From Microbacterium dextranolyticum (GTDB taxonomy: Bacteria > Actinomycetota > Actinomycetes > Actinomycetales > Microbacteriaceae): a stretch of DNA of 64,000 nucleotides. Positions 1-64,000 of this stretch are shown here, one piece after another. Under the pieces are notes generated by a model. It was given only the letters and a program-made list of their open reading frames with translations. It had not been told where the DNA came from and made no database searches. Numbering within the stretch: position 1 is the first letter of the stretch; every line of letters begins with the position of its first letter. A program made the position numbers and the translations under genes. The stretch spans positions 2,418,001 to 2,482,000 of the forward strand of contig NZ_JAFBBR010000001.1 in the NCBI RefSeq assembly GCF_016907295.1, written 5' to 3'.

Positions 1-1507
1 GCGCTAATTCGCGTGCCGCGCTCGTGAACCTCGACTCAGACACTGTCCCGGACAACGAGTAGACCCCTGCATCGGTCTGCACTTTGATTGATGCGCCTGA
101 TCGGTAGAGTCCCGCATCAATCACGGGGGCACCAGCCCGGTACTCCGAGAGCGCGGCGTCGGACACGCTGCTGTAAGAAGGCGAGATGCCATAACGTGCC
201 AGGAGCCCAAGATCGACCACTTGTCTCCGAGCGCCTCCCTGAATCAACCAAGTGGTACCACCGGACTGCACAACACGCTGGAGATACCCGCCGTCCCTGT
301 ATCGGGCCAGCTGACCATCGTCCGCAAGCGGTAGGGCGCTAGCAGTCCATCCGAAATCCCCCACTTGGGGAACATCTTGCAGACGCATTCGCTGTCCGCT
401 ATCGATCATGAACACCGAGCCATCACGCGCGCGGACTGCGCGTTTGGCTTTGCCCATGTCGGCGTACGTGTTCAGCTGATCACGCGATACGCGACTCACG
501 CTAGCGATCCACGTGAATTGTGCCGCGATCTCGTCAGTCGACAGGGTCCACCTAGACCCCCCGCTGACGAGGTATCGCTCTGAGGTCCCGGATACCTGGA
601 CGACCTGGAGAGCGTCGCCCTGAGCTGAGCCGAACCAACTGGTGTAGTAGTTGTAGAAGTTCCGGTTGCCGTAGCTGGAACAGCCGTCGCCGAGACCCCA
701 CCCTGCCGCTAGCGATGCCGCATTCGGCTGGTACGGCGTGTAGTTGTAAAGCGCGGCCGTCGCATAGTTGCGGATGTTGAGAGTGGTGCCGCCACACGAG
801 CTATCCGGGCTGTACCCGATGAAGTTGATGCCAGGCTGCTTAGCGAAGCGCCCAGCCTTGTAGATCTTCAGCTGCTGAACACCTTTGAGGATCTGGGGCC
901 CCACTCCCGCGAACGCGGGGTCGCAAGGCTCCGTGTCGGGGCACGAGGCTCCCATGGCGGCGCGCAAGTTCCAGTCCGACGGCGCGCTGTTGGTCACAAG
1001 CCCCTGCTCCTTCTGAAGCGTGACCAGAATCGCTTTGGCGGATATACCGCACGCAACCTGCACACGGTAGATCAGGTCGGATACCCGCATCGTCCCGCCT
1101 TGGATCGCGGAGCAGACGAGGTCGCCGGTGACGGCGGAATACCACGCATCGCGAGACGAAATCCCTGTGGTGAGCACGTTGAGGCACTTACCGTTACCGC
1201 ACGATCCGATCTTGGCATCGAGGAACGCCTGAATCTCGCCCGCAGACATTGCGTTGCCGTCGTAGAACAATGCATCGGAAATGATGTTCTCGGGGTCGAA
1301 CCCCGCACCGACTGCGGTCTTCATGATGTTCGTCGGGACACCGGTCGTCGCGGCCTGAACGCCGGCTTTCGAGCGGGCGGGGTCCGCATGGGCTACCCCA
1401 GCGCCGGCGAGGGAACTGAGGACCGCGACCGCCGCTGCGATGATCGCTACGAGGGCTTTCGTGCGTACAGAACGCGCAGGGGTCGAGGCTTGAGTTCTGG
1501 TATGCAC
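1..1507 (-). CDS. secreted surface protein ('hemagglutinin'-type actinobacterial family), 3' end outside window
   Basis: The frame stays open from a GTG at 1507 to the window edge (502 codons). It opens with a signal peptide: basic N-terminus, Ala/Val-rich core, predicted cleavage after GVAHA. Next comes a conserved actinobacterial secreted domain beginning FDPENIISDALFYDGNAMS. It contains several Cys, the segment LQKEQGLV and the motif ATAALYNYTPYQPN, which recalls lysozyme or glucosaminidase-like proteins (resemblance, not proof). From about residue 265 there are imperfect ~60-residue repeats with a core like Y/W-L-V/I-xx-G-x-R, probably beta-rich and wall- or glycan-binding. Such proteins are often labelled hemagglutinin; activity is unknown. 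The stretch is visibly richer in A/T than its neighbours. It follows the glycosyltransferase in the same direction, which fits a cell-surface polysaccharide locus continuing to the left. No clear ribosome site precedes the GTG; it was chosen because it gives the complete signal peptide. Confidence 0.72.
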   Translation of the reverse strand, partial: MHTRTQASTPARSVRTKALVAIIAAAVAVLSSLAGAGVAHADPARSKAGVQAATTGVPTNIMKTAVGAGFDPENIISDALFYDGNAMSAGEIQAFLDAKIGSCGNGKCLNVLTTGISSRDAWYSAVTGDLVCSAIQGGTMRVSDLIYRVQVACGISAKAILVTLQKEQGLVTNSAPSDWNLRAAMGASCPDTEPCDPAFAGVGPQILKGVQQLKIYKAGRFAKQPGINFIGYSPDSSCGGTTLNIRNYATAALYNYTPYQPNAASLAAGWGLGDGCSSYGNRNFYNYYTSWFGSAQGDALQVVQVSGTSERYLVSGGSRWTLSTDEIAAQFTWIASVSRVSRDQLNTYADMGKAKRAVRARDGSVFMIDSGQRMRLQDVPQVGDFGWTASALPLADDGQLARYRDGGYLQRVVQSGGTTWLIQGGARRQVVDLGLLARYGISPSYSSVSDAALSEYRAGAPVIDAGLYRSGASIKVQTDAGVYSLSGTVSESRFTSAARELA

Positions 1508-1590
1508 GTCACCATTGTTTCGGATGTGACGCGAATTGACTATTGAGACATCGAAACCTCGCCGTGACTGCCTCGGGCGAAGGCCCCTGC

Positions 1591-2706
1591 TCACAGGTCC
1601 GCGTGCAGCTGCCAGACGCGCTCGGCTGCGCTGAGCCATGAGAACGCCCGGCCGCGATCGGCGGCGAGCACCGCGAACCGGTCCACGACCTCAGCCGACC
1701 CGAGCACGGTCGAAAGGGCATCCGCCATCGCTTCGACGTCAGCGACGAGCGAACCGCCGTCCCACACCACCTCGCGGTGCACGGCAGAATCGGCGGCGAT
1801 GACCGGAACACCCACAGCGAGCGCCTCGACGACTCGCCACGGGAACGACTGCAACCGCGACGGCGCCATCAGCGCCACCGCTCCCCCGAGCACGGCAGCA
1901 CGGTCAGCGTCGTCGAGGGCACCGTGCACGTGCACGCTCTCAGACGCGATCCCCGCGTCGACGGCGAGCGCGACCACCGCCTGCTCGTCTTCCGCCGGCA
2001 CGTCGAGAACCACGACCGGCAGATCGACGCCCGATCGCACGACCGCATCGAAGGCATCCGCCAGCCGCGCCGACGGCGCGGTCGAGCCCGACACCATCAC
2101 GAAGCCCTCCGGCAGGCCCAGGGCACGTCGACGCCCGACCTCGTCGACCGGCACGGCGAACCCGGCGGGTGCGGCCCCCGCGATGACACGCACACGATCG
2201 CCGAGAGCAGTGATCTCAGACAGCCGCTCAGCCAGGGCGTGAGAAGGCACCACGACGGCGTCGGCATGCTTCGCCGCCCGCTTGAGCATCGAACGGTGCC
2301 AGGTGACGGCGGTGCGAGCGAGTTCGCCCGGGCGCTCCCAGGCATCCAGATCCCACAGGGTGACGACCGTCTGGTCGAGATCATGCACCCGATCGTGCTT
2401 GACCAGCGGCGCGAGCAGCGTCGGCGAATGGATCATGCCGCCCCCGATGCTCGAGGGAACGCCCAGCTGCCAGGCCGCGGCGAGCTCGCGACGCGGCAGC
2501 GGTGCGCGGGTCAGCTCGGTGACACCCGGAACGGATGCCTCGACGAGCGCCGCGGCATCCGCAGCGTGCGGCACGATCCCCACGACGGCGCACCCCTCCG
2601 GCGCCGTGGCGACGAGAGCGCGAGCGAGCTCTCGCGACGCCATCGCCGAGGCAGGATCGGTCGGCGCGACGATCTGGTCGAGCATGACCCGCAGCAGAGC
2701 GGTCAT
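1591..2706 (-). CDS. GT4-like glycosyltransferase, family 1
   Basis: A 371-residue GT-B fold glycosyltransferase, presumably cytoplasmic and transferring a sugar from a nucleotide or lipid donor during surface polysaccharide synthesis. The C-terminal half has the donor-binding signature PSRLQSFPWRVVEALAVG followed by PVIAADSAVHREVV, the usual GT4 E-x7-E-like region. The N-terminal half has VVPSHALAERL, typical of the inter-domain region. The open frame extends upstream into the LCP gene, but the ATG at 2706 (MTALLRVMLDQ) lies 6 bp after the LCP stop and gives normal family length, so I take that start. It is tightly linked to the LCP ligase, suggesting one transcript for making and attaching a wall glycopolymer. 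The sugar and acceptor cannot be told from sequence. Confidence 0.85.
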   Translation of the reverse strand: MTALLRVMLDQIVAPTDPASAMASRELARALVATAPEGCAVVGIVPHAADAAALVEASVPGVTELTRAPLPRRELAAAWQLGVPSSIGGGMIHSPTLLAPLVKHDRVHDLDQTVVTLWDLDAWERPGELARTAVTWHRSMLKRAAKHADAVVVPSHALAERLSEITALGDRVRVIAGAAPAGFAVPVDEVGRRRALGLPEGFVMVSGSTAPSARLADAFDAVVRSGVDLPVVVLDVPAEDEQAVVALAVDAGIASESVHVHGALDDADRAAVLGGAVALMAPSRLQSFPWRVVEALAVGVPVIAADSAVHREVVWDGGSLVADVEAMADALSTVLGSAEVVDRFAVLAADRGRAFSWLSAAERVWQLHADL

Positions 2707-2711
2707 CGCGA

Positions 2712-4187
2712 TCAGCCTTCCGGTATCGCGCTCGGCGACGGCGGGTACAGCGCCTGCTGAATGAGGTCGCGCACGTGTGCGTATTGGTCGGCCGTCGGCT
2801 CGTCGGTGTTGAGGCCTGCACCGTCCGGCGTCAGCTCGAGTGTCGCCACCGGCTGGTCCTTCGCTTTGACGGCGAGATCGATCAGGAACGGCAGCAGCGC
2901 CGAGGGGATGTCGGTCTTGACCAGATCCTGACCCGCCGCGGCGATCTGCTGGAACCGGGCGAGCACATTGGCGGGGTTCGCCTGCGCGAGGATCGCCTGC
3001 TGCAGCTCGCGCTGACGGCGCATGCGATCCCAGTCGCTCGTCGTGTACCGCGACCGGGCGTACCATTGGGCCGTGTCGCCGTTCATGTGCTGCTGACCGG
3101 GCTCGATCCACCCGATCGCCCAGTCCTCGGCCGGCTCGCCCTCGTAGGTGGGCCCGCCGCCCTCGGGCAGGCGCTCCTGAACGTTGATGTCGACCCCGCC
3201 GACGGCGTCGACGATATCGGCGAAGCCCTTCATGTCGACGAACACGTAGTACGGGATCTCGATGCCCATGACGCCCTCCGCGGCGTCCCGCGTCGCTTCG
3301 ACCGCCGGCGTCGACGAGGTCGCGGCGGCATCGGGGTAGAGTCCCTTGCCTCCATCGTCACGACACATTTCGGCCGCATTGGTGAGCTGGTTGATCCCGG
3401 GACCCCATCCGCACGTGTCGGAAGGATGCCCCTCGAAGCCGTCCGGGTAGAGATCGTGCATCGGGCCGGGCGAGAACGGTGCGAACGCGAGGTCGCGAGG
3501 GATGCCTGTGATGTGCACGGCACCGGTTGCCGCGTTCACCGACACGACCGAAATGCTGTCGAAGCGCATCGAGTCGCGACCGAGGCCGCTGTCGGCGCCG
3601 AGCAGGAGGATGTTGTAGTAGCCGTTGGACGGCGGCACCGGCGGCGCATTGTTCGTGAAGATCGACGCCAGCAGATCACGTGCCGGGGCGACGAGCTGCT
3701 GCGCGGCATACGTCGCACCGCCGCTGCCCACCACGAGACCCAGGATCGCGACGGCGGCGACAGCCGGGCGTGCGGCCGAACGCAGCTTGACCAGGCGCAC
3801 GAGCCGCAGCGTGTCGATCGTGAGCACGAGCCAGAGCACGGCATAGGCGAGCAGCACGACCTGCACCGCCACCAGAAAGAAGACGTTGGCGACGAGGATG
3901 GTCAGAAGGCCGCGCCACAGCAGAGCGACCGCGAGGGTGAGAACGACCAGCAGCCAGAGGATCAGGGTCGCAGTGAGCCCGACCCGTCCCAGCCGCTTGT
4001 TCCCCGCCAGCGCCTGCGCCGACCCCGGAATGAAGAAGTTGAGCGCGACGAGCCACCAGCCGCGGCGCGTCATCACCTGCGGCGAACGTGTGTCGGGGTG
4101 GCGCATCGGGCGCGAACCGACGACGACGCCGTCGGTACCATCCGACGGCTGCGATGCCCGCGGGCGCGGCGGGGCCGCGATGCTCAT
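2712..4187 (-). CDS. LCP (LytR-CpsA-Psr) family cell-wall glycopolymer ligase
   Basis: A 491-residue membrane protein. The first ~55 residues are cytoplasmic, followed by several hydrophobic segments (about residues 45-170), more than the single helix of the simplest LCP proteins. The extracytoplasmic LCP domain (about 190-430) shows the family motifs: [20 protein letters not shown] (Asp and Arg contacting the polyprenyl pyrophosphate), GIPRDL, the GGVDINV strand, and a late Arg-rich helix with YARSR and DRMRRQRE. The family transfers glycopolymers from an undecaprenyl carrier to peptidoglycan (teichoic acid, capsule or arabinogalactan). The ATG overlaps the purE stop as ATGA, so it is translationally coupled to purE and continues into the glycosyltransferase. 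A CpsA-like gene near purE/purK is also the arrangement I recall in mycobacteria. Confidence 0.93.
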
Positions 4188-4744
4188 GCGATCCCTCGAC
4201 CGTCCTGGTCTCTTCCGATCGGCGCCCCGTCGAGCGACGCCTTGAGGCGGCGGTTCTTCTCCTCGACCTGATCCTGCAGCAGCTGGGCGTACCGCTCGAC
4301 GCGTTCGGCGAGCTGCGGGTCGGCGGATCCGAGGATCCGCGCCGCCAGTAGGCCGGCGTTCTTCGCGCCGTTGATCGAGACGGTCGCCACCGGGATGCCG
4401 GCCGGCATCTGAACGATGCTGAGCAGCGAGTCCATGCCGTCGAGGGTCGCGAGCTGCACCGGCACTCCGATCACGGGAAGAGCGGTGACCGAGGCGAGCA
4501 TGCCGGGCAGGTGGGCCGCGCCGCCCGCCCCCGCGATGATCGCACGGAGGCCGCGCGCACGCGCCTGCCGGCCGTACGTCATGAGTTTGTCGGGGGTGCG
4601 ATGGGCTGAGACGACCTCGACCTCGTGCGCGATGCCGAACTCGGTCAGCACCTGCGACGCGTCGCTCATCACTCGCCAGTCGGAGTCCGACCCCATCACG
4701 ACGCCAATGAGAGGGGAAGCGGAGGCGTGCAGGGGCGAAGTCAC
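4184..4744 (-). CDS. purE: N5-carboxyaminoimidazole ribonucleotide mutase
   Basis: Class I PurE of 186 residues, which interconverts N5-CAIR and CAIR in de novo purine synthesis. Diagnostic are [14 protein letters not shown] near the N-terminus, [12 protein letters not shown], and the Gly/Ala-rich segment [14 protein letters not shown]. The open frame continues upstream, but the GTG at 4744 has a TACCCT -10 hexamer (4751-4756) only 6 nt before it. This is the same leaderless arrangement seen at many genes here, and it gives standard family length. purK ends 92 bp upstream on the same strand, so purE appears to have its own promoter besides possible read-through. The stop overlaps the LCP start (ATGA). 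Confidence 0.96.
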
Positions 4745-4836
4745 GCGACCAGGGTAAGTCGACACCCTGGAAGAACCCGGGAACGCCACGGCAGCTCCGG
4801 CACCTCGGGTGCGCGCGTCACCGCGCATCCGGGCGG

Positions 4837-5952
4837 TCAGTCGGCGAAGAACGCCGCCGCCGCGCGCGCCTCGTAGACCACGACCTCGAGGTCGGTGCCG
4901 ACGGCGTTGACGTGCCCGACCTTGCGCCCCGGGCGCGGAGCCTTGCCGTACGTGTGGATCTTCGCCGCCGGATGCGCAGCGAGCGCGCCGGGCAGACGGC
5001 TCTCGAGCGAATCCGCGACCGGGCCGCCGAGGATGTTCACCATGACCGCCCAGGGCTGGCGCGGCGTCGGGTCGCCGAGGGGAAGGTCGAGCACGGCGCG
5101 CACATGCTGCTCGAACTGCCCCGTGACGGCACCGTCCTGACCCCAGTGCCCGCTGTTGTGGGGGCGCATCGCGAGCTCGTTGACCAGCAGCCGCTCATCG
5201 GTCGTCTCGAACAGCTCGACGGCCAGCATGCCGGTGACCCCGAGCCCCTCGGCGATCGCGAGCCCGATGTCGGCTGCGACCTCGGCCAGGCGCGGCGCGC
5301 CGTGGGGCGCGGGTGCCACGACCTCGGCGCACACGCCGCCGCGCTGCACCGTCTCGACGACGGGGTACACGGCCGACTCCCCCGAGGGGCGACGCGCGAT
5401 CTGCTGCGCGAGCTCACGCGAGAAGTCGACGAGCTCCTCCGCGAGAAGTGCCCCGTCGGCGAACCAATCCGACACCTCGTCGGGCGACGACACGACGCGC
5501 ACGCCCTTTCCGTCGTACCCGCCGCGGGGCGTCTTGACGACCGCGCGACCGCCGTTCTCGGCGAGGAAGGCCTGCAGCTGTGCGGCATCCGTCACCTCGG
5601 CCCATACCGGCTGGGGAATGCCGAGCTCTGCCAGTCGCGCGCGCATGCGCAGCTTGTCCTGGGCGAACTGGAGGGCGTCGGGCCCCGGGTGCACGGCGAT
5701 GCCTTCGGCCACGAGGGCGCGGAGCACGTCCTGCGGAACGTGCTCGTGGTCGAACGTCACGACGTCGACGTCTCGGGCGAACGCACGCACCGTCTCGAGG
5801 TCGCGGTAGTCGCCCACCGCGGTCGCGGCGATCGCCGCCGACATCCCGGGCTCTTCCGCGAGTACCCGCACCTCGACGCCGAGTTCCACCGAGGGGGCGA
5901 TCATCATCCGTGCCAGCTGTCCGCCGCCCACGATTCCGAGAGTCAGTGCCAT
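4837..5952 (-). CDS. purK: N5-carboxyaminoimidazole ribonucleotide synthase
   Basis: ATP-grasp enzyme of 371 residues that makes N5-CAIR from AIR, bicarbonate and ATP, feeding PurE. It starts [17 protein letters not shown], the PurK nucleotide-fold signature. The central ATP-grasp part has [15 protein letters not shown] and [12 protein letters not shown]. Later motifs are [25 protein letters not shown], metal- and nucleotide-binding, and the PurK C-terminal domain. The frame runs ~80 codons further upstream, but that extension is shadow of non-coding sequence; the ATG at 5952 is the family start. Followed by purE. Together they convert AIR to CAIR. Confidence 0.96.
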
Positions 5953-6011
5953 GGCTCCATCATCCCAGGTGGTGGTGCGTGTACGCGGCGCCCGCCGTGG
6001 GGACGTGCGGG

Positions 6012-6611
6012 TCAGAGGTTGGTCGGAAGCGGCGGCGGGGGACCGGGAATCGTCGGCACGGCGTGCGAGTCGCGGTGCGCGAGGATCTGACTCACCTCGA
6101 CCTGATCGGCGAGGGCCTCGTGCATCAATCGCACCGAGGGGATGTCGACCAGGCGCAACGGCGCATCCACCCCGTTCGACAGGGTGAGCGTGCCGGTGCC
6201 CCACATCCTCTGGATCGGGCCGCGGCGCTCACCGATCGTGTACCCGCGAGCGTGGCTCACCTCGACGCGCGAGCGCCCGAACAGGCCCCACTGGGCGATG
6301 ACGCGACGCGTGGTGACGGTGTAGGTGCGCGCCATCCACCGCCAATAGGGCACGACCACGAACAGCACGACGATCACAGCCGCTGCGGCCCAGACGATCC
6401 ACGGCTGCGTCCATACGGGCAGCCAGTCCTCGATCGCATCGGGAAGGTTGCCCGCGTAGTACCCCGCGGCGCCGGCGACGGCGATGAGCACGATCGCCGG
6501 CCAGAACATGCGGCGAGCGTGCGCTCTGACGCGCACGATCCGCAGCTCACGCGGCTCCACACCGGGCGCCGGCGTGAGCGGGCGTCCAGCGTAGGTGTTC
6601 GGCGGGGTCAC
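6012..6611 (-). CDS. PH-domain (bPH2-type) membrane protein
   Basis: A 199-residue protein with two transmembrane helices (about residues 37-60 and 70-92). They are followed by a bacterial pleckstrin-homology domain: YTVTTRRVIAQWGLFGRSRVEVSHARG, then IQRMWGTGTLTLSNG and LRLVDIPSVRLMHEAL. This is the usual layout of the bPH2/YdbS-like family, whose biochemical role is unknown; membrane association of a signalling or stress complex is a common guess. The GTG at 6611 has an xAxxxT-type hexamer (CACAAT) 6 nt upstream, fitting leaderless expression. A PH-domain membrane gene between birA and purK is a conserved actinobacterial arrangement (recalled), so it belongs to the core set here. Confidence 0.88.
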   Translation of the reverse strand: MTPPNTYAGRPLTPAPGVEPRELRIVRVRAHARRMFWPAIVLIAVAGAAGYYAGNLPDAIEDWLPVWTQPWIVWAAAAVIVVLFVVVPYWRWMARTYTVTTRRVIAQWGLFGRSRVEVSHARGYTIGERRGPIQRMWGTGTLTLSNGVDAPLRLVDIPSVRLMHEALADQVEVSQILAHRDSHAVPTIPGPPPPLPTNL

Positions 6612-6662
6612 CCCTCTATTGTGGCCGCAGACCGGCCCGAACCCCGGAAAGACGCCCGCGCG

Positions 6663-7454
6663 TCAGCGCACGTGGACGACGTCGCCCGCACCGACGACGG
6701 TCTCGACACCGTCCGCGGCCACGACGAGACGACCCTCGGCATCGAGGCGCACGGCGCGCCCCTGCAGCGTGGCGCCATCGCCGGGGAGCGACACCGAGAC
6801 ATCCGTGCCGATCGTGCTGCAGTGCGCGGCGACCCGGTCGGCGACGGCGGTGTGACCGCCGACCGCCAGATCGGCGATGCCATCGCGCAGCCCCGTGAGG
6901 TAATCCGCCACGAGGCGGTCCTCATCCACCGTGGCGTCCTGATCGGCGAACGACGTCGCCGTCGGCACGGGCAGGTCGACCGTCGGCATCGTCGTGTTCA
7001 CGCCGGCGCCGACCACCACGACCATCGGGTCGGCGGGCAGCACTTCGGTCAGGATGCCGCTGATCTTGCGGGCCTTCTCGCCCGATCCGACGAGCACGTC
7101 GTTCGGCCACTTCAGCGACACACGGGCATCCGGCAGCTGCGCGGCGATCGCCTGGCGCAGCGCAGATCCGGCGACCAGCGGGATCCAGCCGCGGTCGGCG
7201 ACGGCGATCGCGCCGACCCGCAGCAGCACCGAGACCGCGAGCGCCGTTCCCGGCGGCGCCGTCCACACCCGATCGAGACGCCCGCGCCCCGCCCGCTGGT
7301 CGCGGGTCAGCAACACGGACAGATGCGGATGCCCCGCGGCATCCGTTGCCGCATCGTGCAGCAGCTTCGCATTCGTGGAATCGACGGTCTCGACCACCTG
7401 CAGACGCGGCGTGACAGCGGCGGCGAGCGGGTAGCCCTCGGCGGGGATCGGCAT
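6663..7454 (-). CDS. birA: biotin--[acetyl-CoA-carboxylase] ligase (group I, no DNA-binding domain)
   Basis: A 263-residue biotin protein ligase that forms biotinyl-AMP and biotinylates the carrier Lys of the acyl-CoA carboxylase alpha chain, here probably the product of the gene at 31419. Motifs: VETVDSTNAKLL, TRDQRAGRGRLDRVW (the biotinyl-AMP loop), LKWPNDVLVG, KISGILTE and VGAGVNT. There is no N-terminal helix-turn-helix, so it should be a ligase only, not the BirA repressor. Its ATG has a TAGGGT -10 box 6 nt upstream (7461-7466), a leaderless promoter. It is divergent from accD across a 710-bp repeat-filled region. Confidence 0.95.
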   Translation of the reverse strand: MPIPAEGYPLAAAVTPRLQVVETVDSTNAKLLHDAATDAAGHPHLSVLLTRDQRAGRGRLDRVWTAPPGTALAVSVLLRVGAIAVADRGWIPLVAGSALRQAIAAQLPDARVSLKWPNDVLVGSGEKARKISGILTEVLPADPMVVVVGAGVNTTMPTVDLPVPTATSFADQDATVDEDRLVADYLTGLRDGIADLAVGGHTAVADRVAAHCSTIGTDVSVSLPGDGATLQGRAVRLDAEGRLVVAADGVETVVGAGDVVHVR

Positions 7455-7540
7455 AGCCCCACCCTAGGCGAGAGCCCGTGGGCTTCGGGGGCCGGCGTCC
7501 AGGTCGGGGTTCGGGCCAGGTCTCGTCTGCTGGCGCCGGC

Positions 7541-7683
7541 CCCGTTCGGGGCCCTCACTGGTCGCCTGCCCCGGGCCCGCCCCGGGGTTCGGGGCCCCCA
7601 CTTGTCACTTGCACCATGCCTGCCCCGGGGTTCGGGGCCCCCATTTGTCGCCTGCCCCGAGGTTCGGGGTCGCCACTGGCCGC
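7541..7683. repeat. tandem G/C-rich repeats carrying GTTCGGGG
   Basis: Four imperfect units share GTTCGGGG at 7544, 7587, 7630 and 7662 (spacings 43, 43 and 32 bp), each followed by a run like CCCCCACTTGTC. They lie in the 710-bp birA-accD intergenic region, which has no convincing gene on either strand. Farther on, 7993-8053 carries short CCCCGCACC and CCGAGACC repeats. Function unknown. Confidence 0.75.
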
Positions 7684-7696
7684 CACGCCCGCCCCG

Positions 7697-7960
7697 AGGC
7701 GACCACACACGACCCGAAACCATCAGGCATCCCCCAGCGTCCAGCCCCGAGGCGACCACACACGACCCGAAACCAACAGGCATCCCCCATCGACCGGAGC
7801 GAAGGCGACCACACACGACCCCCAACCACCAGGCATCCCCCACCGATCTGCCCCGAGGCGACCACACACGACCCCCAACCACCAGGCATCCCCCGTCGAC
7901 CCGCGCGGAGGCGACCACACACGACCCGGAACGGGCACCGGGGGCGAAGCTCGCACCCAT
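7697..7960. repeat. 53-bp tandem repeat, five copies
   Basis: Five adjacent units each contain GGCGACCACACACGACCC, with the GGCG at 7699, 7752, 7804, 7857 and 7910 (spacing 53, 52, 53, 53). It is followed by a moderately variable middle and GGCATCCCCC. The units have no unique spacers, so this is a tandem repeat and not CRISPR. It lies between the divergent leaderless genes birA and accD. Reading frames through it give only repetitive low-complexity peptides. Confidence 0.85.
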
Positions 7961-8164
7961 CGCCGTGGCCGGATGCCACCGGCAACGGCCCCGCACCCCG
8001 CACCGGCCCCGCACCCCGAGACCCCGAGACCCCATACCCGACCCCACACCGCGAAGCTCCCTACGCCAACGCGCCCATCCGTGGCGGGAGCGCACAGCGA
8101 AACGCCGAAGCCGTTGTGACACTCCCCCAACCGTGGGCGCGGACCGCTCGCTAGGGTGGAATGC

Positions 8165-9772
8165 GTGCCAGAGCAGCCAGATCAGCAAGAGCAGCCCGAC
8201 CTGTCCACGACGGCGGGGAAGATCGCCGACCTCCGCGCACGCTTCCAGGAGGCGGTCGTCGACGCCGAGGTCGTCGCGCGCGAGAAGCAGCACGCCAAGG
8301 GCAAGCTGACAGCGCGCGAGCGCATCGAGATGCTCGTCGATCCGGGCTCGTTCGTCGAGCTCGACGAGTACGTGCGCCACCGCACGTCCGCCTTCGGCAT
8401 GGATCGCTCGCGCCCCTACGGCGATTCGGTCGTCACAGGCGTCGGCACGATCCACGGCCGCACCGTGGCCGTCTACGCTCAAGACTTCACGACGTTCGGC
8501 GGATCGCTCGGCGAGGTCGCCGGCGACAAGATCATCAAGGTCATGGAGTTCGCCCTCCGCGCCGGCTGCCCGATCATCGGCATCCTCGACTCGGGTGGCG
8601 CGCGTATTCAGGAGGGCGTCGTCGCGCTCGGCAAGTACGGCGAGATCTTCCGCCTGAACACCGCCGCCTCGGGCGTCATCCCGCAGATCTCGATCATCAT
8701 GGGCCCCGCCGCGGGCGGCGCGGTCTACTCGCCCGCCCTCACCGACTTCGTCGTCATGGTCGACAAGACGAGCCAGATGTTCGTCACCGGCCCCGACGTC
8801 ATCAAGACGGTCACCGGCGAAGACGTCGGCATGGAAGAGCTCGGCGGCGCCTACACGCACAACACCCGCTCGGGCGTCGCGCATTACCTCGCCGACGACG
8901 AGGACGACGCGATCGACTACGTCCGCACGATGGTCGGATACCTGCCCGACAACAACCTCGCCGAGCTCCCGGTCTACGAGGGCACGTTCGAGTGGGAGAC
9001 GACGGATGCCGATCGCGTGCTCAACGCCGTCATCCCCGATTCCCCGAACCAGCCCTACGACATCCACCAGGTGATCGAGCACATCGTCGACGGCGGCGAG
9101 TTCCTCGAGGTGCAGCCGCTGTTCGCGCCGAACATCGTGATCGGCCTCGGCCGCGTCGAGGGCCGCACGGTCGGCATCATCGCGAACCAGCCGTCGCAGA
9201 TGGCCGGCACCTTGAACATCGAAGCCGGCGAGAAGGCCAGCCGATTCGTCCGCTTCTGCGACGCGTTCTCGATCCCGATCCTCACCCTCGTCGACGTCCC
9301 CGGCTACCTGCCCGGCACCGACCAGGAATGGACGGGCGTCATCCGCCGCGGCGCGAAGCTGCTCTACGCCTACGCCGAGGCGACCGTGCCGCTGGTGACC
9401 GTCATCCTCCGCAAGGCCTACGGCGGCGCGTACATCGTCATGGGCTCCAAGCAGCTCGGCGCCGACATCAACCTCGCCTGGCCGACCGCCGAGATCGCCG
9501 TCATGGGCGGTCAGGGCGCCGTGAACATCCTCTACCGCGGCGAGATCAAGAAAGCGGCCGAGGCCGGTGAGGACGTCGCCGCCGTCCGCCAGCGCCTGGC
9601 GAACGAGTACACGTACAACGTGGCATCCCCGTTCCTCGCGGCCGAGCGCGGCGAGCTCGACGGCATCATCGAGCCCGCGCAGACCCGCGTCGCCGTTGCG
9701 AAGGCGCTGCGCTCGCTGCGCGGCAAGCGCGCCAGCCTGCCCGCGAAGAAGCACGGGAACATCCCGCTGTGA
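8165..9772 (+). CDS. accD: acyl-CoA carboxylase beta subunit (carboxyltransferase; acetyl/propionyl-CoA type)
   Basis: About 535 residues, the carboxyltransferase chain that moves CO2 from carboxybiotin to acetyl- or propionyl-CoA for malonyl- or methylmalonyl-CoA supply. Sequence marks: [17 protein letters not shown] near the N-terminus, two crotonase-like halves, the oxyanion-hole runs [12 protein letters not shown] and [12 protein letters not shown], and in the C-terminal half DVPGYLPG and [15 protein letters not shown]. An in-frame GTG exists at 8156. I prefer the GTG at 8165, because the hexamer TAGGGT (8152-8157) would make the mRNA begin at about that codon. Overlaps accE by 4 bp. Its partner, the biotinylated alpha chain, is at 31419, and BirA is divergent at 7454. 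Confidence 0.95.
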
Positions 9773-10014
9773 GCACGCTGGCCGACACTCCCGACGCGCC
9801 GTCGAGTGAGGATGCCGCGCGCACGGTGAGCGCCGAGGTGCTCCGCGGCGACCCGACGCCGGAAGAGCTCGCAGCCGTCGTCTCGGTCGTGCGCGAGGCG
9901 TACCTTCGCGAGGCCGCAGAAGCGCTCGCGGAGCCCGAGCCGCGCCCCTCGGCGTGGCAGATCTCGGCTCGCGGACTGCGCGAGCCGCTGAACCGCGACC
10001 TCGGCTGGCGCTGA
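9769..10014 (+). CDS. accE: acyl-CoA carboxylase epsilon subunit
   Basis: A small 81-residue protein whose GTG overlaps the accD stop (GTGA), so it is translationally coupled. It has the epsilon-chain signature: [19 protein letters not shown] in the middle and a short conserved tail ending in [16 protein letters not shown]. In actinobacterial acyl-CoA carboxylases this peptide binds the beta hexamer and raises activity; it has no catalysis of its own. The coupling to accD supports equimolar synthesis. Confidence 0.9.
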
Positions 10015-10021
10015 CCCGGGC

Positions 10022-10041
10022 GGCGCCGGAACCCCGGCGCC
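10022..10041. terminator. hairpin between convergent accE and lacI
   Basis: An 8-bp perfect stem GGCGCCGG/CCGGCGCC with a 4-nt loop lies just after accE. A second short hairpin, GCGGGC/GCCCGC, follows at 10051-10065. There is no T-tract, so termination is inferred from position between convergent genes. Confidence 0.5.
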
Positions 10042-10085
10042 GGCGACACAGCGGGCCTCGCCCGCTCGAGGCATCCGCGGCGCCG

Positions 10086-11138
10086 TCAGGCCGGATCGGC
10101 CGCGAGGCGCTCCCCCGACCCGCGCTCGATCAGGCGCATCGGCAGCGTCGTCTGCGTCGGGCGCTCCTCGCGGTCACCCATCCGCGCCAGCGCGCGTCGC
10201 GCCGCCACCTCCCCCATATGCGCGGCATCGCCGGCGACGACGCTGATGCCGACGACGTCGGACCATTCGAAATCGTCGAAGCCGAGCAGCGCGGGCCGGC
10301 GGCCGGGATCGAGGCGGCGCGACTGCGCGGCGACGCCGAGAGTGATGCGATTGTTCCCCGCCACGATCGCCGTCGGCGGCTCATCCAGGGCGAGCAGTTC
10401 GGCGGTGCAGGCCGCCGCGTCATCGGGGCCGTGCACACCCATCCGCACGACGAGCGATGACGCGCCGCCGTCGCCCGCGCCCCCCGCGGCCTCGGAATCG
10501 GTGCGCAGGCGTTCGGTGATGCCCTCCAGGCGCCCGCGCGAGGTCGGCAGCCAGTCGTAGTCTCCGAGGAATGCGATCCGGCGATGCCCGCGGGCGAGCA
10601 GATGCTCTGCGGCGGCTCGTCCGCCGTCGACGTCGCCGAAGACGACCGAATCGGCCTCGATGCCGACGGCCGGCCGGTCCACGAACACGACGGGGATGCC
10701 TCGTGAGATCAAGGCCGCGTACGGGGTGTGGTCTCGCAGGGATGACGCGACGATGATCGCCCGAGCCTGGGCCGAGGCGAACGCCGACGCGAGCGACCAT
10801 TCCTGCTCCGGCGACTCGGCCGAGCTGGCGACCGACAGACGCATCCCGCTCTCGCGCAGCGCACCTTCGATGCCGACGGCGAGGACGGTGTAGAACGGGT
10901 TCGACAGATCGCCGGTGATGAGTCCGACCGTGTCGGAGCGCTGTCCGCTGGCGAGCAGGGTCGCTGCGGCGTTGCGCTCGTACCCCAGTTCCGCCGCCGC
11001 CTCGAGCACACGCTGCCGCGTGTGCTCGGTGACGTAGGGCTCCGCGTTGAGCGCACGCGAGGCGGTCTTGAGGCTCACCTCGGCGCGCCGGGCGACGTCG
11101 GCGAGGGTCACCCGCGCGCGGGACTCGCTCGGATTCAT
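10086..11138 (-). CDS. LacI-family transcriptional regulator of the GH92 island
   Basis: A 350-residue LacI/GalR repressor. The N-terminal headpiece is VTLADVARRAEVSLKTASRALN, with the hinge helix near YERNAAATLLASGQR. It is followed by a periplasmic-binding-protein-like sugar domain (VGLITGDLSNPFYTVLAVG; HRRIAFLGDYDWLPTSRGRLEG; LLGFDDFEWSD). The ATG at 11138 is preceded by AGGAGG, so the long upstream frame is discarded. It is divergent from the first GH92 gene, with the palindrome GACAGCGCTGTC between them; the same palindrome lies before the second GH92 gene. Inference: it represses itself and the mannosidase genes and is released by a mannose-derived sugar. The inducer is not visible. Confidence 0.92.
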   Translation of the reverse strand: MNPSESRARVTLADVARRAEVSLKTASRALNAEPYVTEHTRQRVLEAAAELGYERNAAATLLASGQRSDTVGLITGDLSNPFYTVLAVGIEGALRESGMRLSVASSAESPEQEWSLASAFASAQARAIIVASSLRDHTPYAALISRGIPVVFVDRPAVGIEADSVVFGDVDGGRAAAEHLLARGHRRIAFLGDYDWLPTSRGRLEGITERLRTDSEAAGGAGDGGASSLVVRMGVHGPDDAAACTAELLALDEPPTAIVAGNNRITLGVAAQSRRLDPGRRPALLGFDDFEWSDVVGISVVAGDAAHMGEVAARRALARMGDREERPTQTTLPMRLIERGSGERLAADPA

Positions 11139-11220
11139 CGATCCTCCTGGGGTGTATTTCATGTGCGAATCCGATGCTTCCAGATCAGGCGATGTGCGTG
11201 CTAGGGTCGCCGAAGGTTTA

Positions 11221-11234
11221 TGACAGCGCTGTCT
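11221..11234. promoter_or_regulatory. LacI operator O1 (GACAGCGCTGTC) upstream of first GH92 gene
   Basis: A perfect 12-bp palindrome at 11222-11233, within TGACAGCGCTGTCT. Its central CG step is typical of LacI-family sites. It lies 14 bp after a TAGGGT -10-like box (11202-11207) and about 87 bp before the GH92 ATG, so a bound repressor would block initiation. It is shared with the divergent lacI gene. Confidence 0.8.
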
Positions 11235-11320
11235 ACAGCTCGACACAGCGTACCTGTCGCAGAACCGTCCCCTGCCACATCCGCGGCACGCCCCGTGCCC
11301 CGCACGCTCCAGGAGCATCG

Positions 11321-14300
11321 ATGACACAGCTGTCCTCACCCGACCTGCACCGAAGGGCCCCGCGCCGCCGGGGCCGTCTCGCAGTGTCGGTCCTCGCGAT
11401 CGCCACGACCGTGCTCGCCCTCGCCGTGCCGGCCGCGGCGTCCGCCGCGTCCGACGATGTGAACCTCCGTGACGCGGTGACCACGGTGACCGGCAGCGGG
11501 CCGAACCCGTCCGGCGAGGGCCCGCAGAACGCTCTCGACGGCGACGCGGGCACCAAGTGGCTGTCGCAGTTCCGGCCGTCCGCCCAGAACCCCGGATGGC
11601 TGCAGTACGACCTCGGCGAGGCGGCGTCGGTGACGTCCTACTCCCTGACGGCGGCCAACGACTCATCCGACCGCGACCCCCGCGACTTCCAGGTGCAGGG
11701 CTCCGTCGACGGCAGCACGTGGACGACGATCGACAGCCGGTCGGATGTCTCGCTCGGCGGCCGCGGCGAGCGCAGCACGTTCGCTCTCGACGCGCCCTCG
11801 ACCGCGTTCACGCACGTCCGCCTCTCCATCACCGCGAACCACGGCGCCGACGGCCTGCAGCTGGCCGACTGGCAGATCTTCCGGCCGGCAACGCCTCCCG
11901 CGGCGACGTCGTTCCGCACTTCGTTCGAACCCGGTGACGCGGCGCCCGCACCGGCTCCGGTCGGGGACGCGGTGAACGTCACGGGCGACGCGTTCGCCCC
12001 CGGCAGCGTCCTGCCGCTCGTGACCGCGGTGACCGCCAGCGGCGAGAACCCGCAGAACGAGCTCGCGGCGCGTCTGGCCGACGGGAACGCGGCCACGAAG
12101 TGGCTGACGTTCCAGACGAAGGCGTGGGCGCAGTACCAGCTCAGCAGCGCGGCATCCATCCGCACGTACACGCTGACCTCCGCCAACGACGAGCCGGGCC
12201 GCGACCCCAAGGACTTCCGCCTGCTCGGATCCACCGACGGCCAGAACTGGACGACCCTCGACACGCGCACGGGCGTCGCCTTCAGCGGACGGCAGACGAC
12301 GAACACCTACAGCCTCGACGCGGCGACCGCGCCGTACTCCTTCTTCCGGCTGGACGTCACCGCCAACAACGGATCGGGCAACATCATCCAGCTCGCCGAC
12401 TGGGATCTGCTCGACCCCGACGCCCCCGCGACGGCATCCCCGCTCGCACTCGCCATCGGCGCCGGCCCGACCGACTCCGACACCGCCAAGACCGGCGTCG
12501 GCTTCACCGGTGTGGCTGCGCTCCACTACACCGGCCGGCACCTCGACGCCGGTGCCGCCCAGTCGACCTCGACCCTGTTCTCGGGCGTCAACGTGCGGGT
12601 CGCCGCCGGCACGCAGCTGGCCTACAAGATCTTCCCCGTGCTCGACGCGGGCCAGTCCTACGCCGCCACGTTCGCCGCGGTCGATCTGACCTTCTCGGAC
12701 GGGACGGTGCTCTCCGCGACCGACGCGACGAACGTCTACGGGTACGGCGTCTCGGCGAGCGCCCAGGGCACCTCGAACACCCTGTGGCCGAACCAGTGGA
12801 ACTCGGTCACGATCGATCTGTCGGCGTTCACCGGCAAGACCGTCGACAGCGTGCGCTTCGTCTACGACAACCCCGGCACGGGCGACCAGCGCATCGCCGA
12901 GCCCGGTGCCGGCACTGTCGTGAACGGCTGGATCGACGACATCTCCGTCGCCCCGGCCGCCGCTCGTGACGCCTCCGACGGGCTCGTGTCGTACGTCGAC
13001 ACCCGCCGCGGCACGAACTCCACCGGTGGCTTCTCGCGCGGCAACAACCTGCCGGCCGCGGCCTGGCCCAACGGCTTCAACTTCATCACCCCGATGACCA
13101 ACGCCGACAACGTGGGAACGCTCTACCACTACCAGCGCTCCAACGACGCGCTGAACCGTCCGTCGCTGAACGGCATCGGCTTCTCGCACCAGCCGAGCAT
13201 CTGGATGGGCGACCGCAACCAGCTCGCCGTGATGCCCGCTGTGGGAGACAACCCCAGCTCCGACCTCAACGGACGGCGTCTGACCTTCTCGCACGCCAAC
13301 GAGATCGCACGACCCGACCTCTACCAGGTCACGTTCGACAACGGCACCACCACGGCCGTCACCCCCACGGACCACGGCGCGGTCTACCGCTTCTCGTTCA
13401 CGGGCGACTCGTCGTCGGTGCTCATCGACCAGCTGGTGTCCTCCTCCGCCCTCAGCGTCAACGGCTCGGTCGTCTCGGGCTGGGTCGACGGCGGATCGGG
13501 CTACCCGGGCCGTACGCGGATGTTCGTGTACGGCGAGTTCGACCGGAGCCCGCGCGCTTTCGGTGCGACGACGCAGGGCAACCGCAACGACTCGGCCCGC
13601 TACGCGGCCTTCGACACGTCGTCCGAGAAGACGGTCGAGCTGCGCATCGCGTCGTCGTTCATCTCGCAGGACCAGGCCGCACACAACTTCGCCCTCGAGC
13701 TCGAGGGCGTGGGCTTCGACCAGGCACGCACCGCGGTGAAGGATGCCTGGAACGACCGCCTCTCGGTGATCACCGATGTGCAGGGCGCGAGCGATCCGCA
13801 GCTGGAGACGCTGTACTCGAGCCTGTACCGCCTGAACCTCTACCCGAACTCGCAGTTCGAGAACACCGGCACCGCGGCATCCCCCGCCTACCGGTACGCC
13901 AGCCCGACCCTGCCGACACAGGGCGATGCAACCGCGACCACGACGAACGCGCAGGTCAAGGACGGCAAGATCTACGTCAACAACGGATTCTGGGACACCT
14001 ACCGCACGGCGTGGCCGCTGTACTCGCTGCTGTACCCGGCCCAGACCGAGGAACTCGTGAACGGGTTCGTCGAGCAGTACCGCAACGGCGGCTGGATCGC
14101 CCGCTGGTCCTCCCCCGGCTACGCAGACCTCATGACCGGAACCAGCTCGGACGTCTCGTTCGCCGAGGCCTACGCCGCCGGCGCGATCGACACGCCGCTG
14201 GCCCTCGAGGCCTTCGACGCCGCCGTGAAGAATGCCACCGTCCTCCCGGACTCCAACGCGGTCGGCCGGAAGGGTCTCGACACCTCGATCTTCCTCGGGT

Positions 14301-17300
14301 TCACCCCCGAGACGACGCACGAGAGCGCGTCGTGGGGTCTGGAGGGTTTCATCAACGACTACGGCATCGCGACGATGGCCGGAAAACTCGCCGTCGACCC
14401 GAACACCCCCGAAGAGCGCCGCGCGGACCTTCGCGAGCAGCAGGCGTACTTCTCGGCGAGGTCGGAGCACTTCGTCGAGATGTTCAACCCGTCCGCAGGA
14501 ACGTTCACGGCCCGCAACGCCGATGGCTCGTGGCCGGTCGGAGCAGACTTCGACAAGAAGGCCTGGGGCGGCGCGTTCACCGAAGCCAGCGCCTGGACCT
14601 TCGGTTACCACGCACCGCAGGACATCGCCGGACTCGCCTCGCTGTACGGCGGGCGCGAAGGCCTCGTCGACAACCTGCACCAGTTCCTGACCGAGCGCGA
14701 GAAGGCCGACCACTCCGGCATCCACGAGGCGCGCGAGGCGCGCGACGTGCGCCTGGGCATGCTGGGCTTCTCGAACCAGGTCGCGCACCACATCCCCTAC
14801 GTGCTCGCTGAAGCCGGCGACCCGTCGGCGGCGCAAGACCTCATCCGTGACATCGAGAACCGCATGTTCATCGGCTCCGACATCGGCCAGGGCTACCCCG
14901 GCGACGAGGACAACGGCGAGATGAGCGCGTGGTACGTGTTCTCGGCCCTCGGTCTCTACCCCCTGCAGGTCGGCTCGGGCGACTACACGATCGGCACCCC
15001 GCTGTTCGACAGCGCGACCGTGCACCTCGGCGACAAGCGCCTCACCGTCACCGCCCCCGGGGCGTCGTCCGGCAAGAAGTACGTCGCCGGCGTCACCCTC
15101 AACGGGGCATCGATCGACACGACCACCTTCGACGGCAGCGCACTGCGCGGCGGCGGATCCCTCGCGTTCACGATGAGCTCGGAGCCCAGCACGTGGGGCG
15201 CGAAGGACCTCACCGCACCCGTGTCGACGCCGACCACCCTGGTCGATGCGACGAAGGCGGGCTTCGGCTCGCTGACCGCGGCGGACGGCACGCCGGTCGG
15301 CGCCCTGACGGATGACAACATGCGTTCGTCGGTGACCTTCCCCTCGGGATCGGCCGACCTCACGTGGACCTCGGCCAGCGGTCCGGTCAGCGTGGGCAGC
15401 TACACGCTCACCTCGACCACGACGCAGAATCAGCCCGTCTCGTGGACTCTGTCCGGGTCGACCGACGGCACGACCTGGAGCGAGCTCGACAGCCGCACCG
15501 GCCAGTCGTTCGCGTGGGGCAACCAGACGAGGCCGTTCGCCGCGTCTGCGACGGGAGCGTTCACGCAGTACCGGCTGCAGGTGCATTCCGCCGCCGGTGT
15601 CGCGCTCGCCCTCGACGAGATCGAGCTGTTCGCGACGGCGGCCGGCACCTCGGGCCTGTCGGTCACGGCACGCCCCGACCAGTCGGTTCGCGTCGGCACC
15701 TCGTTCACCGGCACCCTCGCCACGATCGTCGGTCAGGAGACCTCGGACGCGGGCTACCGCGTGAGCGTCGACTACGGCGACGGCACACCGGCCGAAACCG
15801 CGGCCCTCGCGGACAACGGTCTGGGCGGCTACTCGGTGACCGCTCCGCACACGTTCGCCGACCCGGGCGTCTACACGGCGGTGATCTCGGTGCGCGACTC
15901 GACGGGTGCCGTCGCCAGCGCTCAGGCACGTGTCGAGGCGACGCTGGACGACTCCTTCACCGGAGCGCTCAACGCGCTGTGCATCGGCGATCTGAACCTC
16001 ACGGCCGCGAACTGCGACGGGCAGGGCAGCGGATACGACCGCGCCAAGCTGGCCGCCTCGGGCTTCGCGCAGAACACGACGCTCACCGTCCCCGGTTCGA
16101 CACTCACGTACGAGCTTCCGACCGTGGCAGCCGGCGCGCCGGACAACGTGACGGGTGAGGGCCAGACCTTCCACCTCGACCTCGGGACGGGGGCGCGTCA
16201 GATCTCCGTGATCGGCGCGGCCACCGAGAGCGGGCGCGAGATCTCGGCGACCCTCACCTTCAGCGACGGGTCGACCCAGACGCTGCCCATCGGCTTCGGC
16301 GACTGGGTGGGGGCATCCGGCTCACCGGCCTACGGGAACAGCGTGGTGGCCGTCTCGGCCGGGCGCCTCGTCGGTACGCAGGCGGAGGGCAGCGTCAAGA
16401 ACGCGGGCATCTTCGCGACCGCACCGGTGGCCCTGCAGAAGGATGCCTCCGGCACGCCCAAGACCGTGGTCTCGCTCACCCTCCCGCAGGAGCCGGGCAC
16501 GCTGCGCGAGAAGGGTCGTGCGCACATCTTCGCGATCGCCTCGGACGGAGACCGCTCGCAGCTCACCCCGCTGCGCGTGACCGAGGCAGCCGTCGCCGAC
16601 CAGGTGCCCGGCACCGCGTTCGAGGCCGCGCTCGCCACGGTCACGGGCGGATCGGCGACCGCGACGAAGGCCGTCGTGAACTGGGGCGACGGCTCGCCGG
16701 TCGACCGGGTGACGATCGATGGCGGCACGGTGAAGGGCGGCCACACGTATGCGGCTGCCGGCACGTACCGTGTCGCGGTCACGGCCACCGACGGTGTCCG
16801 ATCGGCGACCGCGACGGCCTCGATCGCCGTGGCCGCACCCCCCGTCTACACCCCCTCTCTGACGATCCCGACGGGAACGGTGCGCCCCGGCGCCACCGTC
16901 GCCCTGACGGGCACGGGCTTCGCGCCGACGGAGAAGGTCGACCTGGCGCTCGGCGGGGCGACCCCCGTCGAGGTCACGACGGACGGCAACGGCGCGTTCA
17001 GCGCGTCGCTGACGATCCCGGGCGATGCCGTCGACGGCACCTACCCGATCACGGCGGTGGGCAAGACCTCGCGCGCCGAGGCATCGGGACGGGTGATCGT
17101 CGCAGCCGCGCCGGTGGCCCAGGCCACCACGGTGACCCTGGCCCCGGGGCCGGATGCGGTGGTGGGCGCGCCGCTCACCCTCACGGCAACGCTGTCGCCG
17201 GCGGCCGCCGCCGGGCAGGTCGTCTTCCGCGAGGGCGACGCGGTCGTCGGGTCGGCGAGTGTGTCGGGAGGGGTCGCCCACGCCGAGGTGGTCCCCACGA

Positions 17301-17848
17301 CCGCCGGCGAGCACGCCTACGTCGCGGTGTTCACACCGGATGACCCGACGCTGTTCACCGGGTCGCAGTCCGAGACCCTGACCGTGGCGGTCGCTGCGGC
17401 ACCGACGACGGGGGCACCTCAGCTGACGCTCTCGAGTGCATCGGTGGTGCAGGGCGGTTCCGTGACGGTGACCGTGGTCGGGCTCACGGCCGGCGAGCGG
17501 GTGCGGTTCGAGCTGCACTCCGACCCGATCGTGCTGGGCTCCGCCGTGGCCGACGCACAGGGCACCGTTCGGGCATCCGTGACCATCCCGCGAAGCGCGC
17601 CGACGGGCACGCACACCGTGGTGGCCGTCGCCGCGACCTCGCCCCAGTCGAGCGCCGCGCTGACGGTGACGGCGGCGGATTCCGGCAACCACGCCGGCAC
17701 CGGCCCGCTCGGAAGCACGGGAGGGACCATCCCGATCGGACTGATCGTCGCCGCGATCGTCCTGCTCGCCTGCGGAGTCGCACTGACGGTGGTGCGCCGC
17801 CGACGCGGGCACCGCGCGGCGAACGCGGCGTCCGGTCGGGAGAGCTGA
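11321..17848 (+). CDS. giant secreted GH92 alpha-mannosidase with discoidin, PKD and Ig-like modules, LGSTG anchor
   Basis: 2175 residues, predicted exported and wall-anchored. The ATG at 11321 follows AGGAG and gives a signal peptide ending about PAAASAASDD. Domains in order: two F5/8 type C (discoidin) modules (~45-190, ~213-355), a beta-sandwich (~360-545), GH92 (~553-1290), a third discoidin module (~1300-1445), a PKD domain (VDYGDGTPAE), a jelly-roll module shared with the neighbours (~1545-1750), a second PKD (VNWGDGSPVD), and two or three Ig-like repeats. The tail is LGSTG, one transmembrane helix and an Arg-rich end. GH92 enzymes are Ca-dependent exo-alpha-mannosidases. The family regions are present (TEASAWTF around E1088; GDEDNGEMSAWY around 1194-1205), but the second has E-D where the neighbours have D-D, so its linkage specificity may differ. 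The sugar-binding modules suggest attack on fungal or plant mannan or N-glycans (inference). Confidence 0.9.
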   Translation: MTQLSSPDLHRRAPRRRGRLAVSVLAIATTVLALAVPAAASAASDDVNLRDAVTTVTGSGPNPSGEGPQNALDGDAGTKWLSQFRPSAQNPGWLQYDLGEAASVTSYSLTAANDSSDRDPRDFQVQGSVDGSTWTTIDSRSDVSLGGRGERSTFALDAPSTAFTHVRLSITANHGADGLQLADWQIFRPATPPAATSFRTSFEPGDAAPAPAPVGDAVNVTGDAFAPGSVLPLVTAVTASGENPQNELAARLADGNAATKWLTFQTKAWAQYQLSSAASIRTYTLTSANDEPGRDPKDFRLLGSTDGQNWTTLDTRTGVAFSGRQTTNTYSLDAATAPYSFFRLDVTANNGSGNIIQLADWDLLDPDAPATASPLALAIGAGPTDSDTAKTGVGFTGVAALHYTGRHLDAGAAQSTSTLFSGVNVRVAAGTQLAYKIFPVLDAGQSYAATFAAVDLTFSDGTVLSATDATNVYGYGVSASAQGTSNTLWPNQWNSVTIDLSAFTGKTVDSVRFVYDNPGTGDQRIAEPGAGTVVNGWIDDISVAPAAARDASDGLVSYVDTRRGTNSTGGFSRGNNLPAAAWPNGFNFITPMTNADNVGTLYHYQRSNDALNRPSLNGIGFSHQPSIWMGDRNQLAVMPAVGDNPSSDLNGRRLTFSHANEIARPDLYQVTFDNGTTTAVTPTDHGAVYRFSFTGDSSSVLIDQLVSSSALSVNGSVVSGWVDGGSGYPGRTRMFVYGEFDRSPRAFGATTQGNRNDSARYAAFDTSSEKTVELRIASSFISQDQAAHNFALELEGVGFDQARTAVKDAWNDRLSVITDVQGASDPQLETLYSSLYRLNLYPNSQFENTGTAASPAYRYASPTLPTQGDATATTTNAQVKDGKIYVNNGFWDTYRTAWPLYSLLYPAQTEELVNGFVEQYRNGGWIARWSSPGYADLMTGTSSDVSFAEAYAAGAIDTPLALEAFDAAVKNATVLPDSNAVGRKGLDTSIFLGFTPETTHESASWGLEGFINDYGIATMAGKLAVDPNTPEERRADLREQQAYFSARSEHFVEMFNPSAGTFTARNADGSWPVGADFDKKAWGGAFTEASAWTFGYHAPQDIAGLASLYGGREGLVDNLHQFLTEREKADHSGIHEAREARDVRLGMLGFSNQVAHHIPYVLAEAGDPSAAQDLIRDIENRMFIGSDIGQGYPGDEDNGEMSAWYVFSALGLYPLQVGSGDYTIGTPLFDSATVHLGDKRLTVTAPGASSGKKYVAGVTLNGASIDTTTFDGSALRGGGSLAFTMSSEPSTWGAKDLTAPVSTPTTLVDATKAGFGSLTAADGTPVGALTDDNMRSSVTFPSGSADLTWTSASGPVSVGSYTLTSTTTQNQPVSWTLSGSTDGTTWSELDSRTGQSFAWGNQTRPFAASATGAFTQYRLQVHSAAGVALALDEIELFATAAGTSGLSVTARPDQSVRVGTSFTGTLATIVGQETSDAGYRVSVDYGDGTPAETAALADNGLGGYSVTAPHTFADPGVYTAVISVRDSTGAVASAQARVEATLDDSFTGALNALCIGDLNLTAANCDGQGSGYDRAKLAASGFAQNTTLTVPGSTLTYELPTVAAGAPDNVTGEGQTFHLDLGTGARQISVIGAATESGREISATLTFSDGSTQTLPIGFGDWVGASGSPAYGNSVVAVSAGRLVGTQAEGSVKNAGIFATAPVALQKDASGTPKTVVSLTLPQEPGTLREKGRAHIFAIASDGDRSQLTPLRVTEAAVADQVPGTAFEAALATVTGGSATATKAVVNWGDGSPVDRVTIDGGTVKGGHTYAAAGTYRVAVTATDGVRSATATASIAVAAPPVYTPSLTIPTGTVRPGATVALTGTGFAPTEKVDLALGGATPVEVTTDGNGAFSASLTIPGDAVDGTYPITAVGKTSRAEASGRVIVAAAPVAQATTVTLAPGPDAVVGAPLTLTATLSPAAAAGQVVFREGDAVVGSASVSGGVAHAEVVPTTAGEHAYVAVFTPDDPTLFTGSQSETLTVAVAAAPTTGAPQLTLSSASVVQGGSVTVTVVGLTAGERVRFELHSDPIVLGSAVADAQGTVRASVTIPRSAPTGTHTVVAVAATSPQSSAALTVTAADSGNHAGTGPLGSTGGTIPIGLIVAAIVLLACGVALTVVRRRRGHRAANAASGRES

Positions 17849-17862
17849 CCCCGGCTCCCCAC

Positions 17863-17895
17863 GGGGGTGCGAGGCGACCCAGGCCTCGCACCCCC
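17863..17895 (+). terminator. intrinsic-type terminator after first GH92 gene
   Basis: A 13-bp perfect stem (GGGGGTGCGAGGC with its complement at 17883-17895), a 7-nt loop, then CTTCC. It lies 15 bp after the stop codon, separating the first GH92 unit from the promoter and operator of the second. Confidence 0.8.
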
Positions 17896-17931
17896 TTCCG
17901 CGACGTCGCCTTCCCGGTGACCGTCGAGGGT

Positions 17932-17945
17932 TGACAGCGCTGTCA
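17932..17945. promoter_or_regulatory. LacI operator O2 (TGACAGCGCTGTCA) and promoter of second/third GH92 genes
   Basis: A perfect 14-bp palindrome that contains the same 12-bp core as the site at 11222. It overlaps TTGACA (17931-17936), which could serve as -35 with CATCGT (17954-17959) as -10 after 17 bp. Alternatively TAGTCT (17946-17951) directly after the operator is the -10. Either way a bound repressor would occlude the promoter. The GTG of the second GH92 gene is 76 bp downstream. Confidence 0.82.
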
Positions 17946-18021
17946 TAGTCTGTCATCGTCGATCTCACGTGTCGTCGTCGCCGACGATCCGAACCACTAC
18001 ATACGCACGAAGAGGTGTCCT

Positions 18022-21000
18022 GTGTCCTTCTCCCCTCCCGACGCGAGAACCCGGCGTCCCGCCGCGACTGTGGCCGCGACGCTCGCCGCCGCACTCGTCG
18101 CCCTGACGCTCTCCGCCGCACCGGCATCCCCTGCCGCAGCAGCGGACGCACCCGATTCGCTCACATCCCTCGTGAACCCCTTCATCGGTTCCAAGGACGA
18201 CGGCAACACCTACCCGGGCGCGAGCATGCCGTTCGGGATGGTGCAGTTCTCGCCCGACAACGGTCACAACACCGGCTACAACTACGACAACTCGCGCATC
18301 CGCGGGTTCTCCCTCGTGCACCTCTCCGGCGTCGGATGCGGACTGGGCGGACTCTTCCCGGTCCTCCCGACCACCGGCATCCCCTCGAGCACCCGCTACG
18401 AGGACTACGCGCTGTCGTACAGCCACGACACCGAACAGGCCGCGCCGGGCTACTACCGCGTCGACCTGCAGGCCCCGGCCGGAGCGGTCCGTGCCGAGCT
18501 CAGCGCCACCGCCCACACCGCCGTGCAGCGCTACACGTTCCCCGCCACCTCGCAGGCGACGGTGCTGCTGAACCCCGGCCAGGCGCTCAACCGCGTGACG
18601 GCCTCGTCGGTGCACGTGATCGACGCGCGCACCGTGGAGACCGCCATCACCTCGCGCGGGTTCTGCCAGGACACCCAGCCGTTCACCGTGTACACGCGGA
18701 CGACCTTCGACCGCGACATCGCCGCGTTCGGCACGTGGAACGGCGACAGCGTGTCCGCCGGCGCCGCTGCCGCCGACGGCGAGCGCACCGGCGCCTACGT
18801 GACCTTCGACACCACCGCCGACCGCGACGTCGAAGCCGTCACCTCGCTCAGCTACGTCGACGCTGACGGGGCTGCCGCCAACGCCTCGGCCGAAGCGACC
18901 AGCTTCGACACCGCTCGCTCCGCCGCGGATGTCGCGTGGGAGCAGCGTCTCGGCTCGGTGCGCGTTCCCACCACCGACGAGAACCGCGCGCGCATCTTCT
19001 ATTCGGCGCTGTACCGCACCTTCCTCGCCCCGAACACCGGCACCGACGTCGATGGACGTTACCGCGGCTGGGACGGCAATATCCACACGGCCGACGGCTT
19101 CACCTACTACCAGAACTACTCGCTGTGGGACACCTACCGCACGCAGCAGCAGCTGCTCGCCCTTCTCGCCCCGCACGAGTCGCGCGACATGGCGATCTCG
19201 CTCGTGAAGCAGGGACAGCAGTTCGGCTGGCTGCCGCGCTGGGGCTACGGTCCCGTCGAGACGAATGTCATGACCGGCGACCCGGGAACGGCCTTCCTCG
19301 TCAGCGCGTGGAGCCAGGGACTGCTGCGCGGGTATGAGGAGGATGCCTACCAGGTCCTCCGCAACAACGCCGACAACATCCCGCCGGCATCCTCAGTGGC
19401 CAACGGCCGCGCGGGAAACCCGGAGTACCTCGCCTACGGCTACGTGCCGAACCAACCCGACGAGAACGGGCAGCCGGGCGACTACGACCTGCACCACGGT
19501 GGGTCCGCAACCCTCGAGTACGCACTCTCGGACGCCCTCCTGTCGACGATGGCCGCAGGGCTCGGGCACACCGACGACGCCGCGCGATACGCCCAGCGCG
19601 GTGAGAACTACCGCGCCGTCTTCGATCCGACGACGGGCAACTTCCGCCCGCGCGACCGCTCCGGCTTCTTCGTCGGCGACTCCGATCCCGCGCAGACGGT
19701 GGGCTTCCACGAGGGCACCGCACTGCAGTACCAGTGGCTCGCACCGCAGGATGTGCCCGGACTCATCGCCCTGCTCGGCGGCACCGACAAGACCCGTCAG
19801 CGCCTGGACGACTTCTTCGCCTACGACCGCGCCGTCGCCGACCCCTCGGGCACCGCGCACAACGTGTGGGTCAACGGCACATACTCCTACTACGGTCAGC
19901 GCACGTACAACCCGAACAACGAACCCGACCTCCACTCGCCGTACATCTACCAGTGGGTCGGGCAGCCGTGGAAGACGACCGATGTCGTCCGCGCCGCGCT
20001 GACGCTGTTCACCGACGGCCCGACCGGCGTCACCGGCAACGACGACCTCGGCACGATGTCGGCCTGGTACGTGCTGTCGGCGATGGGCATGTATCCGATC
20101 GTCCCGGGCAGCGACGTGTGGGGCCTGTCGACCCCCGCATTCTCGAGCGTCGACATCGCCCTCGACCAGAGCTGGTACGGCACGGATGCCCTGCACGTGC
20201 GGGCGCCGGGACTGACGGATGCCAACCGCTATGTGCAATCCGTGACGGCCGAGAACACCGCCGGACGCATCGACCGCAGCCACCTCACCGGCGCCGAGCT
20301 GACGAAGGCCGGCACGATCACCTTCGGTCTCGGCACCTCGCCGTCGTCGTGGGCGACCGGCGCCGACGCCGCACCGGCGGCCCTCGTGACGCCGGGCGCC
20401 GTCGCCCCGACGCTGCAGGCGCGGGCGACGCCGGCCCACGTCGCCGCCACCGCCGGCGGCAGCACGACTCTCTCGATCGACATCATCGCTCGCGCCGCAG
20501 ACGCCGCGGAGGGCACGATCTCCGTGACCGGATCGGACGTGGTGACCTCCAGTGCCGGATCGGTCCAGTGGCGGATCGACTCGGGCGGACTGCCGGTCTC
20601 GCAGCGCATCCCCGTGCAGCTGTCGGTGAAGCCGGGCGTCGTCGCGGGGACCTACCCCGTCGCGGTCCAGGTCGCGGATGCCTCGGGCGCCTCCGTCGAG
20701 GTGACCACGAGCGTCGTGATCGCCGACTCGACGTGGCTGACATCGACGTTCGACAACACGGGCATCGGCGACGCACGTGCCGGCAACGCCGACTTCGACG
20801 GCGGCGGCTACTACCTGCTGCGTGACGCTCTGGCGCAGCAGGGCTACACGCAGGGCGCCGCGGGCGTCGTGGCGAACACGACACTCACCTTCGCCGCACC
20901 GGCGACGGCCCCGGGCTCACCCGACAACGTGCGCGCCAACGGCCAGACCCTGACCGTCCCCGACGCCTACCGACAGGCCCGCTCGCTGAGCCTCGTCGGC

Positions 21001-21897
21001 GCGGCGAACAACGGCGATTCGGGTGGCACGCTCACGATGACGTTCACCGACGGCACCACCTCCCAGGCATCCGCGATCCTCAGCGACTGGTGCACGCCGA
21101 ACCCCGCACAGGGCAACGTCATCGTCGCCAAGGGCGGCCAGCGCGGTGATCGCACGAACAACCCGCAGAACATCGGGTGCGGGCTGTACGCGACGGCGCC
21201 GATCGACGTTACCGACGGCAAGACGCTCGCGTCGATCACCCTTCCGACCGCACCCAAGATGCACGTGTTCACGGTCGCTTTCGACGTGCCCAATCCGGTT
21301 GCCCCGACGCTGACGGCGGAGGTCGCTCCGTCCGCGCCGACGCCGGGCGCCGCGGTCACGATCACGGTGCGCACGACCCCCGCCGACGCGGTCGGAGAGC
21401 TCGTCCTCACCCGTGCCGACGGAGCGGACACCGCCGACACATCCACGCTGCGCGTCGCCTCGGCCACCGACACGGAGATCGCGCGCGTCCCCGTCGCCGA
21501 CGGCGTCGGAACGTTCCAGGTCACCGCGACGACGACGGCGGCGCACTACCGGGTCGCCTTCGTCCCGTCCGACGCGACGAGGTTCGCGCCGTCCGCCCTC
21601 GGCTCCGACGTCATCGTGAAAGCCGTGGATCCCTCCGACGGCGGCAACACCGGTGGCGGCGACAACGGCGGAAACACCGGTGGCGGCGACAACGGCGGCG
21701 GGAGCACCGGTGGGAACACCGGCGGGGGAAGCACCGGCGGCGCCTCCCCCGCGCCGAGCGCGAGCGCCGCGGTCTCCGGCACGGGCCTGGCCCGCACCGG
21801 GGGCATCCTCGCCTGGGCTCTACTGCCGCTCGGAGCCGGCGCGATCGCCGTCGGCGCCGGCGTCATCGCCCGCCGCCGTCGCCGCCTCTCCGAATGA
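18022..21897 (+). CDS. secreted GH92 alpha-mannosidase, LARTG anchor
   Basis: 1291 residues starting at GTG 18022 after AGAGG. A signal peptide ending near SPAAAADAP leads straight into the GH92 catalytic region (~50-765). It has the classical family signatures: NPFIGSKDDGNTYPGASMPFGMVQ, SLWDTYRTQ, LEYALSDALLSTMAAGLG, HEGTALQYQW (candidate acid E564) and GNDDLGTMSAWYVLSAMG (D674/D675). A NEW3/NPCBM-associated Ig-like domain follows (~775-900), then the jelly-roll module also found in both neighbours (~905-1090), another Ig-like domain, a Gly/Asn/Thr linker rich in GGGNTGG-type units, LARTG, a hydrophobic helix and an Arg tail. Predicted wall-anchored exo-alpha-mannosidase. It is the most canonical of the three. 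The third gene is coupled behind it (32 bp between stop and its ATG). Confidence 0.94.
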   Translation: MSFSPPDARTRRPAATVAATLAAALVALTLSAAPASPAAAADAPDSLTSLVNPFIGSKDDGNTYPGASMPFGMVQFSPDNGHNTGYNYDNSRIRGFSLVHLSGVGCGLGGLFPVLPTTGIPSSTRYEDYALSYSHDTEQAAPGYYRVDLQAPAGAVRAELSATAHTAVQRYTFPATSQATVLLNPGQALNRVTASSVHVIDARTVETAITSRGFCQDTQPFTVYTRTTFDRDIAAFGTWNGDSVSAGAAAADGERTGAYVTFDTTADRDVEAVTSLSYVDADGAAANASAEATSFDTARSAADVAWEQRLGSVRVPTTDENRARIFYSALYRTFLAPNTGTDVDGRYRGWDGNIHTADGFTYYQNYSLWDTYRTQQQLLALLAPHESRDMAISLVKQGQQFGWLPRWGYGPVETNVMTGDPGTAFLVSAWSQGLLRGYEEDAYQVLRNNADNIPPASSVANGRAGNPEYLAYGYVPNQPDENGQPGDYDLHHGGSATLEYALSDALLSTMAAGLGHTDDAARYAQRGENYRAVFDPTTGNFRPRDRSGFFVGDSDPAQTVGFHEGTALQYQWLAPQDVPGLIALLGGTDKTRQRLDDFFAYDRAVADPSGTAHNVWVNGTYSYYGQRTYNPNNEPDLHSPYIYQWVGQPWKTTDVVRAALTLFTDGPTGVTGNDDLGTMSAWYVLSAMGMYPIVPGSDVWGLSTPAFSSVDIALDQSWYGTDALHVRAPGLTDANRYVQSVTAENTAGRIDRSHLTGAELTKAGTITFGLGTSPSSWATGADAAPAALVTPGAVAPTLQARATPAHVAATAGGSTTLSIDIIARAADAAEGTISVTGSDVVTSSAGSVQWRIDSGGLPVSQRIPVQLSVKPGVVAGTYPVAVQVADASGASVEVTTSVVIADSTWLTSTFDNTGIGDARAGNADFDGGGYYLLRDALAQQGYTQGAAGVVANTTLTFAAPATAPGSPDNVRANGQTLTVPDAYRQARSLSLVGAANNGDSGGTLTMTFTDGTTSQASAILSDWCTPNPAQGNVIVAKGGQRGDRTNNPQNIGCGLYATAPIDVTDGKTLASITLPTAPKMHVFTVAFDVPNPVAPTLTAEVAPSAPTPGAAVTITVRTTPADAVGELVLTRADGADTADTSTLRVASATDTEIARVPVADGVGTFQVTATTTAAHYRVAFVPSDATRFAPSALGSDVIVKAVDPSDGGNTGGGDNGGNTGGGDNGGGSTGGNTGGGSTGGASPAPSASAAVSGTGLARTGGILAWALLPLGAGAIAVGAGVIARRRRRLSE

Positions 21898-21929
21898 CTC
21901 TCACCACACCGCAGGACAAGGAACAGCAC

Positions 21930-24900
21930 ATGACACCCCACCCCCGGGCATCCCGCCCCGAACCCCCCGTCAACAGGACCAGACGTCTGACAGCCGGCAT
22001 GCTCGCCGCCGCACTCTGCGTGAGCGGAGTGCTGGCGAGCGCGACGTCGGCCGCCGCGGCAGAGCCCGACTGGGTGACCGACCCGGCCTCGCACGTCAAC
22101 ACGCTCGACGGCACGGGCATCGGCGGCGACGTCGTCGGCTCGATCAACAACTTCCCGGGAGCGACCGTCCCCTTCGGAATGGTCCAGTTCTCCCCCGACA
22201 CCACGTCGACCTACGCCGGCTACCAGTACCACAACGACCGGATGACCGGGTTCAGCATGAACCACGCCTCCGCGGGCTGCAACGTGTTCGGCGACATCCC
22301 GATCCTTCCGTCGACGGGAGACATCGGGTCGAACCCGAAGAACGCGACCCAGCGGTACACGCACGACGGTGAGGTCGGCCGGCCCGGGTACTACTCGGTG
22401 CGCTTCGACGAGTCGAACATCGTCAACGAACTGACCGCGAGCGACCGCGTGGGACTCGCGCGCATCACCTATCCGACCGGCACTCCGGCGCAGTTCATGA
22501 TCCGTCCCGGCGGATCCCTCGCCGGCAACAGCGCGGCGGATCTGAAGGTGATCGACTCGCGCACCGTACAGGGCTCGGCGACGACCGGGAACTTCTGCGG
22601 CAAGGGGAACACCTACCGGATCTACTTCCAACTGAGTTTCGATCACGACTTCACCGCTCACGGCACGTGGGATGACCGCGGCGTCTCCGCCGGATCGGAC
22701 TCCGTATCGTCGGCGAGCGCAGGAGCGTACTTCACCTTCGCGCCCGGCACTGTGCTGCAGGCGAAGATGGCCGTCTCTTACGTGTCAGTGGACGGGGCAG
22801 CATCCAACATGGCGGCCGAAGCCCCGGGCTTCGACTTCGACGGCACCCGGACCCGCGCGTACGACCGATGGAGTGACGCCCTCTCCCGTGTGCAGGTCGC
22901 CGGGGGCACCGACCAGGATCTGCGCGGGTTCTACACGGGGCTGTACCGATCACTCCTCCACCCCAACCTCTTCGACGACGCCGACGGACGCTACATCGGG
23001 TTCGACGGGCAGATCCATCAGGTGGCATCCGGCCGTCATCAGTACGCGAACTTCTCCGACTGGGACACCTACCGCACGCTCATCCCGCTGCAGACGATGC
23101 TCTTCCCCGACGTCGCCTCCGACATGGCGCAGTCCCTCGTCCTCGACGCCGACCAGTCCGGCTCTCTGCCCCGATGGCCGGTCGCCAACTCCGCCACCGG
23201 CCAGATGACCGGCGACAGCGTCACTGCCCTCATCGGTCAGATCCACGCCTTCGGCGGCACGGACTTCGACGCTGAGGCCGCATTGGGCTACATGGTCAAC
23301 GCGGCGGACAACGGCGGAACGGGGCTGCGCGGTTACGTGCAGCGCCCGGGCGCTGCGATCTACAACGAGCGCCAGTACGCGCCCCAGGTCGAAGCCTTCC
23401 GCGGAGACCACCAGATCGTCGGCGCGTCGGTCAGCCTCGAATGGTCGGTGGACGACTTCACCGTGAGCCGCCTCGCCGCCTCGCTCGGCGACTCCGACAT
23501 CGCGAGCCGCTTCCAGCAGCGCTCGAACTACTGGCAGAACCTCTTCGACCCCGCGCAGAACGCAATCGCCCCGCGCGCAGCGGACGGATCCTTCCTCAGC
23601 GTGGCGGAGCAGGGCTCGGGCTTCGGCGAAGCCGGTTTCGATGAGGGCAACGCCGAGCAGTACCTCTGGATGGTGCCCCAGAACATCACCGGTCTCGCCT
23701 CTGCTCTCGGCGGACGCGACGCCGCCGCTCAGCGGCTCGATGCATTCACATCGAAGACGTTGAACTCCGGCACCAAAGTGCCCTATCTGTGGGCGGGCAA
23801 CGAGCCGAACTTCCTCGTGCCGTGGATCTACAACTACCTCGGCCAGCCGTGGAAGACGCAGGCACTCGTCGATCGGATCCGCCACGAGCTCTTTTCGCCG
23901 GGACCGGATGGGGCTCCCGGCAACGACGACCTGGGCGCGATGTCGTCGTGGTACGTCTGGGCGACGCTGGGCCTTGTTCCGGCGACCCCCGGAACATCGG
24001 TGCTGACGCTGAACACGCCGACATTCGATCATGTCCGGATGTCGCTGGGCGACGGCAAGTCGCTGCGGATCGATGCCCCCGGAGCCGGCTCCGGCGCGCG
24101 CTACATCTCCGGACTGGCGGTCGACGGCGCGCCCCTCGAGAGCACCGCCCTGCCCGAATCGCTCGCCCGCGACGGTGGCACGGTGCAACTCACGCTCAGC
24201 ACGCAGCCCGACACCGCCTGGGCGACCGCTCCCGCGGCCGCACCGCCCGCGTTCGGCGAGGGCGGCACCGGCTTCGCGGTGGCGCCGGCAACGTCGCTCG
24301 TCCCGCTCGCACCGGGCACCTCGGGTTCCGTGCACCTGTTCGCGCGCGCCTTCGACCCGTCGATCACCTCGGTCGATGTCGCGGTGGCCTCGTCGCAGAA
24401 CGGCGTGACCGCGACCGCCTCGCCGCTCACCCCGGCGGCGAACGGCTCTCTCACGGGCGCGCTCTCCCTGGCGGTCGGCAAGAACGTGCCCGACGGCTTC
24501 TACCCCGTGACCCTCACCGCGACGGCGGGCACGGTGGTGCGCACCCAGACCGTGACCGTCCAGGTCGCCGCCGAGGGAGGGTTCGCCCGCGCGGCGAACC
24601 TCATCGGCACATCGACGCAGGACACCCGCGGAGGCGCGAACTTCGACAACGCCGGCAACAGCTACGCGCGTGAAGAGCTCGCCAAGGCGGGGCTGACCCC
24701 CGGTGCGGAGTTCGCCGTGGGCAGCCTGCACGCGACGTGGCCCGGCAGCCCCGCCGGCACGCCCGACACCGTCCGTCCCACCGGGCAGACGATCACGGTG
24801 CCGAACAGCCCCACGACGATCTCGTTCGTCGGAGCCGCTCGCGACGGCGGCGCCCAGGTGCAGGCGAAGGTGACGCTGGACAACGGTGACACCGTGCAGG

Positions 24901-25742
24901 TGCCGCTGGCGCTGGGCGACTGGGTGATCCCCTCACCGAACGGTCAGCCCGTGTACGGCAACTCGATCGTGGCGCACCAGGACCTGCGGCACTCGGGTCC
25001 GACGGGCGTGCAGGGTTCGTACGTCTACGCGACTGCGCCCTACACCGCCCCGTCGGGTCGGACGATCGTGAGCGTCACGCTGCCGGCCGACGGCGACGGG
25101 AACCGGCTGCGGCTGTTCGCCATCGCGAGCGACGGCGTCGCCCCGCAGCCGCAGACGACGACCCTGACGGCGGTCCCCGCGCAGACCAGCGTGCCCGACG
25201 GAACGCCGGTCTCGGTCACCGTCACCGTCACCCCCGAGGCGGAGGGCACCGTCACCGTGTCGGAGGACGGGGGCAGCGCCGCGCGTGCCGCCGGGCCCAC
25301 CCCGGTCGCGCTCGTGGACGGCTCGGCACAGGTCACCGTGACACCGACGGGTGTGGGCGTGCACACGTACCGCGCGGTCTTCACCCCGGCCGATCCGACG
25401 TCGTTCACCGAGTCGTCCACGACGTTCTCGATCACAGTCACCGCAGCGCCCGACAACGGTGGCGGCAACACCGGTGGCGGCAACACCGGCGGCGGGAACA
25501 CGGGCGGCGGGAACACCGGCGGCGGCGACCAGGGCACGGGCGCGGGGACGGGCGGCGGCGCGTCGATCTCGCCGAGCGCGAGCCCGGCCGGCTCGGCAGA
25601 CGCGAACCGTCTCGGCGCCACGGGCGGCGATGTCCAGGGGGCCGCTCTCACCGGGGCCGCGGCTCTGCTGCTGATGGCGCTCGGCGCGGGTCTGCTGCGC
25701 CGTCGTCGTCGAACGGAGGGCTCCGCTCGCTCGAGCCGCTGA
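21930..25742 (+). CDS. secreted GH92 alpha-mannosidase, LGATG anchor
   Basis: 1270 residues from the ATG at 21930, preceded by AAGGA. Another ATG at 21894 overlaps the previous stop, but it would add a long hydrophilic leader before the signal peptide (…VSGVLASATSAAAAEP). GH92 signatures: FPGATVPFGMVQFSPDT, SDWDTYRTLIPL, LEWSVDDFTVSRLAASLG, DEGNAEQYLWMVPQN (E572) and GNDDLGAMSSWYVWATLG (D666/D667). Behind the catalytic part are an NPCBM-associated-like domain, the shared jelly-roll module, one Ig-like domain, four GGGNTG linker units, LGATG, a membrane helix and an Arg-rich tail. Same operon and control as the upstream gene. The GH92 core differs enough from the second enzyme that they probably cut different alpha-mannosyl linkages in sequence (inference). 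Confidence 0.93.
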   Translation: MTPHPRASRPEPPVNRTRRLTAGMLAAALCVSGVLASATSAAAAEPDWVTDPASHVNTLDGTGIGGDVVGSINNFPGATVPFGMVQFSPDTTSTYAGYQYHNDRMTGFSMNHASAGCNVFGDIPILPSTGDIGSNPKNATQRYTHDGEVGRPGYYSVRFDESNIVNELTASDRVGLARITYPTGTPAQFMIRPGGSLAGNSAADLKVIDSRTVQGSATTGNFCGKGNTYRIYFQLSFDHDFTAHGTWDDRGVSAGSDSVSSASAGAYFTFAPGTVLQAKMAVSYVSVDGAASNMAAEAPGFDFDGTRTRAYDRWSDALSRVQVAGGTDQDLRGFYTGLYRSLLHPNLFDDADGRYIGFDGQIHQVASGRHQYANFSDWDTYRTLIPLQTMLFPDVASDMAQSLVLDADQSGSLPRWPVANSATGQMTGDSVTALIGQIHAFGGTDFDAEAALGYMVNAADNGGTGLRGYVQRPGAAIYNERQYAPQVEAFRGDHQIVGASVSLEWSVDDFTVSRLAASLGDSDIASRFQQRSNYWQNLFDPAQNAIAPRAADGSFLSVAEQGSGFGEAGFDEGNAEQYLWMVPQNITGLASALGGRDAAAQRLDAFTSKTLNSGTKVPYLWAGNEPNFLVPWIYNYLGQPWKTQALVDRIRHELFSPGPDGAPGNDDLGAMSSWYVWATLGLVPATPGTSVLTLNTPTFDHVRMSLGDGKSLRIDAPGAGSGARYISGLAVDGAPLESTALPESLARDGGTVQLTLSTQPDTAWATAPAAAPPAFGEGGTGFAVAPATSLVPLAPGTSGSVHLFARAFDPSITSVDVAVASSQNGVTATASPLTPAANGSLTGALSLAVGKNVPDGFYPVTLTATAGTVVRTQTVTVQVAAEGGFARAANLIGTSTQDTRGGANFDNAGNSYAREELAKAGLTPGAEFAVGSLHATWPGSPAGTPDTVRPTGQTITVPNSPTTISFVGAARDGGAQVQAKVTLDNGDTVQVPLALGDWVIPSPNGQPVYGNSIVAHQDLRHSGPTGVQGSYVYATAPYTAPSGRTIVSVTLPADGDGNRLRLFAIASDGVAPQPQTTTLTAVPAQTSVPDGTPVSVTVTVTPEAEGTVTVSEDGGSAARAAGPTPVALVDGSAQVTVTPTGVGVHTYRAVFTPADPTSFTESSTTFSITVTAAPDNGGGNTGGGNTGGGNTGGGNTGGGDQGTGAGTGGGASISPSASPAGSADANRLGATGGDVQGAALTGAAALLLMALGAGLLRRRRRTEGSARSSR

Positions 25743-25751
25743 GCTGACGAG

Positions 25752-25790
25752 AACCCGCCGTGCGCCGACAGCCGTCGCGCACGGCGGGTT
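25752..25790 (+). terminator. strong intrinsic terminator ending the GH92 operon
   Basis: A 13-bp perfect stem (AACCCGCCGTGCG with CGCACGGCGGGTT) and a 13-nt loop, directly followed by TCTTGT. It starts 10 bp after the stop codon. Confidence 0.88.
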
Positions 25791-25929
25791 TCTTGTCCCC
25801 CAAAATACCTACAGACATCCCTTTCCCGACCGGCCAGACTGAAGGAGCTGGAACGCTTCTGCGTTCGGTGCACCGCGCGTCAGCGTGACCGCACCATCGC
25901 GGGTCGGTTTTCGGGTAACCGACTCGCAC

Positions 25930-25962
25930 GGCGAGGGGCGGGCGGCTTCGCCGCCCCTCGCC
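25930..25962. terminator. second hairpin in the convergent 25743-26058 gap
   Basis: A 12-bp stem GGCGAGGGGCGG/CCGCCCCTCGCC around a GCGGCTTCG loop, followed on the plus strand by TCCTCTTCTTCC. It likely ends transcripts arriving from the minus-strand kinase-like gene or late GH92 read-through. Apart from the two hairpins I see nothing coding in this 316-bp gap. Confidence 0.6.
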
Positions 25963-26058
25963 TCCTCTTCTTCCGGGGTCGCGTCTCTGACCGACGCACC
26001 GCCCCGCTGCTCGCGCTGCGTCTGCCGCTTCTGTTGCTGCTGCGACTCCGCGTCCGCC

Positions 26059-27087
26059 TCAGTCGTCAGCCGGCCTGCGGAACTCGTGCCAGAGGTCGAC
26101 GATGTCCTCACCCTCGCCCTGCGCCGACCTCCCGACGACGGTCACCGCGATCTCGTCGTGTCGAGCGGCCCGGATGTAGAGCCGCTGCGAGACCGACTCG
26201 GAGATCAGCCGGGCGAGCTCCGCACGCAGCATCGCCCTCTCCTCCGACGACAGCACGTCGAGGCCGCCCTCGTCGAGCACCGAGACCGACGCGCCGCGCT
26301 CCCGTGCCGCGGACAGCGCCCGACGCACCTCGTCATCGAGCAGCCCTGCGCCACGCAGTTCGTCGCGCAGGGTTCCTTCTGCAATGCCCGCCAGGTGCCG
26401 CTCGGCGTCATCGAGTCGCCCGGCGGTCTCGATCGTGCGCGCGAGGACGGGGCCGGCGACGGCGAGGGCGCGCTGGATCTGGGTGCGACGCTCGCGGCGC
26501 ACGCCCTCCTGCGAGGCAAGCCACTGCGACGCCTCGCGCTGCAGCTCCTCGAGGCGAGCCGTGTCGTGGGCGGCCCGGTCGACGAGCCACGAGATCAATT
26601 GAGCCAACCCCACCCAGAGGATCGCCCCCACCACGCCGCGGGCCAGCGCCGCGGGCATCCCGATCCACGCCGCCGCAGCGAGCGCCGCCAGCGCGACACC
26701 GCTCCACGCCACCCACGGTCGGCGACGCACCATCACGATGGCCATGAGCGCGCCGACGGCGCCGAGACTCCACGTCGCGTAGTTGGCGAGCCGCGCGCTC
26801 TCCCCCGCCGCCACCCAGCTCGCGGATGGAACGATGGCCGCGACGGCGAGCGCGAGGACGGCAGCCCATCCCGGCAGGAGCGAGCGTTCGCCGAGCGGGC
26901 GCATCGCGGACTCGGGTCGCTCGACGGGATGGACCTGCCAGAAGATGCACACCCACGTCGTCACCAGGTAGAACGCCACGGCGGTGACCTGCAGCAGCCA
27001 GTACGCGGGAGGAGAGGTCCACAGCAGCGCAGCGGCGGCGAGATAGGCGGTGAACGCCACGCCGAGCCCCGACAGCACGCTGCGCAT
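26059..27087 (-). CDS. degenerate sensor-kinase-like membrane protein
   Basis: A 342-residue protein with about five hydrophobic helices (residues ~5-160). A cytoplasmic part follows that is laid out like a NarL-type histidine kinase but is eroded. Where a conserved His is expected it reads EGVRRERRTQIQRALAVAG. The later region LRAELARLISESVSQRLYIRA resembles an N-box without its Asn and is followed by no glycine boxes. It is the last gene of a three-gene set with a response regulator and an intact kinase. ATG 27087 lies 12 bp after the kinase stop with GAGGG upstream; an alternative GTG at 27114 would overlap the kinase. It may act as a non-catalytic partner or ligand sensor for the intact kinase (inference). 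No family name is certain. Confidence 0.7.
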   Translation of the reverse strand: MRSVLSGLGVAFTAYLAAAALLWTSPPAYWLLQVTAVAFYLVTTWVCIFWQVHPVERPESAMRPLGERSLLPGWAAVLALAVAAIVPSASWVAAGESARLANYATWSLGAVGALMAIVMVRRRPWVAWSGVALAALAAAAWIGMPAALARGVVGAILWVGLAQLISWLVDRAAHDTARLEELQREASQWLASQEGVRRERRTQIQRALAVAGPVLARTIETAGRLDDAERHLAGIAEGTLRDELRGAGLLDDEVRRALSAARERGASVSVLDEGGLDVLSSEERAMLRAELARLISESVSQRLYIRAARHDEIAVTVVGRSAQGEGEDIVDLWHEFRRPADD

Positions 27088-27098
27088 GCCGACGGCCC

Positions 27099-28373
27099 TC
27101 ACGGTCGCCTCCACTCGAGACGGATCGTGGTGCCATCCGGTCCGGTCTGCACGCGGGCCCGTCCGCCCGCGGCGGCCATGCGGGCGACGATCGATCCGCG
27201 GATGCCGAGGCGGTCATCCTGCACATCGGCCGGGTCGAATCCGTCACCGGTGTCCGACACGCGCACCGCGATCGTGCGCGTGTCGTCGCGCACGCGCACG
27301 GCGAGACCTCGCGCACCGGCATGCTGCACGGCGTTCGCGATCGCCTGCGTCGCAGCCAGCACGATCGCATGCGCGACCCTCCCCGGCAGGGGCGGCGCGT
27401 CGCGGGCGATCCGGGCGTCGACCGAGATCGCAATACCGATCTCCGTCGCGTTGCGCTCGATCCCTGTGACGATGGATGCCACGGACTCCGGCGCATCCGG
27501 GCCCTCGCTGACGTCGCGCTCGGCGTTGGCCAGGCGGGTCAGGGCCTCGCGCGCCATCGCGACGGCGAGCGCTTCTTCGCGTGGACTGGACGCACGCTCG
27601 GCGGCGATGAGAGCGGCGAGCACGCTGTCGTGCATCAGCGCCGCCACCGCGACGCGCTCCTTCTCCACGGCGTCCGCCGCAGCCGCCGTCGCGTACGAAT
27701 CCACCGCGGCGCACCGCGTGGCATCCGTCTGGACGGCGACCGAGCGCAGCATCCACCCCAGTGAGACGATGACGCCCGCGAGAATGATCGCGAACACGGC
27801 ATCCAGAACGACCACTCCGATGATCGCCGTGCGCTCCGCGGCGGAGGCCGGGCCGAGCACCGGCTCGAGCTGCGCGACGCGGACGATCCCGTAGAGAAGA
27901 GGGATGCCGAAGGCCCAGACGATCTGCCCCACCAGGCGGAACGCGGGCACGGCCGCCGCGGTCGCGACGTTGATGAGATACCAGATCCACGGGTGCACGA
28001 CAGGATCCGGCTCGATGCCGTGCGTCGCGAAGGGCCACGCCACGAAGACCCCGACCAGCACGATCGCGCACACGCGGCTCGCGACACGGCCGCCGACCCC
28101 TGCGGCGAGCAGCAGGATCATCGCCGCCAGCGGGACGAAGGCCGCCGCCATCAGAGCGACGTGCCAGAGATCGGACTCCTGCCGCGAGCCGAGGGCGTTG
28201 AGGAGTGCCTGGGTGCCGAGGACGGCGCAGCCGATGGCGATGACGAGCGAAACGATCCGCTCCACCCGCGTCTGCGTGAAGCGGTCGGCGCCTGCCTCGA
28301 CGTCGCCGAGCGGGGCGCGCGCCGCCGGGTCGGTCGCGATCGGCGGGGAGTCAGCGATCACCGGCGTCGTCAC
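27099..28373 (-). CDS. two-component sensor histidine kinase (NarL/LuxR type)
   Basis: 424 residues. Roughly six hydrophobic segments between residues 35 and 215 are followed by a dimerisation/phosphoacceptor helix with LMHDSVLAALIAA (candidate His near 245). A C-terminal HATPase domain has ATQAIANAVQHAG (N-box), VSDTGDGFDP (G1) and GIRGSIVARMAAAGG. Senses an unknown signal, possibly in the membrane, as no sizeable outside domain is seen. The GTG at 28373 overlaps the response-regulator stop by 23 bp; a second GTG at 28361 is possible. Membrane layout matches the degenerate kinase downstream, suggesting duplication and divergence. Confidence 0.87.
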   Translation of the reverse strand: MTTPVIADSPPIATDPAARAPLGDVEAGADRFTQTRVERIVSLVIAIGCAVLGTQALLNALGSRQESDLWHVALMAAAFVPLAAMILLLAAGVGGRVASRVCAIVLVGVFVAWPFATHGIEPDPVVHPWIWYLINVATAAAVPAFRLVGQIVWAFGIPLLYGIVRVAQLEPVLGPASAAERTAIIGVVVLDAVFAIILAGVIVSLGWMLRSVAVQTDATRCAAVDSYATAAAADAVEKERVAVAALMHDSVLAALIAAERASSPREEALAVAMAREALTRLANAERDVSEGPDAPESVASIVTGIERNATEIGIAISVDARIARDAPPLPGRVAHAIVLAATQAIANAVQHAGARGLAVRVRDDTRTIAVRVSDTGDGFDPADVQDDRLGIRGSIVARMAAAGGRARVQTGPDGTTIRLEWRRP

Positions 28374-29019
28374 CGCGGTCGTGTACGACCAGACCGTCTT
28401 CCATGGCCCGCCGCAGCAGATCGACCTTCGTCGGTGCGGGGCGTCCGACCTCGACGTACTTCACGCGCACTCGCGTGATGTTCTCCTTGGCCGTCGAGTA
28501 GGCGACGCCCAGGCGCTCGGCCACCGACTTCAGCGGAAGGCCCGCCGCGTACAGCCGCAGCACGTCGCGTTCGCGCGCCGACAGCTGAGCGTCGGCGAAC
28601 TCGCGGTCGCCGTCGACGGCGTGGGCCCACTCGAGGTTCTCGAGCGGCTCTCCGCGCGCAATGGTGCGGATCGCCGACATGACCTCGGCGGTCGCCGATG
28701 ACTTGCTGATGACCCCGGTCGCACCCGCGGCGAGCGCCTCGCGAACGGTCGCCGGCCGGTCGGCGACGCTGTGGATGAGCACGGGCGAGCCGTCGGCGAC
28801 GATGCGCTGCACGTTCTCGGTCACCGTGGCGCCGTCGCCGAGCATGAGGTCGAGGACGACGACGTCGACGGGCGGGGCCTGGGTCGCGGCGCGCCAGTCG
28901 AGATAGCCGCGCACCGTGCTGCCCGAGAACACCACGTCTTTCGTGCCGGAGCGAGCGCACGCCGCTTCCAGCCCGAGCCGCACGGACTCGTGATCATCGA
29001 TGAGAGCCACGCGCGTCAT
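28351..29019 (-). CDS. LuxR/NarL-family response regulator
   Basis: 222 residues. The receiver domain has the acidic pocket ALIDDHE, the phospho-acceptor region DVVVLDLMLGDG, and Lys in VISKSSA. A C-terminal LuxR helix-turn-helix follows: LSARERDVLRLYAAGLPLKSVAERLG. It controls transcription after phosphorylation by the adjacent kinase; targets are unknown. The ATG has a TAGGCT -10 box 6 nt upstream (29026-29031), a leaderless promoter that presumably drives the whole three-gene operon. It ends inside the kinase gene. Confidence 0.92.
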   Translation of the reverse strand: MTRVALIDDHESVRLGLEAACARSGTKDVVFSGSTVRGYLDWRAATQAPPVDVVVLDLMLGDGATVTENVQRIVADGSPVLIHSVADRPATVREALAAGATGVISKSSATAEVMSAIRTIARGEPLENLEWAHAVDGDREFADAQLSARERDVLRLYAAGLPLKSVAERLGVAYSTAKENITRVRVKYVEVGRPAPTKVDLLRRAMEDGLVVHDRGDDAGDR

Positions 29020-29106
29020 GCGGTCAGCCTATCCGCCGCGATGGCGGCGGTGCCGGCGCTCGACTCCCCGTGACGTGTGGTGGCTCGGTCGAGCGGCCGC
29101 GGGCGA

Positions 29107-30471
29107 TCAGCCGTCGGCGCGGCTGAGCACGGCGACCGCCTCGATGTGGTGCGAGTGCGGGAACAGATCGAACGCGTCGATGCGGCGCGGCTCGTAGCCG
29201 TGCGCACGGAACGTGCCGAGGTCGCGGGCAAGGGCCACGGGGTCGCAGGCGACGTAGACGACGGATGCCGGGGACAGTTCGGCGATCCGGTCGACGACCT
29301 CGCGGCCCGCTCCGGCGCGCGGCGGATCGAGCAGGACGACGCCTCGCGAGAGTCGGGCCCGGTCGGCCGCTCCCGCCTGGGCGAGAAGACGGGCGAGGTA
29401 GCGGTCGGTGCGCGCGGTCTCGGCGCGGGCGCCGACCCACTCGGCGAGGTTCTCGCCGGCGTGCTCCGTGGCCCGGGCATCCGTTTCGACCGTCGTCACG
29501 CGCGTCGATGCTCCCCCCGCCTCGGCGATCGTGGCGGCGAACAGCCCCACGCCGCCGTAGAGGTCGAGGTGCTGGGCGCCCGGATCCACCCCGCCGGTCG
29601 CGTCGAGCGCGGAGCGCACGGCGGCGGTGAGGGTCGAGGCGGCCAGACGGTGCACCTGCCAGAATCCGCCGGCGTCGACGACGAACCGGCGCTCGCCCGC
29701 AGGCCCCGCCACGCTCTCGGCGACCATCTCGCGGGCGGTCGGGTCTTCGGCGGGGCGGGGCGCACGCACCGGGCGCGCCCCCCGTGCGCCGCGGCGTCCG
29801 GCTGCACCCCGCGGCCCGGAGGCCTCTCGCTCGCGCGCCGGCGGATCGGGACGGACGATGACCCGGACGGCGCCGTCGGCGGGCTGCACGAGGTCGACGC
29901 GCCCCGGCGCGAACCCCTCGAGTCCGCGCGCGACCTCTTCGATCGCCGCGGTCGCCAGCGGCAGGTCGGGCGTCGCCACGACACGGTGGCTGCGCGCCGC
30001 GAAAGGACCGACCCGTCCGGCGTCGTCGACGTGCAGGCTGACGCGCGTGCGCCACCGCAGCGCATCGGATGCCTCGGCCTCGCCCGGCGCCGCGGCGGGC
30101 GACATCGTGGTGTCGGGTGTTGCGATGCCGCCGAATCTGCGCAGCGCGTCGTCGAGCACGCGCTTCTTCAGAACGCGCTGCTCGTCGAGGGCGATGTGAC
30201 CGAAGTCGGCGCCGCCCGGCCGATCCGACGGCGGCACGGTCACGTCCGCCGCGTTCCACACGTGCGGGCGGCGGTGCGGCGAGGCATCCATCACCTCGAC
30301 GACATCGGCACGCCAGAACGCGGACTTGCTCGTGTCGGTGAGCTCGGCGCGCACCCGCTCACCGGGGATCGCCCCCTCGACGAACACGACGCGGCCGTCG
30401 TGGCGGGCGACGAACACGCCGCCGTGGGCGACGTCGGTGACGTCGAGGTCGATCAGGTCACCGGCATCCAT
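29107..30471 (-). CDS. class I SAM-dependent RNA methyltransferase, TrmA/RlmD-like with TRAM domain
   Basis: 454 residues. The N-terminal TRAM domain (DVAHGGVFVARHDGRVVFVEG…PGERVRAEL) binds RNA. The C-terminal Rossmann methyltransferase has LDLYGGVGLFAATIA (SAM site), VVLLDPPRAGAG, and YVACDPVALARDL. The last contains the nucleophilic Cys of uracil-C5 methyltransferases, and HHIEAVAVL at the end holds the catalytic Glu. It probably makes 5-methyluridine in tRNA or rRNA; which one cannot be told. The family's N-terminal Fe-S cysteines are not apparent. The ATG is preceded by TAGCGT at 6 nt (30478-30483), a leaderless start. Confidence 0.9.
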   Translation of the reverse strand: MDAGDLIDLDVTDVAHGGVFVARHDGRVVFVEGAIPGERVRAELTDTSKSAFWRADVVEVMDASPHRRPHVWNAADVTVPPSDRPGGADFGHIALDEQRVLKKRVLDDALRRFGGIATPDTTMSPAAAPGEAEASDALRWRTRVSLHVDDAGRVGPFAARSHRVVATPDLPLATAAIEEVARGLEGFAPGRVDLVQPADGAVRVIVRPDPPAREREASGPRGAAGRRGARGARPVRAPRPAEDPTAREMVAESVAGPAGERRFVVDAGGFWQVHRLAASTLTAAVRSALDATGGVDPGAQHLDLYGGVGLFAATIAEAGGASTRVTTVETDARATEHAGENLAEWVGARAETARTDRYLARLLAQAGAADRARLSRGVVLLDPPRAGAGREVVDRIAELSPASVVYVACDPVALARDLGTFRAHGYEPRRIDAFDLFPHSHHIEAVAVLSRADG

Positions 30472-30536
30472 CCCTCCACGCTAGCCGTAGCCGACCCGGC
30501 CGCGGCACCGCACGCCCGGCCCCGTACCCTGGGGGC

Positions 30537-31184
30537 ATGCGCGTGTGCCTGGCCTCCACCTCTCCCGCCCGCCTCATGCTGCTGCGGCAGTCCGGCATCG
30601 AACCCGAGACGCGCTCGCCCGAGGTCGACGAAGAGGCGGTCATCGCCGCCGTCGAGGCACACGAAGCGCGCACCCTTGCTCCCGACGAGCACGTCCTGCT
30701 GCTCGCACGCCGCAAGGCGGCCGACGTCGCGGCCGCCGTCGCCGTCGACGACCCCGACTTCGACGGCATCGTGATCGGCGGCGACTCGATGTTCGCGCTC
30801 GGCGACGAGATCCTCGGCAAGCCGTACACGGCCGACGTCGCGACCGAGCGGTGGCGGGCGATGCGCGGACGCACCGGTGTGCTGCACTCCGGGCACAGCG
30901 TCTTCCGGCTCGCGCCGGGAACCCCCGCCCGCGAAGCGCACGCCGTCGCCGAGGCATCCGTATCGTTCGCGGCCGATGTGACGGATGCCGAGATCGCCGC
31001 CTACGTCGCGACCGGAGAGCCACTGCTGGTCGCCGGTGCGTTCACCGTGGACAGCCTCGGCGGAGCGTTCATCGAGCGGGTCGAGGGCGACCCGTCGACC
31101 GTCGTCGGCATGTCGCTGTCGACCGTGCGGCGCCTGTGCGCCGAGCTCGGCGTCGTCTGGACCGACCTCTGGACCCGGGCCTGA
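30537..31184 (+). CDS. maf: Maf-family nucleotide pyrophosphatase
   Basis: 215 residues. Begins VCLASTSPARLMLLRQSGIEPE, the Maf signature with the phosphate-binding SxxR. Further motifs are GGDSMFALGDEILGKP and RWRAMRGRTGVLHSGHSVF; then GAFTVDSLGGAFIERVEGDPSTVVGMSL closes the active site. Hydrolyses non-canonical or modified nucleoside triphosphates, a house-cleaning role linked in some bacteria to septum inhibition. TACCCT (30525-30530) stands 6 nt before the ATG. Maf next to acyl-CoA carboxylase genes is a conserved actinobacterial order (recalled). Confidence 0.93.
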   Translation: MRVCLASTSPARLMLLRQSGIEPETRSPEVDEEAVIAAVEAHEARTLAPDEHVLLLARRKAADVAAAVAVDDPDFDGIVIGGDSMFALGDEILGKPYTADVATERWRAMRGRTGVLHSGHSVFRLAPGTPAREAHAVAEASVSFAADVTDAEIAAYVATGEPLLVAGAFTVDSLGGAFIERVEGDPSTVVGMSLSTVRRLCAELGVVWTDLWTRA

Positions 31185-31251
31185 CCCCCCCTCGCCCGGC
31201 GGGCGCCCCGCGGCATCCGCCCCGCCCCGCCGACGCCGAGCGCCCCGCCGA

Positions 31252-31324
31252 CGCCGAGACCGCGATCGTGCGTCGAGACCGCGCATCCGAGTCACGGTCT
31301 CGACGCGAAAACGCGGTCTCGGCG
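31252..31324. repeat. nested double inverted repeat between maf and accA
   Basis: Outer arms CGCCGAGACCGCG (31252-31264) and its complement (31312-31324) enclose inner arms CGTCGAGACCG (31271-31281) and its complement (31295-31305). All share the core GAGACCG. Both stems are perfect. The structure may act as a terminator for maf, a processed RNA hairpin or an extragenic palindromic repeat. The preceding stretch carries the direct repeat CCCCGCCGACGCCGAG. Confidence 0.75.
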
Positions 31325-31418
31325 AGCAACCGCGTCGTAGACTCCCGCACACGATTCCGGAGTGATCTTGTGCGAGTGATCCAAATCCCACCCCGCCGGA
31401 CTCGCTAGGCTGGCATCC

Positions 31419-33212
31419 ATGCCTCGCCCCCAGGACACGCTCGCGCGCCCACAGATCACCAAAGTGCTCGTCGCCAACCGCGGCGAGATCGCCGTCCGGG
31501 TGATCCGCGCCGCCCGCGACTCGGGCCGCGCGTCGGTCGCCGTCTACGCCGACCAGGACCGCGACGCGATGCACGCGAAGCTCGCCGACGAGGCGTATGC
31601 CCTCGGCGGCGCGACGAGTGCCGACACCTACCTGTCGATCGAGAAGATCCTCTCCGTCGCCCGCCGCTCGGGCGCCGATGCCGTGCACCCGGGCTACGGC
31701 TTCCTCGCCGAGAACGCCGACTTCGCCCGCGCCGTCATCGACGCGGGGATGGTCTGGATCGGCCCCGCCCCCGAGGCGATCGAATCACTCGGCGACAAGG
31801 TCACCGCGCGCGCTGTGGCCGAGAAGGTCGGCGCGCCGCTCGCCCCCGGAACCCCGGGTCCTGTCGCGGGCGCCGACGAGGTCGTCGCCTTCGCCGAGCA
31901 GGTCGGCCTGCCGATCGCGATCAAGGCGGCCTACGGCGGCGGCGGCCGCGGCCTCAAGGTCGCGCGCGAACTGGGCGAGGTCGCCGAGCTGTTCGAGTCC
32001 GCCACCCGCGAGGCGGTCGCCGCCTTCGGCCGCGGCGAGTGCTTCGTCGAGAAGTACCTCGACAAGCCGCGCCACGTCGAGACGCAGTGCCTCGCGGATG
32101 CCGCGGGCACCGTCGTCATCGTGTCGACGCGCGACTGCTCGCTGCAGCGGCGCCACCAGAAGCTCGTCGAGGAAGCGCCGGCCCCCTTCCTCACCGAAGA
32201 GCAGACCCGCACTCTGTACGACTCGTCGAAGGCGATCCTGCGCGAGGTCGGCTACGTCGGCGCGGGAACGTGCGAGTTCCTCATCGGTGCCGACGGCACC
32301 ATCTCCTTCCTCGAGGTCAACACACGCCTGCAGGTCGAGCACCCGGTCTCCGAAGAGGTCACCGGCATCGACCTGGTGCGCGAGCAGTTCCGGCTCGCCG
32401 AGGGCGGCCTCCTCGACTACGACGACCCGACGCCCACGGGCCACTCGATCGAGTTCCGCATCAACGGCGAAGACCCCGGTCGGGGCTTTCTGCCGCAGCC
32501 CGGCCGCATCCACCAGTTCAAGACGTTCGGGGGCCCGGGTATTCGCCTCGACTCCGGCGTGACCGCCGGCGACAGCGTCTCGGGCGCCTTCGACTCGCTG
32601 CTCGGCAAGCTCATCGTCACCGGCCGCGACCGCGAAGAGGCCCTCGAGCGCTCGCGTCGCGCTCTCGACGAGTTCGAGGTCTCGGGCATGCCGACGGTGC
32701 TGCCCTTCCACCGCAAGGTCGTGCGCGACCCCGCCTTCACCGCCGAGGACGGCCACTTCGGCGTGTTCACGCGGTGGATCGAGACCGAATTCGTGAACGA
32801 CATCCCCGCGTGGGACGGCGAGGCCGAGTCGCCCGCCGAGCCCGAGGCGCGCCACACGGTCGTCGTCGAGGTCTCGGGCAAGCGTCTCGAGGTCAGCCTG
32901 CCCGACCGCGTCGCCGCACCGGCGAAGGGGATCGGGCGCCCCGCAGCCGCTCCCCCATCGCGCCGCTCGCATGCGCCGTCCGCCAACGCCGGCGCATCGG
33001 GAGACGCCGTCAAGGCTCCGATGCAGGCGACGATCGTCAAAGTCGCCGTCGCCGAGGGACAACAGGTCGTCAAGGGCGATCTCGTCGTCGTGCTCGAGGC
33101 GATGAAGATGGAGCAGCCGCTGCAGGCCCACAAGGACGGCGTCGTGACCGCGATCGACGCGACCCCCGGTACGACCGTGTCGGCCGGTCACCAGCTGCTC
33201 ACGATCTCCTGA
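31419..33212 (+). CDS. accA: acyl-CoA carboxylase alpha subunit (biotin carboxylase + biotin carrier)
   Basis: 597 residues. Biotin carboxylase part (~10-460): [36 protein letters not shown]-grasp loop [30 protein letters not shown] and [15 protein letters not shown] linker and a C-terminal biotinyl domain follow with EAMKMEQP; the Lys that accepts biotin is K563. Supplies carboxybiotin to AccD-type beta chains, so it completes the complex with accD/accE at 8-10 kb and depends on BirA. The ATG has TAGGCT (31406-31411) 7 nt upstream, a leaderless promoter. A small lipoprotein gene starts 4 bp after its stop. I recall the mycobacterial equivalent as accA3. Confidence 0.95.
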
Positions 33213-33216
33213 CGCC

Positions 33217-33669
33217 GTGGACTCTCGCGCCCGTCGCACCACGATCATCGCGGCATCCGTCGCGCCGCTGCTGCTGCTCGCCGGCTGCGCCACAGGCCCG
33301 ACCGACGCGGATCGCGCCGGCTGGCAGGAGTGGTTCCAGGGCATCTCGGCAGCGGCCGGCGGAACGTCGGCGGCGGGCATGCTGTCCACCTCCGACGACC
33401 CTGCGGAAGGCGTCACGGCGGACTTCGCCGCCCCGGGGCACTACACCTCGGTCGAACTGCGCTGCATCGGCGCGGATCGGGCGCAGTTCTCGCTGACCTA
33501 CCGCACTGCGTCGGGCGAGACGTCTGTGACCCAAGAGATCGTCTGCCACGGCGGCGCGCCGCTGACCCCCATCGCCATCCCCACGGGCGCGCAGGACCTC
33601 GTCTCGTTCACGGCGCGGGCGAGCTCGCCCGACGGCGCGGGTGCGTGGGTCGCGATCCCGCAGCACTGA
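33217..33669 (+). CDS. small predicted lipoprotein of unknown function
   Basis: 150 residues starting at GTG 33217, 4 bp behind accA and probably co-transcribed. The N-terminus is a lipoprotein signal (basic residues, hydrophobic core, lipobox LLLLAGC), so the mature protein should be anchored outside the membrane through the Cys. The mature part has two further Cys that could pair and is rich in beta-prone sequence; I recognise no enzyme motif. The tail GVGVWVAIP-like segment is simply hydrophobic. No function is proposed. Confidence 0.8.
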   Translation: MDSRARRTTIIAASVAPLLLLAGCATGPTDADRAGWQEWFQGISAAAGGTSAAGMLSTSDDPAEGVTADFAAPGHYTSVELRCIGADRAQFSLTYRTASGETSVTQEIVCHGGAPLTPIAIPTGAQDLVSFTARASSPDGAGAWVAIPQH

Positions 33670-33723
33670 CGCATCGCCGAGGAATGCCGGGTCCGCTCGC
33701 CTCTCGAGGATGAACGCCGTCGC

Positions 33724-35175
33724 TCAGCCGAAGAAGTCGTCGTCGCGGTTGACCTGGTGCATGGCCCGCGTGGCATCCGTGATCGACGCCGTCAGCGATG
33801 GGAAGACCGCGAACACGCGCGAGACCTGGTCGACCGTGAGGCGGCGCTCGACGGCGATCGCGATCGGGTAGATGAGCTCCGATGCGCGCGGCGCGACGAT
33901 GACGCCGCCGATGACGGTGCCCGACCCCTCACGGGCGATGATCTTCACGAAGCCGTCGGTGATGCCCATCATCTTCGCCCGCGCGTTGGCGGCGAGCGGC
34001 AGCTTGTGCACGTAACCGTTGATCGCGCCGGTCTCGATGTCGCGCTCCTGACGGCCCACCGTCGCGATCTCGGGCGCCGTGAAGATGTTCGCCGTGATGC
34101 GGCGGCGCTCGAGGGGGATCACCGTGTCGCCGAGCGCATGGAAGATCGCGGTGCGACCCTGCATCGACGCGACGGATGCCAGGGGCACGAACGTCGTGCA
34201 GTCGCCAGCCGCGTACACGTTCGGCACCGACGTGCGGGCGACCCGGTTGACGCGGATGTGACCGGACTCGGTGAGCTCCACCCCGGCCTCGGCGAGGCCG
34301 ATGTCGGCGGTGTTGGGGATCGACCCCACCGCGAGCAGGCAATGGCTGCCCTCGACGGTCCGCCCGTCCGAGAGCGTGGCGATCACCCGGTCGCCGTCGC
34401 GGACGACGCTCTCGGCACGCGCCTTCGACAGCACCGTCATCCCCCCGCGGCGGAAAACCTTCTCGATGACGACGGCCGCGTCGTGGTCTTCGCCGGGCAG
34501 CACCTGGTCACGGGAGGAGATCAGCGTCACCTTCGCGCCGAGGTTCATGTAGGCCGAGGCGAACTCGGCGCCGGTGACGCCCGAGCCGACGACGATGAGG
34601 TGCTCGGGGAGCGCCCGCATGTCGTAGAGCTGAGTCCAGGTGAGGATGCGCTCCCCGTCGGGGCGGGCGCTCGGGAGCACCCGCGGCGACGCGCCGACCG
34701 CGACGACGAGGGTGTCGGCCTCGATGCGGTCGAAGTCCGTCCCGCCCGGACCCGTCGCGACGACGACCGAATGCGCGTCGTCGAGGCGTCCGTGGCCCGA
34801 TACGATGCGCACGCCCGCGTCGACGAGCTGGCCGCGCATGTCGTCGGACTGCTGGCGGGCGAGGGAGAGCAGCCGCTTGTTGACGGCGGCGAGGTTGATC
34901 GCCACCTGGGGCTTCAGGGGCCTCCCGCTCTCGCCCTTGGCGAAGAACTCGACACCCAGATCGGATGCCTCGGAGATCGCCACGGCGGCGTCGGCGGTTG
35001 CGATCAGGCTCTTGGACGGCACGACGTCGGTGATGACCGCCGCACCGCCGACGCCGGCGCGCTCGACGAGGGTCACCTCGGCGCCCAGCTGGGCCGCGGC
35101 GAGCGCCGCCTCGTAGCCTCCGGGGCCGCCACCAAGGACGGCGACGGACTGGGAATGGACGAAGCTCACCGACAT
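33724..35175 (-). CDS. lpdA: flavoprotein NAD(P)H dehydrogenase, LpdA-type, without redox cysteines
   Basis: 483 residues of the pyridine nucleotide-disulfide oxidoreductase fold. Starts with an FAD site VAVLGGGPGGYEAALAAAQLG. Where dihydrolipoamide dehydrogenases have the CxxxxC disulfide it reads GGAAVITDVVPSKSL, so it cannot be a true lipoamide dehydrogenase. It also has an NAD(P) site (IVVGSGVTGAEFASAYMNLG), a second FAD motif (NVYAAGDCT) and a dimerisation domain. Mycobacterial LpdA (Rv3303c, recalled) has the same lack and acts as an NAD(P)H quinone reductase, so that role is most likely. GACAAT stands 6 nt before the ATG, a weak leaderless -10. Convergent with the lipoprotein gene. Confidence 0.88.
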   Translation of the reverse strand: MSVSFVHSQSVAVLGGGPGGYEAALAAAQLGAEVTLVERAGVGGAAVITDVVPSKSLIATADAAVAISEASDLGVEFFAKGESGRPLKPQVAINLAAVNKRLLSLARQQSDDMRGQLVDAGVRIVSGHGRLDDAHSVVVATGPGGTDFDRIEADTLVVAVGASPRVLPSARPDGERILTWTQLYDMRALPEHLIVVGSGVTGAEFASAYMNLGAKVTLISSRDQVLPGEDHDAAVVIEKVFRRGGMTVLSKARAESVVRDGDRVIATLSDGRTVEGSHCLLAVGSIPNTADIGLAEAGVELTESGHIRVNRVARTSVPNVYAAGDCTTFVPLASVASMQGRTAIFHALGDTVIPLERRRITANIFTAPEIATVGRQERDIETGAINGYVHKLPLAANARAKMMGITDGFVKIIAREGSGTVIGGVIVAPRASELIYPIAIAVERRLTVDQVSRVFAVFPSLTASITDATRAMHQVNRDDDFFG

Positions 35176-35271
35176 GCGTCCATTGTCTCAGGACGCTCCG
35201 CCCCGCCGACGCCGGAGGCCGCACGGGTGTTCGCTCTCGCTCCGGACGCACGGTGTTCCTAGAGTGGGACC

Positions 35272-36102
35272 ATGGCCGAGTACTCCAACCCCCTCGACGA
35301 CCCCGCGGTCGACCCGTTCGAGATCGCCGCACAGGCGGCATCCGACATCGCCCGTCTGACCGGCGTCGACCACCACGACATCGCCCTCACCCTCGGAAGC
35401 GGGTGGGGCAAAGCCGCCGACCTCATCGGCGAGACGACGGCCACGATCCCCGCGACCGAGGTGACCGGTTTCAGTGCGCCCGCCCTCGCCGGGCACGTGG
35501 GTTCGCTGCGGAGCGTGCTCACCCCGACGGGAAAGCGCGTCCTCGTCATCGGCGCGCGCACGCACTACTACGAGAACCACGGCGTGCGCCGGGTCGTCCA
35601 CAGCGTGCGCACCGCCGCCGCGACGGGCGCCACCACGATGGTGCTCACCAACGGGGCGGGCGGCATCAAGGAATCCTGGACCCCGGGCACGCCCGTCCTC
35701 ATCAGCGACCACATCAACCTCACCGCGGACTCGCCGCTCGAGGGCGCGACCTTCGTCGACCTCACCGACCTGTACTCGTCGCGCCTGCGCGACATCGCGC
35801 GCACGATCGACCCGAGCCTCGACGAGGGCGTCTACTGCCAGTTCCGCGGGCCCCACTACGAGACTCCCGCCGAGGTGCAGATGGCGAGGATCATCGGCGG
35901 CCACATCGTCGGCATGTCCACCGCCCTCGAGGCGATCGCGGCCCGCCAGGCGGGCATGGAGATCCTCGGGTTCTCACTCATCACGAACCTCGCGGCGGGC
36001 ATCCAGAAGACCCCGCTCAGCCACGCCGAGGTCATCGAGGCAGGCCAGGCCGCCGAACCGGTCATCTCCGCCCTCCTCGCCCGCGTGATCGAGGCGCTGT
36101 GA
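35272..36102 (+). CDS. purine-nucleoside phosphorylase (trimeric type)
   Basis: 276 residues. Family II PNP marks: LTLGSGWGKAADLIG, the phosphate-binding HYYENHG segment, TNGAGGIKESWTPG and VYCQFRGPHYETPAEV, then GMSTALEAIAARQAG and SLITNLAAGI. Splits inosine and guanosine (and deoxy forms) with phosphate to base and (deoxy)ribose-1-phosphate. The ATG follows TAGAGT (35260-35265) by 6 nt, leaderless. The next gene, a phosphosugar mutase, starts within its stop (GTGA), so pentose phosphate released here is handed on. It works with the nucleoside importer and deaminases at 49-58 kb. Confidence 0.95.
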   Translation: MAEYSNPLDDPAVDPFEIAAQAASDIARLTGVDHHDIALTLGSGWGKAADLIGETTATIPATEVTGFSAPALAGHVGSLRSVLTPTGKRVLVIGARTHYYENHGVRRVVHSVRTAAATGATTMVLTNGAGGIKESWTPGTPVLISDHINLTADSPLEGATFVDLTDLYSSRLRDIARTIDPSLDEGVYCQFRGPHYETPAEVQMARIIGGHIVGMSTALEAIAARQAGMEILGFSLITNLAAGIQKTPLSHAEVIEAGQAAEPVISALLARVIEAL

Positions 36103-37820
36103 GCGAGGCGGCGGGAACGGATGCCGAGGCTGTGCTCGATGCGGCACGCGCCTGGCTTGCACAGGACCCGGACGAGGCGACCCGTGCCGAGCTCGCTCCG
36201 CTGATCGATGCCGCCGCGGCCGGCGACGACGAGGCATCCGCCGACCTCGTCGACCGATTCGGAACGCGACTCGCGTTCGGCACGGCGGGGCTGCGCGGCC
36301 GGCTCGGCGCCGGCAGCAACCGCATGAACCGCGTGCTCGTGTCGCAGGCGGCGGCGGGCTTCGCCGCCTACCTCCGCGAGAAGGCGGGCGCGGATGCCGC
36401 GCCGATCGTCGTCATCGGCTACGACGGTCGGCGGAACTCGGACGTCTTCGCGCGGGATTCCGCCGAGCTGTTCGCGGGAGCGGGCCTGCGCGCCGTGCTC
36501 CTGCCCCGGATGCTCCCCACTCCCGTGCTCGCCTTCGCCGTCCGTCACCTCGACGCGGCTGCGGGGGTCATGGTCACCGCGTCGCACAACCCGCCCGACG
36601 ACAACGGTTACAAGGTGTACCTCGGCGGGGCGGACGAGGGGTCGCAGATCGTGGCCCCCGCCGACGCGGAGATCGCGGCGCACATCGACCGGGTCGCCGC
36701 CGCGGCATCCGTCGCCGATCTGCCCCGCGGCGAGTACGAGCTCGCCGACGAGAGCGTCGTCGAGGCGTACATCGCCGCGACGGCGACCGTCGCCCCCGCA
36801 CCGGCGGGAGCGGCCGGGATGACCTGGGTGTACACCGCGATGCACGGCGTGGGATATGAGACGCTGAGCGCGATCCTGCGGGCCGCGGGTTACCCGCAGC
36901 CCGTCGTCGTGGAGCAGCAGATCGAGCCGGACGGTCGGTTCCCGACGGTCGCGTTCCCGAACCCCGAAGAGCCGGGCGCGATGGACCTGTCGTTCGCCAC
37001 AGCGCGGGAGGCGGGGGCGGAGTTCGTGCTCGCGAACGATCCCGATGCCGATCGGCTCGCGGTCGCGATCCCCGATGACGCGGCCGACGGCGGCTGGCGA
37101 CGACTCACCGGCAACGAGATCGGTCTGCTGCTCGGGTGGCGCGCGGCGCAGCGCGCCACGGCGGGGCAGACTGCCGCGGCCGGGTCGGGTGGCGCGGTTC
37201 CGTCGCTCGCGTGCTCGCTCGTCTCCTCCCCCGGGCTGCAGGCTGTCGCGGAGCACTACGGGCTCGCCTTCCACTCGACCCTCACGGGCTTCAAATGGAT
37301 CTCGCGGGCGCCGGGCATCGTGTTCGGGTTCGAAGAGGCGCTCGGCTATCTCGTCAACCCGGAGACGGTGCGCGACAAGGACGGGGTCTCGGCGGCGGTC
37401 GCGATGCTGGGCCTGATCGCGGAGGCCCGCGAGCAGGGGCTCACCCTCGCCGACCTCCTGGCGCAGTTCGCCGAGACATTCGGGTTCTTCCAGTCCGGCC
37501 AGGTCTCGTTGCGGGTCGAGGACGTGTCGATCATCGCGCGGATCATGGCGGCGCTCCGGGCCGCGCCGCCCGCACAGGTCGGTGAGGTCGCCGTCGAGCG
37601 GATCGATGACCTGCTCACCGGCGCCGACGGGTTCCCTCCGGGCGACGTGCTGCGGCTGTGGCTCGCCGACGGATCGCGCCTCATCGTCCGCCCGAGCGGC
37701 ACCGAGCCGAAGCTCAAGGCGTACCTCGACGTACGGGGAACCTCTGCCGCCGACGCGGCCGCCCGGCTCGCCGCCCTCGACGCCGGCACCCGCGCCCTCA
37801 TCGCCGCCGCCCCAGCCTGA
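36099..37820 (+). CDS. phospho-sugar mutase (phosphomannomutase/phosphopentomutase-like)
   Basis: 573 residues from a GTG that overlaps the phosphorylase stop. Alpha-D-phosphohexomutase architecture in four domains: FGTAGLRGRLGAGSNRMN at the N-terminus, the phosphoserine loop MVTASHNPPDDNGYKVYL, the Mg loop NDPDADRLAVAIP, the sugar-specificity loop FGFEEALGYLV, and the C-terminal phosphate loop RPSGTEPKLKAYL. Usually annotated phosphomannomutase (pmmB). The length and FEEALGY loop are those of the PGM2-like branch, which also isomerises (deoxy)ribose-1-phosphate. Coupling to a nucleoside phosphorylase makes phosphopentomutase activity the more plausible job (inference). The longer upstream frame is antisense-type shadow. 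Confidence 0.9.
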   Translation: MSEAAGTDAEAVLDAARAWLAQDPDEATRAELAPLIDAAAAGDDEASADLVDRFGTRLAFGTAGLRGRLGAGSNRMNRVLVSQAAAGFAAYLREKAGADAAPIVVIGYDGRRNSDVFARDSAELFAGAGLRAVLLPRMLPTPVLAFAVRHLDAAAGVMVTASHNPPDDNGYKVYLGGADEGSQIVAPADAEIAAHIDRVAAAASVADLPRGEYELADESVVEAYIAATATVAPAPAGAAGMTWVYTAMHGVGYETLSAILRAAGYPQPVVVEQQIEPDGRFPTVAFPNPEEPGAMDLSFATAREAGAEFVLANDPDADRLAVAIPDDAADGGWRRLTGNEIGLLLGWRAAQRATAGQTAAAGSGGAVPSLACSLVSSPGLQAVAEHYGLAFHSTLTGFKWISRAPGIVFGFEEALGYLVNPETVRDKDGVSAAVAMLGLIAEAREQGLTLADLLAQFAETFGFFQSGQVSLRVEDVSIIARIMAALRAAPPAQVGEVAVERIDDLLTGADGFPPGDVLRLWLADGSRLIVRPSGTEPKLKAYLDVRGTSAADAAARLAALDAGTRALIAAAPA

Positions 37821-37928
37821 CCCGCGTCGGCCCGCCGCCCCCGGGCTGACCGGCGGGTCGGCGGGTCGGGTGGTCGGCTGATAGGCGCGCCGGCGGGACG
37901 GGGGTCGACGCGCCGGCTGGGGCTCCCT

Positions 37929-38021
37929 TGTCCCACTTTCCGCAGGGCATGTCCCACTTTCCGCAGGGCATGTCCCAGAATCTGTCGTTCGGGCATCCCC
38001 TGAACAGCATCTATTGGGACA
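37929..38021. repeat. TGTCCCA/TGGGACA palindromic module, copy 1
   Basis: Three direct TGTCCCA boxes at 37929, 37950 and 37971 (period 21 bp) face one inverted box TGGGACA at 38015-38021. The centre (GAATCTGTCGTTC … CTGAACAG) can fold into a hairpin. It is followed by a 122-bp spacer (38022-38143) that recurs, diverged, after copy 2. The boxed, multiply repeated ends resemble transposase-binding ends of IS21-type elements, but no transposase gene is present. Nothing coding is supported in 37821-38768. Confidence 0.8.
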
Positions 38022-38143
38022 CGGTCACCGGTCGCACGAACCAGCGCACCCGCCAGCGCACCGCGACACCGGATGCTGCGCAGCCTTGAGAGGGCAGCCC
38101 CGCTCTCGCCACACGGGGGATGCCCCGGCGCCAGCGCCGACCA

Positions 38144-38215
38144 TGTCCCACTTTCTGCAGCACATGTCCCAGAATCTGTCGTTCGGGCATCCCCTGAACA
38201 GCACCAATTGGGACA
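38144..38215. repeat. TGTCCCA/TGGGACA palindromic module, copy 2
   Basis: Two left boxes (38144, 38165) and one right box (38209-38215), with a centre identical to copies 1 and 3 apart from a few bases. The following spacer (38216-38337) is again 122 bp and about four-fifths identical to that after copy 1 by eye. Module plus spacer is thus a tandem duplication in which the module is better conserved than the spacer. Confidence 0.8.
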
Positions 38216-38337
38216 CGGTCGCCGGTCGCACGAACCAGCGCACTCACCGGCGCTCCCCGGCCCCGGATGCTCCGCAGGCTCGACAGGTTAGCCCCGCTCC
38301 CGCCGCATGGTGGGTGCCCCGGCGCCAGCGCCGACCA

Positions 38338-38472
38338 TGTCCCACTTTCCGCAGCACATGTCCCACTTTCTGCAGCACATGTCCCAGAATCTGTCGTTCG
38401 GGCATCCCCTGAACAGCACTAATTGGGACACGGATAGCACTTACTGGGACACGAACAGCACTTATTGGGACA
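38338..38472. repeat. TGTCCCA/TGGGACA palindromic module, copy 3 (3+3 boxes)
   Basis: The fullest copy: left boxes at 38338, 38359 and 38380 and right boxes at 38424, 38445 and 38466, all on a 21-bp period. It is a symmetric six-box structure of 135 bp with a hairpin-forming centre. The period of two helical turns puts all boxes on one DNA face, as expected for a multimeric DNA-binding protein. Candidate non-autonomous mobile element or regulatory array. Confidence 0.8.
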
Positions 38473-38543
38473 CGGCCGCTCGCAGCACGGCTTCCGAGCG
38501 ATGGATGCCGGGAGAGCCGCCCCACAGACTACAGAAGGATGCC

Positions 38544-38666
38544 GCGCAGTCTGCACCTCCGACCAGAACACCCCGGAACACCCCGCGCAGTCTGCACCTC
38601 AGCCCAGAACACCCCGGAACACCCCGCGCAGTCTGCACCTCAGCCCAGAACGCCTCCAGAACCCCC
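38544..38666. repeat. 41-bp tandem repeat, three copies
   Basis: Units start at 38544, 38585 and 38626 with GCGCAGTCTGCACCTC, then a CCAGAACACCCCGGAACACCCC-like stretch; the third unit decays. It lies between the TGTCCCA modules and the GNAT gene. Frames through it give only repetitive Pro/Thr/His peptides, so I treat it as non-coding. Confidence 0.75.
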
Positions 38667-38768
38667 CGCTCCGGGCCGGAGAGACACCCCGCGCCGGGCC
38701 GAACGGGGAACGGAGGCTGGCGACCGAGGCGGGCGGCGACGAGCGACCGCCGGGCATACGCTGAGGGA

Positions 38769-39353
38769 GTGCTGCTGATCGATCCCGTCGTCCTCGAGAA
38801 CTCGTTCGTGCGCCTCGAACCGCTCGCCCATGATCACGCGGACGAGCTGCGGACAGCGCGCGAAGGCCTCGACTACGCGTGGTACACCTCGGTTCCGGCA
38901 TCCGTGCCCGACGAGATCGAACACCGGCTCGCCGAGCGCGATGCGGGGCGGATGAACCCGTTCGCCGTCGTGGTGGGTGGCCACGCCGTCGGCATGACGA
39001 CGTTCTGCTCGATCGACCTCGACACGCCGCGCGTCGAGGTCGGCTACACCTGGCTGTCGCCGTCGGTCCAGCGCACCGGTGTCAACACCGCCGCGAAGCT
39101 GCTGATCCTCGGGCATGCCTTCGAGGCGTGCGACGTCGCCGCCGTGCAGCTGTGCACGCACTGGCACAACCGTCAGTCGAGGGCCGCGATCGAACGGCTC
39201 GGCGCGCGCCAGGACGGTGTGCTGCGCGCGCATCGCCGCAGCCCCGACGGGTCGTTGCGCGACACCGTCGTGTTCTCGATCCTCGCGCACGAGTGGCCGG
39301 GCGTGAAGCACGGCCTCGAAGCGCGGCTCACGCGCGACACTCCCCGCTCCTGA
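38769..39353 (+). CDS. GNAT-family N-acetyltransferase (RimJ/RimL-like)
   Basis: 194 residues, beginning at GTG 38769 (VLLIDPVVLENSFVRLEPL), a common start of RimJ/RimL-type acetyltransferases. Core features: VEVGYTWLSPSVQRTGVNTAAKLLILGHAF, the acetyl-CoA binding strand and helix, and the late THWHNRQSRAAIERLGARQDGVLR segment where Asn and Arg contact the cofactor. Transfers acetyl to a protein N-terminus or small amine; substrate unknown. TACGCT (38757-38762) stands 6 nt before the GTG, so the upstream frame through the repeats is not used. It is isolated between repeats and the convergent mtlR. Confidence 0.9.
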   Translation: MLLIDPVVLENSFVRLEPLAHDHADELRTAREGLDYAWYTSVPASVPDEIEHRLAERDAGRMNPFAVVVGGHAVGMTTFCSIDLDTPRVEVGYTWLSPSVQRTGVNTAAKLLILGHAFEACDVAAVQLCTHWHNRQSRAAIERLGARQDGVLRAHRRSPDGSLRDTVVFSILAHEWPGVKHGLEARLTRDTPRS

Positions 39354-39461
39354 CGCCCCTGTCCCCACGGCACCACACACGCCACGCCGCTGAGACCCCA
39401 CACACCTGACGGCACCACGGTCCCGTGCCGAGCGCACAATGCGGGACACGACCCCAGGTGT

Positions 39462-41387
39462 TCAGCCGTCGACGACAGCCACGAGCTCGTCGAGGAAGGC
39501 ACCGAACTCCGTGCCGCGACGTACGATCCGCTGCACGCTCTCGCGCTCGCTGAAGACCTCGACGAGCTGCTCGAACACGGTCTGGAACGCCTCACGGTCG
39601 CTCGCCGAGAACGCCACCATCGCGATCACCTGCACGCGCCCCTCGCCCCACGCGATCGACGGGTCGGCGATCGCGACAGCGATGGACGTCCGGGTCGCCG
39701 TCATCCCCAGAGCGTGCGGCACGGCGAACGCGTCGGTGAACGCGGTCGACGAGAGCCGCTCGCGCTCCAACGTCCGCTCGACGTAGTCGTCGTCGATGAC
39801 GCCCTGGGCCACCAGCCTCCCCCCGAGCGCGCGGATCACCGTCTCGGGCGTCGCGTCGCCGGGCACCCGTCCGATGAACGCGTCGGGTGAGAAGTACCGG
39901 CCGAGCTCGTCGCGCAGCCGGGCGAGCCGGCGCCCGCGCCGCACCCGTCCCGCCGCGCTCTGCACCCGCTCGATGTCGCTCTCGGTGAGGAACGGCTGCA
40001 CGCGGACGATCCGATCGGACAGCACCGCCGGATCGATCGTCGTCAGGATGAGGTCGGTGCCGATGGCATCCCAGTCCGGATCCGCGCGCGTCTCGACGCC
40101 GACGACATCGACCGCCTGCCCGAGCGAACGGTCGACGCTCGATCGCAGCAGCTCGTGCAGCTCGTAGTACCCGGGGCAGACGATCGTCGCCGTCAGCACC
40201 GAGCTGCCCCGCCGGCTGCGCTCGAGCCGTCCGCCGACATGCATGGCGATGTAGGCGATCTCATCGTCCATGAGCGGGATGCCGAGCAGCCCCCGCAACC
40301 CGTCGGCGATGAAGACCGCAACCTCGAAGATCATCGGGTACGTCGCCTTGAGCGAGCGTGTGAGCGGATTCCGTGACCACGCCTGCTCGCGCGCACGCAG
40401 ACGCAGGTTCTGCACGTGCAGGGCGAGACGGGTGGTGAAGTCCTCGTGGTCGATGTCGACCAGGAACGCGACGGCCGCGCGGTGCACGACGTCGCGGACC
40501 GCCGCTTCGACCTCGGTCTCGAGTCGGGAACGGATGACGGATGCCGGCTCGCCCGCCCCGGGCGCGACGACCCGGCTCAGCACGAGCGCCGCGAGGTGGC
40601 GCCGGTCCCCCGCCCCGAGCCGCACACCGAGGTGCTCGGCGCAGAGCCGATCGACGAGCACACCGACCTGATCCTGCGCCTCGGTCGACGCCGTCTCGCT
40701 CGTCAGATCGAGGGCACGGCCGTGCGCGACCCGATCGGCGGTGATGGCGATGTGCAGCATGACGTCGCCGATGCCGAACTCGTTGACGAAGTAGCCGAGC
40801 GCGCCGAGCCCCGATACGAGGTCGGCCTTGAACGGCCCGAAGGCCTCCGCGCCGATCGAGTCCTCACCGAGCGTGCGGCGCACGGCCTGCAGATCGAACG
40901 CCCCCTCGTCGGTCTCCTGATGCACGAGCGTCGACAGCAGCCGGCGCTGCGCCATCTCGGTTCCGCGCAGGCGCGCGCGCGAGGCCGTGCGCTCGAGCAC
41001 GAGTCCGCTGCCACCCAGGAGGGCGCGCACACGCCCCAGGTCGCTCTCGAGGGTCGCGGGGCTCACGTGGAAGCCTTCCGCCGCCTCGAACACGTCGATG
41101 CCGTCCGAGGATGCCAGCAGCGCCCGCACCAGATGGTGCACCCGCTCGCGCGGTGTGTCGGTGTTCACGGCGGCATGGAGGGCGGCGGCGGCATCCGCGC
41201 CCGCCCGGTACCCCAGCGGGCCCGACTCGACGACGACGCCGCCCGCGACGCGGGCGTTCAGGGCGGTGACGTAGCTGCGGATGCTGCGGGGGGTGACTCC
41301 GACGATGTCGGCGAGCTCGCCGGCGGTGACCCACTCGCCCTCGCGCACCAGTACGGACATGACCCGGTCCTGGCGCGCTCTGCTCAC
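39462..41387 (-). CDS. mtlR: PRD-containing transcriptional activator of the mannitol PTS
   Basis: 641 residues (GTG 41387; a TTG at 41399 is a possible alternative). MtlR/LicR-type layout: two N-terminal helix-turn-helix regions (GEWVTAGELADIVGVTPRSIRSY; a second near FHVSPATLESDLGRV), two PTS regulation domains (~175-385) with regulatory His, an EIIB-like domain around TATIVCPGYYELHELL, and a C-terminal EIIA-like domain containing FAVPHALGM. PTS components phosphorylate such proteins to report substrate and carbon supply. Divergent from the mannitol operon, and the 110-bp gap holds a palindrome and promoter, so it is almost certainly its activator. Confidence 0.9.
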   Translation of the reverse strand: MSRARQDRVMSVLVREGEWVTAGELADIVGVTPRSIRSYVTALNARVAGGVVVESGPLGYRAGADAAAALHAAVNTDTPRERVHHLVRALLASSDGIDVFEAAEGFHVSPATLESDLGRVRALLGGSGLVLERTASRARLRGTEMAQRRLLSTLVHQETDEGAFDLQAVRRTLGEDSIGAEAFGPFKADLVSGLGALGYFVNEFGIGDVMLHIAITADRVAHGRALDLTSETASTEAQDQVGVLVDRLCAEHLGVRLGAGDRRHLAALVLSRVVAPGAGEPASVIRSRLETEVEAAVRDVVHRAAVAFLVDIDHEDFTTRLALHVQNLRLRAREQAWSRNPLTRSLKATYPMIFEVAVFIADGLRGLLGIPLMDDEIAYIAMHVGGRLERSRRGSSVLTATIVCPGYYELHELLRSSVDRSLGQAVDVVGVETRADPDWDAIGTDLILTTIDPAVLSDRIVRVQPFLTESDIERVQSAAGRVRRGRRLARLRDELGRYFSPDAFIGRVPGDATPETVIRALGGRLVAQGVIDDDYVERTLERERLSSTAFTDAFAVPHALGMTATRTSIAVAIADPSIAWGEGRVQVIAMVAFSASDREAFQTVFEQLVEVFSERESVQRIVRRGTEFGAFLDELVAVVDG

Positions 41388-41417
41388 CTGACCAGTCAAT
41401 CACGCGGGAGCGCGGGG

Positions 41418-41437
41418 GTTTCCGCCCCTGCGGAAAC
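41418..41437. promoter_or_regulatory. palindrome GTTTCCGC-4-GCGGAAAC, candidate MtlR site
   Basis: An 8-bp perfect inverted repeat with a CCCT centre, 8 bp upstream of the -35 of the mannitol operon and close to the mtlR start. Position just before -35 suits an activator. The assignment to MtlR is inference. Confidence 0.55.
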
Positions 41438-41445
41438 GAGAGTGG

Positions 41446-41474
41446 TTGTCCCGCCCGGGAAGGGTCATAAGAAT
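41446..41474 (+). promoter_or_regulatory. sigma-70-type promoter of the mannitol PTS operon
   Basis: TTGTCC (41446-41451) and TAAGAAT (41468-41474), spacer about 16-17 bp. The start codon at 41498 has AAGGAGG at 41484-41490, so unlike many genes here this operon has a leader and strong ribosome site. Confidence 0.65.
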
Positions 41475-41497
41475 GGCGAGAGTAAGGAGGCGGATCG

Positions 41498-41848
41498 ATG
41501 AGGATCCTCGTGGTGTGCGGCGCGGGAGCGTCGAGCACATTCGTGGCGCAACGTGTGCGACATGCCGCTCAGGCGGCGGGCCGCCCCGTCAGCGCGGTCG
41601 CCGGCACGCAGTTGTCGCTGCCGATCGACCTGGATGCCGCGGATGTCGTGCTCGTCGGACCCCACCTGCATGACGCGCTGGACCGCATCCGTCACGAAGC
41701 GTCGCTGCGCGGCGCGATCGTCGTCGCCCTCCCCCCCGACATCTTCACCGACCTGGACGGCACCCGCACGCTCGCGCTCGTGGATGCCGCCATGGTCGAT
41801 TCCGCCCCGCCACAGACCGACATCGCCTCAGAGAGGAGCCCGTCATGA
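41498..41848 (+). CDS. orphan PTS EIIB component (lactose/cellobiose type)
   Basis: 116 residues. The N-terminus MRILVVCGAGASSTFVAQRV is the IIB Lac/cellobiose phosphate loop, with Cys8 as phosphorylation site, followed by a Rossmann-like IIB domain (AADVVLVGPHL). No matching EIIC of that family lies in the window, and the mannitol transporter downstream carries its own IIB. First gene of the operon; its stop overlaps the HPr start (ATGA). It might serve a permease elsewhere, or have become a regulator or phosphate relay to MtlR (inference). Confidence 0.85.
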   Translation: MRILVVCGAGASSTFVAQRVRHAAQAAGRPVSAVAGTQLSLPIDLDAADVVLVGPHLHDALDRIRHEASLRGAIVVALPPDIFTDLDGTRTLALVDAAMVDSAPPQTDIASERSPS

Positions 41849-42120
41849 CCGAAGTGACGCGCACCATCCGCATCGGTTCGTCGAACGGACTGCACGCCCG
41901 TCCGGCGAAGCTGTTCGCCCAGGCCGCGAAGGACTCAGGCCTCGCGGTGACCATCTCCAAGGGCGCCGGCGCGCCCGTCAACGCCGCGAGCATCCTCGGT
42001 GTCATCTCCCTCGGCGCGGAGAAGGGCGACTACGTCACCCTGACCGCCGTCGGCGAGAACGCCGCGAGCCTCATGGACGAGCTCGCCGAGCTGCTCACGA
42101 CCGATCACGACGAAGCCTGA
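41845..42120 (+). CDS. ptsH: phosphocarrier protein HPr
   Basis: 91 residues with the HPr active-site sequence SSNGLHARPAKLFAQAA, His17 being the phosphorylated residue. The serine region reads VNAASILGVISLG, matching the HPr helix around Ser46, although a regulatory kinase cannot be inferred. Accepts phosphate from EI (next gene) and passes it to EIIA domains (MtlF, MtlR). Overlaps the EIIB gene. The ribosome site AGAGGAG lies in the end of the previous gene. Confidence 0.95.
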   Translation: MTEVTRTIRIGSSNGLHARPAKLFAQAAKDSGLAVTISKGAGAPVNAASILGVISLGAEKGDYVTLTAVGENAASLMDELAELLTTDHDEA

Positions 42121-42184
42121 CCTCGACAGCTGCCCGGCAGCGCACCAGCACCACAGCACCAGCACCACAAGGAGTGAGACGGAT

Positions 42185-43846
42185 ATGACCGAACTGCGCG
42201 GAGTGGGTATCGGACTCGGCGTCGCCCAGGGCCCGGTGGCCCGGATGGCCGAGCCGCTGCCGGCACCCGAAGACGCCCCCAGCACCCTGACCCCCGCCGA
42301 CGAGCTCGCTCGTGTGCGCGAGGCGGTCGCCGCCGTCGCCCGCGAGCTCGAAGAGCGCGGGTCGAAGGCGGGCGGCATGGCTCGCGAGGTGCTCGAAGCG
42401 CAGGCCATGATGGCGGAGGACCCGTCGCTGGACCAGGAGGTCTCGACCCGGGTCGAGGCCGGCAAGACCGGCGAGTTCGCCGTCTATTCGGCCTTCGCCA
42501 GCTTCCGCGACACCCTCGCCGCCATGGGCGGCTATCTCGGCGAGCGCGCCGCCGACCTCGACGACGTCGCGCAGCGCGTGATCGCGCGCCTGCGCGGCCT
42601 CCCAGCGCCGGGCGTGCCCGACCCGGGGCATCCGTTCGTCCTCGTCGCCAAGGACCTCGCTCCCGCCGACACGGCGCTCCTCGATCTCGACAAGGTGCTC
42701 GCCCTGGTCACGACCGACGGCGGCCCGACCTCGCACACCGCGATCCTCGCTCGCGAGAAGTCGATCGTCGCGATCGTCGGCGCAGCCGCCGCGAAGGATC
42801 TGACCGACGGCGAGACGGTGATCGTGGATGCCGCGAAGGGCGTCGTCACCACCGAGCCGACCGAGGACGAGCTGACCCAGGCGCAGAACCGCGCCGACGC
42901 GCGTGCGGCGGCGGCATCCGCCCCGCTCACCCCGGGCGCGCTCAAAGACGGCTCCGCCGTGCCGCTGCTGGCGAACCTCGGCAAGCCGGGCGGCGCGGCC
43001 GAGGCCGTCGCCCTGGGCGCCGAGGGCGTGGGTCTGTTCCGCACCGAGTTCCTGTTCCTCTCGGCGACCCAGGCTCCGACCGTCGAGGAGCAGACGGCGT
43101 CGTACACCGAGCTGCTCCAGGCGTTCCCCGGCAAGAAGGTGGTCGTCCGCGCACTCGACGCGGGCGCCGACAAGCCGCTCGCCTTCCTCAACGACGCCCA
43201 CGAGGACAACCCCGCCCTGGGTCTGCGCGGACTGCGCGCGCTGCGCGCGAGCGAAGACATCCTGCGCGAGCAGCTGACCGCCCTCGCCAACGCCGACAAG
43301 GCCACCGAGGCCGACCTCTGGGTCATGGCCCCGATGGTCGCGACCGTCGAGGAGACCGAGTACTTCGTCGCCCTCGCCCGCGAGTACGGCATCAAGACGG
43401 CCGGCGTCATGGTCGAGGTCCCCTCGGCCGCCCTCATGGCCGATCGCGTGCTGGCCGAAGCCGACTTCGCCTCGATCGGCACGAACGACCTGACCCAGTA
43501 CACCATGGCCGCCGACCGCCTGCTCGGCTCGGTCGCCTCGTATCAGGACCCGTGGCACCCGGCCGTCCTCCGTCTCATCAAGGCCACCGCCGACGGCGGC
43601 AAGGCCAATGGCAAGCCGGTCGGCATCTGCGGCGAGGCCGCAGCCGACCCGCTGCTGGCGGTCGTGCTGGTGGGCCTGGGCGCGACCACCCTGTCGATGG
43701 CGCCCACGGCCCTCGCAGATGTGCGCGCGTCGCTGCTGCAGTACACCCGCGACGATGCCGAGCGCATCGCCGCGGCCGCTCTCGCCGCGGACGACGCGGC
43801 ATCCGCACGCGCTGCAGCACAGGCTGCGGCCGAACACGTCGCCTAA
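42185..43846 (+). CDS. ptsI: PTS enzyme I (phosphoenolpyruvate-protein phosphotransferase)
   Basis: 553 residues. Active-site GGPTSHTAILARE with His184, preceded by the HPr-binding helical domain. The C-terminal PEP-binding barrel has GVGLFRTEFLFL, DAGADKPLAFL, FASIGTNDLTQYTMAADR and GICGEAA with the catalytic Cys. Takes phosphate from PEP and loads HPr. The ATG at 42185 has AAGGAG upstream. Having the general PTS proteins EI and HPr inside a mannitol operon suggests that this locus supplies PTS phosphate for the cell or was acquired as a self-sufficient unit. Confidence 0.96.
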   Translation: MTELRGVGIGLGVAQGPVARMAEPLPAPEDAPSTLTPADELARVREAVAAVARELEERGSKAGGMAREVLEAQAMMAEDPSLDQEVSTRVEAGKTGEFAVYSAFASFRDTLAAMGGYLGERAADLDDVAQRVIARLRGLPAPGVPDPGHPFVLVAKDLAPADTALLDLDKVLALVTTDGGPTSHTAILAREKSIVAIVGAAAAKDLTDGETVIVDAAKGVVTTEPTEDELTQAQNRADARAAAASAPLTPGALKDGSAVPLLANLGKPGGAAEAVALGAEGVGLFRTEFLFLSATQAPTVEEQTASYTELLQAFPGKKVVVRALDAGADKPLAFLNDAHEDNPALGLRGLRALRASEDILREQLTALANADKATEADLWVMAPMVATVEETEYFVALAREYGIKTAGVMVEVPSAALMADRVLAEADFASIGTNDLTQYTMAADRLLGSVASYQDPWHPAVLRLIKATADGGKANGKPVGICGEAAADPLLAVVLVGLGATTLSMAPTALADVRASLLQYTRDDAERIAAAALAADDAASARAAAQAAAEHVA

Positions 43847-43875
43847 CCCGCGGCACACCTGAAGGAGACAGTCAC

Positions 43876-45531
43876 ATGACAACGGCGTCAGCCACAGCAA
43901 AGCAGCCGAGAGGAGCCCGCGTCGCCGTCCAGCGATTCGGCACGTTCCTCTCCGGCATGATCATGCCGAACATCGCGGCGTTCATCGCGTGGGGCTTCAT
44001 CACGATGCTCTTCATCTCGGCGGGGTGGCTCGGGGGCTGGTTCCCCGTGGCCAACCTGCTGGGCGGCTTCGGCGACGCGGCCACCATCGGCTGGCAGGGA
44101 GCGATGACCACCCTCGCCCAGTCCAAGGACGGCATGACCTTCACGACGTTCGTCGGTCTGGTCGGGCCCATGGTCACCTACCTGCTGCCCCTGCTCATCG
44201 CCAACACCGGCGGCCGCATGGTCTACGGCGAGCGCGGCGGCGTGGTGGCCTCGATCGCCACCATGGGCGTCATCGTCGGCACCGACATCCCCATGTTCCT
44301 CGGTGCGATGATCATGGGTCCGCTCGCGGCCTGGATCACCCAGCAGATGGACAAGCTGTGGGACGGCAAGATCCGCCCCGGCTTCGAGATGCTGGTGAAC
44401 AACTTCTCCGCCGGCATCCTGGGCATGCTGCTCGCGATCTTCGGGTTCTTCGCGTTCGGACCGGTGATGCTGGGCGTCAGCACGTTCCTCGGCGCCGTCG
44501 TCGGCGGCCTCGTCGACGTGCACCTGCTTCCGGTGCTGTCGGTGATCGTGGAGCCTGCTAAGGTGCTGTTCCTCAACAACGCCATCAACCACGGTGTGTT
44601 CACTCCGCTGGGCATCCAGCAGGCCGCCGACACCGGCAAGTCGATCCTGTTCCTCATCGAGGCGAACCCCGGCCCCGGCCTCGGCCTGCTGCTCGCGTTC
44701 ACCTTCTTCGGAATCGGCGCAGCGAAGGCCTCGGCGCCCGGCGCGATCATCATCCAGTTCTTCGGCGGCATCCACGAGATCTACTTCCCGTACGCCCTGT
44801 CGAAGCCGCTGACGATCCTCGCGCTGATCGCGGGTGGTGCGGCCGGCGTGACCACGAACATGGTGCTCGGCGGCGGCCTCGCCTTCCCCGCGGCGCCGGG
44901 AAGCATCATCGCCGTCACCGCCGCCGCCCTCACCCCCGAGGCGGGCGGCGCCGGCAACCTGCTGGTGGTCTACCTGTCGGTCGTCGTGGCCGCAGCGGTC
45001 ACCTTCCTGATCGCCGGTGTCATCCTGCGGGCCTCGCGCAAGCGCGACCTCGCGGCCGAGGCGGCCGGTGGCACGTCGTTCGCCGACGCCATCGAGCAGA
45101 CCGAGGCGAACAAGGGCAAGTCCTCCGACACGCTCGCCGGTCTGCGGGCGAACGCCGCCCACGGCGCCGACCAGAACCCCATGCAGACGGATGCCGCTGC
45201 CGACGCGATCGCCGCAGGCGGCGCCGCGACGACGAAGCAGATCTCGACGATCGTCTTCGCATGCGACGCAGGTATGGGATCGTCCGCGATGGGCGCGAGC
45301 GTGCTCCGCAACAAGATCAAGAAGGCCGGCGTCGAGGGCGTCTCGGTGACCAACAAGGCCATCGCGAACCTCGACGGCAGCGAAGACCTCGTGATCACGC
45401 AGCAGCAGCTGACCGACCGTGCGCGCGGCCGCACGCCCGAAGCGGTGCACGTCTCGGTCGACAACTTCATGAACTCGCCCAAGTACGACGAGGTCGTGAA
45501 CCTGGTCCGCGAGCAGCACGAGCAGTCCTGA
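43876..45531 (+). CDS. mtlA: PTS mannitol transporter subunit EIICB
   Basis: 551 residues from an ATG with GAAGGAGA upstream. The EIIC membrane domain (~20-345) has FGTFLSGMIMPNIAAFIAWGF, GGRMVYGERGGVVA, NNFSAGILGMLLAI and the substrate-region motif FFGGIHEIYFPY. After a linker comes EIIB with IVFACDAGMGSSAMGASVL, Cys463 being the phosphocysteine. EIIA is separate (mtlF), so this is the EIICB form. Imports D-mannitol as mannitol-1-phosphate. A hairpin in the gap to mtlF may tune the ratio of the two messages. Confidence 0.96.
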   Translation: MTTASATAKQPRGARVAVQRFGTFLSGMIMPNIAAFIAWGFITMLFISAGWLGGWFPVANLLGGFGDAATIGWQGAMTTLAQSKDGMTFTTFVGLVGPMVTYLLPLLIANTGGRMVYGERGGVVASIATMGVIVGTDIPMFLGAMIMGPLAAWITQQMDKLWDGKIRPGFEMLVNNFSAGILGMLLAIFGFFAFGPVMLGVSTFLGAVVGGLVDVHLLPVLSVIVEPAKVLFLNNAINHGVFTPLGIQQAADTGKSILFLIEANPGPGLGLLLAFTFFGIGAAKASAPGAIIIQFFGGIHEIYFPYALSKPLTILALIAGGAAGVTTNMVLGGGLAFPAAPGSIIAVTAAALTPEAGGAGNLLVVYLSVVVAAAVTFLIAGVILRASRKRDLAAEAAGGTSFADAIEQTEANKGKSSDTLAGLRANAAHGADQNPMQTDAAADAIAAGGAATTKQISTIVFACDAGMGSSAMGASVLRNKIKKAGVEGVSVTNKAIANLDGSEDLVITQQQLTDRARGRTPEAVHVSVDNFMNSPKYDEVVNLVREQHEQS

Positions 45532-45541
45532 CCCCGATGTC

Positions 45542-45577
45542 GGCGTGGCCGGAGCGGAGATCCGTCCCGGCCACGCC
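45542..45577 (+). terminator. hairpin between mtlA and mtlF
   Basis: An 11-bp stem GGCGTGGCCGG/CCGGCCACGCC with a 14-nt loop, 10 bp after mtlA and 79 bp before the mtlF start. No T-tract follows, so partial termination or mRNA protection is more likely than complete termination. Confidence 0.55.
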
Positions 45578-45655
45578 CACCAGCCATCCGGCTCGTTCAC
45601 GGGAACGACCGCCAGAATCGTCATCATCCGAGAAAGCCAGAGCAAGGAGCACAGC

Positions 45656-46093
45656 ATGGCACGCAGCGTCCTCAACGTCGGACAGATCCGCATCCACCCG
45701 GGATCCACCAGTAAGGAAGAGGCGATTCGCGAGGCGGCGAGCATCCTCGAGGATGCCGGCGCGGTGACCTCGGCCTACTTCGACGCCATGCTGCAGCGCG
45801 AGGCGACCGTCTCGACCTACATGGGCAACGAGCTCGCCATCCCGCACGGCACCAATGAGACCAAGGATGCCATCCTCGATTCCGCGCTCTCGTTCGTGCG
45901 CTACGACGATGGCATCGACTGGGACGGGCAGCACGTGAGCTTCGTCGTCGGCATCGCCGGCAAGGGCGACGAGCACCTCGAGATCCTGTCGCAGATCGCC
46001 CTCATCTTCTCCGAAGACGACGAGGTAGCGCGCCTCAAGCAGGCACAGACGCCCGAAGAGCTGTACGCCATCCTCTCGTCGGTCAACGACTGA
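45656..46093 (+). CDS. mtlF: PTS mannitol EIIA component
   Basis: 145 residues, starting at ATG 45656 with AAGGAG 7 nt before. EIIA of the mannitol/fructose family: STSKEEAIREAASILEDAGAV, then MGNELAIPHGTNETKD, whose His is the phosphorylation site, and FVVGIAGKGDEHLEIL. Receives phosphate from HPr and passes it to the EIIB domain of MtlA. The frame continues upstream through the hairpin but with no family similarity. Confidence 0.95.
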   Translation: MARSVLNVGQIRIHPGSTSKEEAIREAASILEDAGAVTSAYFDAMLQREATVSTYMGNELAIPHGTNETKDAILDSALSFVRYDDGIDWDGQHVSFVVGIAGKGDEHLEILSQIALIFSEDDEVARLKQAQTPEELYAILSSVND

Positions 46094-46105
46094 GGCCGCG
46101 GAACC

Positions 46106-47254
46106 ATGAAAGCCGTTCACTTCGGCGCCGGTAACATCGGCCGCGGGTTCGTCGGACTCCTCCTGCACGAGGGCGGGTACGACCTCGTCTTCTCCGACGT
46201 GGCCGCTCCCCTGGTCGACGCCATCAACGCGGCATCCGAATACACCGTGCACGAAGTCGGCGAGGGCGGTAGCGACAAGGTCGTCACCGGGTTCCGGGCG
46301 CTCAACAGCCAGACCGACCCGCAGGCCGTCGTCGACGAGATCGCGACCTCCGACGTCGTCACCACCGCGGTCGGCCCGACGATCCTGAAGTTCGTCGCCC
46401 CGCACGTGCTCGCCGGTCTCGCCCTGCGCGATCCCGCGGCACCGCCGCTGCAGGTGATGGCGTGCGAGAACGCGATCGGCGCCACCGACATCCTGCGCGA
46501 TGAGATCCGCGCCCAGGCGGGCGACGCCTGGGATGCCGTGTCGGCCCGCGCCGTGTTCGCCAACACCGCCGTCGATCGGATCGTCCCCGCCCAGCCTCCC
46601 GGTGAGGGCGTCGACGTGACGGTCGAGCCGTTCTTCGAGTGGGCGATCGAGCGCGGACCGTTCGGCGACACCCCGCCCTCGATCCCCGGCGCGCACTTCG
46701 TCGACGACCTGGCCCCGTACATCGAACGGAAGCTCTTCACCGTCAACACCGGTCACGCCACGACGGCGTACTTCGGCGCGCAGGCCGGCATCGAGAGAAT
46801 CTCCGACGCGCTCGCCGATCCCGCCATCGCCGCGAAGGTCTCCGCGACCCTGGAGGAGACCTCCGCTCTGCTCGAGGCCGTGCACGGCCTCGATGCCGCC
46901 GAGCTGGCCGAGTACCGCGCGACGATCCTGCGGCGCTTCGCCAACCCGGCATTGCCCGACACCGTCGGCCGCGTCGGACGGCAGCCGCTCCGCAAGCTCT
47001 CCCGCCACGAGCGGTTCGTGGGCCCGGCCGCGGCCGCAGCCGAACGCGGGCTGTCGACGACGGCCCTGGTCGCGGCGATGGGCGCGGCCCTCGCGTTCGA
47101 CGAGCCCGACGACGCCCAGTCGGTCGACCTGCAGCAGCGTCTGCGCACCGAGGACGCCGCCGCCTTCACGACGTCGGTCACCGGACTCGAGCCCGGGCAT
47201 CCGCTGTTCGCCGCCGTCGAAGAGATCGTGCGTCGGCGTCAGGCCGCTTTTTAA
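46106..47254 (+). CDS. mtlD: mannitol-1-phosphate 5-dehydrogenase
   Basis: 382 residues, usual length for MtlD. N-terminal NAD site [16 protein letters not shown]; later [36 protein letters not shown], with the catalytic Lys in the [10 protein letters not shown] motif. Oxidises mannitol-1-phosphate to fructose-6-phosphate with NAD. Starts 12 bp after mtlF, completing the pathway. The stop is followed by TTTTTAATT but no stem, and the next gene starts 22 bp later from its own leaderless promoter. Confidence 0.96.
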
Positions 47255-47276
47255 TTCACACGCATAAACTTGAGGG

Positions 47277-48028
47277 ATGACCCGGAAACCGTCTCGTCGT
47301 CGCCGTCTCGTCCTATGGATCGTCGGCGTCCTCGGTGGCTTGGTGGTCGCCGCGATCGCCGGCATCCTCGTCTGGAGCCAGGTCGGCGTCATGACGGCGG
47401 AGCCGGAGCCGCTCGCGGCCGTTCGGGCGGACGCCGCGATCGCGATCACGGACGATGCCGCGGTCATCGTGCTCGCCCCTTCCGCGGGGGGAGGCGATGC
47501 GGGACTCGTCTTCATCCCGGGGGCGAAGGTCGACCCGTGGGCCTACGCGTCGATGCTGGCCGGGTTGGTCGCGGATGACGGCATGACCGTCGTCATCACC
47601 AAGCCGTGGCTGAACCTGGCGTTCTTCGATCTCCGGCCGCTGTCGAGCTTCACCGACCTCGCCCCCGGACCGACCGGTGGCTCGTGGGCGGGCATTCGCT
47701 CGGGGGTGTGCGCGCCTGCCAGCTCTCTTCCGACGCGGACGGTCTCGTGCTGTTCGCCTCGTACTGCGCGAGCGACATCTCGGGATCGCGCCTTCCGGTG
47801 CTGAGCATCTCCGGGTCGGAGGACGGCCTGTCGACTCCGCAGAAGGTCGCGGACGCGCGCGGCATGCTCCCCGCGGACGCCGTCCTGGTCGAGATTCCCG
47901 GCGCGTCGCACGCGTCGTTCGGGGCCTACGGCCCGCAGGCCGGTGACGGTGTCGCCTCGATCCCGGACACGGACGTCGACGCCGTCGTGACCGCACGGGT
48001 CGGCGAGCTCGCCACCACCCTGCACTGA
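47277..48028 (+). pseudogene. alpha/beta hydrolase split by a frameshift
   Basis: The first part (47277 to about 47666) encodes a membrane-anchored N-terminus and the start of an alpha/beta hydrolase (AGLVFIPGAKVDPWAYASM … VITKPWLNLAFFDLRPLSSF). The second part continues in another frame with TDRWLVGGHSLGGVRACQLS, which holds the nucleophile Ser of GHSLGG, then PVLSISGSEDGLSTP and the His in GASHASFG. One extra C in the C5 run at 47662-47666 would join both frames into a normal ~250-residue protein. So this is a one-base deletion, a sequencing error or a programmed slip. TAAACT lies 6 nt before the ATG, so the promoter looks intact. Substrate unknown. Confidence 0.8.
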
Positions 48029-48066
48029 CCCCACCGCAGCCGCCTCCGCCGGCGCTGCCCGACGAC

Positions 48067-48153
48067 GGTCCACAACTCCGGATAATCCGCATCCGTCCCG
48101 CCGCCACGGCCCCCTCCCCCGCGAACGGCCACAGAACTCCGGAGTTGTGAACC
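48067..48153. repeat. ~87-bp palindromic element, copy E1
   Basis: Left arm GGTCCACAACTCCGGATAAT and right arm CCACAGAACTCCGGAGTTGT are inverted copies around AACTCCGGAGTT (full 12-bp palindrome at 48135-48146). Total 87 bp. It lies with E2 in the 438-bp gap before the AbiEi-DUF559 gene. Confidence 0.8.
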
Positions 48154-48273
48154 ACCCGGCCGCTCCACGACCCTGGATCCCCGGCCCGGACACCGCCGCG
48201 CTCCGCGCACCCACGTCCAGCCGGGTCCCGCCGATCTCGCCCGCCACGCCCTTTCTCCCTCTGGCCCGACGCC

Positions 48274-48361
48274 GGGTCACAACTCCGGAGAAATCGCACA
48301 CAAACCGTGCCGCGGCCTTCTCCCGCCGCGGGAGACCACAGGAACTCCGGAGTCGTGAACC
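48274..48361. repeat. ~87-bp palindromic element, copy E2
   Basis: 88 bp with the same arm design as E1: GGGTCACAACTCCGGAGAAA on the left and CCACAGGAACTCCGGAGTCG on the right. The middle is different in sequence but also GC-rich and hairpin-prone. It lies 105 bp before the start of the nuclease-like gene. Confidence 0.8.
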
Positions 48362-48466
48362 GCGGACTCTCCCATCCCCCCCTCCCCAGGTCCCGCAGAA
48401 CGGTGGTTGTCCCCGATCGGCGGATTCCGGTGCCGCGCCACAGTGCGGCCGCGGCAACCTTGCCGC

Positions 48467-49360
48467 ATGCGTCGTCCCGCTCCGTACCATCGGCTCCTCC
48501 CCACCGGTGTCCCGATCTCCCTCCTGCACCGCGCGGATCTGCGCGCCACCGGCGCCACCGGACGCCAGATCACCGACGCGGTGCGCGACGGACGGCTCCT
48601 CCGCCTCCGGCGCGATCGCTATCTTCCTGCCGGCGCGCACCCGACGGTATGCGCCGCGGCGAGGTGGGGCGGCCGCGTGGACTGCGTCTCCGTGCTGCAG
48701 CTGTTCGGCGTCTTCGTGCGTGAGACGGGCAGCCTCCACGTCCAGATGGCACCGGATGCCTCGAGGGTCCCCCGGCCTGACGATGCGGCCCAGGTCATCC
48801 GCCACTGGAGGACGAGCCGTGCCGCCGCGGACGCCACCCTGGCGCCCCTCGATGAGGCGCTCCTCGCGGCGGTGCGCTGTCAACGTCCCCGCGACGCCAT
48901 CGCGACCCTCGACAGCGCGTGGCACCTCGGGGTGGTCGACGAGGCGCGACTGAACGAGCTCTTCGCTCGGTTGCCGCGACGGTACCGCTCGCTGCGTCGC
49001 CTACTGGACAGACGCGCCGAGTCGGGCACAGAGACGCTCGTCCGTCTGATGCTCCGCGCGATCGGGTGCGGCATCGAACTCCAGGTCTCCATCGACGGGG
49101 TGGGCCGTGTCGACCTACTCGTCGACGCGTGGCTCCTCATCGAATGCGACAGCGAGGCGCACCATGGCACCTGGCAGGACCATAAACGCGACCGCCGGCG
49201 GGACGCCGCCGCCGTCGCGCTCGGCTACACCCCGCTCCGACTGCTCGCTGAGGACATCCTGTACCGCCCCGAGTGGGTGGCGGACCTGCTGCGGCGCACG
49301 ATCGCGACCGGGCCCGCCGGCCGCCGCGCGTTCGGTTCTCCGGAAAAACGGGCTCGCTGA
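48467..49360 (+). CDS. AbiEi-like winged helix plus DUF559 (Vsr-fold) nuclease-like protein
   Basis: 297 residues. N-terminal region ISLLHRADLRATGATGRQITDAVRDGRLLRLRRDRYLPA is the AbiEi-type antitoxin winged helix seen in many actinobacterial proteins. The C-terminal ~100 residues match the DUF559/very-short-patch-repair-like PD-(D/E)xK fold: GRVDLLVDAWLLIECDSEAHH, then RDRRRDAAAVALGYTPLRL. The Asp, the ExD and the later Arg/Asp are present, so the nuclease core looks intact. Start ATG 48467 has CAACCT 6 nt upstream. No partner toxin is adjacent. Its 3' end runs into palindromic element E3, and E1 and E2 precede it. Role unknown; defence or DNA processing is possible. Confidence 0.85.
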   Translation: MRRPAPYHRLLPTGVPISLLHRADLRATGATGRQITDAVRDGRLLRLRRDRYLPAGAHPTVCAAARWGGRVDCVSVLQLFGVFVRETGSLHVQMAPDASRVPRPDDAAQVIRHWRTSRAAADATLAPLDEALLAAVRCQRPRDAIATLDSAWHLGVVDEARLNELFARLPRRYRSLRRLLDRRAESGTETLVRLMLRAIGCGIELQVSIDGVGRVDLLVDAWLLIECDSEAHHGTWQDHKRDRRRDAAAVALGYTPLRLLAEDILYRPEWVADLLRRTIATGPAGRRAFGSPEKRAR

Positions 49361-49415
49361 GCGGCTTTCCGGCATCTCTGGCCGCACTCGAGCAGAAACT
49401 CCGGAGTTGTGAACG
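49331..49415. repeat. ~87-bp palindromic element, copy E3, overlapping the nuclease-like gene end
   Basis: The right arm AGAAACTCCGGAGTTGTGAA (AACTCCGGAGTT at 49397-49408) is complete. The left arm (GGTTCTCCGGAAAAAC, 49331-49346) is degenerate and codes for the last residues of the AbiEi-DUF559 protein. Length about 85 bp, as in E1 and E2. Confidence 0.65.
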
Positions 49416-49530
49416 CCGCCCCGAGAGGCGAGCCGGCGCACCGGCCCCGGACAGCCCGCCGCATACCAGTCCGCCCGACCCAGACAGCCCGCCGCCGGTC
49501 AGCCCCGCCCCAGACGGGGCCGAGCTGCGG

Positions 49531-50646
49531 TCAGGCGGTGAAGCCGTCGCCGATCAGCTCGATGAGCTCCTCGCGCTCCTCGACGGAGAGGAAGGCGCCG
49601 GCGGCGGCGTTGAGCTGGAACGCCTCGAGGTCTTCCAGCCGGTAGTCGAACGTCTCGGCGAGCAGGGCCAGCTCGCGGGTGAGCGAGGTGCGGCTCATCG
49701 TCCGGTTGTCGACGTTGACCGTCACAGCGAAGCCGAGCTGGTACAGCAGGTCGAACGGGTGGTCCTCGAGCGCGGTGCCCCAGCGGGAGATCGCGCCGGT
49801 CTGCAGGTTCGACGACGGCGAGAGCTCCAGCGGGATCTCGCGATCGCGCACCCAGCGAGCGAGGTCGCCGAAGGTGACCAGCACCTCGTCGCCCTTCTGC
49901 TGCACGACCTCGAGGTCCTCGGCAATCCGCACGCCGTGGCCGAGGCGCAGCGCACGCCCGTCGATGAGGGCCGATCGGATCGAGTCGAGCCCGGCGGCTT
50001 CACCCGCATGCACGGTGACGGGGAAGAACTCGGATGCCAGGTAGTCGAACGCCTCGCGGTGCTTCGACGCCGGGAAGCCGTCCTCGGCACCGGCGATGTC
50101 GAACCCGACGGCGCCGCGACCTCGGAAAGCGACGGCGAGCTTCGCGATCTCGAGCGAGCGGTCGGCGTGACGCATCGCCGTGATCAGCTGACCGACCCGG
50201 ATGTCACGACCGGTCCCCTCGACGGCGTCTTCGCCCTCCTCGATGCCGTCCTGCACGGCTTCGACCGCTTCTTCGAGGGAGAGTCCGCCCGCGAGGTGCT
50301 GTTCCGGCGCCCAGCGGACCTCGCCGTAGATCACACCGTCCGCGGCGAGATCCTCGACGAACTCCTTCGCGACGCGGCGCAGGCCGTCGGCGGTCTGCAT
50401 GACGGCGGTCGTGAGGTCGAACGTCTTGAGGTACTCGCCGAGCGAGCCCGCATCGCTCTGGTCTTCGAACCAGTCGGCGAGGTCGTCCGCGTCGTCGGCG
50501 GGCACCTCGACGCCGGCCTCGTCGGCGAGCTCGAGGATCGTCTGGGGGCGCAGGGCACCGTCGAGGTGGTCGTGCAGCGACACCTTGGGAAGCGAGCGGA
50601 TCGAGACGCCGTCGAGCTTCGCGTCACCGTGCTGGTCGATGGCCAT
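49531..50646 (-). CDS. add: adenosine deaminase
   Basis: 371 residues of the amidohydrolase family. Zinc and active-site motifs: PKVSLHDHLDGAL (HxH), FPVTVHAGEAAG, LRLGHG and VNVDNRTMSRTSL. Converts (deoxy)adenosine to (deoxy)inosine, the substrate of the nucleoside phosphorylase at 35272. ATG 50646 has GAAGGAG 6 nt before, so it is leadered. Separated from deoA by 95 bp that hold a small direct repeat. Last gene of the nucleoside salvage series. Confidence 0.95.
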   Translation of the reverse strand: MAIDQHGDAKLDGVSIRSLPKVSLHDHLDGALRPQTILELADEAGVEVPADDADDLADWFEDQSDAGSLGEYLKTFDLTTAVMQTADGLRRVAKEFVEDLAADGVIYGEVRWAPEQHLAGGLSLEEAVEAVQDGIEEGEDAVEGTGRDIRVGQLITAMRHADRSLEIAKLAVAFRGRGAVGFDIAGAEDGFPASKHREAFDYLASEFFPVTVHAGEAAGLDSIRSALIDGRALRLGHGVRIAEDLEVVQQKGDEVLVTFGDLARWVRDREIPLELSPSSNLQTGAISRWGTALEDHPFDLLYQLGFAVTVNVDNRTMSRTSLTRELALLAETFDYRLEDLEAFQLNAAAGAFLSVEEREELIELIGDGFTA

Positions 50647-50661
50647 GGGGGGCTCCTTCGG

Positions 50662-50733
50662 GTGGAGGGCGGCCCTTCGACGAGCTCAGGGACCAGGGGT
50701 GTGGAGGGCGGCCCGTCGACGAGCTCAGGACCA
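50662..50733. repeat. two copies of the TCGACGAGCTCAGG intergenic repeat
   Basis: Near-identical units at 50662-50695 and 50702-50733, each GTGGAGGGCGGCCCNTCGACGAGCTCAGG-like. Read on the other strand the core is CCTGAGCTCGTCGA, a short repeat that I recall as widespread between genes of high-GC bacteria. It lies in the deoA-add gap. Confidence 0.7.
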
Positions 50734-50741
50734 GGTGGGGG

Positions 50742-52052
50742 TCAGGCGGTGATGCGCTCGCGGACGATCGGGCCGGATGCCGGGGCATCCGCCGCGATCT
50801 CCCATGCACCCTCGACGGCATCGAGGGCACGCGCGAAGCGCATCCCATCATCCGCCAGAAGGGTGAACAGAGGCTGTCCGGCGACGATGGAATCGCCGGG
50901 CTTGACGTGCAGATCGATGCCCGCGGCGTGGACGACCGGGTCCTGGGCGCGCGCGCGACCCGCCCCGAGGCGCCATGCGGCGACGCCGAACGGCAGCGCC
51001 TCCATCCGTGCGACGACGCCGTCGCGGTCGGCGACGACGGTGTGCGTCTCGCGCGGGACCGGCAGAGCCGCATCGGGGTCGCCGTCCTGCGCCCGGATCA
51101 TCTCCCGCCAGGCATCCATGGCGCGGCCGTCACGCAGGGCTCCCTCGACGTCGGCATCGGGCTGGCCGGCGAGGGCCAGCATCTCCCGCGCGAGGGCGAC
51201 GGTCAGCTCGACCACGTCGGCGGGGCCACCGCCCGCGAGCACCTCGACGGATTCGCGCACCTCGTTGGCGTTGCCGATGGCGAGGCCGAGCGGTGTGTTC
51301 ATGTCGGTGAGGAGGGCCGTCGTGGCGACGCCCGAGTCGGTGCCGAGCGCGACCATCGTGCGGGCGAGCTCACGCGCCTTGTCGATGTCCTGCATGAAGG
51401 CACCTGAGCCGAACTTCACGTCGAGCACGAGCGCCCCGGTGCCCTCCGCGATCTTCTTCGACATGATGCTCGAGGCGATCAGCGGGATCGCCTCGACCGT
51501 GCCGGTGACATCGCGCAGGGCGTAGAGCCGCTTGTCGGCGGGCGCGAGCCCCGATCCTGCGGCGCAGATGACGGCGCCGACTCCGCCGAGCTGGGCGAGC
51601 ATCTCGTCGTTGGACAGCGCTGCGCGCCACCCCGGGATCGACTCGAGCTTGTCGAGCGTGCCGCCCGTGTGCCCGAGTCCGCGGCCGGACAGCTGCGGCA
51701 CGGCGACGCCGAAGGATGCCACGAGGGGCGCCAGCGGCAGGGTGATCTTGTCTCCGACGCCGCCGGTGGAGTGCTTGTCGACGGTGGGCTTGCCGAGGCC
51801 GGCGAAGCTCATCCGCTCGCCCGAGGCGATCATCGCGTCGGTCATGACGCGGATCTCGTCGCGCGTCATGCCGTTCAGCAGCACCGCCATGGCGAACGCC
51901 GCCATCTGCGAGTCGGCCACGTATTCGCGCGTGTAGGCGTCGATCATCCAGCGCAGGGCGTCTTCGGGGACGGCTCCCCCGTCGCGCTTGGCGCGGATGA
52001 CGTCGACGGCGTCGAAGGGCTCGGGGGCGACGGATCCGGTCGGGGCGGTCAT
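50742..52052 (-). CDS. deoA: thymidine phosphorylase
   Basis: 436 residues. Family signature KHSTGGVGDKITLPLAPLVASFG, then SGRGLGHTGGTLDKLESIPG and VLDVKFGSGAFM. Splits thymidine or deoxyuridine with phosphate into base and deoxyribose-1-phosphate. The start ATG 52052 overlaps the cdd stop (ATGA), so it is coupled to cytidine deaminase, whose product uridine/deoxyuridine it can use. A long upstream frame is discarded as shadow of cdd. In the same series as the nucleoside ABC importer. Confidence 0.95.
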   Translation of the reverse strand: MTAPTGSVAPEPFDAVDVIRAKRDGGAVPEDALRWMIDAYTREYVADSQMAAFAMAVLLNGMTRDEIRVMTDAMIASGERMSFAGLGKPTVDKHSTGGVGDKITLPLAPLVASFGVAVPQLSGRGLGHTGGTLDKLESIPGWRAALSNDEMLAQLGGVGAVICAAGSGLAPADKRLYALRDVTGTVEAIPLIASSIMSKKIAEGTGALVLDVKFGSGAFMQDIDKARELARTMVALGTDSGVATTALLTDMNTPLGLAIGNANEVRESVEVLAGGGPADVVELTVALAREMLALAGQPDADVEGALRDGRAMDAWREMIRAQDGDPDAALPVPRETHTVVADRDGVVARMEALPFGVAAWRLGAGRARAQDPVVHAAGIDLHVKPGDSIVAGQPLFTLLADDGMRFARALDAVEGAWEIAADAPASGPIVRERITA

Positions 52053-52447
52053 CGTGCGATCTCCAGGTCTCGGGGGCCGAAGGCATCCGGCAGCACTTCG
52101 TCCATCGTCCGGATGCCCGATACGGTCTCCAGCAGCATGCCGGGCAGGGCGAACTCGTTGAGCAGCTGACGGCAGCGACCGCACGGCATGATGGTCTCGC
52201 CGTCGTTGTTGACGCAGACGAAGGCCACCAGCTGGCCGCCGCCCGACATCTGCAGGTCGCCGACGAGAGCGCATTCGGCGCACAGCCCCACCCCGTAGGA
52301 GGCGTTCTCGACGTTGCATCCCGAGACGATCCGTCCGTCTCCGACCAGCGCCGCCGCTCCCACCCGGTAGCGGGAGTAGGGCGCGTACGCGCGCTGCATG
52401 GCGTCGGTGGCGACGGCGCGCAGCTCGTCCCAGTCGATGTCGGTCAT
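52049..52447 (-). CDS. cdd: cytidine deaminase
   Basis: 132 residues from ATG 52447; a GTG at 52459 would overlap the permease stop and has GGAG too close. Zn-binding cytidine deaminase motifs: NVENASYGVGLCAECALVG (the first Cys, with Glu as proton shuttle nearby) and IMPCGRCRQLLNEF (the two further Cys). Deaminates cytidine and deoxycytidine. Sits between the ABC permease and deoA, directly processing imported pyrimidine nucleosides. Confidence 0.94.
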   Translation of the reverse strand: MTDIDWDELRAVATDAMQRAYAPYSRYRVGAAALVGDGRIVSGCNVENASYGVGLCAECALVGDLQMSGGGQLVAFVCVNNDGETIMPCGRCRQLLNEFALPGMLLETVSGIRTMDEVLPDAFGPRDLEIAR

Positions 52448-52455
52448 GGGAAGGG

Positions 52456-53766
52456 TCACTCCTTGATGTAGGGCTTACCGGATGCCGCGGGCCCGCGGAT
52501 CTGGCCGGCGAACCCGGCCACGGCGAGGATCGTCACGACGTACGGCAGCATGAGCATGAATTCGCTCGGGATCGGTGTCTTGAGGATCGTGAGCAGGTTC
52601 TGCAGGTTCGTCGCGAAGCCGAACAGCAGCGCCGCGAGCGTCGCCCGGATCGGATCCCACCGGCCGAAGATGACCGCCGCGAGGGCGATGAAGCCGAGAC
52701 CGGCGGTCATGTCCTTGCCGAACTGGGGCACCGAGACGAGCGTGAAGTACGCGCCGCCGATTCCCGCGATCGCCCCGGCGAGCGAGACGTTCCAGAAGCG
52801 CGTCGCCGTGACCTTGATGCCGACGGTGTCGGCGGCCTGCGGATGCTCGCCCACGGCGCGCAGCCGCAGACCCCAACGCGTGCGGTACAGCCCCCACGCC
52901 ACGAGCGGCACGGTGACGAACATCAGGTACACGATGAAGGTCTGGTTGAACAGCACGGGGCCGAGAACCGGGATCTCGCTGAGCCCCGGGATCTGGATGC
53001 GCGCGAACCGCTCGGGCCGGTTGAGCTCCTGCTCGTTCGGCACGAGCAGCGCACCGTAGAGGAATCCGGTGAGTCCGGTGACCAGCACGTTCAGGACGAC
53101 GCCGACGATCACCTGGTCGACCAGGTACTTGATCGCGAAAGCCGCGAGCACGAACGAGACGAGCACGCCGCCGATCATCGCACCCACGAGTCCCACGAAC
53201 GGGTTGCCGGTGAGGCTCGACAGCAGGGCCGCCGAGAACGCCCCGAGCAGCAGCTGCCCCTCGATCGCGACGTTGACGACGCCGACACGTTCGCCGATGA
53301 CGCCGCCGAGGGCGCCGAACACGAGCGGCACTGAGAGCGAGACCGCTCCGAACAGCAGGCTCGGCACAGGGACGAGGCCGTCCGCGCCCGCCCAGACGAG
53401 GAAGGCGAACACCGCCAGGACGCCGAAGGCGATCGTGAGCCAGAGGGGCTGGCGACGGTAGGTCCACGCGAACCAGAACGACGCCGCGGCGAGCACCGCG
53501 AGAAGGGCCCACACCGTCCAGGCCACCGGCCCCGTCGGGACGGTGATGTCGGGCAGGGCGAAGGACTGCGAGAGATCGCCGAGACGGAAGGTCGATCCGC
53601 CGGTGCGGGGCGCAAGTCCGAACAGCGCGGCGAGCAGCAGCACCACGATGCCGAGGACGAACGTCCCCTTGAGGCGGCGTCGTTGGACGACCGCGAGCTG
53701 GATCGTGCCGTCGCTCTGTTCGATCTGGGCGACGGCGGTCGCGTCGCCAGGACTCGAGACACTCAT
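52456..53766 (-). CDS. nucleoside ABC transporter permease 2
   Basis: 436 residues of the BmpC/YufQ-like inner-membrane family (branched-chain amino acid permease superfamily). About ten hydrophobic segments from residue 35. The family segment GALGGVIGERVGVVNVAIEGQLLLGAF is followed by RAVGEHPQAADTVGIKV, the coupling loop to the ATPase, and AGAIAGIGGAYFTL. The N-terminal 30 residues are polar. Start overlaps the previous permease's stop (ATGA). Part of a BMP-type importer for purine and pyrimidine nucleosides. Confidence 0.92.
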   Translation of the reverse strand: MSVSSPGDATAVAQIEQSDGTIQLAVVQRRRLKGTFVLGIVVLLLAALFGLAPRTGGSTFRLGDLSQSFALPDITVPTGPVAWTVWALLAVLAAASFWFAWTYRRQPLWLTIAFGVLAVFAFLVWAGADGLVPVPSLLFGAVSLSVPLVFGALGGVIGERVGVVNVAIEGQLLLGAFSAALLSSLTGNPFVGLVGAMIGGVLVSFVLAAFAIKYLVDQVIVGVVLNVLVTGLTGFLYGALLVPNEQELNRPERFARIQIPGLSEIPVLGPVLFNQTFIVYLMFVTVPLVAWGLYRTRWGLRLRAVGEHPQAADTVGIKVTATRFWNVSLAGAIAGIGGAYFTLVSVPQFGKDMTAGLGFIALAAVIFGRWDPIRATLAALLFGFATNLQNLLTILKTPIPSEFMLMLPYVVTILAVAGFAGQIRGPAASGKPYIKE

Positions 53767-55088
53767 GCGGCCACCGCCTTCTTCGCCGCCTTGGCCCGCG
53801 CGTGCGCAGCCTTCTCGGCATCGGTCTTGGGCAGGAAGAAGACGGCGCGCAGCAGCGGCGGCGCGGCGATGAACAGGACGATGAGCGACTGGACGACGAG
53901 GACGATGTCGACCGGGATGCCCTGGGCCTGCATCGAGAACGAGCCCGCCTTCAGCGCGCCGAACAGGATGCCCGCCGCGAACGTGCCCCAGGCGCGGCTG
54001 CGCCCGAGCAGGGCGACGGTGATCGCGTCGAACCCGATGCCGGCGTCGATGGTGGCCCCGAAGCCGGTGGTGACGGTGCCCTGGATCTGGTTCATCGCGG
54101 CGAGGCCGGCGAGACCGCCGGCGAACAGCATCGCGTAGATGTAGAGCCTCTCGACGCTCATGCCCGCGGCCCGCGCGGCGTGCGGGTTCTCACCGACGGC
54201 GCGCAGGCGCAGACCGAGGCTCGAGCGTTCGATCAGCCACCAGACGAAGACGGTCGCCGCGAGAACCACGACGAAGCCCCAGTCCAGCTGCGGGAACTGC
54301 GGTCCGAGCAGATCGGGGAACTGGGCCGACGTCGGAGTCGGCACGCTCTGCGGCTGGTTGGTGTTCGGCGCCTGCAGAAGCCCCGGCGTCCGCAGCATCC
54401 ACAGCAGCAGGTAGTACGCGACGTAGTTGAGCATGATCGTGAGGATCACCTCGTGCGCGCCGGTCTTGGCCTTCAGAAGGCCCACGAGGCCGCCCCACAG
54501 CGCACCGCCGACGATGCCGGCGACGAGCGTCAGCGGCAGGTGCAGCCACATCGGCAGGTCGAGGTTGAAGGCGACGAGCCCGGCGAACATCGCGCCGATC
54601 AGCATCTGGCCGCGCGCACCGATGTTGAACAGCCCCGCCCGGAAGGCCAGCGCCACGCCGAGGCCTGCGGCGATGAGCGGTGCGGCGAAGCCGAGCGAGT
54701 TGGTCAGCGGCCGGATCTGTGCCGCGACGTCGGCGCCTCGCGGGTTGAACACGGCACCGCGGAACAACGCTTCGTAGCCGTTGTAGACCGCGGTCCAGAT
54801 CGCCGCCAGCGTGTCGCCGGGCCGGGCGAAGAAGTAGCCGGCCGCCTTCTGCACATCGGGGTTCGTCACCGCGATGAGGATGCCTCCGACGATCATCGCG
54901 AGGACGATCGCGAGGATCGTCGTGACGGCGCTGCCGCGCAGAAGCTCGCGCAGGAAGATGCCGGAGCGTGTGGGGGCCGCCTCCTCCGGAGGCGTCTGCC
55001 CCGTCAGTGGGCCGTCCGCGCGCGGGAGTTCGGCATCGACGGCGGGGCGCGTCGCGCCGCCGTCGTTCGTGGGCGTCGCTCCGCTCAT
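53763..55088 (-). CDS. nucleoside ABC transporter permease 1
   Basis: 441 residues, second member of the same permease superfamily. A ~45-residue polar N-terminus leads into membrane segments, with GLFNIGARGQMLIGAMFAG and RAVGENPHAARAAGMSVERLYIYAM (the ATPase-coupling loop) as family marks. The tail is Ala/Lys-rich. ATG overlaps the ATPase stop and its own stop overlaps the next permease, giving a tightly coupled ATPase-permease-permease set. Confidence 0.92.
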   Translation of the reverse strand: MSGATPTNDGGATRPAVDAELPRADGPLTGQTPPEEAAPTRSGIFLRELLRGSAVTTILAIVLAMIVGGILIAVTNPDVQKAAGYFFARPGDTLAAIWTAVYNGYEALFRGAVFNPRGADVAAQIRPLTNSLGFAAPLIAAGLGVALAFRAGLFNIGARGQMLIGAMFAGLVAFNLDLPMWLHLPLTLVAGIVGGALWGGLVGLLKAKTGAHEVILTIMLNYVAYYLLLWMLRTPGLLQAPNTNQPQSVPTPTSAQFPDLLGPQFPQLDWGFVVVLAATVFVWWLIERSSLGLRLRAVGENPHAARAAGMSVERLYIYAMLFAGGLAGLAAMNQIQGTVTTGFGATIDAGIGFDAITVALLGRSRAWGTFAAGILFGALKAGSFSMQAQGIPVDIVLVVQSLIVLFIAAPPLLRAVFFLPKTDAEKAAHARAKAAKKAVAA

Positions 55089-56599
55089 GCGGCCACCTCC
55101 GGGTCGTGGGCTCCGGCCATCATGAGGCCGAGGGTGTCGCGGGGGGTGTCGCCGGGCACGATACCGACGAAGGTACCGCGGTACATGACGGCGATGCGGT
55201 CGGCCAGAGCGCTCACCTCATCGAGTTCGGTGGAGACGACGATGACCGGCACTCCGGCGTCGCGCGTCTCGATGATCCGACGGTGGATGAACTCGATCGA
55301 GCCGACGTCGACGCCGCGCGTGGGCTGTGCGACGACCAGCAGCCGCAGCTCGCGACTCATCTCACGCGCGATGACGACTTTCTGCTGGTTGCCTCCGGAG
55401 AGGGTTCCCGCGGGCGTCTGGGCGCTCTGAGTTCGGATGTCGTACTCGCGGATGCGATCCTCGGCGAACTCCTGCAGCGCCGCCCGGCGAAGCGTGCCGC
55501 CGCGGGAGAAGCCGGGGTCGGAGGACCGATCGAGAATGAGGTTCTCGGCGACCGAGAAGGCGCCGACCAGGCCGTCCTCCTTGCGGTCTTCGGGGACGAA
55601 GCCGACGCCTTCGTCGAGGATCGCGCGGACGCTCCGGCCGACGAGCTCGGTGCCGTCGAGGCTGATCGAGCCCTCGACGCGGGCGGCAAGCCCCACGATG
55701 GCCTCGACGAGCTCGGTCTGGCCATTGCCCTGCACACCGGCGACCGCGAGGACCTCCCCCGGGCGCACCTCGAAGTCGACGTCGTCCACGACGATCGCAC
55801 CGGATGCCGTGAGCACGCGCAACCCCTCGACGCGCAGACCGCCCTCGCCGACGCGGGGCGCGTCCTTGCGGACGGTGAGCTCGACGGCGCGCCCCACCAT
55901 GAGCGAGGCCAGTTCGCTGTTGGTCGCGGTGGGCGAAGCCTCGCCGACGACTCTTCCGAGGCGGATCACGGTGATGCGGTCGGCGACCTCGCGGACCTCA
56001 CGGAGCTTGTGGGTGATGAAGACGATGGAAGTGCCCTCGTCGCGCAACTGACGCATGATCCCCATGAGCTCATCGGTCTCCTGCGGGGTCAGCACAGCCG
56101 TTGGCTCGTCGAAGACGAGAACCCGCGCATCGCGCGAGAGCGCCTTGATGATCTCGACCCGCTGCTGTACACCGACGGGCAGATCGCCGACGAGTGCATC
56201 GGGGTCGATCTCGAATCCGAAGCGCTGCGCGACCTCGCGCACGTGCCGCCGGGCGGCGTTCAGATCGAGGCGCCCGAGCGCCTTGGTCTCTTCGTGGCCG
56301 AGCATGACGTTCTCGGCGACGGTGAAGACGGGGATGAGCATGAAGTGCTGGTGCACCATGCCGATGCCGGCGGCCATGGCATCCCCGGGTCCGCGGAAGC
56401 TCTGCACCGCATCGTCGAGGAGGATCTCGCCGTCGTCGGCCCGGTACAGGCCGTACAGCACGTTCATGAGCGTGGACTTGCCGGCGCCGTTCTCGCCGAG
56501 GAGAGCGTGGATCTCTCCCGGCTGGACCACGAGGTCGATGTGGTCGTTGGCGACGAGGCTTCCGAATCTCTTCGTGATCCCTCGGAGCTCGAGCTTCAT
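55085..56599 (-). CDS. nucleoside ABC transporter ATP-binding protein (two NBDs)
   Basis: 504 residues with two nucleotide-binding domains, as in sugar/nucleoside MglA/NupA-like ATPases. First NBD: Walker A HALLGENGAGKSTLMN, Q-loop, a divergent signature LPVGVQQRVEIIKAL, Walker B VLVFDEPTAVLTPQE. Second NBD: Walker A-like VAGVQGNGQTEL, signature LSGGNQQKVVIAREM, and LLVVAQPTRGVD. Energises uptake through the two permeases. The ATG lies 98 bp after the binding-protein gene, with a long perfect hairpin between them. Confidence 0.95.
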   Translation of the reverse strand: MKLELRGITKRFGSLVANDHIDLVVQPGEIHALLGENGAGKSTLMNVLYGLYRADDGEILLDDAVQSFRGPGDAMAAGIGMVHQHFMLIPVFTVAENVMLGHEETKALGRLDLNAARRHVREVAQRFGFEIDPDALVGDLPVGVQQRVEIIKALSRDARVLVFDEPTAVLTPQETDELMGIMRQLRDEGTSIVFITHKLREVREVADRITVIRLGRVVGEASPTATNSELASLMVGRAVELTVRKDAPRVGEGGLRVEGLRVLTASGAIVVDDVDFEVRPGEVLAVAGVQGNGQTELVEAIVGLAARVEGSISLDGTELVGRSVRAILDEGVGFVPEDRKEDGLVGAFSVAENLILDRSSDPGFSRGGTLRRAALQEFAEDRIREYDIRTQSAQTPAGTLSGGNQQKVVIAREMSRELRLLVVAQPTRGVDVGSIEFIHRRIIETRDAGVPVIVVSTELDEVSALADRIAVMYRGTFVGIVPGDTPRDTLGLMMAGAHDPEVAA

Positions 56600-56646
56600 A
56601 AATGCACCCTATCTGGGTCGAAAACGCCTGAGAAGGCCAGGGAACG

Positions 56647-56684
56647 CACTCGAGGCGAGCAGCCGCGGCTGCTCGCCTCGAGTG
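56647..56684 (-). terminator. 38-bp perfect hairpin between the BMP gene and the transporter ATPase
   Basis: A 17-bp perfect stem, each arm CACTCGAGGCGAGCAGC or its complement, closed by a CGCG loop. It starts 12 bp after the lipoprotein stop. No T-run follows in the minus direction, so it likely protects the upstream message or partly terminates, giving more binding protein than membrane parts, a common pattern in ABC operons. Confidence 0.75.
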
Positions 56685-56696
56685 GTGCGCGGTGGG

Positions 56697-57824
56697 TCAG
56701 GAACCGGCGGGAGAGTTCTTCGACTCGACAGTGATGGTGCCGGCGACGATCTCGTCCTGGAGCTTCTTCAGCTCGTCGGTGAGACCCGCGGGCAGCTTCG
56801 AGGCGAAGTCGTGGAAGCTCGACAGCTTGACGCCCTCGTTCTTCAGCGTGCCGACGTACGGGGTCGCGTCGAACGTGCCCTTGGCCGCCGACATCGTCGA
56901 GTCGTAGACGGCGACGTCGATCGCCTTCATGATCGAGACGAGCGTGACACCGGCCACCGACGGGTCGGCGACGGCGAGGTCGCTGTCGACGCCGATCATC
57001 ATCGTGTTCTTGCCGGAATCGGCGATCGCCGCCGCCGCGCTCTGGTAGATCGGCCCGCCGACGGGGAGAATGACGTCCACACCCTGGTCGAGCACGCCCT
57101 GAGCGGTCTGCTTGGCGGTGTCGTTGGCGTCGAACCCGCCCGTGAACGAACCCTTCTGGCTGGCGCTGTCCCACCCGAAGAGCTGAACGTTGGCGCTCTT
57201 GTCCTGGTTGTACTTCTTGACGCCCTGCTCGTAGCCGTCCATGAAGACCGCCACCGAGGGGATCTGCATGCCGCCGAACGTCCCGACCTTGTTGACGCCG
57301 GCCTGCGCCGACCATGCGGCCGCGGCGTAGCCGCCGAGGTAGGCCGCCTCGGCGGTGTTGAAGACGAGGGGCTTGATGTTGGGCGCGTCGGTCTTGCCGT
57401 CACGGTCGGTGTCGGCGATGTCGTCGATGATCGCGAAGCTCAGGTTCGGGTTGGCCTTGGCTGCCTCGACCGTGGCGGCGGCGAGCTTGAAGCCGACGGC
57501 GACGACGAACGTGCAGCCCTCGGCGATCGACTGCTGCATGTTGGGCGCGTAGTCGGTGTCGGTCTTCGACTCGAACTCCAGCGCCTTGACGCCGAGCTCG
57601 GCGACGGCCTTGTCCATACCGATCTTGGCGGACTCGTTGAAGGACTTGTCGTTCCAGCCGCCGGCGTCCGAGACGAGGCAGGGCTTGAAGCCGTCGACGG
57701 CGCCGCCCGCTGCCGCCGAACCGCTGGTGGACGAGTCAGGCGCCGAGCCGCAACCGGCGAGCGCGACGATGAGCCCCGCGGCCGCTGAGATGCCGACGAG
57801 CTTCTTGGTGATCGAGATGGTCAA
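56697..57824 (-). CDS. BMP-family nucleoside-binding lipoprotein
   Basis: 375 residues. The open frame starts further upstream, but GGAGG lies 7 nt before a TTG at 57824 (encoding LTISITKK), whereas the upstream ATG would contain that ribosome site. I therefore choose TTG. Lipoprotein signal with lipobox ALAGC. Mature part is a BMP/PnrA domain: PCLVSDAGGWNDKSFNESAKIG near the N-terminus, DIADTDRDGKTDAPNI, GTFGGMQIPSVAVFMDGYEQG and DVILPVGGPIYQSA. Binds nucleosides outside the membrane and delivers them to the permeases. First gene of the uptake and salvage series. Confidence 0.92.
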   Translation of the reverse strand: MTISITKKLVGISAAAGLIVALAGCGSAPDSSTSGSAAAGGAVDGFKPCLVSDAGGWNDKSFNESAKIGMDKAVAELGVKALEFESKTDTDYAPNMQQSIAEGCTFVVAVGFKLAAATVEAAKANPNLSFAIIDDIADTDRDGKTDAPNIKPLVFNTAEAAYLGGYAAAAWSAQAGVNKVGTFGGMQIPSVAVFMDGYEQGVKKYNQDKSANVQLFGWDSASQKGSFTGGFDANDTAKQTAQGVLDQGVDVILPVGGPIYQSAAAAIADSGKNTMMIGVDSDLAVADPSVAGVTLVSIMKAIDVAVYDSTMSAAKGTFDATPYVGTLKNEGVKLSSFHDFASKLPAGLTDELKKLQDEIVAGTITVESKNSPAGS

Positions 57825-57986
57825 TGCAAGCCTCCACATTGATGGGCACGCGGATCTCGCGAGCGCACGGGTTCGAAGTTACCCAGTGTGACGCGTCATT
57901 TGCACGCCGATGCGGCCCGTGGCAGGCAATGGTTACAAAGACGCAATCATCCCGACACGAGCGCCGAGCGGCATCCGTTCAGCACA

Positions 57987-59102
57987 TCAGAGGACGTCGC
58001 CGCGACCCGTGAGCTTGAGCGCGTCAACGACGCCCTTCACGCGCTGCGCGTGCTCGCTGGTCGTGACCAGCAGCGCGTCGTCGGTGTCCACCACGACGAT
58101 GTCCTTCACCCCGATGAGACTGATGACCCGTGTCGTGTGGCTGACCACGATGCCGCTGGCGGCGTCGGAGAGGATGCGCGCGTTCTCGCCCAGGATGGCG
58201 AGGTCGTTCTTGCGTCCACCGGAGTTCAGCTTGGCGAGGCTCGCGAAGTCCCCCACGTCGTCCCAGTCGAAGTGACCGGGAACCACGGCGAGCCGCCCCT
58301 TGTCGGCGGCGGGCTCGGCCACGACGTAGTCGATCGCGATCTTCGGCAGCGTCGGCCAGACGCGGTCGACGACCGGTCCGCGGCGGTCGCGGTCGTCCCA
58401 CGCCTCGGCCAGCTCCATGAGCCCGGCGTGCAGCGCGGGGTTGTTGGCCTCGATCTCGGCCAGCAGCACATCGGCGCGAGCGATGAACATACCCGCGTTC
58501 CACAGGTAGTCACGGTCGGCGACGTACTTCTTCGCGGTCTCGAGGTCGGGCTTCTCGACGAAGCGCTCGACCAGCGAGGCATCCCGCGCACCGTCGACGA
58601 TCAGCTCGCCGCCGCGCTTGATGTACCCGAACCCGACGGCGGGCTCGGACGGGGAGATGCCGATCGTGCAGATGTACCCCTCGCGCGCGACCTCGACCGC
58701 GTCGCGCACCGCGAACTCGAACACGCGCGTGCCGCGGATGACGTGGTCGGCGGCGAACGAGCCGATGATCACGTCGGGCTCGCGCCGGTGCAGGATCGCC
58801 GCCGCCAGTCCGATCGCCGCCGCGGAGTCGCGCGGCTCGGATTCGAGGAAGACGTTGAGATCGGGGATGCCGGGGAGCTGGTCCTCGACGGCGGCGCGGT
58901 GAGCGCGGCCGGTGACGACGGCGATGCGATCTGCGCCGCTGAGCGGGGCGAGTCGGTCCCAGGTGTCGCGCAGGAGCGAGTGCCCGGAGCCGGTGAGGTC
59001 GTGGAGGAATTTGGGGGCGTCGGCACGCGACAGCGGCCAGAGGCGGCTGCCGACGCCTCCGGCGGGGATCACGGCGTAGAAATCGTCGATGGGGGCGGCC
59101 AT
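57987..59102 (-). CDS. manC: mannose-1-phosphate guanylyltransferase
   Basis: 371 residues. Nucleotidyltransferase signature YAVIPAGGVGSRLWPLSRADAPKFL, then VVTGRAHRAAVEDQLPG, IGSFAADHVI, GYIKRGGE, FVEKPDLETA, LWNAGMFIAR and FDWDDVGDFASL. Makes GDP-mannose from mannose-1-phosphate and GTP, for mannosylated lipids, wall polymers or glycoproteins. TAGGGT (59110-59115) is 7 nt before the ATG, so it is leaderless. Divergent from sdh. I recall the mycobacterial equivalent as manB/Rv3264c. It lacks the C-terminal isomerase domain of bifunctional ManC. Confidence 0.94.
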   Translation of the reverse strand: MAAPIDDFYAVIPAGGVGSRLWPLSRADAPKFLHDLTGSGHSLLRDTWDRLAPLSGADRIAVVTGRAHRAAVEDQLPGIPDLNVFLESEPRDSAAAIGLAAAILHRREPDVIIGSFAADHVIRGTRVFEFAVRDAVEVAREGYICTIGISPSEPAVGFGYIKRGGELIVDGARDASLVERFVEKPDLETAKKYVADRDYLWNAGMFIARADVLLAEIEANNPALHAGLMELAEAWDDRDRRGPVVDRVWPTLPKIAIDYVVAEPAADKGRLAVVPGHFDWDDVGDFASLAKLNSGGRKNDLAILGENARILSDAASGIVVSHTTRVISLIGVKDIVVVDTDDALLVTTSEHAQRVKGVVDALKLTGRGDVL

Positions 59103-59149
59103 GACACCGACCCTAGTGGTCGGATGTGAAGAAAACGGATTCCTGCGTT

Positions 59150-59167
59150 TCTCTCGACATCGAGAGA
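59150..59167. promoter_or_regulatory. palindrome TCTCTCGA-CA-TCGAGAGA upstream of sdh
   Basis: A perfect 8-bp inverted repeat with a 2-bp centre, 3 bp before the TAGGGT box at 59171. Its position between manC and sdhC, overlapping the likely -35 region of the sdh promoter, fits a dimeric repressor or activator site; the protein is not known. Confidence 0.6.
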
Positions 59168-59170
59168 ACT

Positions 59171-59214
59171 TAGGGTCGCCTTCGTCGCCTCTCCGACAGT
59201 GGGCGACTTAGGAT
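59171..59214 (+). promoter_or_regulatory. two -10-like boxes for the sdh operon
   Basis: TAGGGT (59171-59176) and TAGGAT (59209-59214), both matching the TANNNT pattern used elsewhere in the window. Transcripts would carry a leader of roughly 115-155 nt before sdhC, which has a strong AGGGAGGA ribosome site. The leader shows no riboswitch that I recognise. Confidence 0.55.
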
Positions 59215-59334
59215 GGGACAGCGCCCGTGTGCGACGCCGAGGGTCTTGTGCGAGCTGGAACTGCACGCCGACTCCGGGGCCGAAGACAGCCCCCGCCGTA
59301 TCGAGGTGTCCGATCACACCAAGGGAGGACGACC

Positions 59335-59769
59335 GTGTCTGCACCAGCACGTGTCACACCGTCGGTAGCCGAAACCACATCCAGAACCCCGCGCGGAACC
59401 CTGTACCGCGGCAACGAGGGCATGTGGTCGTGGGTCCTGCACCGCATCACCGGCGTCGCCATCTTCTTCTTCCTCCTCGTGCACGTGCTCGACACGGCCC
59501 TCATCCGCCTCTCCCCCGAGGCGTACGACGCGGTCATCGGCACCTACAAGAACCCGATCATGGGCTTCGGCGAGGTGGCCCTGGTCGCCGCGATCGTCTA
59601 CCACGCCTTCAACGGCCTGCGCATCATCGCCGTCGACCTGTGGCCGTGGGCCACGCGTCACCAGCGTCAGCTGTGGTGGACGGTGCTCGGTCTCTGGGTG
59701 ATCACGGTCGGCGGCTTCGCCGCACGGCACATCCCCATCGTCCTCTCGAACATCGGAGGAGGTCACTGA
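59335..59769 (+). CDS. sdhC: succinate dehydrogenase cytochrome b556 subunit
   Basis: 144 residues from GTG 59335, ribosome site AGGGAGGA 6 nt before. Three membrane helices. The conserved N-terminal motif is RGNEGMWSWVLHRITGVAIFFFLLVHVLDT, in which Ser, Arg and His contact quinone and heme, and the following VYHAFNGLRIIAVDLW holds the heme-side His. Anchors the catalytic subunits in the membrane and passes electrons to the quinone. First gene of sdhCDAB; its stop overlaps the sdhD start. Confidence 0.95.
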   Translation: MSAPARVTPSVAETTSRTPRGTLYRGNEGMWSWVLHRITGVAIFFFLLVHVLDTALIRLSPEAYDAVIGTYKNPIMGFGEVALVAAIVYHAFNGLRIIAVDLWPWATRHQRQLWWTVLGLWVITVGGFAARHIPIVLSNIGGGH

Positions 59770-60230
59770 TGTCCGTGACGCAGACCCCCGACCTCGCCGC
59801 CCCCCGCACGGCACTGCCCCGCAAGAAGGGCGCCAACCTCGAGAAGTGGGGCTGGATCTACATGCGCGCCTCCGGCGTGCTGCTGGTCGTGCTGATCTTC
59901 GGTCACCTGTTCGTGAACCTGATGCTCGGCGAGGGCATCCACGGCATCGACTTCGCATTCGTGGCCGGCAAGTTCGCCTCGCCGTTCTGGCAGTGGTGGG
60001 ACGTGCTGATGCTCTGGCTCGCGCTGATCCACGGCGCGAACGGCATGCGCACGATCGTGAACGACTACGTGACGGGCGCCACCACCCGGAAGGTGCTCGT
60101 CTGGGCACTGTGGGTCGCCGCCGGTTTCCTCATCCTCCTCGGAACCCTCGTGGTGTTCACCTTCGACCCGTGCCTCGGCGTCGACACCTCCACCACCGAC
60201 TGGCTGATCGAGATGTGCTCGGCGCGCTGA
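59769..60230 (+). CDS. sdhD: succinate dehydrogenase hydrophobic membrane anchor
   Basis: 153 residues. Begins in the last base of the sdhC stop (TGATG). A polar N-terminus of about 25 residues is followed by three helices, with [25 protein letters not shown] (heme/quinone region His) and [21 protein letters not shown]. Forms the second half of the membrane domain with SdhC. A 52-bp gap leads to sdhA. Confidence 0.94.
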
Positions 60231-60282
60231 CGCCGACGCGACGACCGCCGCAGACGAAGCAGAAGACGAAGGCATCCCCGAA

Positions 60283-62109
60283 GTGAGCACACAGCATCCC
60301 GAGGCCGTTCTGAAGGACGGCGTCTACTACCACGAGTTCGACATCGTCATCGTCGGCGCCGGCGGCGCGGGCATGCGCGCCGCGATCGAGGCGGGCCCGG
60401 GCGCCCGCACGGCGGTCATCACGAAGCTCTACCCCACGCGCTCGCACACCGGTGCGGCGCAGGGCGGCATGGCGGCGGCGCTCGCGAACGTCGAAGAGGA
60501 CTCGTGGGAGTGGCACACCTTCGACACCGTCAAGGGCGGCGACTACCTCGTCGACCAGGACGCGGCCGAGATCCTCGCGAAAGAGGCGATCGACGCGGTC
60601 ATCGACCTCGAGAACATGGGTCTGCCCTTCAACCGCACCCCCGAGGGCAAGATCGACCAGCGCCGGTTCGGCGGACACACCGCCGACCACGGCAAGACGC
60701 CGGTCCGCCGCGCGTGCTACGCCGCCGACCGCACGGGCCACATGATCCTGCAGACGCTCTTCCAGAACTGCGTCAAGCTCGGCATCAACTTCTTCAACGA
60801 GTACTACGCCCTCGACCTCATCACGGTGAAGGATGCCGACGGCAACACCCAGGTCGCCGGTGTCGTCGCCTACGAGCTGGCCACCGGAGACCTGCACGTC
60901 TTCCACTCCAAGGCCGTGATCTTCGCGACCGGCGGTTTCGGCAAGATCTACAAGACCACCTCCAACGCCCACACCCTCACGGGAGACGGCGTCGGCATCG
61001 TCTGGCGCAAGGGCCTGCCGCTCGAGGACATCGAGTTCTTCCAGTTCCACCCGACCGGCCTCGCCGGTCTCGGCATCCTCCTCACCGAGGGCGCCCGCGG
61101 CGAGGGCGCGATCCTGCGCAACGCGTCCGGCGAGCGGTTCATGGAGCGCTACGCCCCGACCATCAAGGACCTCGCCCCCCGCGACATCGTCGCGCGCTGC
61201 ATGGTCAAGGAGGTCCTCGAGGGACGCGGTGCCGGACCCCACAAGGACTACGTCTACCTCGACTGCACGCACCTGGGTGCCGAGGTCCTCGAGACGAAAC
61301 TTCCCGACATCACCGAGTTCGCCCGCACGTACCTCGGCGTCGACCCGGTGACCGAGCCGGTGCCCGTCATGCCCACGGCGCACTATGCGATGGGCGGCAT
61401 CCCGACCAACACCGCGGGCGAGGTGCTGCAGAACAACGACACGGTCGTCCCGGGTCTGTACGCCGCCGGCGAATGCGCGTGCGTCTCGGTGCACGGCGCG
61501 AACCGCCTGGGCACCAACTCGCTCCTCGACATCAACGTCTTCGGCAAGCGGTCGGGCCGCGCCGCGGTCGAGTACGTCAAGACCGCCGGCTTCGTGCCGC
61601 TGCCGGAGGACCCGGCCAAGGAGGTGCGCGAGCTCATCGAGGGCCTGCGCACCAACCCCGGAACCGAGCGCGTCGCGGTGCTGCGCAAGACGCTGCAGGA
61701 GGAGATGGACGCCAACGCCCAGGTCTTCCGCACCGAAGAGACGCTGACCAACGTCATGGGCACCATCCACGACCTGCGCCAGCGCTACAAGAACGTCCAC
61801 GTCGACGACAAGGGCAAGCGGTTCAACACCGACCTGCTCGAAGCGGTCGAGCTCGGCTTCCTGCTCGACCTGGCCGAGATCGTCGCCTACGCGGCCCGCA
61901 ACCGCAAGGAGAGCCGCGGCGGTCACATGCGCGAGGACTACGAGAAGCGCGACGACGAGAACTACATGCAGCACACGATGGCCTACCTCACCGGCGACCC
62001 GCACTCGGCCGACCCCGAGGACCACATCCGGCTGGACTGGAAGCCCGTCGTGTTCACCAAGAACGACAAGGGCGAGTTCAACTACCCGCCGATGGAGAGG
62101 AAGTACTGA
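60283..62109 (+). CDS. sdhA: succinate dehydrogenase flavoprotein subunit
   Basis: 608 residues from GTG 60283. FAD-binding start [22 protein letters not shown] and the covalent flavin site [15 protein letters not shown]. The active-site region includes [41 protein letters not shown] (catalytic His and Thr) and [22 protein letters not shown]. Oxidises succinate to fumarate on the cytoplasmic face. Its stop overlaps the sdhB start (TGATG). Confidence 0.97.
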
Positions 62110-62879
62110 TGTCGACCGCCATCGTCGAGCAGGACGCCGTCGTCGTCGAGGCGACGGGCGAGGCCCCGATCCAGTCGTACCTCGTCACGTTCAACATCCG
62201 CCGGTTCGACCCGGAGATCGACGCCGAGCCGCGCTGGGTCGACTACGACGTCGAGCTGTACCCCACCGACCGCGTGCTCGACGCCCTGCACAAGATCAAG
62301 TGGGAGGTCGACGGCTCGCTGACTTTCCGCCGCTCGTGCGCGCACGGCATCTGCGGCTCGGACGCGATGCGCATCAACGGTCGCAACCGCCTCGCCTGCA
62401 AGACGCTCATCAAGGACCTCGACATCTCGAAGCCCATCTACGTCGAGGCGATCAAGGGCCTGCCGCTCGAGAAGGACCTCGTCGTCGACATGGAGCCCTT
62501 CTTCGCGTCGTACCGCGAGGTGCAGCCGTTCCTCATCGCGAATTCGAAGCCCGAGGCCGGCAAGGAGCGCATCCAGTCGATCGCCGACCGCGAGATCTTC
62601 GACGACACCACGAAGTGCATCCTGTGCGCCGCGTGCACCTCGTCGTGCCCCGTGTTCTGGACGGATGGCCAGTACTTCGGACCCGCCGCGATCGTCAACG
62701 CGCACCGGTTCATCTTCGACTCGCGCGACGACGCGGCCGACGTGCGCCTGGACATCCTCAACGACAAGGAGGGCGTGTGGCGGTGCCGCACGACCTTCAA
62801 CTGCACGGAGGCGTGCCCCCGTGGCATCGAGGTGACCAAGGCCATCGCCGAGGTCAAGCAGGCGATCCTGCGCCACTGA
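62109..62879 (+). CDS. sdhB: succinate dehydrogenase iron-sulfur subunit
   Basis: 256 residues. N-terminal plant-type ferredoxin domain with RRSCAHGICGSDAMRINGRNRLACKT (2Fe-2S). The C-terminal domain has CILCAACTSSCPVFW and CTEACPRGIEVTKAI for the 4Fe-4S and 3Fe-4S centres. Carries electrons from SdhA to the membrane anchor. Last gene of the operon; a GC-rich hairpin-prone stretch (CCCCGC … GCGGGG, 62891-62914) follows. Confidence 0.97.
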   Translation: MSTAIVEQDAVVVEATGEAPIQSYLVTFNIRRFDPEIDAEPRWVDYDVELYPTDRVLDALHKIKWEVDGSLTFRRSCAHGICGSDAMRINGRNRLACKTLIKDLDISKPIYVEAIKGLPLEKDLVVDMEPFFASYREVQPFLIANSKPEAGKERIQSIADREIFDDTTKCILCAACTSSCPVFWTDGQYFGPAAIVNAHRFIFDSRDDAADVRLDILNDKEGVWRCRTTFNCTEACPRGIEVTKAIAEVKQAILRH

Positions 62880-62943
62880 GGCGCGACGGTCCCCGCTCGG
62901 GATGCCGGGCGGGGCGCCACCCGTGCATCGATATCCTGGCCTC

Positions 62944-64000
62944 GTGAGCGCCCCACCGCCGTCCCATCCTGCTGCGGCCGACGCCGCACGCGTGGAGGAG
63001 GAGCGGCTGCGCCGCAGCTGGGACGAGCGCCAAGCGGCGCTACTCGAACGCCTCGACGGCCCGCTGAGCACCGCGACGGAGATCACCCGCAAGACGCTGG
63101 CACTGTTCCCCGTGCGGGTGTGGCGCCACTTCTTACAGCACAACGGGTTCCTTTTGGCGGCGGGGGTGAGCTACCAGGCGCTGTTCGCGTTCTTCGCCGT
63201 CATCTACGTCGCTTTCGCCACCGTCGGGCTCTGGCTCGGCGGCAGTCCCGACGCGGTGCGTGCGCTGATCGAGGTCATCAACGGATATCTGCCGGGGATC
63301 ATCGCCGATGAGGGCGGCCTGATCACGACCGACCAGGCGATGGCGATCGCCGCGGAGTCGACGGGTGTGCTCGCCGTGACGGGCCTCATCGCCGTCGGCA
63401 CGGCGATGTGGACCGCGATCGGCTTCGTGACCTTCACTCGGCGCGCCGTCCGCGACATCTTCGGCCTGCCCTTCGACACGCGCTCGTACCTGCTGCTGAA
63501 GGCGCGCGACCTCGTCGCCTCGATCGCGTTCGGCATCGCCCTGATCCTCGGCTTCGCGATCAGCGTCGCGGGAACGACGGCGCTCAGCTGGGTGTTCGCG
63601 CTGCTGGGCCTGGACCAGGCATCCGGCTGGTATCAGCTCGGTGTCGGCGTGGCCTCGGTGACGGTCTCGGTGGGACTGTTCTCCAGCGCCCTGGCGCTGC
63701 TGTTCCGGTTCCTGACCGGCACGTCGCTGCGGTGGCGGCGGATCTGGCCGGGCGCCGTCCTCGGCGGCGGCGCCATCACCGTGCTGCAGCTGGGCGCCGG
63801 CCTGCTGCTGCGCTACACGCCCTCGAACCCGCTGCTGGCCACGTTCGCGATCTTCATCGGTCTGCTGCTGTGGTTCCGGGTCATCGGCGTGCTGATCCTC
63901 GTGGCCGCATCGTGGATCGCGGTCTCCGCGTCGGACGTCGACGAGCCGCTGTCGCCGCTCAGCGAAACCGAGCGGCTGCGCCAAGAGCACGCCGCCCTCG
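62944..64000 (+). CDS. YihY/BrkB-family inner-membrane protein, 3' end outside window
   Basis: Open from GTG 62944 to the edge (352 codons). A ~60-residue polar, charged N-terminus precedes the family's membrane domain with at least six helices. Typical YihY segments: FLQHNGFLLAAGVSYQALFAFFAVIYVAF, FGLPFDTRSYLLLKARDLVASI and RWRRIWPGAVLGGGAITVLQLG. Often mislabelled ribonuclease BN; the role is unknown, perhaps transport. TATCCT (62932-62937) is 6 nt before the GTG, so the leaderless rule supports this start. Confidence 0.9.
   Translation, partial: MSAPPPSHPAAADAARVEEERLRRSWDERQAALLERLDGPLSTATEITRKTLALFPVRVWRHFLQHNGFLLAAGVSYQALFAFFAVIYVAFATVGLWLGGSPDAVRALIEVINGYLPGIIADEGGLITTDQAMAIAAESTGVLAVTGLIAVGTAMWTAIGFVTFTRRAVRDIFGLPFDTRSYLLLKARDLVASIAFGIALILGFAISVAGTTALSWVFALLGLDQASGWYQLGVGVASVTVSVGLFSSALALLFRFLTGTSLRWRRIWPGAVLGGGAITVLQLGAGLLLRYTPSNPLLATFAIFIGLLLWFRVIGVLILVAASWIAVSASDVDEPLSPLSETERLRQEHAAL

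Follow-up and report, generated by a model that had tools for sequence, protein, structure and literature searches.

A nuclease-like gene bracketed by inverted-arm doublets: a probable gene-palindrome system in Microbacterium

In Microbacterium dextranolyticum, a gene for an AbiEi-like winged-helix protein with a Vsr-like nuclease domain lies among three palindromic doublets. Most of its best relatives are likewise bracketed by doublets, and the arm sequences of these differ from gene to gene. The gene and the doublets probably constitute a resident gene-palindrome system, in which the protein reads the paired arms and the doublets make up a family resembling REPINs that is tied to the gene. 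The locus lies within a window of 64,000 nucleotides, the whole stretch of DNA that was analysed, and its main features are given below in window coordinates. Doublet lengths at the locus are taken from outer edge to outer edge of the 14-base arm motif.

48068..48152, no strand: doublet 1, inverted arms GTCCACAACTCCGG / GTTCACAACTCCGG, 85 bp between motif edges
48275..48360, no strand: doublet 2, inverted arms GGTCACAACTCCGG / GTTCACGACTCCGG, 86 bp, ending 106 bp 5' of the start codon
48467..49360, + strand: gene for a 297-residue protein, AbiEi-like winged helix in the N-terminal part and Vsr/I-Bth0305I-like nuclease
49330..49414, no strand: doublet 3, right arm GTTCACAACTCCGG and a degenerate left arm, GTTCGGTTCTCCGG, that overlaps the 3' end of the gene, 85 bp

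The original prediction described three palindromic elements of nearly equal length, two before the gene and one overlapping its 3' end; these were confirmed, at 85, 86 and 85 bp. Arm complementarity is 94% over 16 nt in doublet 1 and 89% over 18 nt in doublet 2, and the left arm of doublet 3, GTTCGGTTCTCCGG, codes for the final residues of the protein, the stop codon lying at 49358-49360. The middles of the three elements are unlike one another, and comparison of the locus elements bears out the claim that arms and length are kept while the middles differ. The arms were further thought to be built on the self-palindromic AACTCCGGAGTT. This holds in some lineages, but many relatives have arms that are not self-palindromic, so that the conserved unit is an inverted arm pair at a fixed distance. 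At up to two mismatches, TCACAACTCCGGA occurs 58 times in the genome on both strands, against 9 occurrences of a reversed-pattern control. Eight copies are exact: six in doublets of 81-82 bp, one in a rearranged doublet of 106 bp and one as the right arm of doublet 3. Within the window alone, at up to three mismatches, the motif is not enriched (13 matches against a shuffle mean of 17.2), and the argument therefore depends on copies that are paired and nearly exact, and on relatives.

The gene is genuine: a 70% identical relative has the same neighbours, and structure prediction gives a confident fold (mean pLDDT 92.4). In the window, the gene has an alpha/beta hydrolase and a mannitol dehydrogenase on one side and an adenosine deaminase on the other; the relative also sits between mannitol dehydrogenase and adenosine deaminase. 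Doublet 1 lies 38 bp 3' of the hydrolase frame. This hydrolase (window 47277-48028) is broken across two reading frames, 47277-47804 holding the start of an Abhydrolase_5 match and 47606-48028 the remainder, and is either frameshifted or mis-sequenced. In the protein, an AbiEi-like winged-helix domain at the N-terminus is followed by a Vsr-like fold with conserved acidic residues, the MTES_1575/DUF559 region covering residues 191-278. The nuclease domain is closest to the homing endonuclease I-Bth0305I, NGO0050 and Vsr, and its active-site-like residues are invariant in 60 of 60 sequences. NCBIfam gave no name for the protein and PADLOC only weak partial matches. Carriage by plasmid or phage was rejected, as there was no phage match and only three partial plasmid matches, none of them covering 80%. 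The window genome contains nine MTES_1575 matches at E<=0.001; matched doublets are clear at none of its five more distant paralogues, L048 and L049 coming closest (joint scores of 35 and 36, obtained by scoring without a null).

Relatives of the gene at E<=1e-30 are present in 101 of 149 genomes of the genus. Ninety loci, drawn from the listed relatives and mostly best matches, were searched up to 350 bp upstream and up to about 310 bp downstream of the gene for inverted pairs of 70-95 bp with at least 12 of 14 bases paired, a threshold that the window's own doublet 3 is too degenerate to pass. Doublets were found upstream of 73 of the 90 genes, downstream of 75 and on both sides of 62, compared with 102 of 745 control windows; none was found on 17 upstream and 15 downstream sides. 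Arm identity is 0.891 between the two sides of one gene (48 genes) and 0.573 between genes. Arms are unlike even between close relatives, and one genome (G080) has two genes with different arms (L076, L145). The genes themselves do not roam, being kept in two conserved chromosomal places: 30 of the 90 loci have window-type neighbours (mannitol dehydrogenase, hydrolase or adenosine deaminase), and 33 have a second common neighbourhood.

The distance between the arms follows the helical turn. Arms were aligned to a common motif, GTnCAnAACTC[CA]GG, and the span of each inward doublet was measured between the outer motif edges. All 177 inward doublets with a motif score above 8 (109 from the discovery set and 68 from 51 independent loci) have spans of 74-76, 85-87, 96, 98, 107-108 or 118 bp, forming classes near 75, 86, 97, 108 and 118 bp that lie about one turn apart. 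The 68 independent doublets, searched over 55-130 bp, have spans of 75-76, 85-87, 96, 98 and 108 bp and none between. Phasing reaches an R of 0.93 at the best period of 11.0 bp and 0.91 at 10.5 bp; the maximum over 2000 uniform draws was 0.287. Of the 64 genes for which a doublet was identified on each side, five have doublets whose spans are about one or two turns apart. The independent loci are less than 95% identical to the first set, 29 of 80 candidates having been left out as at least 95% identical to earlier ones, and come from Microbacterium or Microbacteriaceae records, one of them labelled Actinomycetes. The discovery set began as 157 pairs, 140 of which had a complementarity score of at least 11; removal of 21 divergent pairs, which lie between neighbouring doublets, and of 10 inward pairs with a motif score of 8 or less left the 109. 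The spans of those ten are 42, 76, 76, 76, 78, 78, 91, 125, 130 and 140 bp. In the independent set the motif score removed 33 of 101 pairs, whose spans range irregularly between 55 and 123 bp and include ten at 75, 76 or 85. Pairs failing the motif score do not keep to the span classes, and represent either chance pairs or families with unlike arms.

Between members of 24 close gene pairs, identity is 88% in the arms, 60% in the middles and 62% in the flanks. Gaps make up 0.9% of the middles and 4.9% of the flanks, in a comparison that searched permitted spans only and so limits middle gaps by design. These alignments suggest that the length of the middle is under selection and its letters are not. 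Spans at helical turns and few gaps in the middle are what would be expected from two proteins touching across duplex DNA, and a single-stranded hairpin would not need them. The arms are able to pair; nevertheless cleavage at a hairpin, one of the functions first proposed, is not favoured in Microbacterium, where the helical spacing points to the duplex.

A mutual-information scan of all positions linked a few residues of the protein to bases of the arm. Two stretches of the gene are concerned in particular:

48563..48565, + strand: R33 codon; a residue of the predicted recognition helix (32-40) for which covariation with GT at arm positions 0-1 was seen
48746..48772, + strand: codons of residues 94-102 (end of a strand, and a loop), with covariation between residues 94, 97, 99 and 102 and arm positions 10-13

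In the predicted structure R33 is near the start of helix 32-40, R49 and R51 are in the wing (44-54), and residues 94-102 form the end of a strand and a loop. GT at arm positions 0-1 is found with R33 in 33 of 46 genes and with other residues in 0 of 30. Similarly, C at position 5 accompanies R or K at residue 49 in 36 of 55 genes (0 of 21 others), and C or T at position 13 accompanies G97 in 24 of 27 (4 of 49 others). As the scan itself picked the links and the sister pairs include discovery genes, independent genes provide the only clean test. In these the R33-GT link recurred (16/25 vs 2/19), as did those of R/K49 with C5 (18/30 vs 0/14) and of G97 with position 13 (16/16 vs 0/28); P102 was associated with C at position 11 (30/33 vs 2/11), and G at position 12 with V, L or M at residue 94 (15/24 vs 5/20) and with R or Y at residue 22 (13/17 vs 7/26). 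For the S99 and R51 links to position 10, two of the eight, the base is invariant in the independent genes.

For all eight links, relatedness was handled by sister pairs alone. Among 60 disjoint pairs, cases in which both partners had changed were concordant rather than discordant by 14:1 at residue 33, 8:0 at 49, 5:0 at 97, 5:1 at 94 and 4:0 at 22, with 16, 13, 7, 14 and 13 one-sided changes, respectively. The one-sided changes fell in the arm only or the residue only in ratios of 10/6 (R33-GT), 10/3 (49-C5) and 3/4 (97-position 13). P102 gave 1:0 with 15 one-sided changes, and its link may be one of ancestry. The window protein (R33, R49, M94, D97, P102) and its arm GTTCACAACTCCGG conform to these rules. 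Arm distance and protein distance are weakly correlated overall (rho 0.13-0.27), and the correlation extends to the nuclease part, as common descent would give.

The doublets are not confined to the gene. The window genome (G000, 3.18 Mb in one contig) holds six further doublets beyond the locus:

G000 267-348, 420066-420147, 890904-890984, 3080364-3080444 and 3166573-3166653: dispersed doublets of 81-82 bp with unlike middles
G000:C1:3134122-3134227: rearranged doublet (L040) of 106 bp, with an extra inner arm

In the genus, the strict pattern ACAACTCCGGA-N-TCCGGAGTTGT occurs 31 times in 13 of 149 genomes, and all copies are 77-79 bp long though 66-88 bp was allowed. A cognate gene had been fetched from seven of these 13 genomes (L044, L076, L081, L085, L112, L154, L160) and a gene bearing other arms from two (L087, L155); four (G021, G041, G071, G107) have no gene match at E<=1e-30. 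A second arm type, GCGAAACTCCTGA, has 25 strict elements in 6 of 149 genomes, with a cognate fetched gene in four (L080, L082, L083, L095), a count that covers five of the six genomes, the gene of G016 being left out. G104 carries six GCGAAACTCCTGA doublets and a fetched gene (L103) with CCCGCGCTCCGG arms; this mismatch is either a relic population or the result of a cognate gene missed in a fragmented assembly. The third type, GCACAACGTCG, has 44 elements in 8 of 149 genomes, 18 of them in G119 with two at the gene; six genomes have a cognate fetched gene (L097, L098, L102, L108, L110, L116), and in G011 and G031 the gene has other arms.

By a simple gene caller, 71 of 84 doublets are intergenic, against 11.4% of random windows. 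Once 22 doublets near the gene are excluded, where the caller often missed the nuclease gene, 51 of the remaining 62 are intergenic: 19 between convergent, 24 between co-directional and 7 between divergent genes, and 1 open. Many sites lie just 3' of stop codons. Neighbours of the gene itself aside, only one or two neighbourhoods above 60% identity are common to doublets of different arm types, the rest being distant paralogues, and a conserved regulon was rejected because so few are shared. One such neighbourhood is common to L179/L181 (G073, G016) and L206 (G119), with neighbour frames 79-84% identical; the second links L071 with L180 (62%). An early idea of clustering near the replication origin was dropped, the origin not having been located.

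The original prediction proposed that gene and repeat could form one REPIN-like system without a RAYT transposase. The spatial link in most of the 90 loci and the gene-specific arms support this, and further support comes from the residue-base code recurring in independent genes, from genome-wide dispersal and from the failure to find a Y1 transposase in 23 of 24 genomes searched, including that of the window. Elements equally common in genomes lacking the gene family and showing no spatial link to it, or acting simply as terminators, had been named as the contrary outcome; elements do occur in the four of 13 genomes that have no gene match, yet the spatial link is strong.

Copying of the middles is not supported in Microbacterium. 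Among the middles of the 19 G119 doublets none of 171 pairs scored above the null, showing no homology, and dyad symmetry of the middles is absent for two arm types (z 0.1 and 0.4) and weak at most for the third (z 1.6, inner part 2.1). The clearest local duplication in the genus is at L179 (G073) 1140-1600, where two of three tandem doublets have clearly homologous middles. Occupied and empty sites were compared between G119, whose gene lies in the second neighbourhood with arms GTGCACAACGTCGG, and G031, whose gene lies in the first neighbourhood with other arms; aligned flanks are 87-95% identical. Seven of 14 stretches were resolved (L200, L201, L202, L203, L205, L209, L212). At these sites G031 lacks five of the G119 elements, has two with strict arms and one with decayed arms, and shows a single copy in place of a tandem pair. 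L199, L207, L208 and L210 had no match in the pieces fetched, and L204, L206 and L211 had partial or repeat matches. Neither a clean insertion nor a target duplication was found at the sites compared. The pattern fits dependence on the cognate gene, through gain or loss alike.

The family extends beyond the genus: across the order, 125 of 297 genomes, from 39 of 94 genera, have a match at E<=1e-30. From these matches a subset of 57 homologues outside the genus was examined; in 22 of them the arms on the two sides match better than the 99th percentile of a cross-locus null (about 0.6 such cases expected), and the other 35 do not exceed the null. Their arms are mostly unlike AACTCC, and the spans on the two sides are usually equal or within 1 bp. 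Two genomes carry families of copies: G303 has eight strict copies of 52 bp, two flanking the gene, with none in 15 congeners, and G301 has nine strict copies of 78-79 bp, two flanking the gene; six other genomes, two of which are congeners, have none. In pairwise comparison of the copies, the middles are homologous in 25 of 28 (G303) and 29 of 36 (G301) pairs, scored above the null maximum, and they are dyad-symmetric (z 8.6 and 10.9, respectively, against -0.2 to 2.1 in Microbacterium). Real copying therefore took place in these two genomes.

Bracketing, gene-specific arms, helical phasing, residue-base covariation and dispersal can all be read at the level of sequence. In the mechanism we propose, the protein would join a winged-helix DNA reader of AbiEi type to a nuclease of Vsr/EDxHD type, and a pair of monomers would occupy one doublet, one monomer on each inverted arm and both on the same face of the duplex. 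The outer arm would be read by the recognition helix and wing, and the inner arm by the loop after strand 90-94. The nuclease domains would thereby be positioned over the intervening DNA, where length and phase matter and letters do not. Binding of the arms by the protein is supported by the covariation; direct binding and contact within a dimer are inferred. The doublets flanking the gene would probably serve self-regulation, and autoregulation is plausible. Same-arm doublets would be dispersed, mostly between genes, their spread or upkeep depending on the protein, and gene and arms would diverge together within each lineage. Cleavage and nuclease-driven copying are putative; that the nuclease itself drives copying or upkeep of the doublets is the least certain part of the scheme. 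A wider proposal, held tentatively and at slightly less than even chance, is that these systems are a convergent, RAYT-independent counterpart of the REPtron across an actinobacterial order, in which a paired nuclease spreads or maintains doublets, is recoded together with its sites, and leaves relics upon gene loss or change of specificity.

The strongest alternative, possible though less likely than the system proposed here, is that the doublets are purely operators: autoregulatory sites as in AbiE operons, the dispersed copies being immobile regulatory or decoy sites. AbiEi binds two inverted repeats, bends the DNA and represses its own promoter (PMC7319586). A distance of 31-279 bp from the end of the upstream doublet to the start of the protein match would suit an operator, as would the unconserved middles in Microbacterium. 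Yet downstream doublets are as frequent as upstream ones, only 7 of the 51 intergenic doublets away from the gene lie between divergent genes, no conserved regulon is seen across arm types, and the copies in G301 and G303 are homologous through the middle.

It is improbable that the gene and its two doublets are a homing or transposon cassette with the doublets as ends. The kinship of the nuclease domain to I-Bth0305I, NGO0050 and Vsr and the bracketed layout are what a cassette would show, but the genes keep to two chromosomal places, and plasmid matches are partial and phage matches absent. Slightly less probable still is that the doublets are chromosome-organisation sites, the nuclease being secondary. 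Noc and MatP sites are examples of this kind. Such a role would agree with the number of strict sites per genome (from a handful to about 18), their mostly intergenic positions and arms that are better kept than middles. Against it, the gene is bracketed by its own sites in most loci, the active-site-like residues of the reader's nuclease domain are invariant, and arms differ among close relatives, as is hardly expected of a housekeeping site.

Transcription terminators or mRNA-stability hairpins are very unlikely: pairing arms, sites directly after stop codons and an upstream doublet that could also end the preceding gene (as doublet 1 might the hydrolase) speak for them, and they are disfavoured by the missing T run 3' of the arms in the window, by spans kept to the helical turn and by gene-specific arms that covary with the protein. 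The least likely reading is that these are REPINs moved by an undetected RAYT (Y1) transposase with the nuclease gene as a bystander, for inverted doublets, intergenic dispersal and a vertically inherited gene would fit it, but residues of the nuclease-like protein covary with the arms, and Y1_Tnp (PF01797) was found neither in G000 nor in 22 of 23 other genomes searched (G301 and G303 lay outside that search). The sole Y1 match among the 24 genomes is at G041:C15:20980-21342 (L105).

A resident gene-palindrome system of this kind would matter in several ways. DUF559/MTES_1575 proteins are common, and no assigned role for them was found; one branch would now gain a specific DNA partner. The gene-site pairs would amount to a natural protein-DNA recognition code, and the architecture resembles that of engineered paired nucleases. 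There may also be a second route to REPIN-like elements without HUH transposases, and the persistence of short palindromes in bacterial genomes becomes testable with a different protein. No report of such a system was found in the literature, most subscription journals being outside coverage.

Three known systems invite comparison. A REPIN consists of two REPs in inverted orientation around a diverse spacer, and REPINs are duplicated by RAYTs, which are inherited vertically (PMC8049555). The REPIN-RAYT system, or REPtron, resembles the present one in its inverted doublets, diverse spacers and intergenic dispersal, in its vertically inherited gene and in the occurrence of elements in gene-less genomes (PMC8049555, PMC8266576). 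The dispersed extragenic inverted-repeat doublet characteristic of REPINs is thus found here; the associated Y1 (HUH) transposase is not, its place being taken by a winged helix with a Vsr-like nuclease (MTES_1575/DUF559). Moreover, spans here follow the helical turn, the arm consensus is GTnC and lacks the GTAG of the REP tag, and there are up to 18 strict copies per genome, compared with at least 69 REPINs per E. coli genome (PMC8049555). The operators of AbiEi and Rv2827c, which belong to type IV toxin-antitoxin systems, share the paired inverted-site geometry and the AbiEi-like winged helix. The spacing of their repeats is 3 bp in S. agalactiae and 13 bp at Rv2827c, a 10 bp step of about one turn, and the accessible text makes no mention of bracketing or dispersal (PMC7319586). 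By contrast, no toxin gene or AbiEii (DUF1814) was found adjoining the gene at the window locus, a nuclease domain is fused to the reader, and the sites flank the gene on both sides, are dispersed and have longer spans. Homing endonucleases of the Vsr/EDxHD type such as I-Bth0305I share the Vsr-like fold and its conserved acidic residues; they differ in their DNA reader. A homing gene breaks up its own cleavage site and copies itself into empty alleles; the sites here flank the gene intact and are not interrupted by it, and the genes stay in conserved places. The system is therefore classed as REPIN-like, with a reader of AbiEi type and a Vsr-like nuclease joined in one protein. It would work in the manner of REPIN-RAYT and of AbiEi operators, and departs in one defining feature from each. 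The joint change of protein and sites between species points to an apparently undescribed gene-palindrome system.
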